Shown here: one piece after another, positions 1 through 38,991 of the stretch | Numbering within the stretch: the first letter of the stretch is position 1 | How the letters are laid out: each line of letters begins with the position of its first letter | Source of the DNA: Coriobacteriales bacterium | GTDB lineage: Bacteria > Actinomycetota > Coriobacteriia > Anaerosomatales > JACRBU01 | Length of the DNA stretch: 38,991 bases | NCBI GenBank assembly: GCA_016213085.1 | Contig: JACRBU010000051.1 | Coordinates: 1 to 38,991 of the forward strand | Direction: 5' to 3' | Made by a program: the position numbers and the translations under genes | The notes under the pieces: generated by a model | Told to the model about the DNA's origin: nothing | What the model saw: the letters and a program-made list of their open reading frames with translations, nothing else | Database searches by the model: none

Positions 1-320
1 CCCGCTACCCGGACCTCGAGCCCTTCAGCAACGCCCGGTTCTCCACCGAAGAGGACCCGGTGTGGGTCGGCGCGACCTACGACGCGCTGCCCGGCGTCGA
101 GCCGCTCGACACGCTCGCGAGCGTCGACGGCCGCTCGATCGTCGCGTCGCGTCGCTGGGGACAGGGCCGCATCATCTTCGTCGGCGGCAACCTGATCTGG
201 CACGCATTCGTGACCGGCAACCCCGACGAGGCTGCGCTCGTGCGCGCCATCTTCGACGATGCCCTCAGTTCTCCCGATGCCACGATAGCCGGCCGGACCG
301 GCCGCGAAAGCGGGATGTAG
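1..320 (+). CDS. C-terminal end of an unidentified protein (5' truncated by window)
   Basis: The reading frame is open from the first base (first full codon at position 3) to TAG at 318-320, so this is the last ~105 residues of a gene that starts outside the window. The visible part has a Gly-rich core around the run WGQGRIIFVGGNLIWHA, resembling the last strand-turn region of large extracellular or membrane enzymes that end in an amidotransferase-like fold. I do not recognise the family. It converges on the LtaS-like gene with only four bases between the stop codons, so the two genes are separate transcription units. Confidence 0.6.
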   Translation, partial: RYPDLEPFSNARFSTEEDPVWVGATYDALPGVEPLDTLASVDGRSIVASRRWGQGRIIFVGGNLIWHAFVTGNPDEAALVRAIFDDALSSPDATIAGRTGRESGM

Positions 321-326
321 CCCGCT
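309..326. terminator. Short hairpin spanning two convergent stop codons
   Basis: AGCGGG (309-314) and CCCGCT (321-326) are perfect complements around a 6-base loop that contains the stop codon of the upstream gene. The position between convergent genes suits a bidirectional terminator. There is no T-run on either side and the stem is only 6 bp, so the call is weak. Confidence 0.3.
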
Positions 327-2316
327 ACCGTGCCTCTTGCGGCACGACCGCCTTGTCGTCGGGTACGTAGTCCGCGCGCTGAGGCAGGGCGTCGGTGTAG
401 CGCTCGGCGAGCGTCATCAGCTTCCGGACGCGCTCAAGCTCGTCACGCTGCGCATCGCGCGCCTCGGAGGGCATCTTCGTGTTCGCGGAATACGCGTGCC
501 CGTCGTCGAAGCCGACACCGGGCACGAACAGCGACGTCTCGTCGATGAAGGACCCGGTCGCGACGATGCGCGCCGCGGGCATCAGCACAGGTGAGCGCAC
601 GAAGGCGCTTCGGCCGAAATGCGGGCTGCGGGCAAGGTCGACACCGAGCGCGTCCGCGAGCGTCGGCATGATGTCGATCTGGCCGACGGGGTCGCGAACC
701 TCCGTTCCGGTCTCCTGACCCGGCATCCGGATGATGAGCGGCACGCTGAGCAGGTCCGCTTCGGTCATCTCGTGCCCGAAGAAGTCGCGCTGGGCTTCGG
801 CGTCGCGGGGATCGGGCTCGTCGGCGACGAGGCCGAAGTGATCTCCGTACACGACCACGATCGAGTCCTCCGCGAGACCCGTGCGCTCCAATTCGGCGAG
901 GAACTCCCCGAGCGCTCGGTCGGCGTAGGACTGCGACGAGAGGTAGTCGGCGGTGAAGGTGTCCTGCCACTGCCCGGTGATCTGGAGCGGGAGGCGGTCC
1001 TTCGGCACGCCATCGAAGGGGCGGTGCGAGGAGAGCGTGATGAGCTGCGCGCAGAACGGCGTGCCCGCATCGTCGAGCTTCTGGAGCTCGGGGAGCACCT
1101 TGGCGTACAGCACCTCGTCGGACGCGCCCATCCCGAGCACGTCTTTGCCGCCGAAGAACTCGGAGTCGTAGAACTTGTCGAAGCCGAGCGCGCCGTAGAG
1201 CTCGACGCGATTCCAGAAGTGGGCGGTGTTCGCGTGGAACGTCATCGTCGTGTATCCCGACTGCTTGAGCAGGCGCATGAACGAGGGGAGCTCGCGGTCG
1301 GGCCAGCGCTGGGACGCGGCTGCGTTGAGCGGCGGATACAGAGACGTGTTGAGCATGAATTCCGCGTCGGCCGTGTTGCCGCCGCCGACCTGCGTGAACG
1401 TGTTGGGGAAGTACCAGCTCTTGTCCGCGAGCCGGTTCAGGTACGGGGTGACTTCCTTGCCCTGGACCTTCAGGTCGAGGGCTGCGGTCTGCAGCGCCTC
1501 GACTTGGATGACGATCACGTTCTTGCCGCCGAAGGCACCCGGCTCGAAGTCCGCGAGCCGTTTGCCCCGGGTGCCGCCGCGAAGTCGCTCGATCTCGGCC
1601 TGCACGGAAACCGGATCGCTGAGGTCGACGTTCGCGGACACCGCGCCGCGGCGGGGGAAGAGGTTCGCGACCTGGTATGCGAACACACCGCTGCGCTTCG
1701 AGGCCGCGAGGCCGTCCACCGGCTGCGGCAGCCTCACCACGCCGACGACGAGGATGGCGGCGAGCACGATCGCGGGGAGCGCACTCAGGTAGACCGCCGA
1801 ATACTGGCGGACGAGGTCGCGGCCGTGCCCGCTCGACGCGGCGTCGGCGCCGAGAGCGGCGGAAGAATCGGGTCGCGTTTCGGCTGCCGCAGCTCCGGGC
1901 GATGTCGCGCTCTTGCTCCACAGCCACCACCGGTACGCGAGCATCGCGACGAGATCGACCGCGAACAGGAGCTGGATCGGCGAAACAAGTCCGCGCAGGC
2001 TGTCGCGGACGGCCGGGACCTGACCCGCGAGCTGAAGCAGTCCTACCGTGGCGATCTGCCCGTAGTAGCCGGCGTACAGGACCGTCGCCAACATCCCGGC
2101 GGACAGGATCGCGTCGGTCGTCCACAGCGCCCAGAACCGGTGGTCAGGGAAGAGCAGGTCGACGATCACCAGAATGGCGAGGAGCACGGCTCCCTCGAAC
2201 GCGAGCCCTGCGAGCAGCCCGATCTCGCCGAAGACGAGCCACCGCATCAGCAGCGCCTTCGCGACCAGCGCGAGCCACACCGCCCCGAGCTCGGCAAGGG
2301 CGATCCGGCGGGTCAT
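325..2316 (-). CDS. LtaS-like lipoteichoic acid synthase / sulfatase-family membrane enzyme
   Basis: Predicted polytopic membrane enzyme of the LtaS type, which transfers glycerol-phosphate or a similar phospho-group to an envelope polymer at the outer membrane face. The first ~210 residues hold about five hydrophobic segments. The extracellular sulfatase-fold domain has the family landmarks: a metal-binding Glu in QVEAL (E273), the catalytic Thr in GNTADAEF (T315), and the Asp-His pair in YGDHFG (D492-H493). Length (663 aa) is normal. I chose the ATG at 2316-2314 because it overlaps the upstream thioesterase stop as ATGA; an in-frame start 66 bp upstream lies inside that gene. The exact polymer is not visible; other LtaS-family phosphotransferases are possible. 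Confidence 0.85.
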   Translation of the reverse strand: MTRRIALAELGAVWLALVAKALLMRWLVFGEIGLLAGLAFEGAVLLAILVIVDLLFPDHRFWALWTTDAILSAGMLATVLYAGYYGQIATVGLLQLAGQVPAVRDSLRGLVSPIQLLFAVDLVAMLAYRWWLWSKSATSPGAAAAETRPDSSAALGADAASSGHGRDLVRQYSAVYLSALPAIVLAAILVVGVVRLPQPVDGLAASKRSGVFAYQVANLFPRRGAVSANVDLSDPVSVQAEIERLRGGTRGKRLADFEPGAFGGKNVIVIQVEALQTAALDLKVQGKEVTPYLNRLADKSWYFPNTFTQVGGGNTADAEFMLNTSLYPPLNAAASQRWPDRELPSFMRLLKQSGYTTMTFHANTAHFWNRVELYGALGFDKFYDSEFFGGKDVLGMGASDEVLYAKVLPELQKLDDAGTPFCAQLITLSSHRPFDGVPKDRLPLQITGQWQDTFTADYLSSQSYADRALGEFLAELERTGLAEDSIVVVYGDHFGLVADEPDPRDAEAQRDFFGHEMTEADLLSVPLIIRMPGQETGTEVRDPVGQIDIMPTLADALGVDLARSPHFGRSAFVRSPVLMPAARIVATGSFIDETSLFVPGVGFDDGHAYSANTKMPSEARDAQRDELERVRKLMTLAERYTDALPQRADYVPDDKAVVPQEAR

Positions 2317-2831
2317 CGACGCGCGCTTTCGGGCATGGGAACGTCGACGCTGTCGGGAAGTGGACGATCGTCGGCCAACCACTGATCGCTGAAGTCCTCA
2401 TCGACGATGCGTTCGATCGGCATCTTGAGGTAGGTGCCCGACGCCTCGACCGCGACGGTGCCGTCGGGCAGCAGGATCTCGCCTGTTCCCTCGAAGAGCC
2501 GGCTGCTGTTCCTCGTGATGCGGGCGAGGACGCGCACCTCGCCTAAGGGGACGGGCTTGCGGTACCTCACATCGAGCTCGACCGTTACGCCCCATGCGGT
2601 GGCGTCCAGGATGTTGATGGCGCGCCCGACGGTCTCGTCGAGCATCGTCGAGAGCATCCCTCCGTGCACGCGACCCGGGTAGCCTTGGTGCTCCTGACGA
2701 GGCTCGAAGATGCCGAGCAGCTCCTCGCCGTCGAGTTCGAGAAAGCGGCCCCGAAGGCCGAAGGCGTTGTCCACACCGCACACGAGGCACATGCGGCTCA
2801 CGTTCTGGCTTGCTCGCACAGGGCGCTTCAT
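2313..2831 (-). CDS. PaaI-like hotdog-fold thioesterase
   Basis: 172 aa, with the HGG motif of PaaI/YbgC-type acyl-CoA thioesterases at residues 56-58 (RVHGGML) followed by an acidic DE pair at 65-66, then the long beta-sheet of a hotdog domain. Such proteins hydrolyse acyl-CoA or acyl-ACP thioesters; the substrate cannot be read from sequence. An N-terminal CLVCG pair (C15, C18) is an extra feature often seen in one PaaI subgroup. The start at 2831 has an AAAGG ribosome site about six bases upstream. It is the first gene of a two-gene unit with the LtaS-like gene and shares an ATGA stop/start with it, which implies coupled translation. Confidence 0.8.
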   Translation of the reverse strand: MKRPVRASQNVSRMCLVCGVDNAFGLRGRFLELDGEELLGIFEPRQEHQGYPGRVHGGMLSTMLDETVGRAINILDATAWGVTVELDVRYRKPVPLGEVRVLARITRNSSRLFEGTGEILLPDGTVAVEASGTYLKMPIERIVDEDFSDQWLADDRPLPDSVDVPMPESARR

Positions 2832-2857
2832 CCGGGCCTTTCTTGCAGACTGCGGCT

Positions 2858-2886
2858 ATTCTACGTGCTTCGCCGACGCTGGGTAA
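2858..2886 (-). promoter_or_regulatory. Predicted promoter of the thioesterase-ltaS unit
   Basis: On the minus strand TAGAAT (2863-2858) is a good -10 hexamer, and TTACCC (2886-2881) sits 17 bp upstream as a poor -35. Transcription would start near 2851, about 20 bases before the thioesterase ATG, leaving room for its AAAGG site. Confidence 0.45.
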
Positions 2887-2889
2887 GAC

Positions 2890-3007
2890 GGCCCATGCCG
2901 GACTTCGCCGTCATGGGCCAGGCGGTTCGAGCAGACGCCTGCGGCGCTGCTCAACCGCCTGCCGCGCCGTTCAGACTCTGGTCCCCGCTCGATCCGGGCC
3001 CCGGATC
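2890..3007. repeat. Three consecutive strong inverted repeats in a divergent intergenic region
   Basis: The 290-bp gap between the thioesterase and the GH26 gene contains three inverted repeats. (1) GGCCCATG at 2890-2897 with CATGGGCC at 2912-2919. (2) A long stem: GGCGGTT 2921-2927, GAGCAG 2929-2934 and CGCC 2936-2939 pair with GGCG 2943-2946, CTGCTC 2947-2952 and AACCGCC 2953-2959. That gives 17 pairs, two single-base bulges and a 3-base loop. (3) GATCCGG 2991-2997 with CCGGATC 3001-3007. They lie upstream of both predicted -10 elements (2858-2863 and 3032-3037). They could be protein-binding sites or an unannotated small RNA; I recognise no RNA family. Confidence 0.5.
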
Positions 3008-3031
3008 CAAGCACGCCGGCGCGACCGGTGG

Positions 3032-3037
3032 TATCCT
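3032..3037 (+). promoter_or_regulatory. Possible -10 element of the GH26 gene
   Basis: TATCCT at 3032-3037 fits the TANNNT form common in GC-rich actinobacteria and would give a leader of about 78 bases. No -35 hexamer is recognisable. A similar context (CCGG, TGG, then TACGCT) lies ahead of the large secreted protein gene near 35670, which supports the call slightly. Confidence 0.25.
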
Positions 3038-3121
3038 GTGCGCGATGTCGTGACGGCTTTGCGCCCGCGCGGCAGGCGGTACCACTGGACGTAGCCGAAC
3101 GCATTAGCACTAGGGGAAGAT

Positions 3122-4429
3122 GTGCACCGCTGGCCCGCCCGCATCCTGCTCACGTGCGGACTGATCGCGACCTTCCTTGCGGCTCCGCTCCTCTCGTCTT
3201 CGGCTGTCGCTGCCGAGCCGACCCGATGGGTCGGCTTCTACGTCGATGGGGCTCCGTGGGAGCCTGCCCCGTTCCAGACGGTGGAGACGAAGACCACGAG
3301 TCAGGCTCGAATCTGCAACTTCTTCCAGAACATCGAGACGGCCGACGACAACACCTTCACGCTCGACCAACTGCGCAGGGCGGACAGCCTCGGCGCCATC
3401 CCCATGGTCACGCTCGAGATGAAGGACCCGTACGACTGGGACCGCAATCAGTCGGACTACACGCTGGACAAGATCGCCCGCGGGGATCACGACGCGCTGC
3501 TCAGGAGATTCGCGCGCGACGCGAAGACGTTCAACAAGCCCGTGTGGGTGCGGCTGTTCCACGAGATGAACGGCAACTGGTACCCGTGGGGCGGCACGGT
3601 GAACTCCAACAGGCCCGAGGACTTCAAGCCAGCCTGGCGCCACGTTCACGACGTGTTCGCCCAGGAGGGTGCGACTAACATCCAGATGGTCTGGTGCGTC
3701 AACATGGACAGCATCAATGCCGATCGGGACCTCAACTCGAGCGAGAACGAGATCCGGGACTACTGGCCGGGCTCAGGCTACGTCGATTACATGGCGATCG
3801 ATGGTTACAACATCGGCACCGGCACCGGCGGGAAGTGGCGCACCTTCCGTGAGCTCTTCGACGATCCGTACGCGAAGGTGAGCGCGCTCTCCACGAGCAC
3901 TCCGATCTTCGTGGCGGAGACCGGCTGCTCGACGAATGGCGGCGACAAACCCGCGTGGATCGACACGATGTTTCGCGCGATCCCGAAGTACTTCCCGAGG
4001 ATCGTCGGCGTGAGCTGGTTCCACGCCAAGCAGTATGTCAACGGCTACACGCGGGACTGGCGTGTGACATCGACCCCCGATGCGCTGGCGGCGTTCAGGT
4101 TCGGCTCCTCCAACGGGACGTGGTCGGACAAGCGGCCGACCTCGATCACGATCAGGGCCAACGACTACAGCGTTCGGCGAAACGTCATGTTCTCGCTCTC
4201 CGGCACCCTGACCTCGCCGTGGGCGGGCGACAGCGTACGCGTCGAGGTGCGCAAGCCGGGCACGTCGCGCTACGTGCTCATCTCGACATCGAAGCCGTCC
4301 TCATCAGGCTACTGGCGCTACTCGTACCGCCCGAAGTACCGCGGTAGCTACTACTTCCGCGTCAGGTACCTCGGCAGCCCGTCGCTCGGGTCGTCTTCAT
4401 CACGCACGATCCGCGTCGTCGTTCGCTAG
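3122..4429 (+). CDS. Secreted glycoside hydrolase family 26 (beta-mannanase-like) with C-terminal Ig-like domain
   Basis: Secreted 435-aa protein with an Arg-containing n-region, a hydrophobic core and an AVAAE cleavage region near residue 31. The following TIM barrel carries GH26 signatures: the acid/base Glu in RLFHEMNG (E148), preceded by the family His, and the nucleophile Glu in FVAETGCS (E266). GH26 enzymes mostly cleave beta-mannans, some xylans or mixed beta-glucans; I cannot tell which. Residues ~335-435 form a beta-rich Ig-like module rich in Ser, Tyr and Arg, probably for wall or surface contact. The GTG at 3122 is preceded by AGGGG with five-base spacing; no other in-frame start precedes the signal peptide. 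It converges on the cytochrome c gene. Confidence 0.8.
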   Translation: MHRWPARILLTCGLIATFLAAPLLSSSAVAAEPTRWVGFYVDGAPWEPAPFQTVETKTTSQARICNFFQNIETADDNTFTLDQLRRADSLGAIPMVTLEMKDPYDWDRNQSDYTLDKIARGDHDALLRRFARDAKTFNKPVWVRLFHEMNGNWYPWGGTVNSNRPEDFKPAWRHVHDVFAQEGATNIQMVWCVNMDSINADRDLNSSENEIRDYWPGSGYVDYMAIDGYNIGTGTGGKWRTFRELFDDPYAKVSALSTSTPIFVAETGCSTNGGDKPAWIDTMFRAIPKYFPRIVGVSWFHAKQYVNGYTRDWRVTSTPDALAAFRFGSSNGTWSDKRPTSITIRANDYSVRRNVMFSLSGTLTSPWAGDSVRVEVRKPGTSRYVLISTSKPSSSGYWRYSYRPKYRGSYYFRVRYLGSPSLGSSSSRTIRVVVR

Positions 4430-4462
4430 CGACGGTCGCGCGTCTGTCGGGATCACGCCGCA

Positions 4463-5608
4463 TCAGTACCCGTCGGACAGCGTGTTCAGGAACGCTACGA
4501 TCGCGTCCACCTCGCTCGAGGTCAGTCCGAGGTTCCCAACGTCGGCAGAGAGGTTCTGAGGCACCTCGGCCGGGCCGAAGGCACCCGTGTCGCGGGAGTT
4601 GTAGAACTCCACTACCTGCCTGACCGACGTGAACGCCCCGTTGTGCATGTACGGGCCCGTCTTGGCGATGTTGCGGAGCGTCTGCACGCGATGCTTGCCG
4701 TTCTGCAGCTCCCATCCGCTTACTCCGCGGCCCTTGAGCACGCCGCCGAGCCCGTAGTCGATCCAGGCATATCCGGCGGGATTGAACTCGGCGGGAAGCG
4801 TGTAGTAGGGGTTTGCCGCGTTCTTGGGGACGCCGACGTTGTGATACGTGAAGTTGGAGAACGCCTTGTTCGCCGATCCCATCGAGCCCATGCGACCGCC
4901 GCCCATCCCGCACGAGCCGTGGCAGCGGAAGCACCTTCCCCTGCCGTTGAAGAGCGACATGCCGAGCGACTCCTGGGCTGTCAGCGTCGTCCGGCCTGCC
5001 ACGTAGGCGTCGTACTTCGAGCTGTAGGTGTTCACCTCGGGTGAGCCCTCGTAGGCGGCGATCGCGTCGGCGATCTTGTCGTAGGCGCCGGCCACGTTGT
5101 TGAGGGACGACGAGCCGTACACCTGCCGGAACAGCGATGCATACGATGACGCCTTCACGTCTCGCACCACGGTGTCTTTGCTCGGGTTGTTCATCTCAAG
5201 CGGGTTGAGGAACGGGCCTTTCGCCTGCTCTACAAGGGTGGCCGCGCGCCCGTCCCAGAACTGGCCGCACCGGTAGGTCGAGCCCATGTTGCAGCAGACC
5301 ATCTGTCCGAATGTCGGGATCAGGCTGGCGTACGCCGCCGTCGGCGCATTGCGCCCTCCGAAGCGGTCCTGGATCACACCCCGGGACGTCGGCAGGTCGT
5401 GATCCGGGTCCGCGTATCCCGCTGTGGGGTGATGGCAATCGGCGCATGCCTGCCCGGCGGGTTCCGAGAGGCCTGCGTCGAAGAAGAGCTTCTTGCCGAG
5501 CTGCTGTTTGGCTGTGAGCGTCGCGGCACCCGCGCCAGCCGGTGCGAGCAGCAGCGCCACGACCGCGATCACCAGTGCGACTGCGACCGTTGTCCTCGTG
5601 GTCTTCAT
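4463..5608 (-). CDS. Dihaem cytochrome c peroxidase / MauG-family protein
   Basis: Exported dihaem c protein of 381 aa (signal peptide ~1-30 ending GAGAA). Two covalent haem motifs are visible: CADCH at C55-H59 and CFRCH at C226-H230, spaced as in the bacterial cytochrome c peroxidase/MauG family, followed by the family's C-terminal GPYMHNG segment. The family reduces hydrogen peroxide with electrons from a small cytochrome or cupredoxin, or carries out MauG-like oxidations. No electron donor or partner gene is nearby. The ATG at 5608 was chosen over longer in-frame extensions because AGGGGG lies seven bases upstream and the signal peptide begins there. A Gly/Met-rich insert (GMGGGRMGSMGSA) follows the second haem motif and is unusual. 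Confidence 0.85.
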   Translation of the reverse strand: MKTTRTTVAVALVIAVVALLLAPAGAGAATLTAKQQLGKKLFFDAGLSEPAGQACADCHHPTAGYADPDHDLPTSRGVIQDRFGGRNAPTAAYASLIPTFGQMVCCNMGSTYRCGQFWDGRAATLVEQAKGPFLNPLEMNNPSKDTVVRDVKASSYASLFRQVYGSSSLNNVAGAYDKIADAIAAYEGSPEVNTYSSKYDAYVAGRTTLTAQESLGMSLFNGRGRCFRCHGSCGMGGGRMGSMGSANKAFSNFTYHNVGVPKNAANPYYTLPAEFNPAGYAWIDYGLGGVLKGRGVSGWELQNGKHRVQTLRNIAKTGPYMHNGAFTSVRQVVEFYNSRDTGAFGPAEVPQNLSADVGNLGLTSSEVDAIVAFLNTLSDGY

Positions 5609-5667
5609 GTTGAGCCCCCTATGTTGGTGTGCTGTCCGGCCCGCTCCGACCGCGCAGCATGCCCCGG

Positions 5668-5967
5668 CTAGGGCGAGGAGATCACGATATTCACCGCTGT
5701 TTCGCGCGGAGCGGAGGTGCCCTTGAGCGGCGACTGCTCCACGACGGTCCCCGGTTCCGCGTCGGGCGCGTTCGTCGCCGTGACGGAACCGACGACGTAG
5801 CCGGCCTCTTCGACCTTGGAACGAGCTGCGTCCTGCTGCATGCCGACCAGGTTCGGCACCGAGGAATGCAGGCCGCTCGCTCCGGGTTCCTGTCCACGGG
5901 CACCGCATCCGGCAGCGAACGCGGCAGCCAGCGCGAGCATCACGAGAAGCGCAATGAGACGTCTCAC
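5668..5967 (-). CDS. Small lipoprotein with one PASTA domain
   Basis: 99 aa. A hydrophobic leader ends in AAGC, a usable lipobox with Cys21 as the lipid-anchored residue. Residues ~36-98 form one PASTA repeat (VPNLVGM, then VEEAGY, then the PGTVVEQSP turn and VNIVIS end). PASTA modules bind peptidoglycan fragments or beta-lactams and usually occur in Ser/Thr kinases and penicillin-binding proteins; a free-standing lipoprotein form suggests a wall-binding or decoy role. The GTG at 5967 is favoured by AAAGGA five bases upstream; a longer in-frame ORF to 6105 would put 46 polar residues before the signal. Confidence 0.75.
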   Translation of the reverse strand: MRRLIALLVMLALAAAFAAGCGARGQEPGASGLHSSVPNLVGMQQDAARSKVEEAGYVVGSVTATNAPDAEPGTVVEQSPLKGTSAPRETAVNIVISSP

Positions 5968-6127
5968 GACCGTCCTTTCGGATGAAGCGGGCTTAACAGA
6001 AACGTACCCGTTGGCCCGCTCTCGTCCCGCGGGACTTCGGACTTGCGTCGTGAGGGGGGTTCCGGCGACATCGTGCTTGTGGGGAACATGCACAGCACAC
6101 GGCATCGCTCTTCGAGAGGAGTCACCG

Positions 6128-6883
6128 ATGACAGTGGCCGAGGACGTCCGATACCTCTATCCGGCGATGATCCAGGGTGACGCGGGCGTGGTCGGGGCCT
6201 TCGGCGCGAGGGCCACCGTCGACTCGCCCCTCGGTCGCAAGCAGGAACCACCCGAGTTCGTGGCCGAAACCCGCGCGTGGCTGGAGCGGCACGACGCCGC
6301 GTCGGAGGAGATCCGGACCACCGAGACGGACGAGCGGGTGGTGCACGAGCTTTCGCTGCGCCTGGCATTCGAGGGCGAGACGCGCGAGCTTCCCATCATG
6401 CTGATCGCGGACAAGGAGGACGAATGCATACGTGACCTGCGGATCTACCACAGCACGTGGCCGCTCACCGGCTCGCATTCGGTTCGGCCTCCGCTGATGG
6501 ACTACACGACCGGGGAGCGCCCGGCCGAGCCCGTTGGGACGTATCATGCCGCGCTCGCGGCCGGCGATGCCGAGCTGGCGGATTCGTTGTTCGAGCCGGA
6601 AGGCAGCGTGCGGGAGCCCGCGGGATCCGCCTATGCGCACGCCGGCGCAGAGCGGACGCAGTGGTATCGGTCCATCCTTCGGCTGGGCCCCATCGTGCTC
6701 CATCTCGGCACGATCACCGACGACGGTGAGACGGTCGTCTACGAGTTCATGGTCGACCGATGGGGGGCCACGCAGCTTCCGCAACAAGCCGGAGCTGCGG
6801 CCTACACGCGCGGGCCGAGCGGCAAGCTCGCCTCGGCGCGGATCTACGACGACGTCGATCCGCCTGCGGAGCTGATGGAGTAG
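6128..6883 (+). CDS. Tandem NTF2-like (SnoaL-type) two-domain protein
   Basis: 251 aa without signal or membrane segments. It appears to contain two copies of an NTF2/SnoaL-like alpha+beta fold. Residues ~4-115 begin VRYLYPAMIQGDAG and end LRIYHSTWPL; residues ~137-250 begin VGTYHAALAAGDAE and end ARIYDDVDPP. Start and end elements match in order, so an internal duplication is likely. The fold serves as cyclase, isomerase, binding protein or polyketide-processing enzyme; no catalytic residues are clear, so function is unknown. The ATG at 6128 has GAGAGGAG 5-6 bases upstream; a longer in-frame reading overlaps the PASTA gene on the other strand. It converges on the next gene with two bases between stops. 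Confidence 0.65.
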   Translation: MTVAEDVRYLYPAMIQGDAGVVGAFGARATVDSPLGRKQEPPEFVAETRAWLERHDAASEEIRTTETDERVVHELSLRLAFEGETRELPIMLIADKEDECIRDLRIYHSTWPLTGSHSVRPPLMDYTTGERPAEPVGTYHAALAAGDAELADSLFEPEGSVREPAGSAYAHAGAERTQWYRSILRLGPIVLHLGTITDDGETVVYEFMVDRWGATQLPQQAGAAAYTRGPSGKLASARIYDDVDPPAELME

Positions 6884-6885
6884 CG

Positions 6886-7392
6886 CTAGCCCCGTGCCCT
6901 GCGCCACTGGATCGAGGGCATCGGGATCTTCGGCCTCCACTGCATCGCGCGACGGGCGAACATGGCCGCCATGACGACCGCGAGTCCGAACACGCCGAAG
7001 ATGGCGACCGCGATGATGAGTGCTGCGCGCGGGTCGATGAGCACTCGCGAGTCGTCGGAGATCTCCACGTTGGGGGAGGCGACGACGCCGATCCACCCTC
7101 GGGAGATCCGCACGTCATTGGCGACGACGATGCCGGTTCCCATGGACTCGCCGGCAACGCTGCGCGACACGATCGCCGCGGCTCCGCCCTGCGAGATCCC
7201 GACGGCGCCCTGCGCGATGACGGCTCCGGCGCCGCTCTGATTGAGATCGGCGTCGCCCTGGGAGTTCACGACTCCGGCGAGACTACTCGTGAGGTTCGCG
7301 TCATGCGCCGCGGTGACGTTGGGGACGACGCTCGCCTGTACGGATGCGTCGCCGTCGGGACTGGCTTGCGTGGAGCTGTCTTCGGCAGTCAT
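6886..7392 (-). CDS. Membrane-anchored protein with repetitive beta-solenoid-like region
   Basis: 168 aa, unknown family. Residues ~15-118 are low-complexity Ala/Gly/Val/Ser sequence with a short period: segments such as VVNSQGDADLNQ, AVIAQGAVGISQ and AIVSRSVAGES alternate hydrophobic and small polar residues, as in beta-helix or bactofilin-like rungs. A single strong transmembrane helix follows (~122-147, LIIAVAIFGVFGLAVVMAAMF), then a basic tail (RRAMQWRPK...RRARG). The basic tail predicts that the repeat region faces outside. AGGAGG lies seven bases before the ATG, so translation should be efficient. Function unknown; a polymerising or surface-scaffold role is only a guess. Confidence 0.7.
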   Translation of the reverse strand: MTAEDSSTQASPDGDASVQASVVPNVTAAHDANLTSSLAGVVNSQGDADLNQSGAGAVIAQGAVGISQGGAAAIVSRSVAGESMGTGIVVANDVRISRGWIGVVASPNVEISDDSRVLIDPRAALIIAVAIFGVFGLAVVMAAMFARRAMQWRPKIPMPSIQWRRARG

Positions 7393-7429
7393 CGAGCGAC
7401 CTCCTGGTGCGCGGGGACGTGCTCATTCG

Positions 7430-7447
7430 ATGCCCGTAATCGGGCGT
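7430..7447. terminator. Weak hairpin between two minus-strand genes
   Basis: GCCCG (7432-7436) and CGGGC (7441-7445) form a compact stem with a TAAT loop, extendable by one wobble and one A-T pair. It lies just downstream of the 80-aa gene on the minus strand. No T-run follows, so termination is uncertain. Confidence 0.3.
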
Positions 7448-7482
7448 GTCCACACGGGTACGGGCTGGCCTGCGAACTGGCG

Positions 7483-7725
7483 TCAGCCCTCGGACCCGCC
7501 CTCTGACTCGCCGGCATCGGCGGCGTAGGGGGCGATCTCGAGAAGACCCTCGTTGAGGACGAACTCCACGGCGACGAATGCGTAGGCATAGACGATGTCG
7601 TCGTACTGATCGTCGATGCCGAACTCGAACTCGCCGTACTTGGCGAAGAGGTTCTCGTGGAGGTACTCGCAGTAGGCGCTGAGGGACGGATCGTTGACGA
7701 TCTCGAGTGCTTCTTCCAGATTCAC
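7483..7725 (-). CDS. Small acidic protein of unknown function
   Basis: 80 aa, very acidic, with no signal peptide. Visible features are an N-terminal amphipathic stretch (LEEALEIV) and a Tyr/Asp/Phe-rich middle (FEFGIDDQYDDIVYAYAF). The GTG at 7725 is chosen because a near-perfect ribosome site, GGGAGGTGA, lies five bases upstream. An in-frame GTG at 7794 and an ATG at 7779 would add 18-23 residues but have poorly spaced sites. No family recognised. It lies in the same direction as the repeat-membrane-protein gene, 90 bases upstream of it, so co-transcription is possible. Confidence 0.6.
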   Translation of the reverse strand: MNLEEALEIVNDPSLSAYCEYLHENLFAKYGEFEFGIDDQYDDIVYAYAFVAVEFVLNEGLLEIAPYAADAGESEGGSEG

Positions 7726-7906
7726 TGATCTCACCTCCCGCGCCTGCGGGATGACTCCTTGTTCGGTCTCTGCGCCCATTGTGAGCGCCGTCACTCCTTA
7801 CATCGGCAGGGGTTCGCGCCGTGATAACCCCGAATCCGGCCGGGTCGCGCGGCGCGTACATGTCCGCGGTTCGGTGGAATATCCGTTGCGACCGGAAGGG
7901 GCAGGT

Positions 7907-8242
7907 GTGGCGGCTCGTCGTCGCGACGGCATCATCGCGACCGTGCAGGTCGTACACGCGATCGTGTTCGTGGCGATCGCGTGCTGCCTCGCGTACGTGC
8001 TGCTCTCGGGGATCACGGGCGAGCATTCGCCGGCGACGTGGCTCGCGACGGGGGTCGTCACGGGGGAGGGCGCAGTGCTCGCGGTCAATCGCGGGAGGTG
8101 CCCGCTCTCGGCGCTCTCCGAGCGCCTCGGCGACCGATCGGGGCCCGTGACGCGGATCTTCTTCCCCGAGTGGTTCGTGCCGTGGGTGACGCCGCTGTTC
8201 GTAGCGCTCGCGATCGTGGGGGTAGCGCTCGTCGTGCTCTGA
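7907..8242 (+). CDS. Small integral membrane protein, DUF2784-like
   Basis: 111 aa with about three hydrophobic helices: ~8-31, a weaker one at ~38-55, and a strong C-terminal one (~85-110). The loop after the second helix reads NRGRCPLSALSERLG, resembling the CPLT-x-LE signature of the DUF2784 small membrane proteins, whose function is unknown. The GTG at 7907 follows a GGAAGGGG stretch at suitable distance and directly precedes a basic ARRR segment. The frame stays open further upstream, but that part is Arg-rich and unlike a membrane protein. Family assignment is tentative. Confidence 0.55.
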   Translation: MAARRRDGIIATVQVVHAIVFVAIACCLAYVLLSGITGEHSPATWLATGVVTGEGAVLAVNRGRCPLSALSERLGDRSGPVTRIFFPEWFVPWVTPLFVALAIVGVALVVL

Positions 8243-8299
8243 CGTGCGGCGCCACTGGTAGGGTGTCTGCGAAGGAAGTCGGGTCCGGGAGGGCGTCGA

Positions 8300-8878
8300 A
8301 TGGCCGACGACCGGGTGAGCTTCGAGCCGAAGAACCGTGCAGAGTGGAGAGACTGGCTCTCCGAGAACCATGCCTCGGCGTCGGGTGCGTGGGTCGTGAT
8401 CCACAAGAAGGCCAGTCCCGGGCCCGGAGTCTCCTATGTCGAGGCGGTCGAGGAGGCCTTGGCGTTCGGCTGGATCGACTCCAGGATGCATTCGGTCGAC
8501 GAGCACCGCTTCAGCCAGCTGTTCACGCCGCGAAGACCGGGCGGGTCGTGGTCGAAGTCGAACAAGGAGCGGGTGGCCCGCCTGGCCGCCCAGGGCCTCA
8601 TGCACCCGTCGGGAACGGCCGCGATCGAGGCCGCCAAGAAGGACGGGTCGTGGAGCACGCTCGATCCGATCGACAACCTCGAGGTGCCCGAGGACCTTTC
8701 TGAAGCGCTCGCCCGCGAGCCGGACGCGTCACGCACGTTCGACGCCTACTCGGCATCGAAGCAGCGGACGGCGATCGCATGGGTGCTCAGCGCGAAGCGG
8801 CCCGAGACGCGGGGGCGCCGGATCGCGGAGGTCGTCGAGCGCTCGCTGCGTGGCGAGAGATCACCGTTCCCGGAGTGA
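8300..8878 (+). CDS. YdeI/OmpD-associated family protein
   Basis: 192 aa cytoplasmic protein with the YdeI-family pattern: an N-terminal segment reading WRDWLSENH then WVVIHKK, the block VEEALAFGWIDS (residues ~50-61), and a C-terminal helical YSASKQRTAIAWVLSAKRPETRGRRI region. YdeI proteins of Bacillus and Escherichia are linked to peptide or stress resistance, but the biochemical activity is not established. GGGAGGG precedes the ATG by about seven bases. A second, partial relative of the family is encoded at 35105-35605. It converges on the cytochrome b gene across a strong inverted repeat. Confidence 0.75.
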   Translation: MADDRVSFEPKNRAEWRDWLSENHASASGAWVVIHKKASPGPGVSYVEAVEEALAFGWIDSRMHSVDEHRFSQLFTPRRPGGSWSKSNKERVARLAAQGLMHPSGTAAIEAAKKDGSWSTLDPIDNLEVPEDLSEALAREPDASRTFDAYSASKQRTAIAWVLSAKRPETRGRRIAEVVERSLRGERSPFPE

Positions 8879-8886
8879 CAAGCGCA

Positions 8887-8927
8887 AGCAACCCGCGGCC
8901 TCCGTTGCGCGGGGCCCGCGGGTTGCT
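8887..8927. terminator. Bidirectional terminator-type hairpin
   Basis: A perfect 12-bp inverted repeat, AGCAACCCGCGG (8887-8898) and CCGCGGGTTGCT (8916-8927), with a 17-base loop sits exactly between the convergent YdeI-family and cytochrome b genes. There is no long T-run, which is common for GC-rich actinobacterial terminators. Confidence 0.6.
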
Positions 8928-8945
8928 CGGTGCGTTGCGGGTCCG

Positions 8946-9794
8946 CTAGACGACGGGCTCGGGTGCCGGCTGGAGTTCCGGCGCGGGCTCCTCGGCGGGG
9001 ATGTCCTCGTGGTCGTGCCCGGGAACGACCGGCATCTCCTTGATGCCGAAGAAGTCCAGCGTGCACGGGATGTCTTCCGAAGCCGCGAGGTAGAAGTGGA
9101 TCGTCATCATGATGATGAACATCCAGTTCAGGACGTAGTGGATCATCCTCGCGTACCACAGTGCCATCGGAGCCCCGCCCACGATCGGGCCGAGCCACCA
9201 TCCGATGAGGATGTCGCGCGGGCTCGCGCCGAAGATGATGTTGTAGCGGAGCAGCGCGAACCCGGTGAATACCTGGGCCAGCATCATCACGAGGAAGAGC
9301 ATGTAGCTCATCTTCTGCGCGACGTTGTACTTCGCGACGTGGGGCTTCTTGTTGCTGAAGTAGCCGTAGTAGGCGAGCACGCCGACGAGGCTCTGAAGGT
9401 CCTTCTTGCCGACCGCGAACTCCGGCCAGTCCTTGTTCTTCGACCAGAACGCGTACCAGACGCGCCACACGAGCGTGATCGTCACCACGATCATGAAGAA
9501 GTAGTGCGTGTTGCGCATGAACGTCCGAGCGCCCATCAGATGCGGGAAACGGATGTACATGCCGGTGATCGCGAGGATGATGATGCCGGCCATGTGCACG
9601 CCGTGGAGGAGCTTGGGCGTGAGCGGAGGCCGGTGGTCGTGTTCGGGCCACTGGTGCTCGATGAACTTCTTGCGGAAGCGGCCTTTGACGATGCCCACGC
9701 TGAAGTGGAAGACGACGAAGGCCAGTGCCGCCGCCCACACCAGTGCGAAGATGTTGTCCAACCAGACGTTGAAACTGACGAGCTTGTCTACCAT
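8946..9794 (-). CDS. Membrane cytochrome b subunit (cytochrome b/b6-type, dehydrogenase or reductase anchor)
   Basis: 282 aa with four main transmembrane helices plus an N-terminal one. Conserved His residues suited to bind two b haems are at H64 and H67 (LLHGVHMAG), H97, H219 and H233 (IHYVLNW to MTIHFYLAA). The layout matches the gamma or HyaC-like cytochrome b subunits that anchor formate dehydrogenases, hydrogenases or thiosulfate/polysulfide reductases and pass electrons to or from quinone. No catalytic or Fe-S subunit is adjacent. The C-terminus is a Pro/Glu-rich soluble tail (~255-282). The ATG at 9794 has AGGGGGAG just upstream. Partner unknown. Confidence 0.75.
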   Translation of the reverse strand: MVDKLVSFNVWLDNIFALVWAAALAFVVFHFSVGIVKGRFRKKFIEHQWPEHDHRPPLTPKLLHGVHMAGIIILAITGMYIRFPHLMGARTFMRNTHYFFMIVVTITLVWRVWYAFWSKNKDWPEFAVGKKDLQSLVGVLAYYGYFSNKKPHVAKYNVAQKMSYMLFLVMMLAQVFTGFALLRYNIIFGASPRDILIGWWLGPIVGGAPMALWYARMIHYVLNWMFIIMMTIHFYLAASEDIPCTLDFFGIKEMPVVPGHDHEDIPAEEPAPELQPAPEPVV

Positions 9795-9920
9795 GGCTCC
9801 CCCTAGCCGCAAGGTCCCAGGACGCGGCATCGCGCCAGAGGTACTCTTCGGCAGGGATGCTCGATGCCCTGCGCGACATCGCGAGCAAGGCGGCGCGAAA
9901 CACCAGAAGGAGACGAGAAC

Positions 9921-10772
9921 GTGCTCGGTGACGTCATCGAGTTCCTCGCGTGCCCCCACTGCGGGCGGTCGCTGGAGCTGCGGGAACGTGTCGTCGCGTG
10001 CGCCTCAGGGCACTCGTTCGACGTGGCTCGGCAGGGCTACGTGAACCTGTTGCCGGGCGACGCGCGGGCGATGACCGCGGACAACACGGAGATGGTGTGG
10101 GCTCGTGCGGCGCTCCTGGACACGGGGCGATTCGCGCCGATCGCCGATGCCGTGGCTGCCGCGGCGCGCGGGGCCCAGGCGAGTGATCTGCCGGGCTGTG
10201 TCGTCGACGTCGGCGCCGGGACCGGGTACTACCTCGCACGCACCCTCGATGCACTGCCCGGTCTGGCCGGTCTGGCTCTCGACCTTTCGAAGGCGGCGGC
10301 GAGGAGAGCTGCTCGCGCTCACGTGCGAATCGGCGCGGCTGTCTGCGACACCTGGCACGCGCTGCCAGTTCGCGACGGTTCGGCCGCGCTTGTGCTCGAC
10401 ATCTTCGCTCCGCGGAATGCGGCTGAGTTCCATCGCGTGCTGACTGAGCGTGGACGCCTGATCGTCGTGACGCCGACCGGTGCGCACCTGCACGAGCTGG
10501 TAGAGGTGCTCGGGCTCGTCACGGTCGACGAAGACAAGGAGGCGCGGCTCGAACGTCAGCTGTCGGGGCTGTTCGAGCTGGAGCGTCTGGTGCCTGTCGA
10601 GCGGATGATGGAACTCACGCAGGAGGAGGTCGGCCTTCTCGTGCGAATGGGGCCGAGCGCGTGGCACGTGGACGCGCGGCGCGTGACCGAGGCGATTCGG
10701 GAGATGGTCGTCCCGGCGCGGGTTACGCTGTCTGCGAGGATCGCCACATATAGGCGGGTCGGGGGGAGTTAG
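9921..10772 (+). CDS. 23S rRNA (guanine-N1)-methyltransferase, RlmA family
   Basis: 283-aa SAM-dependent methyltransferase. An N-terminal zinc site (C11, C14, C27, H31, in CPHC...CASGH) recognises the 23S rRNA hairpin in this family. It is followed by the RlmA-specific GYVNLLP block, a Rossmann SAM motif VVDVGAGTGYY (~93-103), and the DIFAPRNAAEF segment typical of RlmA. RlmA(I) methylates G745 and RlmA(II)/TlrB G748, the latter giving tylosin resistance; sequence alone does not decide which. The GTG at 9921 is chosen because AAGGAG lies seven bases upstream and the zinc domain begins directly after. It is divergent from the cytochrome b gene; the ATPase gene follows 45 bases downstream. Confidence 0.85.
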   Translation: MLGDVIEFLACPHCGRSLELRERVVACASGHSFDVARQGYVNLLPGDARAMTADNTEMVWARAALLDTGRFAPIADAVAAAARGAQASDLPGCVVDVGAGTGYYLARTLDALPGLAGLALDLSKAAARRAARAHVRIGAAVCDTWHALPVRDGSAALVLDIFAPRNAAEFHRVLTERGRLIVVTPTGAHLHELVEVLGLVTVDEDKEARLERQLSGLFELERLVPVERMMELTQEEVGLLVRMGPSAWHVDARRVTEAIREMVVPARVTLSARIATYRRVGGS

Positions 10773-10811
10773 ACCTTGCATTTCGGTCACGTCGTGGCGA
10801 AAATGCAAGGT
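10773..10811 (+). promoter_or_regulatory. Perfect inverted repeat covering the start region of the DUF4143 gene
   Basis: ACCTTGCATTT (10773-10783) and AAATGCAAGGT (10801-10811) are exact complements with a 17-bp spacer; a further CG/CG pair is possible with one bulge. The left arm begins at the base after the rlmA-type stop codon. The right arm contains the AAGG ribosome site (10807-10810) used for the ATG at 10818. As DNA it is a good dimer operator; as RNA it would bury the ribosome site in a stem. Confidence 0.6.
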
Positions 10812-10817
10812 ATGAAG

Positions 10818-12083
10818 ATGCTCAGGCGACACGCATGCCAGAGAATCGTGCAGCTACTGGCGTCGTTCCCGCTCGTCGCCGTGACGGGTGCGCGTCAGGT
10901 CGGGAAGTCGACCCTCGCCCAGCAAGTGCTGGGTGACATCGACGGCACGTACGTCACGCTCGATGACCCGGCGGCGCTGACGCGGGCAACGGAGGATCCG
11001 GTCGGATTCGTGCGACGCGCCGATGGGCTACTCGTCATCGACGAGATCCAGCTAGCGCCACAGCTCCTGCCGGTGATCAAGGCGGAGATCGACAGGGACC
11101 GCCACGCGGGGCGCTTTCTCATCACAGGTTCGGCTAATCTCCTCCGAATGCGCTCGGTGACTGAGAGCTTGGCAGGGCGCTCTGCCTGGTTCGAGCTGCC
11201 GCCGCTCCTGTGGTCGGAGATCGTGGCGCAGGCGCCGCCTAACACGATCGATCAGGCGTTTGCTGCCGCCGACGCCGCGACGTTCGTTTCCGCCCTTCGG
11301 CCGCCGAGTGAGGGCCATGCAGACGTCGCGAGGCGACGAGCGATCGAGGGAGGCATGCCGGAGCCGCTCCGACTGGATCCGAGTATGCGGAGCGTGTGGT
11401 ACGACGCATACCGGCAGACCTTCCTCGAACGCGACCTCCGTCAGCTTTCGCATATCGCCAGCCTGCCGGACTTTCATCGCTTGTCGACGCTCGCGCTGTT
11501 GCGCACCTCGGGCCTGCTCAACGTGAGCGACCTCGCATCGGATGCAGGGCTCACTCACGCGACAGCGCGGCGTTACCTGAACATCTTGGAGGTCGCGTAC
11601 CAGGTTTCGGAGCTGGGCCCGTACTTCGCAAACATCGGCAAACGTCTGGTCAAGCGGCCGAAGCTGTACGCCAACGACGTGGGCATGGCGTCACACGTCG
11701 CCAACATCGACACGTGGGATGTCGCCCAGGCCGCCGCGAAGGCCGGCGCGCTGATGGAGACCTGGGTCGTAAGCGAGCTTCGGGCCGCGGACGAGTTGTC
11801 ATCGAGGCGCTCGGCGGTTCACTACTGGCGCACTTCGGCCGGTGCTGAAGTGGACGTGGTCCTCGAGCGTGGCGCCGAAGTGGTAGCCATCGAAGTGAAG
11901 TCCGCCGCGACGGTCCGCTGGCGTGAGACGCTAGGCATCCGCACCCTGAGGGAAGACCTCGGTGAGAGATTCAAGCTCGGGATCGTTGCATATCTGGGCG
12001 ACGAGCTGAGGCTCCTCGACGATTCTCTGTGCTTGGTGCCTATCGCATCCCTTCTCGGCGCGACACATACGTCCGAGCCATGA
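10818..12083 (+). CDS. AAA-type ATPase with C-terminal DUF4143 domain
   Basis: 421 aa. The N-terminal ATPase (AAA_14 type) has a Walker A at 24-32 (GARQVGKST, K30), a Walker B at 70-75 (LLVIDE) and a sensor-like FLITGSANL segment. The C-terminal DUF4143 domain has a winged-helix-like middle (NVSDLASDAGL) and a PD-(D/E)XK nuclease-like end: E344-V-D346, then AIEVK (E359, K361) after a YWRTSAGAEVD block. These proteins are widespread, often recently transferred, and of unresolved function; toxin-antitoxin or mobile-element roles have been proposed. Starts at 10776 (TTG), 10803 or 10812 are possible, but only 10818 has AAGG at seven-base spacing. Confidence 0.8.
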   Translation: MLRRHACQRIVQLLASFPLVAVTGARQVGKSTLAQQVLGDIDGTYVTLDDPAALTRATEDPVGFVRRADGLLVIDEIQLAPQLLPVIKAEIDRDRHAGRFLITGSANLLRMRSVTESLAGRSAWFELPPLLWSEIVAQAPPNTIDQAFAAADAATFVSALRPPSEGHADVARRRAIEGGMPEPLRLDPSMRSVWYDAYRQTFLERDLRQLSHIASLPDFHRLSTLALLRTSGLLNVSDLASDAGLTHATARRYLNILEVAYQVSELGPYFANIGKRLVKRPKLYANDVGMASHVANIDTWDVAQAAAKAGALMETWVVSELRAADELSSRRSAVHYWRTSAGAEVDVVLERGAEVVAIEVKSAATVRWRETLGIRTLREDLGERFKLGIVAYLGDELRLLDDSLCLVPIASLLGATHTSEP

Positions 12084-12176
12084 GTGCCACCAGCACGACG
12101 ACGCCACCTGCAGCGTGACGCCTCCTTGCTTCACGGACCCGTTCCGGCCAGTTCGGCAGAGAACGCCCTCCTCCTC

Positions 12177-12205
12177 TTGTGAGGCACCGCTGCGCGTACT
12201 ACGAT
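12177..12205 (+). promoter_or_regulatory. Predicted promoter of the thi operon
   Basis: TTGTGA (12177-12182) and TACGAT (12200-12205) are separated by exactly 17 bp, each matching four of six positions of the vegetative consensus. Transcription from about 12212 would start just ahead of the TPP riboswitch, as expected. Confidence 0.55.
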
Positions 12206-12227
12206 GCGCAGCACGAATCGAATACGA

Positions 12228-12331
12228 CGCGGGAGCTGCTGCATAGGCGGCTGAGAGGGAAGGCCTCACCTTCCGACCGTTCGAACCTGTACGGCGCGCG
12301 AGCGCTCTGGGTAATGCCAGCGCAGGGATTG
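12228..12331 (+). promoter_or_regulatory. TPP riboswitch (THI element)
   Basis: The conserved aptamer parts occur in order: CGGGAGC, then GGCTGAGAGGG (12248-12258), an extra stem GGAAGG/CCTTCC as in many actinobacterial examples, GACC...GAACCTG, and the hallmark CTGGGTAATGCCAGCGCAGGGA. It binds thiamine pyrophosphate. It lies directly before thiM and is followed by an intrinsic terminator, so TPP binding should favour early termination. The 5' strand of helix P1 is not obvious by eye. Confidence 0.93.
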
Positions 12332-12338
12332 TGGCCTT

Positions 12339-12378
12339 AGAGGACCGCTCTCATTGCGAGGCGGTTCTCTTTTGTTTT
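12339..12378 (+). terminator. Intrinsic terminator acting as riboswitch expression platform
   Basis: AGAGGACCGC (12339-12348) pairs with GCGGTTCTCT (12361-12370) with one G-U pair. The inner CTC/GAG (12350-12352 and 12358-12360) extends the stem. TTTTGTTTT follows at 12370-12378. Its place between the TPP aptamer and the thiM ribosome site makes it the likely ON/OFF switch of the operon. Confidence 0.85.
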
Positions 12379-12398
12379 CGGAGCGAAGGAGTCATCAC

Positions 12399-13202
12399 AT
12401 GGACTACGGTCGTCGGACGTCCGCGGATCTCGAGAAGATCCGCCAGAGCAAGCCGCTCATCCACAACATCACCAACCTCGTCGTCATGAACGAGACGGCG
12501 AATGCGATCCTCGCGCTCGGCGCACTGCCGGTCATGGCGCACGCGTTCGAGGAGGTCGAGGAGTTCGCCGCTATGTCCGGTGCGCTCGTGCTCAACATCG
12601 GGACGCTCACGCCAGAGCTCGTGGACGCCATGGTGATGGCGGGCAAGGCGGCGAACGCGGCGGGTACGCCGGTCGTATTCGACCCCGTCGGCGCCGGCGC
12701 GACGGGGCTTCGCAACCGGGCGGCCGCTCGGATACTCGACGAGGTCGACATAGCGATCGTCCGCGGCAACGCTGCGGAGGTCGCGTTCCTCGCGGGCGAG
12801 GCAGCCGAGATTCGAGGCGTCGAGTCGATCGGCGCCCACGACGACGTGCCGGCTGTGGCGCGCACGCTGGCGCGCGAGCGTGGGTGCGCGGTCGCGGTCA
12901 CGGGCGCCATCGACGTCGTCGCCGATGCGGACCGGGTGTTCGAGGTCCGCAACGGTCACGCCCTGATGGGGGCGATCACCGGCTCCGGCTGCATGTCGAC
13001 GACGATGTGCGCGTCCTTCGCCTCCGTGGGCGAAGATCCCGCCCTCGCGGCCGCCGAGGCGCTTGCGGCCTTCGGCCTGGCAGGCGAGCGGGCCGCCGAG
13101 AACGCCTCGGGTCCCGGCACCTTCCACGCCGCGCTCTACGACGCGCTCGCCGCGCTCGATGCGTCCAGCATCGAAGCGGGCGCGCGCATCTCGGAGGCCT
13201 AG
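12399..13202 (+). CDS. thiM: Hydroxyethylthiazole kinase
   Basis: 267 aa. ThiM phosphorylates 4-methyl-5-(2-hydroxyethyl)thiazole with ATP, allowing salvage of the thiazole half of thiamine. Landmarks are LIHNITNLVVMNETANAIL near the N-terminus, VVFDPVGAGATGLR, a VRGNAAEV segment, and the active-site GSGCMST with Cys198. Length is typical. The ATG at 12399 has AAGGAG eight bases upstream; the in-frame codons before it overlap the terminator hairpin. It is the first gene of the riboswitch-controlled operon and is separated from thiE by one base. Confidence 0.95.
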   Translation: MDYGRRTSADLEKIRQSKPLIHNITNLVVMNETANAILALGALPVMAHAFEEVEEFAAMSGALVLNIGTLTPELVDAMVMAGKAANAAGTPVVFDPVGAGATGLRNRAAARILDEVDIAIVRGNAAEVAFLAGEAAEIRGVESIGAHDDVPAVARTLARERGCAVAVTGAIDVVADADRVFEVRNGHALMGAITGSGCMSTTMCASFASVGEDPALAAAEALAAFGLAGERAAENASGPGTFHAALYDALAALDASSIEAGARISEA

Positions 13203-13203
13203 G

Positions 13204-13860
13204 ATGCGCAAGGCCGCCCGGATCCGAGGGCTCTACTTCGTGACCGCCGAAGATCTCGAGCTCGGCCGGTCGCACGATGCGCTCGCGAAACAGGCGCTCG
13301 AAGGCGGAGCCCGCGTCGTCCAGTACCGCGAGAAGCGCCGACCGGCTCGGTACGTCGAGACGGCGCTCGCGGTGCGCGACGCGTGCCGAGCGGCTGGCGC
13401 GCTCTTCGTCGTGAACGACGACGCTCAGCTCGCGGTAGATCTCGACGCGGACGGGCTTCACCTCGGCCAGAGCGATCTCGGCCAGCTCGATCGTGGGGCG
13501 CTGCCCGAATCGATGGTGCTCGGCATCTCCGCCTCGTCGCTCGCCCAAGCGGAGCATGCCTGCTCGCTCGGAGCGGACTACCTCGGCGTCGGACCCGTGT
13601 TCGCCACGCCGAGCAAGCACGACGCGGCGCCGCCGATGGGCATCGACGGGCTCGCTGCCGTTCGGCAGGCATTCGACGTCCCGATCGCCGCAATCGGCGG
13701 TGTCTCGCACGAGAACGCGGCCGACGTGCTCGCGGCGGGGGCCGATGCGATATGCGTGATCTCCGCGATCTCACGGGCCGAGGACCCCCGAGCGGCCGCG
13801 CGCCTGCTCGCCGACCTCGCCGAAGTCTCGCAGCCAACCACCTTTGGAGGTGTTTCGTGA
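13204..13860 (+). CDS. thiE: Thiamine phosphate synthase
   Basis: 218 aa TIM-barrel enzyme joining hydroxymethylpyrimidine diphosphate and thiazole phosphate into thiamine monophosphate. Family blocks are all present: VQYREK (diphosphate and Mg binding), VVNDDAQLA, GLHLGQSD, GADYLGVGPVFATPSK and AIGGV near the C-terminus. It starts at the ATG one base after the thiM stop (TAGGATG) and its TGA overlaps the thiC ATG by one base (TGATG), so the three genes are tightly coupled. Confidence 0.95.
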   Translation: MRKAARIRGLYFVTAEDLELGRSHDALAKQALEGGARVVQYREKRRPARYVETALAVRDACRAAGALFVVNDDAQLAVDLDADGLHLGQSDLGQLDRGALPESMVLGISASSLAQAEHACSLGADYLGVGPVFATPSKHDAAPPMGIDGLAAVRQAFDVPIAAIGGVSHENAADVLAAGADAICVISAISRAEDPRAAARLLADLAEVSQPTTFGGVS

Positions 13861-15137
13861 TGCCCGCTTCCCGCTACGCCGCCTCGATCCCCGATGCAGC
13901 GGTCCAGGCCGCCGCCGCTGCGGAGGGCGTGAGCCCCCAAGCGCTACAGGACGCGCTTGCCGAAGGCACGGCGGTCATCGTCGCGTCGCATTCGCGTCGA
14001 GGCATCGTCCGGCCGTGCGTCGTGGGCGCTGGCGTTCGCACGAAGGTCAACGCGAACATCGGGACCTCGGCGGTCTCGTCGGACTTCGAGAGCGAACTCG
14101 TCAAGCTCGACGCCGCGATCGCGGCCGGCACGGACGTGGTCATGGACCTTTCCACGGGCCCCGGTAGCGAACGGGTGCGCGCAGCGGTTCTCGAGCGCTC
14201 CGCCGTCGCGGTGGGAAGCGTTCCGATCTACGAGGCCGCTGTGCACGCGGCGGGGAACGGCGGCATCGTCAGCATGACCTCGGACGCGATGATCGAGGCG
14301 GTTCGGCGTCATGCACGGGAAGGCGTGGACTTCCAGACGATCCACGCATCGCTCACGAAGGCACAGGCCGATGCGCCTCACGTTGCGGCGAGGACCACGG
14401 GCATCGTCTCGCGCGGCGGTGCGCTGCTCGCGTGCTGGATGCGCGACAACGACGCCGAGAACCCCTACTACGAGCGGTTCGACGAGGTGCTGGAGATCTG
14501 TCGCGAGCACGGTGTCGTGCTCAGCCTCGGCGACGCCCTTCGGCCCGGCTGTCTGGCCGACGCGGGCGACGAAGCGCAGATGGGCGAGCTCGACGTGATC
14601 GCCGAACTCGTCGACCGCGCGCGGGAAGCCGGGGTCGGCGTCATCGTCGAGGGGCCCGGACACGTGCCGCTCGCCGACATCGAGACGCAGGTCCGCACGA
14701 TCAAGTCCGTCTGCAAGGGCGCGCCGCTCTACGTCCTCGGTCCGCTCGTCGTCGACGTGGCGCCCGGCTACGACCACATCACCTCCGCGATCGGCGGGGC
14801 CGTCGCCGCGTCGGCGGGGGCGGACTTCCTGTGTTACGTCACCCGCGCCGAGCACGTATGCTTGCCGAAGGCCGACGACGTCTTCGAGGGCGTGGTCGCA
14901 TCGCGGATAGCCGCTCACGCCGGCGACCTCGCGAAGGGCCTGCCGGGCGCTCGCGATTGGGACGACTCGATGGCGCGTGCCCGCAAGGCGCTCGACTGGC
15001 TCGGTCAGTTCCGGCTGTCGATGGACGCCGAAAGGCCGCAGGCGATGCGGGCGAGCTCGGGCCTGGCCGAAGACGAGGAATGCTCCATGTGCGGACCCTA
15101 CTGCGCGATGCGCGTCAGCGACGGCGCCGCCACGTAG
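13860..15137 (+). CDS. thiC: Phosphomethylpyrimidine synthase
   Basis: 425 aa radical-SAM-type enzyme converting 5-aminoimidazole ribotide into hydroxymethylpyrimidine phosphate. It is the short ThiC form without the N-terminal extension of Escherichia ThiC. Landmarks: KVNANIGTS near residue 62, MDLSTG, VPIYEA, the SLGDALRPGC block, EGPGHVPL, GPLVVDVAPGYDH, and the C-terminal Fe-S motif CSMCGPYC. The cysteine spacing is CX2CX3C, one residue shorter than the CX2CX4C of the Escherichia enzyme. GGAGG lies nine bases before the ATG; a GTG at 13857 is an equal alternative. The enzyme is oxygen-sensitive, in keeping with an anaerobe. Confidence 0.95.
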   Translation: MPASRYAASIPDAAVQAAAAAEGVSPQALQDALAEGTAVIVASHSRRGIVRPCVVGAGVRTKVNANIGTSAVSSDFESELVKLDAAIAAGTDVVMDLSTGPGSERVRAAVLERSAVAVGSVPIYEAAVHAAGNGGIVSMTSDAMIEAVRRHAREGVDFQTIHASLTKAQADAPHVAARTTGIVSRGGALLACWMRDNDAENPYYERFDEVLEICREHGVVLSLGDALRPGCLADAGDEAQMGELDVIAELVDRAREAGVGVIVEGPGHVPLADIETQVRTIKSVCKGAPLYVLGPLVVDVAPGYDHITSAIGGAVAASAGADFLCYVTRAEHVCLPKADDVFEGVVASRIAAHAGDLAKGLPGARDWDDSMARARKALDWLGQFRLSMDAERPQAMRASSGLAEDEECSMCGPYCAMRVSDGAAT

Positions 15138-15186
15138 GGCACGCAGCGAAACGGGGACGACGTCCCCGTGCGATCGAGGAGGAGCC

Positions 15187-16188
15187 GTGACGGATCTCTC
15201 TGCGCTCGGCGAGTTCGGCGTGATCGAGCGCTTCGCAGGGAAGCTCCCGGCCGGTCGGGACGTGGTGGTGGGCCTTGGCGACGATGGCGCCGTCGTGAGG
15301 TGCGGCGAACGCGACCTGATCTTAGCGACCGACCTCCTCGTCGAGGGGCGCCACTTCCTTCGCGAGGCGATCGATCCGGCTGATCTCGGCTACAAGGCGC
15401 TCGCCGTGAACGCGAGCGACATCGCGGCCATGGGGGGCGTGCCCGACCACGCGCTCGTCTCGCTCGCGCTTCCTGCGGACTTGGACGTCGACTACCTCGA
15501 CCGCCTGAGCCAGGGATTCGCCGAGGCGTGCGTGCGTTTCGGGATCGGCATCGCCGGAGGCGACACCACGCGAGGCGACGGGATCGTCATCAACGTCGCG
15601 CTCACGGGCCACCTCGAGGCCGGGACCGCTCCCGTCACGCGCGCAGGCGCGCAATCGGGCGACTTGGTCTGCGTCACGAACGACCTGGGGGATTCCGACG
15701 GAGGGCTGCGCCTGACGCTCGCGGGCCGGGCCGACACGACCTCCACTGAAGGCCGAGCGCTCCTCCGCGCGCATACTCGGCCGCTGCCTCGGCTCGCGGA
15801 GGGGTTGGCGGCCGCCCGTCACGGCGCGTCGGCCATGATCGACCTCTCGGACGGATTGCTCGCGGATCTCGGCCACATCTGCGCTGCGAGCGGTGTCGGA
15901 GCGGAGATCGACGCGGAATCGCTTCCCATGTCGGACGCTTTGCGCGCGGTCGCCGGGGAGCTCGGATACGACCCGCTCGAGTCGGCGCTTGCGGGAGGGG
16001 AGGACTACGAGCTCCTCATGACCGTGTCGCCGGAATGCGTCGAGGGACTGCAGGACGCCGTCGAGGTTGCGGGCAGCTCGCTCGCGACCATAGGACGCAT
16101 CACATCGGGTGACAGCGTGACGGTCATCGGTGCTGTCGCCACGCGATCCGGCTGGGACCACTTCGCGGGGAAGGGCCAAGATGCTTAG
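15187..16188 (+). CDS. thiL: Thiamine-monophosphate kinase
   Basis: 333 aa. ThiL phosphorylates thiamine monophosphate to the active cofactor TPP, the last step of the pathway. Family motifs: GLGDDGAVV, ATDLLVEGRHF, the NASDIAAMGG metal/ATP block, GIAGGDTTRGDG, MIDLSDGLLADL and AGGEDYELL. GTG at 15187 is preceded by GAGGAGGAG. The gene lies 49 bases after thiC and overlaps thiD by eight bases (ATGCTTAG), so it belongs to the same operon. Confidence 0.95.
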   Translation: MTDLSALGEFGVIERFAGKLPAGRDVVVGLGDDGAVVRCGERDLILATDLLVEGRHFLREAIDPADLGYKALAVNASDIAAMGGVPDHALVSLALPADLDVDYLDRLSQGFAEACVRFGIGIAGGDTTRGDGIVINVALTGHLEAGTAPVTRAGAQSGDLVCVTNDLGDSDGGLRLTLAGRADTTSTEGRALLRAHTRPLPRLAEGLAAARHGASAMIDLSDGLLADLGHICAASGVGAEIDAESLPMSDALRAVAGELGYDPLESALAGGEDYELLMTVSPECVEGLQDAVEVAGSSLATIGRITSGDSVTVIGAVATRSGWDHFAGKGQDA

Positions 16189-16996
16189 GGGCGGCTGGCA
16201 GGCAGGCGAGCGTCGAGCCCTCGCGATCGGCGGCCTCGATCCTTCGGCAGGGGCGGGCGTGCTGCTCGACGCCTTCACGTTCGCAGCGGTCGGTCTCGCT
16301 CCCTTGGTGGCCGTCACGACGGTCACGGCGCAGAACTCGAGCGATTTCGCGGGCGCGTGGCCCGTCGAGCGCGAGATCCTGCAAGCTCAGCTCAGCTCGG
16401 TCCTCGATGACGGGCCGATCGCGTGCGTCAAGGTCGGCGCCATCGGCAGCATCGATGCCGCCGAGGCGGTCGCCACGTGGATCGGCGAGAATCGCCCTCG
16501 CGTGGTCGTCGTCGATCCGGTCGTGACGAGTTCGAGCGGCGGTTCGCTCGTTACCGCGGGATCACCCAGTGTCGCCGTGCAGACGCTTCTCAGTGCCGCC
16601 GACGTCATCACGCCGAACGCTGCCGAGGCCGCCGCGCTCTCGGGCGTGCCTGTCGACGATGCCGAGGGGGCAGCTCGCGCCGCCCTCGCCCTTTCGAACC
16701 GGCTCGGCTGCGCGGTTCTCGTGACGGGCATCCGAGCCGGTGACGATGGGGCGACGGACGTGCTTGCGCGGAACGGCGCCATCTCGCGTCACACGCATCC
16801 GCTCGTGTCCGGCGTCGGAGACGTCCGGGGGACCGGTTGCATGCTCTCGACCGCGCTCTGCGCCCACATGGCGCTCGGCCGAGCGCTCTCCGATGCGGTC
16901 GACGCGGCGCACGCGACCGTCGCGGAGCTGGTGACCCACGCACGCCCGCTCGGGCGTCGGAGGCTGCAGGTCGACTTGGGCGAGCTGCTTCGGTAG
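16181..16996 (+). CDS. thiD: Hydroxymethylpyrimidine/phosphomethylpyrimidine kinase
   Basis: 271 aa ribokinase-fold enzyme that phosphorylates hydroxymethylpyrimidine and its phosphate to the diphosphate used by ThiE. Motifs: GGLDPSAGAGVLLD at the N-terminus, AVTTVTAQNS, VVVDPVVTSSSG, TPNAAEAAALSG and the C-terminal active-site GDVRGTGCMLS. The ATG at 16181 lies inside the end of thiL, which implies translational coupling. It is the last recognisable thi gene; the next gene starts 72 bases further on and is unrelated. Confidence 0.95.
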   Translation: MLRGGWQAGERRALAIGGLDPSAGAGVLLDAFTFAAVGLAPLVAVTTVTAQNSSDFAGAWPVEREILQAQLSSVLDDGPIACVKVGAIGSIDAAEAVATWIGENRPRVVVVDPVVTSSSGGSLVTAGSPSVAVQTLLSAADVITPNAAEAAALSGVPVDDAEGAARAALALSNRLGCAVLVTGIRAGDDGATDVLARNGAISRHTHPLVSGVGDVRGTGCMLSTALCAHMALGRALSDAVDAAHATVAELVTHARPLGRRRLQVDLGELLR

Positions 16997-17020
16997 GGCG
17001 CTCGGGAGTTAATGGTCGGT

Positions 17021-17039
17021 GTACAGGGTTTGCCTGTAC
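17021..17039. repeat. Inverted repeat upstream of the first GGDEF-EAL gene
   Basis: GTACAGG (17021-17027) and CCTGTAC (17033-17039) are perfect complements with a 5-base loop. It lies 25 bases after the thiD stop and 30 bases before the GGDEF-EAL ATG at 17069. It could end thi transcription or bind a regulator. No T-run follows. Confidence 0.4.
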
Positions 17040-17068
17040 CGCCCCTCTCGGCTGGGTATACCAAGGTC

Positions 17069-19513
17069 ATGAGCCTGCTGCGGGGGACTGAGCGTTTGGC
17101 GCAGGCCGATCCTACGGGAGCGCCTCGGGCGCGTCTGAGCCTGCGCTGGCGCACCGTGGGCGCGGTCTTTCTCGTCGTTGCCGTCGGCGTTCTCGCAATC
17201 AACCTGCTGGGCTCCTTCTTCGGTTACCGGCTGGCTCGCACGAGCGATGAACGCGATGTGCTTCACGGGACGAGGGCCGCACGGGAGGCGCTCTCGCTTC
17301 AGGTCGAGCGCCTGGAGGTCACCGCGACCGACTGGGCGGAGTGGGACGATTCCTGGCAGTTCATGCACGACCTGTCGCCGAAGTATGTCGCTTCGAATCT
17401 CGGCGGCGACGTGTTCAGGACGGCCAGTCTGACTTCGATCCTCTACACCGACCTCGAAGATCGAACGGTGCTCGCGAAGTCGATCGACACGTCGACGCAG
17501 GAGCCGGTAGACACCGTGCAACCCCAACTGGTCGATCTGGCGAGAAGCCTGCCGAAGCGGGCCAGCAACAGCGAAGAGGACCGTTCGAGTGCAGGCCTGC
17601 TGGAGGCATCGCGCGACGTGTTGATGGTGGCGCGCAAGCGGATCCTGCGCAGCGATGGCAGCGGTCCTCCAGCAGGGACGCTCTACTTCGCGAAGGAAGT
17701 AGGAGCGACCGAGATCGGCGCCATGGAGCGCGTCACGAACACCACGACCAGGTTGTACGGGGCGCACGCTCCTGATCTGCCGCAAGACGTGTCCGAGGCC
17801 CGCGACGAGCTGCTAGGTGGCAACGGCGCTCCTATCGTACGGATGCTCGATCGCGACACGATCTCCGCTTACACGTTGCTCGACGGAATCGACGGAAAGC
17901 CCGCGGCGGTGCTCAAAGTGAGCATGGTCCCCGCAGCGTACCAAGCGACTTCGGAGTTCCTGAAGTGGACCTACGTCGCGCTGATCGGCTATGGACTGCT
18001 CACCATGTTGGCGCTCGGCCTGATGCTCAACCGTCCGTTGCTTTGGCGCCTGCAGCGCCTGCAGCAGGAACTCGACGCTGCCGGCTCCGTCGGCGACGCG
18101 AGCGTCAGGGTGACCGCCGACCGCAATGACGAGATCGGCTCGATCGCCTCAGGCGTGAACTCGATGCTCGAAGCGATCGAGCGCTCGGACGAGGAACAGC
18201 GGGAGCTCTCGTTCTTGGCGTCGCACGACCCGCTCACCCAGCTCGTGAACCGACGCCGATTCAGGGAGGAGTTCGAGCGCGAGTTCGACGAATCGGTGAG
18301 ACTTCAGCAGAAGGGGACGGTCCTCTGGATCGACATCGACCGATTCAAGCCCATCAACGACGAGTTCGGTCACGCGGTCGGTGACGAGTTCCTCATCCGC
18401 TTCGCCGACCTGCTTCGAACCGAATCGCGCAGTTACAGCACCCTGAGCCGTTTGGGCGGAGACGAGTTCGCGCTGATCCTGCCCCACGCCGACGAGTCCG
18501 TCGCCGAGGAGGTCGGCCGACGGATATGCGAGAGGCTTGCCGACGAAGAGTTCGTGTTCGACGGTCAAACGCTGGAGGTGACCTGCAGCATCGGCGTGGC
18601 GGAGTATCCCGCCGACGGTGACAATCCCGACGAGGTCATCGAGCATGCGGACCTCGCGATGTACACCGCGAAGGCCCGAGGCGGGAACGCCATCTCGACG
18701 TACTCTGCCGCGGGTGAAGCCGCTCTTGCGCCGACACGCCGGGCGGTGTGGGCGAACCGCATCACGAAGGCGATGCGCGACGGTCGTCTCACGCTCAACG
18801 TAATGCCGACCGTTCACGTGGCCGACGGCGAGCCCGGTCCCTACGAGCTGATGCTCTCGATGCGTGACGAGGACGGCGCGACGATACCGACGCCCACGGT
18901 CATCTCGGCAGCGGAGCACACGGGGCTGAGCAAGGAACTCGATCGTTGGACGCTCAATCGAGCCGTAGCCATGCTGGCCGAGGAGCGATCGAAAGGGCGA
19001 ACGCCGAGCTTCAGCGTCAATGTCTCGGCGTCCGCGCTCTCTGACCAGCAGCTACCCCAGACGCTCGCTCGAAGCCTGGACGTGGCCGGAGTCGAGCCAG
19101 CGCAGCTCGTCATCGAGGTCAGCGAGGCCGCTGCGCTCGCAGACATCCCCCGCCTGCAGAACTTCATACGGGAGATGAAGGCCGTCGGATGCAGGATCAC
19201 GCTCGACCGGTTCGGCTCCGGAGCCTCGAGCTTCCTGTACCTGCGCCGACTCGATCTCGATTTCCTCAAGATCGATGGCGTCCTGGTGCGGAGCCTGCGC
19301 ACCGCACGCGCCGACCGCTACTTCGTCAGGGCGATCGTGGACATCTGCAGGGGCCTCGACATCCAGACGGTCGCCGAGTTCGTCGAAGACGAGGACCTCC
19401 TCGCCGCCGTTCGCGAAGAAGGCGTCGATTACGCGCAGGGCACCGAGGTCGGTGACATCCAGTCGATCGAGTCTCTCAAGAGGGATGGGACGCCGAGGGA
19501 GGACCTTCCCTAG
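17069..19513 (+). CDS. Membrane CHASE4-HAMP-GGDEF-EAL protein (c-di-GMP signalling), EAL site degenerate
   Basis: 814 aa. Order: TM1 ~30-53; extracytoplasmic CHASE4 sensor (signature DWAEWDD from residue 88); TM2 ~299-322; HAMP; GGDEF; EAL. The cyclase site reads GGDEF (466-470), with the substrate block WIDIDRFKPINDEFGHAVGDEF intact; the RXXD product-inhibition site is absent (RSYS). The EAL domain keeps E593, the VNVS Asn, LKIDG Lys and AQG Gln, but ELM replaces EAL, Ser replaces the following Arg, and the DDFG pair is D713-R714. I infer an active cyclase with poor or no phosphodiesterase activity. The ATG at 17069 was chosen over 17012 because the N-terminus then aligns with the tandem paralogue and AAGG precedes it. 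Confidence 0.88.
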   Translation: MSLLRGTERLAQADPTGAPRARLSLRWRTVGAVFLVVAVGVLAINLLGSFFGYRLARTSDERDVLHGTRAAREALSLQVERLEVTATDWAEWDDSWQFMHDLSPKYVASNLGGDVFRTASLTSILYTDLEDRTVLAKSIDTSTQEPVDTVQPQLVDLARSLPKRASNSEEDRSSAGLLEASRDVLMVARKRILRSDGSGPPAGTLYFAKEVGATEIGAMERVTNTTTRLYGAHAPDLPQDVSEARDELLGGNGAPIVRMLDRDTISAYTLLDGIDGKPAAVLKVSMVPAAYQATSEFLKWTYVALIGYGLLTMLALGLMLNRPLLWRLQRLQQELDAAGSVGDASVRVTADRNDEIGSIASGVNSMLEAIERSDEEQRELSFLASHDPLTQLVNRRRFREEFEREFDESVRLQQKGTVLWIDIDRFKPINDEFGHAVGDEFLIRFADLLRTESRSYSTLSRLGGDEFALILPHADESVAEEVGRRICERLADEEFVFDGQTLEVTCSIGVAEYPADGDNPDEVIEHADLAMYTAKARGGNAISTYSAAGEAALAPTRRAVWANRITKAMRDGRLTLNVMPTVHVADGEPGPYELMLSMRDEDGATIPTPTVISAAEHTGLSKELDRWTLNRAVAMLAEERSKGRTPSFSVNVSASALSDQQLPQTLARSLDVAGVEPAQLVIEVSEAAALADIPRLQNFIREMKAVGCRITLDRFGSGASSFLYLRRLDLDFLKIDGVLVRSLRTARADRYFVRAIVDICRGLDIQTVAEFVEDEDLLAAVREEGVDYAQGTEVGDIQSIESLKRDGTPREDLP

Positions 19514-19641
19514 TCGCTTGCGTTCGGTCCACACGGCACCTGTCTCTGGGTCGCGGTCTCCGCCTCTGGCGACCTCGCGGACGATGTGGCCGAGCTCGCG
19601 TCGGGTATGAGACGTCAGAGGCCCGATTGGGGGGCAGGCTG

Positions 19642-22095
19642 ATGAGGGGATCAGCTCGGGCGTCAAGCCAACCCGATCCTGCGACGCCGGTCCGGAGGAA
19701 GAGGAGACTTCGGAGTCTGCGGTGGCGCACATCCAGCGCTGTCATCCTGGTCCTTGCCGTAGGGATCCTGTTCGTCAACGTCGCCGGTTCGTTCTTCGGC
19801 TTCGGTATGGCCAAGGAAAGGGACCGTCAAGAGGTGATCGACGCGATGAGAGCCGCGAAGGTCGCGCTCTCGCTGCAGGTGGAGCACCTCGACACTACGG
19901 CCACGGACTGGTCGGTCTGGGACGACAGCGTCGACTTCGTCCGCACCCGCTCCCGAGGCTTCGTCGAAACCAACCTCAATGACGAGTCCTTTCACAACGC
20001 GGGCGTCACGGCGATGGTGTTCACCGATGCGCGCGGCGATGTCGTATTCGCGAAAGCGGTGAGTCCCGAAGGCGACGTCGCCGTCGACGTCCCCCAGGAG
20101 CTTCTCGCCTTGGCCGGCGATCACGCCGCGCAGCTCGTGGCCAACGAGGATGGTGGAGCTTCGTCAGGACTGCTGGAAACGGCCGACGGCGTGTTGCTCG
20201 TCGCCGAGCGCCAGATACTCCCGAGCGACGGCGCGGGGCCCTCAGCGGGTGCTCTCCTCATGGCCAAGCACGTGGGGGTCGCCGAGCTGAGTGCGATGCA
20301 GCGCGTCACGAACAACGCGGTCGTCCTCTTCCCCGTGCACTCTGCAGAGCTTCCCGGCGATGTGGCCGCTGCCAGACGTGAGCTCCGGGTCTCACCCGGG
20401 CAGATCGTTGTGAACCAGGAGGGAACCGAGACGATCTCGGCCTACTCGCTGCTGGAGGGCATCCATGGCGCGCCCGCGGCGATCATCAGAGTCAGCCGGG
20501 CGCCCCGTTCGCTCCAGGCCGCCCGCACCTACATCCGGTGGACGTATGCGGGACTCATCGCCTTCGGCCTCCTGACGGTCGTGGCCATCGGCGTCGTGCT
20601 CGATCGGCCGCTTCTCGGCCGACTCACTCGGCTCCAGGAGGAAGTGGAGTCGGCGAGCGCGACCGGCGACTCGGGCGCCAGGGTCACCGTCGATGGCGAA
20701 GATGAGATCCGGGATCTCGCCGTCGGCGTCAACGACATGCTCGAGGCGATCCAGCGCTCCGAGCGAGAACAGGCGGAACTCGGCTTCCTGGCGGCTCACG
20801 ACCCGCTTACCCAGCTCCTGAATCGCCGGAGATTCGAAGAGGAGTTCGAGCGCGAGCTTGACGAGGCGAAGCGGCTGGGGGACTCGGGGACGGTCGTCTG
20901 GATGGACATCGACCACTTCAAGAACATCAACGACGCGCTCGGTCACGGTGCGGGCGACGACCTGCTCGTGGCCTTCGGCGATCTGCTCAAGCGGGAATCG
21001 CGCAGCTACAACACGCTCAGCCGACTGGGCGGGGACGAGTTCGCGCTGCTGTTGCCGCACTCTACCGAGTCGGCTGCCCTCGAGTTCGCCCGCAGGTTTG
21101 CGTTGCGCCTCGCCGTCGAGGAGTTCGAAGCGGCCGGCCATTCGGTGAAGATCGCCTGCAGCTTCGGCATCGTCGAGTACCCGAGGGACGGGGACTCGGT
21201 CGAGGAGCTGATGAAGCACGCCGATATCGCCCTGTATCGCGCCAAGGAGTGCGGCAGGGGGCGTGTGGAACCCTACTCGTGCGTGGAGGCTGACGCTGTC
21301 GGTCCGACGTGCACGGTGGACTGGGCAGCACGCATCAGCGACGCGATGCATCACGGTCGGCTCGTGCTCCACGCGATGCCGACACGTCGGGTTGCGGATG
21401 GTGACACCGGGCCGTACGAACTGCTGCTTCGGATGACCGACGACCAGGGAAACGTCGTTCCGGTGAACGCGATCGTGGCCGGTGCCGAACGAACGGGGAT
21501 CATCCGCGACCTCGACCGATGGGTGATCCACCGCGCCGTCGAGATGCTTGCGCACGAGCGGGAGATCGGGCATGACACTTCGTTCTCCATCAACATCTCG
21601 TCGTCAGCTCTCTCCGACAACGACCTTCCGATCATCCTCAAAGACGCCATCGAGCAGGCGAATGTCGATCCGTCGAGGCTCATCATCGAGATCGGTGAAA
21701 CCGCGGCGCTGGGTGACATCCCGAGGGCGCAGCGCTTCATCACGGCGGTCAAGGAGGTAGGCTGCGGGTTCTCGCTGGACGGGTTCGGCTCGGGAGCCTC
21801 GAACTTCCTGTACCTTCGCAAGCTCCCGATCGATTTCCTCAAGATCGACGGGGTGCTCGTCCGCAGCCTATGCACCGCGCGGGCCGACCGCTACTTCATC
21901 CGGGCGATCGTGGACATGTGCAAGGCGCTCGACATCAAGACGGTCGCGGAGTTCGTCGAGGACGAGAGCCTGCTGGCTGCGATCAAGACCGCAGGCGTCG
22001 ACTACGCCCAGGGCTTCGAGATCGGTGAGGCCGAGCCGCTCGAGCGCTACGTGGACGGTCCTGAGCAGGAGTTTCGCGATCCTGAGGCTACGTGA
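19642..22095 (+). CDS. Membrane CHASE4-HAMP-GGDEF-EAL protein, tandem paralogue
   Basis: 817 aa, similar over its whole length to the preceding gene, so a tandem duplication is likely; the EAL Glu (593) and DDFG Asp (713) fall at identical residue numbers. Domains: TM1 ~31-53, CHASE4 (DWSVWDD from 89), TM2 ~300-322, HAMP, GGDEF (463-467, intact), EAL. The EAL part keeps E593 (ELLLR, so the Arg is present), the INIS Asn, LKIDG and AQG, but the second Asp of DDFG is Gly (D713-G714). The RXXD inhibitory site is absent. The ATG at 19642 follows a GGGGGGCAGG stretch; a TTG at 19627 is an unlikely alternative. A 128-base spacer with nothing recognisable separates it from the first copy. Confidence 0.88.
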   Translation: MRGSARASSQPDPATPVRRKRRLRSLRWRTSSAVILVLAVGILFVNVAGSFFGFGMAKERDRQEVIDAMRAAKVALSLQVEHLDTTATDWSVWDDSVDFVRTRSRGFVETNLNDESFHNAGVTAMVFTDARGDVVFAKAVSPEGDVAVDVPQELLALAGDHAAQLVANEDGGASSGLLETADGVLLVAERQILPSDGAGPSAGALLMAKHVGVAELSAMQRVTNNAVVLFPVHSAELPGDVAAARRELRVSPGQIVVNQEGTETISAYSLLEGIHGAPAAIIRVSRAPRSLQAARTYIRWTYAGLIAFGLLTVVAIGVVLDRPLLGRLTRLQEEVESASATGDSGARVTVDGEDEIRDLAVGVNDMLEAIQRSEREQAELGFLAAHDPLTQLLNRRRFEEEFERELDEAKRLGDSGTVVWMDIDHFKNINDALGHGAGDDLLVAFGDLLKRESRSYNTLSRLGGDEFALLLPHSTESAALEFARRFALRLAVEEFEAAGHSVKIACSFGIVEYPRDGDSVEELMKHADIALYRAKECGRGRVEPYSCVEADAVGPTCTVDWAARISDAMHHGRLVLHAMPTRRVADGDTGPYELLLRMTDDQGNVVPVNAIVAGAERTGIIRDLDRWVIHRAVEMLAHEREIGHDTSFSINISSSALSDNDLPIILKDAIEQANVDPSRLIIEIGETAALGDIPRAQRFITAVKEVGCGFSLDGFGSGASNFLYLRKLPIDFLKIDGVLVRSLCTARADRYFIRAIVDMCKALDIKTVAEFVEDESLLAAIKTAGVDYAQGFEIGEAEPLERYVDGPEQEFRDPEAT

Positions 22096-22198
22096 GCCCA
22101 TTCAGGTGTGAGGATTGCTACCCTTTCCCCAAAGCGTCCTCTCGCGCGTGCCGGCGTGCTTCGGGCGAAGACATGCTACGCCCCTGAAGGAGCATGCG

Positions 22199-24202
22199 GT
22201 GAAGTATCACTCGAAGCACCTCGGTGCCGACATCGCCGGCAAGGAAGACGCGCAGCGGCTGGCCCCGAATCCTGCGGCCGCCGAGATGATCGGGCACCTC
22301 GACGAGTGCGGCATCGAGACCGTCCTCGACCGCTTCGAAGCTCAGCAGCCACAATGCGGGTTCGGTCTCCGCGGGCTCTGCTGCCGGATGTGCCAGTGGG
22401 GACCCTGCAAGATCACCGCGAAGAGCCCGCGCGGCGTCTGCGGCCGCACGATGGAGCTCATCGTCATGGCCAATCTGCTGCGCGCCGCCGCTGCCGGGGC
22501 TTCGGCTCAGGCCATCCACGCGCACGACATGATCCTCACGCTCCTCGGCGTCTCTCGCGGCGAGATCACCCTCGACATGAAGGGATCGAATCGGCTGCGT
22601 GACGTCGGCTACGCCATGAACGTCGCCTTCTCCTGGTCGCCCCTCGAGGAGATCGCCGAGAAGGTCGCCGAGGTGATGCTTGAGGACCTCTCACGGATGA
22701 CCGACGGTGACATGCGCGGCCTGAAGGCCTTCGCCCCGAAAGAACGGCGGGCCGCCTGGGCCGAGCTCGGCGTCCTGCCGCGCTCGGCGAGCTTCGAGGT
22801 GCTCGAAGCGATGCACATGACGACCATGGGCGCCTGCTCGGACGATCGCGCGATGTTCCTGCAGGCGCTGCGAACGTCGCTCGCATACGCGTACTCAGGC
22901 CTCGTCACGTCCTCGGTCGTCTCCGACATCCTCTTCGGCGTCCCTGAACCCGTCGAGGCCGAGGTCAACTACGGAGTCCTCAAGCCGGACCACGTGAACA
23001 TCCTCGTGCACGGGCACTCGCCGGTCATGCTCGAGAAGATCCTCGAGAAGGTCGAGGCGCCCGAGATCAAGGAGTTTGCGCGCGAGACGGGCGCCGCCGG
23101 CATCCTGGTCGGCGGCATGTGCTGCACGGGGCATGAGGCGCTGTCGCGACATGGCGTCCCTACCGTCACCGGAGCCATGGGCCAGGAGCTCATCGTCGGA
23201 ACGGGGGCCGTGGACGCGGTCGTCGTCGACATGCAGTGCGTGCTGCCCGGCATGCAGGCGGTCGCCGAGTGCTTCGGCACCGAGATCGTGACGACGTGCC
23301 GCTCGAACCGCATCCCCGGCGCCACGCACGTGCCATTCGACCCGGAGCATCCCGAGACGCTCGACGAGGACGCCGTGCGTGTCGTTCGGATGGCGATCGA
23401 GGCCTTCGGCAACCGGGACCGGACACAGATCCACATCCCCGAGTACACGACGAAGGTGATGACGGGCTTCACGCGCGAGAGCGTGTTCGAGTCCTTCGGC
23501 AGCGTGCGCAAGATGGTTCCGCGCATCGCCGAGGGGGAGGTTCGCGGCATCGTCGCGATGGTCGGTTGCTCGACGCCCAAGGCGGGCTACGAGACCGCGC
23601 ACGTCGAGATCGCTCGCGAGCTCGTTTCGCAGGGGATCCTCGTGCTCGCGTCGGGTTGCTCGGCGCACGCGATGCTCAACGCGGGGCTGTGCTCTCCGGA
23701 GGCCGCCAAGGACGCCGCTCCCGGGCTGAGAGCTGCCTGCGAGGCGGCGGGCATACCGCCGGTGCTTGTGGTGGGCAGCTGCTCGGACAACACGCGCATC
23801 ATCCAGGTGTTCGCCGGGCTCGCGCACGAAGCGCGGCTCGCCCTGCCGCAGATGCCGTTCGTGGTGAGTGGCCCCGAGCTTGCCAACGAGAAGACCATCG
23901 GACAGATGCTCGCCGTGCTCGCGCACGGCCTCACGACGGTCGTCGGGCTCACGCCGTCGCTTCCGATACCGGCCCTCGGGCCGTCGGTCGAGGCCGCTGA
24001 CGCGGGTTCGACGCCGAACCGCAACTCGATGGTCGACTTCTTCTGCGACGAGGGACTGCCCTCGCTCGTCGGGTCGCGACTCGTGGTCGAGCCGGTTCCT
24101 TCGCGCGCGGCGCTCGCGATCGTCAGCATCATCGACGAGAAGCGGAGCGCGTTGGGCTGGACGACTGCAGCCGAGTCGGCTGCATCCCTAGCCGACAAGT
24201 AG
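22199..24202 (+). CDS. cooS: Anaerobic carbon monoxide dehydrogenase catalytic subunit
   Basis: 667-aa Ni-Fe-S enzyme for reversible CO oxidation to CO2. Every cluster ligand expected from the Carboxydothermus CODH-II structure can be found: D-cluster C53 and C61; B-cluster C62, C65, C70 and C81 (CCRMCQWGPC...CGR); C-cluster H273 (HGHSP), C309 (CCTGHE), C347 (MQCVLPG), C457 (GCSTPK), C487 (SGCSAHA) and C528 (GSCSDN). Length is normal. GTG at 22199 has AAGGAG six bases upstream. No cooF ferredoxin, cooC/acsF nickel-insertion ATPase, hydrogenase or acetyl-CoA synthase gene is adjacent; both neighbours are GGDEF-EAL genes. Electrons probably go to ferredoxin encoded elsewhere. Confidence 0.95.
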   Translation: MKYHSKHLGADIAGKEDAQRLAPNPAAAEMIGHLDECGIETVLDRFEAQQPQCGFGLRGLCCRMCQWGPCKITAKSPRGVCGRTMELIVMANLLRAAAAGASAQAIHAHDMILTLLGVSRGEITLDMKGSNRLRDVGYAMNVAFSWSPLEEIAEKVAEVMLEDLSRMTDGDMRGLKAFAPKERRAAWAELGVLPRSASFEVLEAMHMTTMGACSDDRAMFLQALRTSLAYAYSGLVTSSVVSDILFGVPEPVEAEVNYGVLKPDHVNILVHGHSPVMLEKILEKVEAPEIKEFARETGAAGILVGGMCCTGHEALSRHGVPTVTGAMGQELIVGTGAVDAVVVDMQCVLPGMQAVAECFGTEIVTTCRSNRIPGATHVPFDPEHPETLDEDAVRVVRMAIEAFGNRDRTQIHIPEYTTKVMTGFTRESVFESFGSVRKMVPRIAEGEVRGIVAMVGCSTPKAGYETAHVEIARELVSQGILVLASGCSAHAMLNAGLCSPEAAKDAAPGLRAACEAAGIPPVLVVGSCSDNTRIIQVFAGLAHEARLALPQMPFVVSGPELANEKTIGQMLAVLAHGLTTVVGLTPSLPIPALGPSVEAADAGSTPNRNSMVDFFCDEGLPSLVGSRLVVEPVPSRAALAIVSIIDEKRSALGWTTAAESAASLADK

Positions 24203-24207
24203 CCGCG

Positions 24208-24234
24208 ATGCCCTTCCGGGTATCAGAAGGGCAT
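24208..24234 (+). promoter_or_regulatory. Hairpin containing the ribosome site and start codon of the third GGDEF-EAL gene
   Basis: ATGCCCTT (24208-24215) and AAGGGCAT (24227-24234) are perfect 8-bp complements with an 11-base loop. The right arm holds the AAGG ribosome site and the first two bases of the ATG. In a transcript from cooS this stem would block initiation or end cooS transcription. Transcription starting at the ATG itself (TATCAG is six bases upstream) would escape it. Confidence 0.5.
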
Positions 24235-25888
24235 GAGCGTACGAACTCGGGCGATTGGCGCAGTGGTTCTTACCGTCTTGGCGACTCTCGCCGTTCTATT
24301 CGCGTTGGGCTACGCCGTAGGCATCCGCAACCCCAGACTGCTCTCCCGCGAGGCGATCGCGATGGCGGGAGTCGGCCTTGCCATCATCGCCGGTCTCGGA
24401 CTGGCTCTCCACGGCCCGCTGCTGAGCCGACTGATTCGGCTGAGCAACGAACTCACCGAGGCTCGCAATCTCGCCGACCCGAGCGTTCGCGTGACCGTCG
24501 ACGGAAGCGACGAGATCGGCTCCATCGCATCGGGCATCAACGATATGCTCGACGCCATACAGCGCTCGGAGCAATCGCTCGCGTTCCTGGCCTCTCACGA
24601 CCCGCTGACGCAACTCGTGAACAGACGGCGCTTCGAGGAGGAGTTGACGAGAGAGTGCCGTGAGGCGAGCCGGCTCGAGAGTCACGGGGCCCTGCTCTGG
24701 ATGGACATCGACAGCTTCAAGGCGATCAATGACGGGCTCGGGCACGCCACAGGCGATGAGCTTCTCGTGCAGTTCAGTCGGGCCCTGGTCTCCGGGGTGC
24801 GAAGCTATAGCACCGTGGCTCGCCTGGGGGGCGACGAGTTCGCCATCGTGCTCCCGCACGCCGGCGAGGACTCCGCGATGAGCGTGGCGAATCGGCTCTC
24901 CGCGAGGCTGCTCGATGAGCCGTTCTCCATCGACGGTCACGCGATCCAGGTGACGGCAAGCATCGGCGTCGTGCTCTACCCGCAGGACGGCACCTCGATC
25001 GAGGAGCTCATGGCACGGGCCGACCTCGCCATGTACGAAGCCAAGGAGGGCGGGCGCGGACGGATCTCGGTGTATTCCGGTGCCAACACCAGCCCTGGGG
25101 AGATGGCTCGAAACGTCGCATGGGTCGACCGCATCACCACCGCCCTGCGCGAGGACCGCTTCGACCTGCATGCGATGCCCATCCGTCGTCTCGCGAACGG
25201 CAGCGACGGTCCCTATGAGCTGCTGCTCCGCCTTCGCGGCGATGACGGCGAGTTCGTATCTCCGACGCGAGTGGTCGCAGCCGCCGAGAAGGTGGGGCTC
25301 GTCCAGGAGATCGATCACTGGGTGCTCACGAGAGCGATTCGCATGCTTGCCGACGAACGGGCACAGGGGCGCGACACCTCGTTCAGCGTCAACCTCTCGT
25401 CCCGCGCTCTGCACGACCCCGATCTTCTGAACGTGATCGGTGCAGAGCTTGCGGCCACCGGCATCGATCCGAGCAGGCTGGTGCTCGAGGTGAGCGAGTC
25501 GGCCACAGTTGCCAACATCCCGCACACCCAGGAGTTCATCGCGGGAATCAAGGAACTCGGCTGCCGATTCCTTGTGGACGACTTCGGCGCGGGCGCTTCG
25601 TCCTTCATGTACCTGCGGCAGCTCCCGGTCGACTTCCTCAAGATCGATGGTGCGCTCGTCCGGAATCTCGTGACCCGCCACACCGACAAGCACTTCATCA
25701 GGGCGATCGTCGAGATGTGCCGCGGTCTGGACATCCAGACGGTGGCCGAGTTCGTGGAGAACCCGGAGCTCCTCGAGGCGATCGGCGACCAAGGCGTCGA
25801 TTTTGCGCAGGGCTACGAGATCGGCGAACCGGAGCCCTGGGACGTCTACGCGGCCTCACTGCCTGTCGTGTACAGTGATAGCGCGTAG
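24233..25888 (+). CDS. Membrane HAMP-GGDEF-EAL protein without periplasmic sensor
   Basis: 551 aa. Two hydrophobic helices (~8-29 and ~41-62) are separated by only about 12 residues, so there is no extracytoplasmic sensor; HAMP, GGDEF (199-203 intact) and EAL follow. Its cytoplasmic half is clearly related to the two CHASE4 paralogues upstream. Unlike them, its EAL domain keeps E329 with the following Arg (ELLLR), the VNLS Asn, the SES Glu, an intact DDFG (D449-D450), LKIDG and AQGY. It may therefore be a working phosphodiesterase as well as a cyclase. No RXXD inhibitory site. It starts 30 bases after cooS and converges on the ferritin-like gene with two bases between stops. Confidence 0.87.
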   Translation: MSVRTRAIGAVVLTVLATLAVLFALGYAVGIRNPRLLSREAIAMAGVGLAIIAGLGLALHGPLLSRLIRLSNELTEARNLADPSVRVTVDGSDEIGSIASGINDMLDAIQRSEQSLAFLASHDPLTQLVNRRRFEEELTRECREASRLESHGALLWMDIDSFKAINDGLGHATGDELLVQFSRALVSGVRSYSTVARLGGDEFAIVLPHAGEDSAMSVANRLSARLLDEPFSIDGHAIQVTASIGVVLYPQDGTSIEELMARADLAMYEAKEGGRGRISVYSGANTSPGEMARNVAWVDRITTALREDRFDLHAMPIRRLANGSDGPYELLLRLRGDDGEFVSPTRVVAAAEKVGLVQEIDHWVLTRAIRMLADERAQGRDTSFSVNLSSRALHDPDLLNVIGAELAATGIDPSRLVLEVSESATVANIPHTQEFIAGIKELGCRFLVDDFGAGASSFMYLRQLPVDFLKIDGALVRNLVTRHTDKHFIRAIVEMCRGLDIQTVAEFVENPELLEAIGDQGVDFAQGYEIGEPEPWDVYAASLPVVYSDSA

Positions 25889-25890
25889 CG

Positions 25891-26412
25891 CTACTCGAAG
25901 TCGTCAGGGCTGATGTCGTCGGTGTAGCCGCCTGTCAGACAACTGATCGCGTGTTCCCTGCTGATGGAATCGCCGACGTCTTCGATGCCTACGCGCTCCC
26001 GAAGGTATGCGACATGAAGCCTGTCGTCGGCGTGGTGCTCGGTCACGATGTCGCCGAACTCGGCAGGCAGGTCCGTGTGTTCGGCGGCGTCGTAGAGCAC
26101 GGAGTTGAACTGCTCGGCCAAGAGAAGACCTTGGAGCGCGGTGTTCAGCGAGCCTGATCCGTCCACCATCCGTCGGTACTCGTCGGCCATCTCCGGCACG
26201 TCACCGGTCGGCTGTTCCGGCTCGATGTCGAGCGTCTCGCACAACCCGGTGATCGCCGAGACGTGGTCCTCATGGTCCTTCTGGAAGCCCTTGAGTGTCT
26301 GGGCGAGCTCGCTCTCGTGCGCACCCAGGATGCCCTTGTACAGCGAAGCGGTTTCGGCCTCGACGTACTTCAGGGTACCAAGAACCGATGCGATCTCCCT
26401 GTTGTTCGCCAT
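25891..26412 (-). CDS. Ferritin-like four-helix protein
   Basis: 173 aa, predicted almost wholly helical, with the spaced acidic and His residues of ferritin-like di-iron proteins: E18/E20 (YVEAET), E48 and H50 (DHEDH), E100 (LLLAEQF), E125-H126 and H133 (TEHHADDRLH). It resembles the DUF2383/PA2169 group, whose role (iron or oxidative stress) is unproven. The ATG at 26412 is supported by TAGGAG six bases upstream; a longer in-frame start at 26457 would add a Pro/His-rich stretch with no ribosome site. It is divergent from the DUF72 gene, with 188 bases between. Confidence 0.65.
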   Translation of the reverse strand: MANNREIASVLGTLKYVEAETASLYKGILGAHESELAQTLKGFQKDHEDHVSAITGLCETLDIEPEQPTGDVPEMADEYRRMVDGSGSLNTALQGLLLAEQFNSVLYDAAEHTDLPAEFGDIVTEHHADDRLHVAYLRERVGIEDVGDSISREHAISCLTGGYTDDISPDDFE

Positions 26413-26600
26413 GGTGGCTCCTATCCGTGGCTCTGCGTGGCGCGGCAAGTGCGGCATCGTTTAGTGGTGCATACCCCGCTCGAGCGCCGCACGCGAGCCG
26501 GCCTCGATCGCGCCCGCCTTCGCTCCGGATGGCCCGCCCGCGGAATCGGCGGTTCGACGCGGCGGGTACACAGGACGAAAGCTGACGTGCACGGGCAGGG

Positions 26601-27341
26601 GTGGCAGTGGTTGCAGGATCGAGCATCCGTATTGGAACCAGCGGGTGGTCGTACGACCACTGGCGCGACGTCTTCTACCCGGAGCACCTCGCCACCGCCG
26701 AGCGCCTGCCCTTCTATGCCGAGCGTTTCAACACCGTCGAGGTGAACGCGACCTTCTACCGGCTGCCTACCGAGCACGCCGTGAGGCAATGGCGCGACGA
26801 GGTTCCGGAGGACTTCGCGTTCGCGGTGAAGGGTAGTCGGCTCATCACCCACTACCGGCGCCTCGCCGACCTCGGCGATTCGGTCGAGACCTTCATGAAG
26901 CGCGTCTCCCTGCTCGGGAAGAAGCTCCACGTCGTTCTTTGGCAGCTGCCGCCGAACCTGCACTGCGACCCGGAGCTCCTCGACGGCTTCCTTGCCGGAC
27001 TGCCGAACGACGTGCGTCACGCGGTCGAGTTCCGTCACGAGTCCTGGCTTGCCGAGGACGCGTTCGAGGTGCTCAGACGACACAATGCGGCACACGTCCA
27101 GGTGAGCAGTGACGACATGCCGCGGAACCTGACGGTGACCGCCGAATTCGTCTACCTGCGCTTTCACGGCACCCAGACGTATCACGGCGACTACTCCGCG
27201 CCCGCGCTCGAGCCGTGGGCCCAGTTTCTTCGGCAGCAGGCCGGTGAGGGTCGAGGCGGCTACGCGTACTTCAACAACGACGCCGAGGGGCACGCACCCG
27301 CGGATGCGGCGAGGCTCACGGCGATGCTCGGTGGGGGATGA
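26601..27341 (+). CDS. DUF72 (YecE-like) TIM-barrel protein
   Basis: 246 aa with the DUF72 pattern: IRIGTSGWSYDHW at the N-terminus, FNTVEVNATFYRLP, FAVKGSRLITH, LWQLPPN, HAVEFRHESW, and the C-terminal YLRFHG and AYFNND segments. The family is universal and TIM-barrel-like; its reaction is not known, though nucleic-acid or nuclease links have been suggested. The first GTG (26601) is taken; GTG 26607, better spaced from the AGGGG stretch, is equally likely and would remove two residues. The hydrolase gene begins 49 bases downstream in the same direction. Confidence 0.85.
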   Translation: MAVVAGSSIRIGTSGWSYDHWRDVFYPEHLATAERLPFYAERFNTVEVNATFYRLPTEHAVRQWRDEVPEDFAFAVKGSRLITHYRRLADLGDSVETFMKRVSLLGKKLHVVLWQLPPNLHCDPELLDGFLAGLPNDVRHAVEFRHESWLAEDAFEVLRRHNAAHVQVSSDDMPRNLTVTAEFVYLRFHGTQTYHGDYSAPALEPWAQFLRQQAGEGRGGYAYFNNDAEGHAPADAARLTAMLGGG

Positions 27342-27390
27342 TGGCGCCCCACCCGGATGCATTGACGACCGATGCAGGACGGAGCGGACG

Positions 27391-28023
27391 ATGGAATCGA
27401 GCATCCATGTCGACGGGCGGACGCTCGCTGCGGACATCGAGCTTCCTGCGAGCGCGGCGGGGCTGGTGGTCTTCGCGCATGGCTCGGGCTCGAGCCGGCT
27501 CAGCCCGCGCAACCGCTGGGTCGCGGAGCGCCTGAGGGAGGACGGGTCGGTCGGTACGCTGCTCTTCGACCTCTTGACCGCCGAGGAGGACCGGGACTAC
27601 TCGACACGCTTCGACATCGGCCTGCTCGCGGAGCGGCTGCTCGCTGCCGTGGAGTGGGCGAAGGCGCACCCGGCCGTTGCCGACCTTCGGCTCGGCCTGT
27701 TTGGGGCGAGCACCGGGGCCGCGGCCGCGCTCGACGTGGCAGCGGTACTCGGGCGGGAGATCCGCGCGGTGGTGTCGCGGGGAGGAAGGCCGGACCTGGC
27801 GGGGGACGCACTGCCGAGAGTGACATCGCCGACGCTTCTGATCGTCGGCGGGCTCGATACTCAGGTGATCGAGCTCAACCGGATGGCGTTCGCGCAACTC
27901 GCTAGCCCAGAGAAGCGCATCGAGATCGTTCCGGGCGCGACGCACCTGTTCGAGGAGCCCGGCACGCTCGAGGAGGTCGGAGGCCTTGCGGCGGACTGGT
28001 TCCGCGAGCATCTCTCCGTCTGA
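27391..28023 (+). CDS. Alpha/beta hydrolase, dienelactone-hydrolase-like
   Basis: 210 aa single-domain alpha/beta hydrolase. The oxyanion HGSGSS stretch is at residues 30-35, the nucleophile is S107 in GASTG, the acid is D156 in GGLDTQV and the catalytic His is H185 in GATHLFEEPG, so the triad is complete. Enzymes of this group cleave esters, lactones or small acyl substrates in the cytoplasm; no signal peptide is seen and the substrate is unknown. A GGAG site seven bases upstream supports ATG 27391. It probably shares a transcript with the DUF72 gene. It converges on the HdeD-like gene across a strong terminator hairpin. Confidence 0.8.
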   Translation: MESSIHVDGRTLAADIELPASAAGLVVFAHGSGSSRLSPRNRWVAERLREDGSVGTLLFDLLTAEEDRDYSTRFDIGLLAERLLAAVEWAKAHPAVADLRLGLFGASTGAAAALDVAAVLGREIRAVVSRGGRPDLAGDALPRVTSPTLLIVGGLDTQVIELNRMAFAQLASPEKRIEIVPGATHLFEEPGTLEEVGGLAADWFREHLSV

Positions 28024-28055
28024 TCACGGGCTCGTCGCTCGTCGTGCACAACGCA

Positions 28056-28085
28056 CGTGAGGGCGACCTTCCGGCCGCCCTCACG
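28056..28085. terminator. Bidirectional terminator-type hairpin
   Basis: CGTGAGGGCG (28056-28065) and CGCCCTCACG (28076-28085) form a perfect 10-bp stem with a 10-base loop, lying between convergent genes. There is no T-run. This is the usual form for GC-rich genomes. Confidence 0.6.
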
Positions 28086-28105
28086 AATCGGATACTGCGT
28101 CGAAC

Positions 28106-28705
28106 CTACGCGGGAACTCCGCGCCCCGGGCCAACCGGCATGGCGTGCTCCGCGCTGCGGACCCTGAACGACACGATGATCTCCGCGATACCGCCGGCGA
28201 TGGCGAAGATCCCGTAGACGAACGGGACCGCCAGCGCGGCCACGTAGAAGTTCACCGCGATCAGGATGCCGATGAGCAGCGAGAACGCGCCGAGTACGCC
28301 GATTCCCCAGCCGCCGCCCTGGAACGCGGCGGCGAGCTGCATGATCCCGACGACGATGCCGCCGATCGCCCAGATGAGCGCAGTCGCACCGAGGAAGGCG
28401 AGGGTCGGTTCAGCTGCCGCGAGGCCCGTGGTGGTGAACGGCGTAATGACGATCCATCCGCCGACGACCAGGCTCAGCAAGCCGGAGAACAGCTTCCATC
28501 CGAGGTGTGACCGGTCGGTGAACAGGCTCACGAGAGTGACGATGGCGGTCATGAGCCAGTACAGGCCGATGAACCAGACGATCGCAACGGTCGTGGCCAC
28601 GGGGGCAATGAAGACGAAGACCCCGAGAAGTATCGAGGCGATTCCTGCGAGGAGCACAAGCCACCAGGCGTGTGTTTCCCCATTCGACACACGTGCTTGA
28701 TCCAT
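28106..28705 (-). CDS. HdeD-family (DUF308) membrane protein
   Basis: 199 aa with six predicted transmembrane helices covering residues ~14-182 and short loops, the layout of HdeD/DUF308 proteins. The repeated pattern LLAGIASILLGVFVF ... LLSLVVGGWIV ... FSLLIGILIAV shows three two-helix units. Escherichia HdeD is needed for acid resistance at high cell density; the molecular activity is unknown. AGGGAGA lies 6-7 bases upstream of the ATG. The 202-base gap to the next, divergent gene holds no clear promoter. Confidence 0.8.
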   Translation of the reverse strand: MDQARVSNGETHAWWLVLLAGIASILLGVFVFIAPVATTVAIVWFIGLYWLMTAIVTLVSLFTDRSHLGWKLFSGLLSLVVGGWIVITPFTTTGLAAAEPTLAFLGATALIWAIGGIVVGIMQLAAAFQGGGWGIGVLGAFSLLIGILIAVNFYVAALAVPFVYGIFAIAGGIAEIIVSFRVRSAEHAMPVGPGRGVPA

Positions 28706-28907
28706 GACGTTCTCCCTTCAAACGCCCGAATGCTCTCGAACCGGGCTGGGCTTGTGCCCATAGGGCTAGATACCCTCATCCGGCCGTGTTGGGCCCCTGC
28801 CTTCTCCGCGTCAGCGAGCCTTGGAAATCGCTGTCAGGGCGAGTGCACCTGAGAACCCCTACTGCGGGGCGCGGCGAGGGAACGTAGCAGTGTGGAGGCG
28901 CATCACG

Positions 28908-31082
28908 ATGCCCGAATACGTCATCGCACTGGCGGCGGCCCATGGGTTGCCGACGGACGAGATCGGCGGAAAGGCCGCCGGACTCGCCGCACTGAGCGCG
29001 GCGGGATTCCCCGTGCCCGACGGGGTCGTCATCACCACTCGCGCGTTTCGCGAAGTGGTGCAAGCGGCTGGCGTCGCAGAGTCTCCCGAGGCGTTCGACG
29101 ACGAGTCGCTCCGTGCGTACTGCGAGCGCGCGGCACTCTCGATGCGATCGATGGAATTCCCGTTCGCGGTCCAGGACGCGATCGCTGTAGCCGCACGCCG
29201 CCTGCTCGCCGCGGGGGGCCCGCTTGCAGTTCGCAGCTCGGGAACGCTCGAGGACTCCGCGACCGCGAGTTTTGCCGGCGTTCTCGAGACCTACACGGGG
29301 ATGCGTTCGGAGTCTGAAGTGCTCGGTGCGGTCCGAAGGTGCTGGGGCTCGGCGTTCCAGCCGCGAGCCGCCCGCTACCTCCACGAGAAGGGGCGCGCTC
29401 AAAGCGAGCTCTCGGTCGCCGTGGTTCTTCAGCGCCAGGTCCTCGCCGAGCGTTCCGGTCTCATCTTCAGCCGCGACCCCGTGAATCGCTACTCCACCGG
29501 AATCGTCGTGGAGGCGATCTCGGGCGTGGGCGAGGACCTCGTGTCAGGCGAGATCACACCCGAGCGCTACCGATACTCGATGGACACCTCGAGCGTCACG
29601 GTCACCCGGCTCGTTGGCGAGAAGGCCCCGACGGCGCTCCACGAGCCGCAGGACGTCGAGTTCGGCCTTCCCGAGAAGCGGCGCCTGACCGACGCCGAAG
29701 TCGCGCTGCTGGCCGACCTCGGGCATCGAGCGGAGATGCTGTTCGGTAGCCCCCAGGACATCGAGTGGGCGTTCGCCGAAGGCCAGTTCTGGGTGCTTCA
29801 GTCGCGTCCGCTCGTGTTCGCGCGGAGCGACGAGCACCTCTTCCCGCAGATCGCCGAGCACACCGTGCTCGCGCACGGGGTCGGCGTGAGCCCCGCGATG
29901 GGCTCAGGGCGGGTCATGGTGCTGGACGCCGATGATTCGGTTCCGGAGCCCGCTGCGGACCTGGTCGTCGTACTGCCGCGACTCACGAATGACCTGGCCG
30001 TCCGGCTGAGAGATGCCGCAGGCGTGGTCGCCGACGAAGGCGGAGCTACCAGCCACGGCGCGAACATCCTGCGCGAATTCGAGGTACCGGCCGTCATCGG
30101 CGCCGCGCACGCCACCGAGGAGCTCGCCGACGGGGCGGTCGTCACCGTGGACGGCTTCCGGGGGGTCGTCTACGAGGGCGACCTGGCCCTGGCGCCCACG
30201 CAGCTTTCCCGCGTGCCGACGACCCGGACGCAGGTCTTCGTGTCGGTGCTGGTCCCCGACCGCTCTGCGGTCGTCGCTCCGCTCGCTGACGGGGTCAGCT
30301 CGCTTAGGGACGACTACTTCCTGCTTGCCACCGGCGTGCACCCCACGAGGCTCATCCGCGACGGGCACGGCGAAGAGCTGCTCGAGTCGATCGCACGAGG
30401 CATCGTCCGGTGCGAGGAGCTCTTCGCTGGAAAGCCGATCTGGTACAAGACGATGGACGCCCCCACCGACGAGTTCCGCCGACTCGCCGGAGGGCACGCC
30501 GAACCTGTCGAGCGAAACCCCCTTCTGGGGTGGCGCGGCATCGGTCGCGAGCTCGCCGAGCCCGAGATGCTCGACATCGAATTCGGTGCGATCGCCCGCG
30601 CCTACGGGTTCGGCTGCAAGGACGTCGGGGTGAAGCTCCCGTTCGTGCGCTTCCCCGAGGAGTACTCGAGGGCGGAGCGCGCCCTCGCTCAGCACGGCCT
30701 CACGCCCCACGATGACGTCCGCCTCGGGGTCTCCGTCGAGATTCCGGCGGTCGCCATGCGTCTTCGCGAGATCCTCGAGCTGGGGGCCGATTTCGTGAGC
30801 ATCGGACTGTCGGACCTCACCATGTGCACCCTCGCGCTCGATAGGGAAAGCCGCCACGTTGCGGAGATGTTCGATCCGGCCCACCCCGCGGTCCTCGAAC
30901 TTCTCGGTCGCATCGCCGAGGACTGCAGGGAATTCGGCGCGTTCACGTGCGTGTGCGGGGAGAGCGCGCGCGACGAGCGGGTCCTGCCCGTACTCGTCGA
31001 CATGGGTTTCGACGCCGTCGGCGTCTCGCCGTCGTATTTCGCCGAGGTCAAGAGCCGGATCGCTTCCATCGAGAGCCGATGA
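28908..31082 (+). CDS. PEP synthase / pyruvate phosphate dikinase-family enzyme (divergent)
   Basis: 724 aa with all three parts of phosphoenolpyruvate synthase. The ATP-grasp domain carries VRSSGTLEDSATASFAG. The swivelling phosphohistidine domain carries GGATSHGANILRE, with H383. The C-terminal PEP/pyruvate TIM barrel carries NPLLGWRG, LPFVRFPEE, VEIPA with E611, and CVCGES with C683. It is ~70 aa shorter than usual PpsA. Some nearly invariant positions differ: the barrel motif SIGSNDLTQ reads SIGLSDLTM (631-639), losing the Asn, and MIE is SVE. It may act on a different acceptor or be less active. GGAGG lies about nine bases before the ATG; in-frame codons upstream look non-coding. Its TGA overlaps the next ATG (ATGA). 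Confidence 0.8.
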   Translation: MPEYVIALAAAHGLPTDEIGGKAAGLAALSAAGFPVPDGVVITTRAFREVVQAAGVAESPEAFDDESLRAYCERAALSMRSMEFPFAVQDAIAVAARRLLAAGGPLAVRSSGTLEDSATASFAGVLETYTGMRSESEVLGAVRRCWGSAFQPRAARYLHEKGRAQSELSVAVVLQRQVLAERSGLIFSRDPVNRYSTGIVVEAISGVGEDLVSGEITPERYRYSMDTSSVTVTRLVGEKAPTALHEPQDVEFGLPEKRRLTDAEVALLADLGHRAEMLFGSPQDIEWAFAEGQFWVLQSRPLVFARSDEHLFPQIAEHTVLAHGVGVSPAMGSGRVMVLDADDSVPEPAADLVVVLPRLTNDLAVRLRDAAGVVADEGGATSHGANILREFEVPAVIGAAHATEELADGAVVTVDGFRGVVYEGDLALAPTQLSRVPTTRTQVFVSVLVPDRSAVVAPLADGVSSLRDDYFLLATGVHPTRLIRDGHGEELLESIARGIVRCEELFAGKPIWYKTMDAPTDEFRRLAGGHAEPVERNPLLGWRGIGRELAEPEMLDIEFGAIARAYGFGCKDVGVKLPFVRFPEEYSRAERALAQHGLTPHDDVRLGVSVEIPAVAMRLREILELGADFVSIGLSDLTMCTLALDRESRHVAEMFDPAHPAVLELLGRIAEDCREFGAFTCVCGESARDERVLPVLVDMGFDAVGVSPSYFAEVKSRIASIESR

Positions 31083-31753
31083 GCGCGGCGCAGCGCCAGG
31101 TCCGCGCTGCTCGGGCGATGTTCGCCACGGCGGTCGCGTTCTGGGTGGTGTTCGTCGGCGGGATCGTCGCGGGTGTGGCCATCACACAGGAGAGCGCATG
31201 GTGGCGACCGTCGATCAGCCACTTCGGCTCCGCGCACGCCAAGAGCGCCCTCGTCTTCAATGCAGTCCAGGTGCTGGACGGCCTGATCCTCGTGCTGCTC
31301 GCGTGGTTCGCTTACGTCGCGCTCGAGGCGCTCGTCGGAGCGGAGATGCTGGGTACCGTGGGGCGCGTCGGGATACCCGCGATACTTGTGGTGCAGGGTC
31401 TGCTGCTGATCTCGCTCGCCGTGCTGCCGTACGACCTCGGCGGGCGAGCCGTCTACGTGTATCACAACGTCGCCGGGTGGCTCGAGGCGCTCGTTCCGGC
31501 TGGCTGCGTGGTGCTCGCGCCTTGGTTGCTGCCCTGGTTGCCTCGTTGGTTCAAGGTCCTGTCGGTGCTCGTCGCGGCGGTGCTCTTCTGCGCCTGGTTC
31601 CTGTTCGTGATCGCCCGCGTCCTCGCGCACGGCCTGTCCGAAGTCGTCGCGTTCACCGCCCTTGCGGTGTGGATGCTGGCGCTGTTCTGGATCCTCAGCG
31701 CAGAGGTGCTCGAATCGATCGAGCGGGCCGCCACGCGACGCGCGGCATCCTGA
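31079..31753 (+). CDS. DUF998-like integral membrane protein
   Basis: 224 aa with about six transmembrane helices. The first loop reads WWRPSISHFGSAHAKSALVFN, matching the short-chain 'ISxLG ... lFN' loop of DUF998 membrane proteins, whose function is not known. The start ATG overlaps the stop of the PEP-synthase-like gene, so the two products are probably made together; that coupling is the only clue to its role. No catalytic motif is evident. Confidence 0.7.
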   Translation: MSAAQRQVRAARAMFATAVAFWVVFVGGIVAGVAITQESAWWRPSISHFGSAHAKSALVFNAVQVLDGLILVLLAWFAYVALEALVGAEMLGTVGRVGIPAILVVQGLLLISLAVLPYDLGGRAVYVYHNVAGWLEALVPAGCVVLAPWLLPWLPRWFKVLSVLVAAVLFCAWFLFVIARVLAHGLSEVVAFTALAVWMLALFWILSAEVLESIERAATRRAAS

Positions 31754-31844
31754 TTCCGCGTGGGTAGGCACTACTCATGTCCCGAAAGCGGCCTCGGTTG
31801 CCACGCGGCGTGGCGCCAGGTCGGTACGATCGCTGGAAGGCGGG

Positions 31845-32246
31845 TTGATCAACGTGGCAGGTCTTTCGAATGCACATGCAGAGGCGGTCCTCAAGGTCGA
31901 CGACATGGAGCGCGCGAAGCACTTCTACGCCGACGTCCTCGGCTTCGAGATCAAGGAGAACGCGGGTCCGACGGCCGAAGTCCTCGTGAAGTCCGCCGAT
32001 GGGACCGAGTTCGCGCTCTACGAGCGCCCCGGCATGCCCGCTCCGCAGAACACCACGCTCGCGTTCGTGGTCGACGACTTCGACGGCGCAGCTTCCGAGC
32101 TGCGCAGCAAGGGCGTGACCTTCGAGGAGTACGACATCCCCGAGATCGGCCTGAAGACCGTCGACGGCGTCGCCGAGATGGAGGGCTCGAAGGCGTCCTG
32201 GTTCAAGGACACCGAGGGCAACATCATCGTCATGTCGAGCATGTAG
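31845..32246 (+). CDS. VOC-superfamily (glyoxalase/bleomycin resistance-like) protein
   Basis: 133 aa, one VOC unit of two beta-alpha-beta-beta-beta halves: AEAVLKVDDMERAKHFYADVLGFEI then, after a central linker, TLAFVVDDFDGAASELRSKGV and a closing WFKDTEGNIIVMSSM. The closing DxxGN block is characteristic. The usual metal-binding His/Glu set is not obvious, so it may bind rather than convert a ligand. The TTG at 31845 is chosen because GGAAGG lies four bases upstream; GTG 31854 is a reasonable alternative. It ends base-to-base against the rtcB stop codon on the other strand. Confidence 0.8.
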   Translation: MINVAGLSNAHAEAVLKVDDMERAKHFYADVLGFEIKENAGPTAEVLVKSADGTEFALYERPGMPAPQNTTLAFVVDDFDGAASELRSKGVTFEEYDIPEIGLKTVDGVAEMEGSKASWFKDTEGNIIVMSSM

Positions 32247-33416
32247 CTAGCCCTTGACGACACCGATCGGCCGAAGCTTGACCTTGGGCTCGACGAGATC
32301 GCGCTGCCAGCGCATCACGTCCTCGATGTCCTTGTAGGCTTCGGGAGCTTCTTCAGCGACGTCGCGCTTCTTCACCTTGAAGAGGCGCACGTCGCGCTCT
32401 TTGAGCTCGGTGATGACGTGCTCCACGCTGAGCCGGCGCTTCGCCTCGCCGCGCCCCATGACGCGCCCCGCCCCGTGGCTGCAGGACTCGAACGACTCCG
32501 GACTCGCGAGGCCGATGCCGACGTAGGACGCGGTGCCCATCGAACCGGGCACGGCGACCAGCCCGCGCGCCCGGACGGCTCCCTTCCGGTGGATGACGAC
32601 ATCGGCTCCGTAGTGGTGCTCGATGGACGCGTAGTTGTGGTGCACGTCGAACGCCTCGGTCGGCTCGATGCCGGGGAAGTGCCGGGTGATCGCGCGCTGG
32701 ATCTCTTCGGCCATGAACCGGCGGTTCTCGCGAGCGAATCGCAGACAGAAGTCCATGACCTCGAGGTATTCGGCGCCTTTCTCGCTGTCGATCGCAAGGT
32801 GCGCGAGCCCCCATTCGATCGGCACGTCGGAGCCGGTTCGGACGTTCTCCTCTTTGGCGACGGCGTTGTAGTGCGACCCCATCTGCTTTCCGAGATTGCG
32901 TGAGCCCGAGTGCACCATCGCCCAGACGATATCGTCGGTATCGACCTGGAGCTCGATGAAGTGGTTGCCGCTGCCCAGCGTGCCGACCTGGCGCTCGGCC
33001 CGCTCGATCTCCTGGACGAGCGCCGGGACGTCGGGAACCTCGCCGAAGAGGTCGGTGCGGCCCGCCTGGCTCGCGCGATGCCATTCGTGGCCCTGCGGCA
33101 CCGAGCGTTGGATGTCATTGAGGATCCGGTCGCGAACGTCCAGCATCTCCTTGAGCGGGACGTTCGTGCACCAGGTCCGGACCCCGCATCCGATGTCGAG
33201 GCCGACCGCGTGCGGGATCACGTGCCCGATGGCCGCCAGCACTCCGCCGATCGGCATGCCGTAGCCGACGTGCGCGTCGGCCATCATCGCGACGTGGTGA
33301 TGCGCGAAGGGCAGGTTGGCGAGGTGGCGTGTCTGCGCCATAGCCTGCTCGTCGGGCGGCTCACCCCAGACGTAGATCGGGATGGACTCCGTGTCGATGG
33401 TGGTGTACATGGTCAC
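32247..33416 (-). CDS. rtcB: RtcB-family RNA ligase
   Basis: 389 aa, the shorter RtcB form. RtcB joins RNA 2',3'-cyclic phosphate or 3'-phosphate ends to 5'-OH ends, using GTP and Mn2+, in RNA repair or tRNA splicing. Metal and catalytic residues are visible: D74 and C77 (GLDIGCG), H152 (GNHFIE), H169 (HSGSR), H259-H260 (DVHHNY), and the His guanylated in the reaction, H314 in SHGAGR. The start is GTG 33416 or ATG 33410; neither has a ribosome site, but TACAGT on the minus strand (33428-33423) is six bases before the GTG, which suits a leaderless transcript. It lies 36 bases downstream of ogt in the same direction. Confidence 0.88.
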   Translation of the reverse strand: MTMYTTIDTESIPIYVWGEPPDEQAMAQTRHLANLPFAHHHVAMMADAHVGYGMPIGGVLAAIGHVIPHAVGLDIGCGVRTWCTNVPLKEMLDVRDRILNDIQRSVPQGHEWHRASQAGRTDLFGEVPDVPALVQEIERAERQVGTLGSGNHFIELQVDTDDIVWAMVHSGSRNLGKQMGSHYNAVAKEENVRTGSDVPIEWGLAHLAIDSEKGAEYLEVMDFCLRFARENRRFMAEEIQRAITRHFPGIEPTEAFDVHHNYASIEHHYGADVVIHRKGAVRARGLVAVPGSMGTASYVGIGLASPESFESCSHGAGRVMGRGEAKRRLSVEHVITELKERDVRLFKVKKRDVAEEAPEAYKDIEDVMRWQRDLVEPKVKLRPIGVVKG

Positions 33417-33422
33417 AAGCCC

Positions 33423-33428
33423 ACTGTA
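33423..33428 (-). promoter_or_regulatory. Possible -10 element for a leaderless rtcB transcript
   Basis: TACAGT on the minus strand fits TANNNT and is exactly six bases from GTG 33416. The lack of any ribosome site before either candidate start supports it. No -35 element is clear. Confidence 0.3.
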
Positions 33429-33452
33429 CCCGCGGCTCGTGAGTGACGAGGG

Positions 33453-33971
33453 CTAGTCGCGCTTCTCCGCTTCCAGCAGCGCGCGCTTGCGATCGAGTCC
33501 CCAGCCGAATCCGCCGAGCCCGCCGTCGCTCCTCACGACGCGGTGACAGGGCACGACGATGGAGGCCGGATTGCGCCCGCAGGCGTTGCCGACCGCCCGC
33601 ACCGCGTTCGGCCGACCGGCGCGCGCGGCGACCTCGGCGTAGGTCGCCGTCTCACCCCGCGGGATGCGACGCAGCTCCTCCCACACGCGGACCTGGAACT
33701 CGGTCCCAACAAGATCGAGCGGCACGTCCGCCGAGTCCGCCTCGCCGTCGATGACGGCGACGATCTGTGCGAGAGCTCCGGACACCGCGGCGTCATCACG
33801 GAGGGTATCTGCCGAAGAGAACTCGGCGTGCAGAAGGTCCTCGGCATCCTTCCCGTCGAGGAAGAGCACGCAGCAGACGCCCTTGCCGGTCTGCCCGACC
33901 AGTACCGGGCCGAGACGCGAGTCGCCGATCGAGTAGCGGATGAGCAGCGGTTGTTCGGTGCGCCTGACCAT
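33453..33971 (-). CDS. ogt: Methylated-DNA--protein-cysteine methyltransferase
   Basis: 172 aa. It removes alkyl groups from O6-alkylguanine (and O4-alkylthymine) in DNA by transfer to its own cysteine, a suicide repair reaction. The active site PCHRV is at C142 in the block NPASIVVPCHRVVRSDGGLG, preceded by the DNA-binding helix segment YAEVAARAGRPNAVRAVGNA. Length matches Ogt rather than the larger Ada. ATG 33971 is chosen since the family homology begins right after it; the frame stays open 360 bases further into the divergent azlC gene. No ribosome site is evident, but CATAAT lies six bases upstream. It could be co-transcribed with rtcB. Confidence 0.9.
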   Translation of the reverse strand: MVRRTEQPLLIRYSIGDSRLGPVLVGQTGKGVCCVLFLDGKDAEDLLHAEFSSADTLRDDAAVSGALAQIVAVIDGEADSADVPLDLVGTEFQVRVWEELRRIPRGETATYAEVAARAGRPNAVRAVGNACGRNPASIVVPCHRVVRSDGGLGGFGWGLDRKRALLEAEKRD

Positions 33972-33977
33972 GACCGG

Positions 33978-33983
33978 ATTATG
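33978..33983 (-). promoter_or_regulatory. Possible -10 element for a leaderless ogt transcript
   Basis: CATAAT on the minus strand matches five of six bases of TATAAT and lies exactly six bases before ATG 33971. There is no ribosome site in the same interval. No convincing -35 hexamer is seen. Confidence 0.35.
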
Positions 33984-34077
33984 GCGGGCGCCCGCCTCGC
34001 GCGCCAGCGCCGCAGGACGCTTCGGCTTGCCGGTGTTAAGGTGTGCACCAGCCGCACCTCCTGAAAGGACACCGAAA

Positions 34078-34779
34078 GTGACCCGAAGTCGAGCGAGTTT
34101 CGCGCGGGGCGTTCGCGACATGATGCCGCTCGTGCCCGCCGGGGTCTCATTCGGGCTGGTCGTGGGTGCGGCCGTCACGCAGGTGGGCCTGGGACTCGCC
34201 GAGTCGGTGGGGATGTCGACGCTCGTGTATGGCGCGTCGGCACAGCTCGCGGCGACGGGGCTCTGGCGCGAGGGCGCGCCGCTTGTCGTCGTGGTGCTCA
34301 CCGCGCTCGTCATCAACAGCCGCTTCTTCATCTACAGCGCGTCGCTCGCTCCGGTCCTGAAGCCCGCGTCGTGGTACTCGGCGCTCGGGCTCGCGTACTT
34401 CGTGCGCGATGGCGCCTACGCCGCGACGGTCACGAAGGCGGTGCCCGATGCAGAGGTCGACGACGTCGCGTACTACCTGGGTGCGTCGACGTTCGACTGG
34501 GCGGTCTGGCTCGTCTCGACCACCGCGGGAGCCCTCGGCGCGGCGCTCATCCCGACGTCGTGGTCGCTCGACTTCGTCGTGCCGCTCGTCTTCGTCGCAC
34601 TGCTCGCCGGCGCCCTCGACTCCCGGCTCGCGGTCGAATCAGCGGTCGTCTCGGCAGTTTCGGCGTTCATCCTGATCCCGCTGCTTCCGATGCAGTCGGG
34701 ACTGCTCGTCGCGATCGTCGGCGGCATGGCGTGGGGAGCGGTGCGCGAGATGGCCCGGGGCCCGGAGGCGACTTCGTGA
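34078..34779 (+). CDS. azlC: Branched-chain amino acid exporter large subunit AzlC
   Basis: 233 aa membrane protein with the AzlC pattern: MMPLVPAGVSFGLVVG at the first helix, STLVYGASAQLAATGL, VINSRFFIYSASLAP and the YFVRDGAYA segment. With AzlD it forms a two-component exporter for branched-chain amino acids or analogues. GTG 34078 follows AAAGGA by eight bases; in-frame codons before it belong to the ogt gene region on the other strand. Its TGA overlaps the azlD GTG (GTGA), the standard arrangement for this pair. Confidence 0.88.
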   Translation: MTRSRASFARGVRDMMPLVPAGVSFGLVVGAAVTQVGLGLAESVGMSTLVYGASAQLAATGLWREGAPLVVVVLTALVINSRFFIYSASLAPVLKPASWYSALGLAYFVRDGAYAATVTKAVPDAEVDDVAYYLGASTFDWAVWLVSTTAGALGAALIPTSWSLDFVVPLVFVALLAGALDSRLAVESAVVSAVSAFILIPLLPMQSGLLVAIVGGMAWGAVREMARGPEATS

Positions 34780-35099
34780 CGCAGAGCTCGTTCTGGCTGG
34801 TCATCGCGCTGGCCGGGGTCGGAACGCTGCTCATGCGGGCGCTTCCGATGCTCGCCCACGGGCGGATCGCGCCTCGGCCGGCCCTCCAGCGCGTGCTTGC
34901 CTATGTGCCGGCGGCCTCGCTGGCAGCGCTCGTCGTGCCGGGGTCGCTCCTCGCTGCGGGCGGCGGCTACGAGATGCAGCCTGCCCGGGTGATCGCGATC
35001 TTCGTGGCGACTCTCGTCGCCGTGCGCTTCAAGAACGTCCTGCTGACGTTGGTCGTCGGCATGTCCGTGCTGTGGGTGGCCCAGGCGCTTCTGCCGTAG
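34776..35099 (+). CDS. azlD: Branched-chain amino acid exporter small subunit AzlD
   Basis: 107 aa with three to four transmembrane helices and the AzlD signature: GTLLMRALPML near the N-terminus, AYVPAASLAALVVP in the middle and VAVRFKNVLLTLVVGM near the end. It is the small partner of AzlC. The GTG start overlaps the azlC stop by three bases and GGAGG lies seven to eight bases upstream, so synthesis should be coupled. It converges on the DUF1905 gene with five bases between stops. Confidence 0.88.
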   Translation: MTQSSFWLVIALAGVGTLLMRALPMLAHGRIAPRPALQRVLAYVPAASLAALVVPGSLLAAGGGYEMQPARVIAIFVATLVAVRFKNVLLTLVVGMSVLWVAQALLP

Positions 35100-35104
35100 G
35101 GGCG

Positions 35105-35605
35105 CTACTTCAGGTCGTCAGCGAAGCGCTTCGCGGGGTCTTCGTACAGGTGCCTGCCTCGCCGAAGCACTCCGAGCGACTTCGCGAGTCGAGCCGCCCT
35201 CGTTGACTCCCGCTTCACCTCGTCGAGATAGAAGATGAACTCCTTCTGGTGCGAGGGCGGGATCCTGTCCCAGGTTCGCCTGGCGCCGGCGTCGCCTTCG
35301 AGCGCTCGCGCGAGGTCGTCCGGGACGTCCAGGTCGAGGATCGGCTCGCTCAGGACTTCGAACTCGAGCCGGACCTCGCGCTCGGAGTCGATCCCGTGCG
35401 CCTCTCGCATCTGACGGTTCAGCGTGATCTCGTGCATGCCGTCTCTGGAGGGGTTTGCCGTGGCCTTGAACGGCTTGCCGTCGAGCGTTCCCCGAATCCA
35501 GACGCGCTTGCCCGTTCCGCCGAGCAGCTCGTTCGGGATAAAGAGGAAGTACCAGCCCTTTCGGGGGCTGGTGACGTGTGCATTGTAGGAGATCGATCGC
35601 GCCAT
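35105..35605 (-). CDS. DUF1905 / YdeI-type protein
   Basis: 166 aa, cytoplasmic. Residues ~1-95 match the DUF1905 beta-barrel (WYFLFIPNELLGG, then VWIRGTLDGKPFKATANPSRDG and ITLNRQMREAHG). Residues ~100-166 match the helical YdeI C-terminal module (ALEGDAGARRTWDRIPPSHQKEFIFYLDEVKRESTRAARL contains its core). This two-part layout is common; its biochemical role is unknown. GGAAGGGG lies about seven bases before the ATG. It is the second YdeI-related gene in the window but is not a close copy of the one at 8300. Confidence 0.8.
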   Translation of the reverse strand: MARSISYNAHVTSPRKGWYFLFIPNELLGGTGKRVWIRGTLDGKPFKATANPSRDGMHEITLNRQMREAHGIDSEREVRLEFEVLSEPILDLDVPDDLARALEGDAGARRTWDRIPPSHQKEFIFYLDEVKRESTRAARLAKSLGVLRRGRHLYEDPAKRFADDLK

Positions 35606-35721
35606 CGCGCGCCCCTTCCGGTGCCTGGTGTTTCGGTACCCATGGGGGCGGTCAGGATGTCGGTGCCGGATGGTACGCTGCCGGTGCTGGACCGGACCGC
35701 AACGGGAATGTCGGCGAGGGG

Positions 35722-38700
35722 GTGTCGAGTATCAGGCGTATCGGCGTTCACGACATCCGAATTCGGTCGCTGGCCGCTCTGATGTGCGCCCTGTGGCTCG
35801 TCGCGCTCCTGCCTGCGGTTCCTCCCGCCGCTTCCGCGGCCAGCGGGGACACGGCACCGCCGGTCGCGCATGTAGCCGTGCCCTACTACTCGTCCTCGGC
35901 GTCCGTGAGCAGTCGTTTCCCCGTATCGTGGAGCGCCGCCGACACGTCGGGCATCGCCTCATACACGCTCGACTACAAGGACGGCTACCGAGGCGCATGG
36001 CGTCGCTGGAAGACCGCGACGCGTTCGACACGGGCGGTGTTTGCCGGTGCCGCCGGGCACACGTACTGGTTCAGGGTGTTCGCACTCGATGGTGCCGGCA
36101 ACCAGAGCGCGTGGTCGCGACCGGACGTGATCACGGTCCCGTATGACGATCGCTCGGCCCGGGTGCGCTATCGCGGCGCGTGGACTCGGTACTCGAGCGG
36201 CGCCGCGTTCGGACGGGCGACCCGGCGCAGTTCGGCTCGCGGGAGCACCGCCTCGCTCTCGTTCGTCGGCCAGAAGGTCGCCGTGATCTGCGGCAAGTCG
36301 CCCAAGAGCGGGCGCTTCGCCGTCTACCTCGACGGTTCGCCGAGGCCCGCACGGATCGTCGACACGAGGTCGCCCACCAGCAGGGCGCGACAGGTCGTGT
36401 ACAACGGGACGTTCAAGCGGTACGGGAACCACCGGATCACCGTCAAGGTGCTCGCGACTCCCGGCCGCCCCCGAGTCGACGTGGACGCGATCGCGGTCGT
36501 CAGACCGGACAGGATCAGCCCGCCCGCGCCGGTGGTCACGCTTGCAGGGGGGGCATCGCACACGCGCGCCCGCGCGGCAGGCCTCGCGGTGAACGCGAGT
36601 GACAACATCGCCGTCGCCGCCTACCAGACTTCGCATTCGGCCTCGTTCTCGGATTCTCGCTGGAGGAGCTACGTTCCGGAATCGTCGATCACGCTGAGAC
36701 CGGGGGAGGGTACCAGGCGCGTCTACGTGCGCGTGCGCGACGAGGCCGGGAATGTGTCGGCCGCGTCGTCTGACTCTCTGGTTGTCGACACTACGCGTCC
36801 CTCGGTGATCGAGCGATCGCTGCCCGAGACCGTCCCGGCTGGCGAGTCCCGGCCAGCCGTGGTCGAGATACGCGATCGGGCTCCTGTATCAGCGCGCCTT
36901 GCCTGGACCGAGCCGGGTGAGCCATCGGAGTCCTCGACGCCGATGACGCCGCGAGGCGGAGGCGTCTTCTCCGCTGACCTCCCGCCCCACGACGCTGGCG
37001 TGCGGATCTCGTACCGCGTGGTGGCCAGCGATGCCGCGGGGAATACCGGCGTCCTCGACCGGCCTGCGGAGGAGCCTGACACCGCGTGGACGCACCCCTC
37101 CGAACTGCCAACGGCACCGGCGGGGCTCGTTGCCACCGCCGCCGACAGGCGGGTCGAGCTTTCCTGGGACGGCGAGCTCGCCGTCGACGAGTCCTTCGAG
37201 GTCTGGCGTGCTTCGAGTTCCCGCGAGTCGTGGGAGCACCTCGGGGGAACTCAGATGCGGGAGTTCGTTGACACGACGCCGCACAATTCGCACACGTATC
37301 GCTACACGGTCTCCGTCAGAAGGGGCGCCACCCACGGGCCTCGTTCTGCCGCAGCGTCCGCCACGCTCGAGGCGTTCAGCGGTCGATGCGCCATCCCCTT
37401 GGACACGAGCGCTCGTGGCTGGGGGATCACTGACGACATCGATGGCGCCGTGCTTCCCGTGCGCGTTCCGCAAGAGGCGCTCTCCGGTTGCCAGAAGCCC
37501 AACCTCTCGGACCTCGCGTTCTACGACTCGTCGGGAAAGCGGCTCGACTGCAGCGCACGACTTGTCACTCGCAACGCCGGCACCCGGGCGGTCGCCTACC
37601 AGATGTCGAACAAGCTCCTGACCCACAGGGACGGCGAAGGTGAGTGGACGTACCTGACGTACAGCAAGGTGCGCCAGCTCGAGGGTATCGCGCAGCCGAG
37701 CGGAGCCGCCGCGATCGTGAGGTACAACCGCCTGACCGGGGAGCACGAGGAACGGGTCTTCGATCAGGCAACGACGGACAACCACGGTGGCTACACGATC
37801 TGGTTCGACTCAGAAGGCCGCCTGAACGCCGTCGGGGGCGCACACCACCAGCCGACCGAGCACTATCGGGCGAGGACCCCCTACGGTATCGACCTGCGGC
37901 TGGTCGACGCCCACATCAGCGACGCAGGAGGCGGAGTCGGTTTCCCGCGGACCCACGGCGTCTCGACGTACCCCGTGTTCGTTCCGGGCTCGTCGGGTTC
38001 GGCATACGGCGTGTTGCGCATGACCGGGACGCTCACGAGACCCGCCTACTCACTGGCGTGGCACTACTTCGATGGCGAGCGGTGGGCTCGCCCGGTGACC
38101 ATCGCCGAGATGATCAGCCCCACCGGGCGCATACACGCGCCCACATACGACAACTTCGTGATCAGCGCCTCCGACGGAACCGCGTACGCCTTCGCTCACC
38201 GTTTCGAGGTCACTCCCGCGTACCGCGGCATCAACGGCTTCGTGATGTGCACATCAAACCCTGAGACTGCGACGCCGTCCTTCACCACCGCCGACGCGGC
38301 CCGCACTCCGGTCGGTCTCCCGGCGAACCAGAACACGATGACCAAGCTTGGCTCCTATTCGCTGAGCGACAACACGCGACTGCTTCGGATCGGCCGAGAC
38401 GACCAAGGCGCCGTCTACGCTGGGGTGCTCTCGGTGGCAGGATCGCGCGCGGGCAGGGTCGACATCTACCGAGTCAAGGCGGGAGAGGCTCCGAGACGCA
38501 CCGGCACGCTCAACACCCGTTTCGCCGGGGCGCCAACCAACGGCGGCCCTCTTTCGGTGACGTTTACCGTGGTAGGCGGTCGGATGGTCGCGTTGTACGA
38601 CGGGACCTCCTTCGGCGCGAACGCGAGCGGTGGCGTCTGGATGGCCACCTCGCAGGACTGGGGGGCTTCGTGGTCCCCATTCGTGCGCGCGATCCCCGCG

Positions 38701-38991
38701 GAAGCGAGACCATCGTGGCTTCCGGCGCTGCCCGCCCAAGACATGGGCGGCGAACAGCTCTCCTGGCCCCTGCCGATCGCCTATCAGAACGGCGGCGCCT
38801 CATCGGACGGGGACGTGACGGCTCGGCTCGCCGAGCTCACTCAGGAGGGCTCGACCCACGTCGTGCTCTCGCCGGGGCTGGAAGTCTGGGTGCTGCTCAG
38901 GGGAGTCGACGTCAGCGGTGACGCCGAGAACCAGTACATCACGGTCGAGTACGGCGACAGGTATGCCGATCCGCCCGAGCATCCCGAGGAC
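35722..38991 (+). CDS. Large secreted beta-rich surface protein (3' truncated by window)
   Basis: The frame is open for 1090 codons to the window edge, so the protein is larger than what is seen. A signal peptide with a basic n-region (RRIGVHDIRIR) and hydrophobic core ends near PAASAA (~residue 40). A fibronectin-III-like module follows (~50-135, SWSAADTSGIASYTLDYK to FALDGAGNQSAWS), then a carbohydrate-binding-like beta-sandwich (~143-260, ending VDVDAIAVV). Two more Ig/Fn3-like modules lie to ~550 (DEAGNVSAAS, SDAAGNTGV), then a region to the end with no recognised motif. GTG 35722 is favoured because it gives the basic n-region; ATG 35782 lacks a ribosome site. Function unknown; likely adhesion or polysaccharide contact. 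Confidence 0.75.
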   Translation, partial: MSSIRRIGVHDIRIRSLAALMCALWLVALLPAVPPAASAASGDTAPPVAHVAVPYYSSSASVSSRFPVSWSAADTSGIASYTLDYKDGYRGAWRRWKTATRSTRAVFAGAAGHTYWFRVFALDGAGNQSAWSRPDVITVPYDDRSARVRYRGAWTRYSSGAAFGRATRRSSARGSTASLSFVGQKVAVICGKSPKSGRFAVYLDGSPRPARIVDTRSPTSRARQVVYNGTFKRYGNHRITVKVLATPGRPRVDVDAIAVVRPDRISPPAPVVTLAGGASHTRARAAGLAVNASDNIAVAAYQTSHSASFSDSRWRSYVPESSITLRPGEGTRRVYVRVRDEAGNVSAASSDSLVVDTTRPSVIERSLPETVPAGESRPAVVEIRDRAPVSARLAWTEPGEPSESSTPMTPRGGGVFSADLPPHDAGVRISYRVVASDAAGNTGVLDRPAEEPDTAWTHPSELPTAPAGLVATAADRRVELSWDGELAVDESFEVWRASSSRESWEHLGGTQMREFVDTTPHNSHTYRYTVSVRRGATHGPRSAAASATLEAFSGRCAIPLDTSARGWGITDDIDGAVLPVRVPQEALSGCQKPNLSDLAFYDSSGKRLDCSARLVTRNAGTRAVAYQMSNKLLTHRDGEGEWTYLTYSKVRQLEGIAQPSGAAAIVRYNRLTGEHEERVFDQATTDNHGGYTIWFDSEGRLNAVGGAHHQPTEHYRARTPYGIDLRLVDAHISDAGGGVGFPRTHGVSTYPVFVPGSSGSAYGVLRMTGTLTRPAYSLAWHYFDGERWARPVTIAEMISPTGRIHAPTYDNFVISASDGTAYAFAHRFEVTPAYRGINGFVMCTSNPETATPSFTTADAARTPVGLPANQNTMTKLGSYSLSDNTRLLRIGRDDQGAVYAGVLSVAGSRAGRVDIYRVKAGEAPRRTGTLNTRFAGAPTNGGPLSVTFTVVGGRMVALYDGTSFGANASGGVWMATSQDWGASWSPFVRAIPAEARPSWLPALPAQDMGGEQLSWPLPIAYQNGGASSDGDVTARLAELTQEGSTHVVLSPGLEVWVLLRGVDVSGDAENQYITVEYGDRYADPPEHPED

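What the first reader, a model, noticed from the sequence alone, without database searches (positions are those of the whole stretch)
10773..10834. Perfect inverted repeat fused to the start of an orphan DUF4143 ATPase gene
Exact 11-bp arms (ACCTTGCATTT / AAATGCAAGGT) with a 17-bp spacer fill the whole gap between the rlmA-type stop codon and the ATPase start. The right arm contains the AAGG ribosome site. DUF4143 ATPases have no settled function, and an AT-rich palindrome in a GC-rich region, touching both neighbouring coding regions, suggests self-regulation, either as an operator bound by the winged-helix-like DUF4143 part or as an RNA stem blocking translation. It could also be the target at which the nuclease-like domain acts, or an insertion junction.
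Basis: partly seen in the sequence, partly recalled or inferred. Interest (0 to 1): 0.6.

Follow-up and report, generated by a model that had tools for sequence, protein, structure and literature searches.

The report
Self-operator of a DUF4143 defence-candidate ATPase
The inverted repeat is very probably the on/off switch of the gene behind it: a DNA site, laid over the gene's promoter and start codon, that the encoded ATPase-nuclease reads with its own DNA-binding helix, and such self-sites turn out to mark this very common, unexplained candidate anti-phage family across bacteria.

Summary
The palindrome is real (10773-10811; 11-bp perfect arms, 17-nt spacer, imperfect inner stem). Alone it is no more than chance (1.7 such repeats expected per window). 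Comparison makes it significant. CCTTGCATTT-N17-AAATGCAAGG, with the spacer exactly 17, abuts the start codon of DUF4143 ATPase genes in Pseudomonadota, Verrucomicrobiota, Planctomycetota and others, usually single-copy per genome. Across 189 unselected DUF4143 genes, 52% carry strong inverted or direct repeats at the gene start, against 12% of control genes. The sequences differ by subfamily, and direct repeats are spaced 22-23 or 32-33 bp (two or three DNA turns). The inner triplet of the palindrome co-varies with one residue of the protein's winged-helix recognition helix (window A250): K with GG, P with AA, Q with TCC. It is the top of 379 protein columns and held in loci fetched afterwards. 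In many genes a -10 box ends 6-7 nt before the start codon, as for a leaderless mRNA. Best reading: a double-stranded autoregulatory operator superimposed on the core promoter, bound by the protein's own winged helix. The protein matches PADLOC PDC-S01, reported as the fourth most common prokaryotic defence system or candidate; no mechanism was found. Binding and repression are inferred, not shown.

The parts
10773..10811 (+). 39-bp palindromic operator (two inverted half-sites)
   Evidence: conserved at DUF4143 gene starts
10773..10791 (+). left half-site ACCTTGCATTTCGGTCACG
10793..10811 (-). right half-site, read on the minus strand ACCTTGCATTTTCGCCACG; shares TTGCA...TCGCCAC with the nearest relatives L218/L219
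10786..10788 (+). inner triplet, left copy (GTC), positions 13-15 of the 37-bp core
   Evidence: covarying triplet
10796..10798 (-). inner triplet, right copy (GCC on the minus strand)
10776..10781 (+). putative -35 element TTGCAT
   Evidence: sequence; 17-bp spacing to the next part; family pattern; inferred
10799..10804 (+). putative -10 element GAAAAT (4 of 6 matches, weak), 7 nt before ATG 10812
   Evidence: sequence; family pattern; inferred
10812..12083 (+). DUF4143 ATPase gene (PADLOC PDC-S01), 423 aa from ATG 10812, or 421 aa from ATG 10818 (the Met that aligns with the MIxR start of homologues)
10869..11222 (+). AAA_14 ATPase domain (residues 20-137)
   Evidence: Pfam 7.5e-24
11463..11672 (+). 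predicted winged helix-turn-helix (residues 218-287)
   Evidence: AlphaFold2 model, mean pLDDT 93.5
11556..11594 (+). recognition helix (residues 249-261) with specificity residue A250 at 11559-11561
11742..11993 (+). PD-(D/E)XK nuclease-like domain with conserved E316, D348, E361 and K363
   Evidence: Pfam DUF4143 2.3e-43; fold assignment by motif and PMC12988326

Best explanation
The palindrome is a double-stranded DNA operator for the protein encoded by the next gene. Two subunits of the DUF4143 ATPase bind the two inverted half-sites through their winged helix-turn-helix; the start of the recognition helix (residue 250) reads the inner triplet. In this class the operator covers the core promoter (TTGCAT in the left arm, an AAAAT-type -10 in the right arm, spacer 17), and transcription probably starts at or next to the ATG, so bound protein excludes RNA polymerase and the gene represses itself until DNA-bound protein is lost or engaged elsewhere. 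Shown by computation: conservation, position, covariation, helical phasing. Inferred: binding, dimer or higher oligomer, repression, start site, and the signal that relieves it.
For: (1) Palindromes with spacer 17 sit at DUF4143 starts in many phyla, found by a pattern that did not mention the gene, and usually once per genome. (2) In most, AAGG abuts the ATG. (3) Outer arms are nearly invariant while proteins share down to 28% identity; inner positions 13-15 are Watson-Crick in 22, 21 and 20 of 25 against about 10 expected; covariation score 0.264 against 0.100 in shuffles, 0 of 500. (4) Of 379 protein columns, residue 250 is the top correlate of the triplet (z 20.1; next 248 and 249 in the same turn, 8.9 and 6.2): K-GG 20/21, P-AA 10/10, Q-TC 6/6; in later loci alone 9/10, 4/4, 5/5. 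On the tree no scored independent switch goes the other way. (5) 98/189 unselected DUF4143 genes against 28/230 controls have strong inverted or direct repeats (p 5e-19); direct-repeat periods peak at 22-23 and 32-33. (6) -10 boxes ending 6-7 nt before the start in 22/182 genes against 1/220 controls; 0 of 18 palindrome-class genes have a Shine-Dalgarno. (7) The window's nearest relatives L218/L219 carry TTGCA/TTGTA-TCGCCAC, the window's own right half-site, inside TTG(C/T)AA-17-TATATA/TAATAT-6 nt-ATG. (8) The four DUF4143 genes of this genome do not share one operator; three have strong private ones.
Against: No binding or expression data. The window protein itself has A250, a single case with a not quite symmetric triplet (GTC/GCC), so the residue code is not tested for this member. 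The -10 (GAAAAT) is weak and the promoter scan found no site at its threshold. About half of DUF4143 genes show no strong repeat by these scores, and some palindromes stand without a DUF4143 gene. The code holds within the CCTTGCA class; iteron classes do not follow it. Related proteins are not independent data; the tree allows only 3-4 well-supported independent switches per residue. A weak excess of G-U over A-C mismatches in stems leaves room for an RNA effect.
Confidence: 0.82

Rival explanations
1. RNA hairpin: the mRNA stem hides the ribosome site and start codon and controls translation, with or without the protein binding the RNA.
For: Stable predicted stem, z -3.8; the right arm ends at the start codon; slight excess of sense-strand wobble pairs over all stems, 43 vs 23, p 0.026.
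Against: Sister DUF4143 genes have direct repeats at two or three helical turns, which cannot form such a stem. Inner pairs switch by Watson-Crick swaps with little wobble in this class, and they track a recognition-helix residue of a winged helix. If transcription starts at the ATG, the hairpin is not in the mRNA at all. No Rfam match.
Confidence: 0.1
2. The repeat is an end or scar of a mobile element or a target of the protein's nuclease domain (homing or self-marking), not a regulatory site.
For: The gene lies in shifting, often mobile surroundings (tra, par and IS neighbours); L208 and L482 keep a palindrome beside decayed DUF4143 remnants, and a few palindromes stand alone.
Against: No half-site copy at the 3' end: 3 matches in 46 flanks, two of them near-identical loci, against 2 in control stretches of similar size. 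Fixed distance to the start codon and promoter-like spacing are not expected of a target or scar. Usually one copy per genome.
Confidence: 0.06
3. The operator belongs to another, host regulator and not to the DUF4143 protein.
For: Cannot be excluded without binding data.
Against: The same class follows the gene through many phyla, and its variable triplet follows the protein's own recognition helix better than any other column; paralogues in one genome have different operators.
Confidence: 0.04
4. Chance inverted repeat with no function in this genome.
For: 1.7 such repeats are expected per window by chance; no other genome with the palindrome among 397 of the phylum.
Against: It matches the cross-phylum class exactly in arms, spacer of 17 and position at a DUF4143 start.
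Confidence: 0.02

Closest known systems
PDC-S01 (PADLOC phage-defence candidate, single gene; DUF4143 / COG1373 ATPases)
   Same: The window protein matches PDLC04790 over its length, E 3.8e-129, and all 33 aligned homologues match. [quoted passage not shown]
   Different: None of the papers found reports an operator, autoregulation or DNA-recognition code for it; the held library is incomplete.
Autorepressors with palindromic operators over their own promoter (phage repressors, toxin-antitoxin antitoxins; general knowledge)
   Same: Inverted half-sites, promoter overlap, recognition helix that co-evolves with the operator.
   Different: The DNA-binding part is one domain of an AAA+ ATPase with a nuclease-like domain; subfamilies switch between inverted pairs and arrays of direct repeats.
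Iteron arrays of plasmid replication initiators (general knowledge)
   Same: Direct repeats of about 22 bp, same helix face, at the gene of the binding protein.
   Different: No replication function is indicated; the gene stands alone in varied surroundings; a 32-33 bp class also occurs.
Archaeal AAA+ ATPases SSO1545 (2fna) and PABY2304 (2qen)
   Same: Best Foldseek matches of the model (TM 0.39-0.41 by query).
   Different: Low overall similarity; no operator known to me.

Membership tests
DUF4143 / AAA_14 ATPases | Pfam PF13173 followed by PF13635 above the curated cut-offs | tested here: met
   84.6 and 148.1 bits against cut-offs of 27 and 28.1
PDC-S01 defence candidate | full-length match to the PADLOC PDC-S01 models | tested here: met
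   E 3.8e-129, residues 1-416
PDC-S01 defence candidate | anti-phage activity | not testable with these tools
   no experiment; PMC12988326 calls validation pending for most PDCs
Autoregulatory palindromic operator | conserved with the gene at a fixed place | tested here: met
Autoregulatory palindromic operator | operator sequence co-varies with the regulator's recognition helix | tested here: met
   residue 250 against inner triplet, (met for the class; the window's A250 is a single case)
Autoregulatory palindromic operator | bound by the gene's own product and represses it | not testable with these tools
   needs gel shift and reporter
sigma-70 leaderless promoter | -35 and -10 hexamers 16-18 bp apart, -10 about 6-7 nt before the start codon | tested here: inconclusive
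   clear at family level (22/182 against 1/220) and in L218/L219; weak hexamers in the window, not found
REP/RAYT-type dispersed palindrome | many copies per genome | tested here: not met
   one copy in the window's genome and usually one in others
RNA regulatory hairpin | compensatory changes with sense-strand G-U pairs | tested here: inconclusive
   compensatory changes present but without wobble bias in the class; weak bias over all stems
Mobile-element terminal repeat | matching copy at the other end of the element | tested here: not met

The most novel reading that the evidence does not exclude
The self-operator is part of the defence mechanism: the AAA+/PD-(D/E)XK protein of PDC-S01 is parked on, and kept scarce by, its own promoter, and infection (competition by phage DNA, loss of ATP state, DNA damage or modification) frees it and switches on its nuclease, so the operator is at once repressor site, copy-number control and sensor for one of the commonest unexplained defence candidates.
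Probability: 0.2. Interest if true: 0.85.

Novelty: new variant of a known kind. Interest (0 to 1): 0.7.

Why it matters
DUF4143 ATPases (PDC-S01) are reported as the fourth most common defence across prokaryotes, yet no mechanism was found for them in the papers held. A sequence-specific DNA site for this family, a residue-level recognition code that predicts site preference, and a promoter-operator layout make the family testable at once: one can purify a member, know which DNA to give it, swap one residue and predict the change, and ask what relieves repression. It also warns that expressing such genes from foreign promoters removes their normal control.

Tried and rejected
Close orthologues of the window locus: no other genome with the palindrome among 397 of the phylum or 100 relatives, so tests rest on distant homologues. 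A viral-contig search with the single protein found no relatives. The commonest hits of the first pattern, Saprospiraceae CCTTGCATTT-3-AAATGCAAGG, have many copies per genome and no DUF4143 nearby: a different element. GGGTCAGGCCTTGCATTT palindromes in L017 and L119 look REP-like and were set aside. The first inverted-repeat score required a loop of at least 3 and missed the window's own stem; it was repeated with loop 0. Control gene starts may include some divergent genes whose upstream overlaps a DUF4143 operator, which makes the comparison conservative. The residue code was not extended to iteron classes, where a first look at helix and repeat did not fit it.

Full report
OBSERVATION. The repeat exists as described: ACCTTGCATTT (10773-10783), 17 nt, AAATGCAAGGT (10801-10811), filling the gap between the rlmA-type stop (10770-10772) and ATG 10812. 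The inner stem adds further pairs (19-nt arms, 84%). Folded as RNA it is stable (-24.7 kcal/mol, z -3.8). By itself it means little: a first-order Markov copy of the window holds 1.7 perfect 11-bp inverted repeats with spacer 3-30, and the window has two places. The gene behind it encodes an AAA_14 + DUF4143 protein, one of four DUF4143 genes in the genome.

THE PALINDROME TRAVELS WITH THE GENE. Two large groups stood out: a Saprospiraceae repeat with spacer 3 and many copies per genome, unrelated to DUF4143, and a group with spacer exactly 17 lying at the start of a DUF4143 gene in Rhodospirillales, Betaproteobacteria, a deltaproteobacterium, Mariprofundaceae, Rhizobium, Asticcacaulis, Akkermansiaceae, Ereboglobus and Pirellulales. 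Whole-genome counts with 3 mismatches allowed gave usually one copy per genome. Further searches gave about twenty more such loci. In most the right arm ends exactly at the start codon...AAATGCAAGG|ATG. In the window one T intervenes, and the homologous methionine (M-L-R-R, like M-I-x-R) is the second ATG, at 10818.

A FAMILY-WIDE HABIT. I collected 189 non-redundant DUF4143 genes found by protein or family searches (clustering) and compared -110..+25 with 230 other gene starts in the same loci. Inverted repeats of score 10 or more: 62 against 16 (p 8e-12). Direct repeats of score 10 or more: 53 against 15 (p 2e-9). Either: 98 (52%) against 28 (12%), p 5e-19. The repeat sequence differs between clades of the protein tree and is shared within them: CCTTGCA palindromes, ACCATGAAAATC palindromes (including L002 of this genome), tandem TTACTCAA-TTGAGTAA sites, GGCCTTATT palindromes, TTTACAATTGGACG iterons and others. 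Direct-repeat periods pile up at 22-23 bp (33 genes) and 32-33 bp (22 genes), that is two and three turns of B-DNA. That is the mark of a protein oligomer on double-stranded DNA, not of RNA structure.

THE PROTEIN READS THE SITE. In 26 palindromes of the class the outer seven positions never vary on the left arm, while inner positions 13-15 vary but stay complementary (22, 21 and 20 Watson-Crick of 25, about 10 expected). Sorting the proteins by triplet showed one residue following it: K with GG, P with AA, Q with TCC. Loci fetched after this was noticed gave K-GG 9/10, P-AA 4/4 and Q-TC 5/5; the Q rule rested on one earlier case. Without choosing a column, mutual information over 379 columns and 43 proteins ranks residue 250 first (z 20.1), then 248 (8.9) and 249 (6.2); all others are 6.1 or lower. 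In the AlphaFold2 model (33 sequences, mean pLDDT 93.5) these residues are at the start of helix 249-261, the second helix of a helix-turn-helix followed by a wing. On a tree built without this region the residue changes 12 times and the triplet 11 times; independent pairs on well-supported branches (about 4 for K, 4 for P, 3 for Q) never go against the rule, but are too few for a sign test to reach 0.05.

PROMOTER LAYOUT. TTGCAT in the left arm and the AAAAT of the right arm are 17 bp apart, and the latter ends about 6-7 nt before the start codon in most class members. Over unselected DUF4143 genes the best promoter-like -10 ends at -6 or -7 in 22 of 182, against 1 of 220 controls, and none of 18 palindrome-class genes has a Shine-Dalgarno. 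The nearest relatives found, L218 (44% identical) and L219 (39%), show it clearly: TTGCAA-17-TATATA-6-ATG and TTGTAA-17-TAATAT-6-ATG, with CGCCACT(G/A)AGTGGC in the spacer. The window's right half-site, read on the minus strand, is TTGCATTTTCGCCAC, matching TTGCAAAATCGCCAC of L218. So the operator and the core promoter coincide and the mRNA is probably leaderless. In the window the hexamers are weak (TTGCAT, GAAAAT), and a scan for typical promoters found nothing; this step is inference.

WHAT THE GENE IS. Walker A and B motifs, a conserved SESLAGR, and E316 / D348 / E361-x-K363 fit an AAA+ ATPase with a PD-(D/E)XK domain. PADLOC calls it PDC-S01 (E 3.8e-129; all 33 homologues). PMC12988326 reports PDC-S01 as the fourth most common defence across prokaryotes, an ATPase fused to a PD-(D/E)XK member, with experimental validation pending for most such candidates. 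PMC13356809 finds it the most frequent individual defence locus in rumen genomes. In PMC4406477 a Thermus DUF4143 gene, TT_P0211, rose 6.6-fold when plasmid and Argonaute were both present, so a member of the family is at least regulated. On plasmids the relatives stand alone among tra, par and IS genes.

ALTERNATIVES. RNA hairpin: possible as an extra effect, but it does not explain direct repeats or the recognition-helix code. Mobile-element end: no copy at the 3' end. Nuclease target: not tested. L208 and L482 show decayed gene remnants beside a palindrome, and L213, L214, L215, L461, L471, L473 and L477 have no detectable DUF4143 gene; whether these are relics, chance matches or second targets is open.

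VERDICT. Conservation, position, covariation and helical phasing are shown by computation; binding, repression, transcription start and any role in defence are inferred. As a kind it is an autoregulatory operator; new are its family-wide presence at an uncharacterised, very common ATPase-nuclease and the residue code.

Noticed in passing
window 12219-12347 (+): TPP riboswitch-like element between the DUF4143 gene and thiM; Rfam RF00059 at 33.7 bits, below the gathering score of 54.3 but E 4e-5 and over the full model. A thiM-thiE-thiC-thiL-like run follows (ORFs, names from reading the translations).
   Followed up: partly
L014, L016, L022, L070 and many more Saprospiraceae loci: A 23-bp palindrome CCTTGCATTT-TGA/TCA/CCA-AAATGCAAGG with many copies per genome in several Saprospiraceae assemblies, without DUF4143 nearby; nature unknown.
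   Followed up: no
L017 3060-3096; L119 6410-6450: Palindromes of the form GGGTCAGGCCTTGCATTT...AAATGCAAGGCCTGACCC, resembling REP/RAYT-type repeats, share the CCTTGCATTT word.
   Followed up: no
L032 633-671 and 2200-2238: Tandem duplication (period 1567 bp) of palindrome plus DUF4143 gene start in a Pirellulales MAG, at a contig end; may be real or an assembly effect.
   Followed up: partly
L213, L214, L215, L461, L471, L473, L477: Well-formed palindromes of the class without a detectable DUF4143 gene; L208 and L482 show decayed DUF4143 remnants beside the palindrome.
   Followed up: partly
L224-L228, L233, L245, L338, L435, L442: Arrays of 3-4 direct repeats of 22-23 bp (TTTACAATTGGACG / TTTCAATTGGTCG) upstream of DUF4143 genes; other clades use 32-33 bp periods.
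   Followed up: partly
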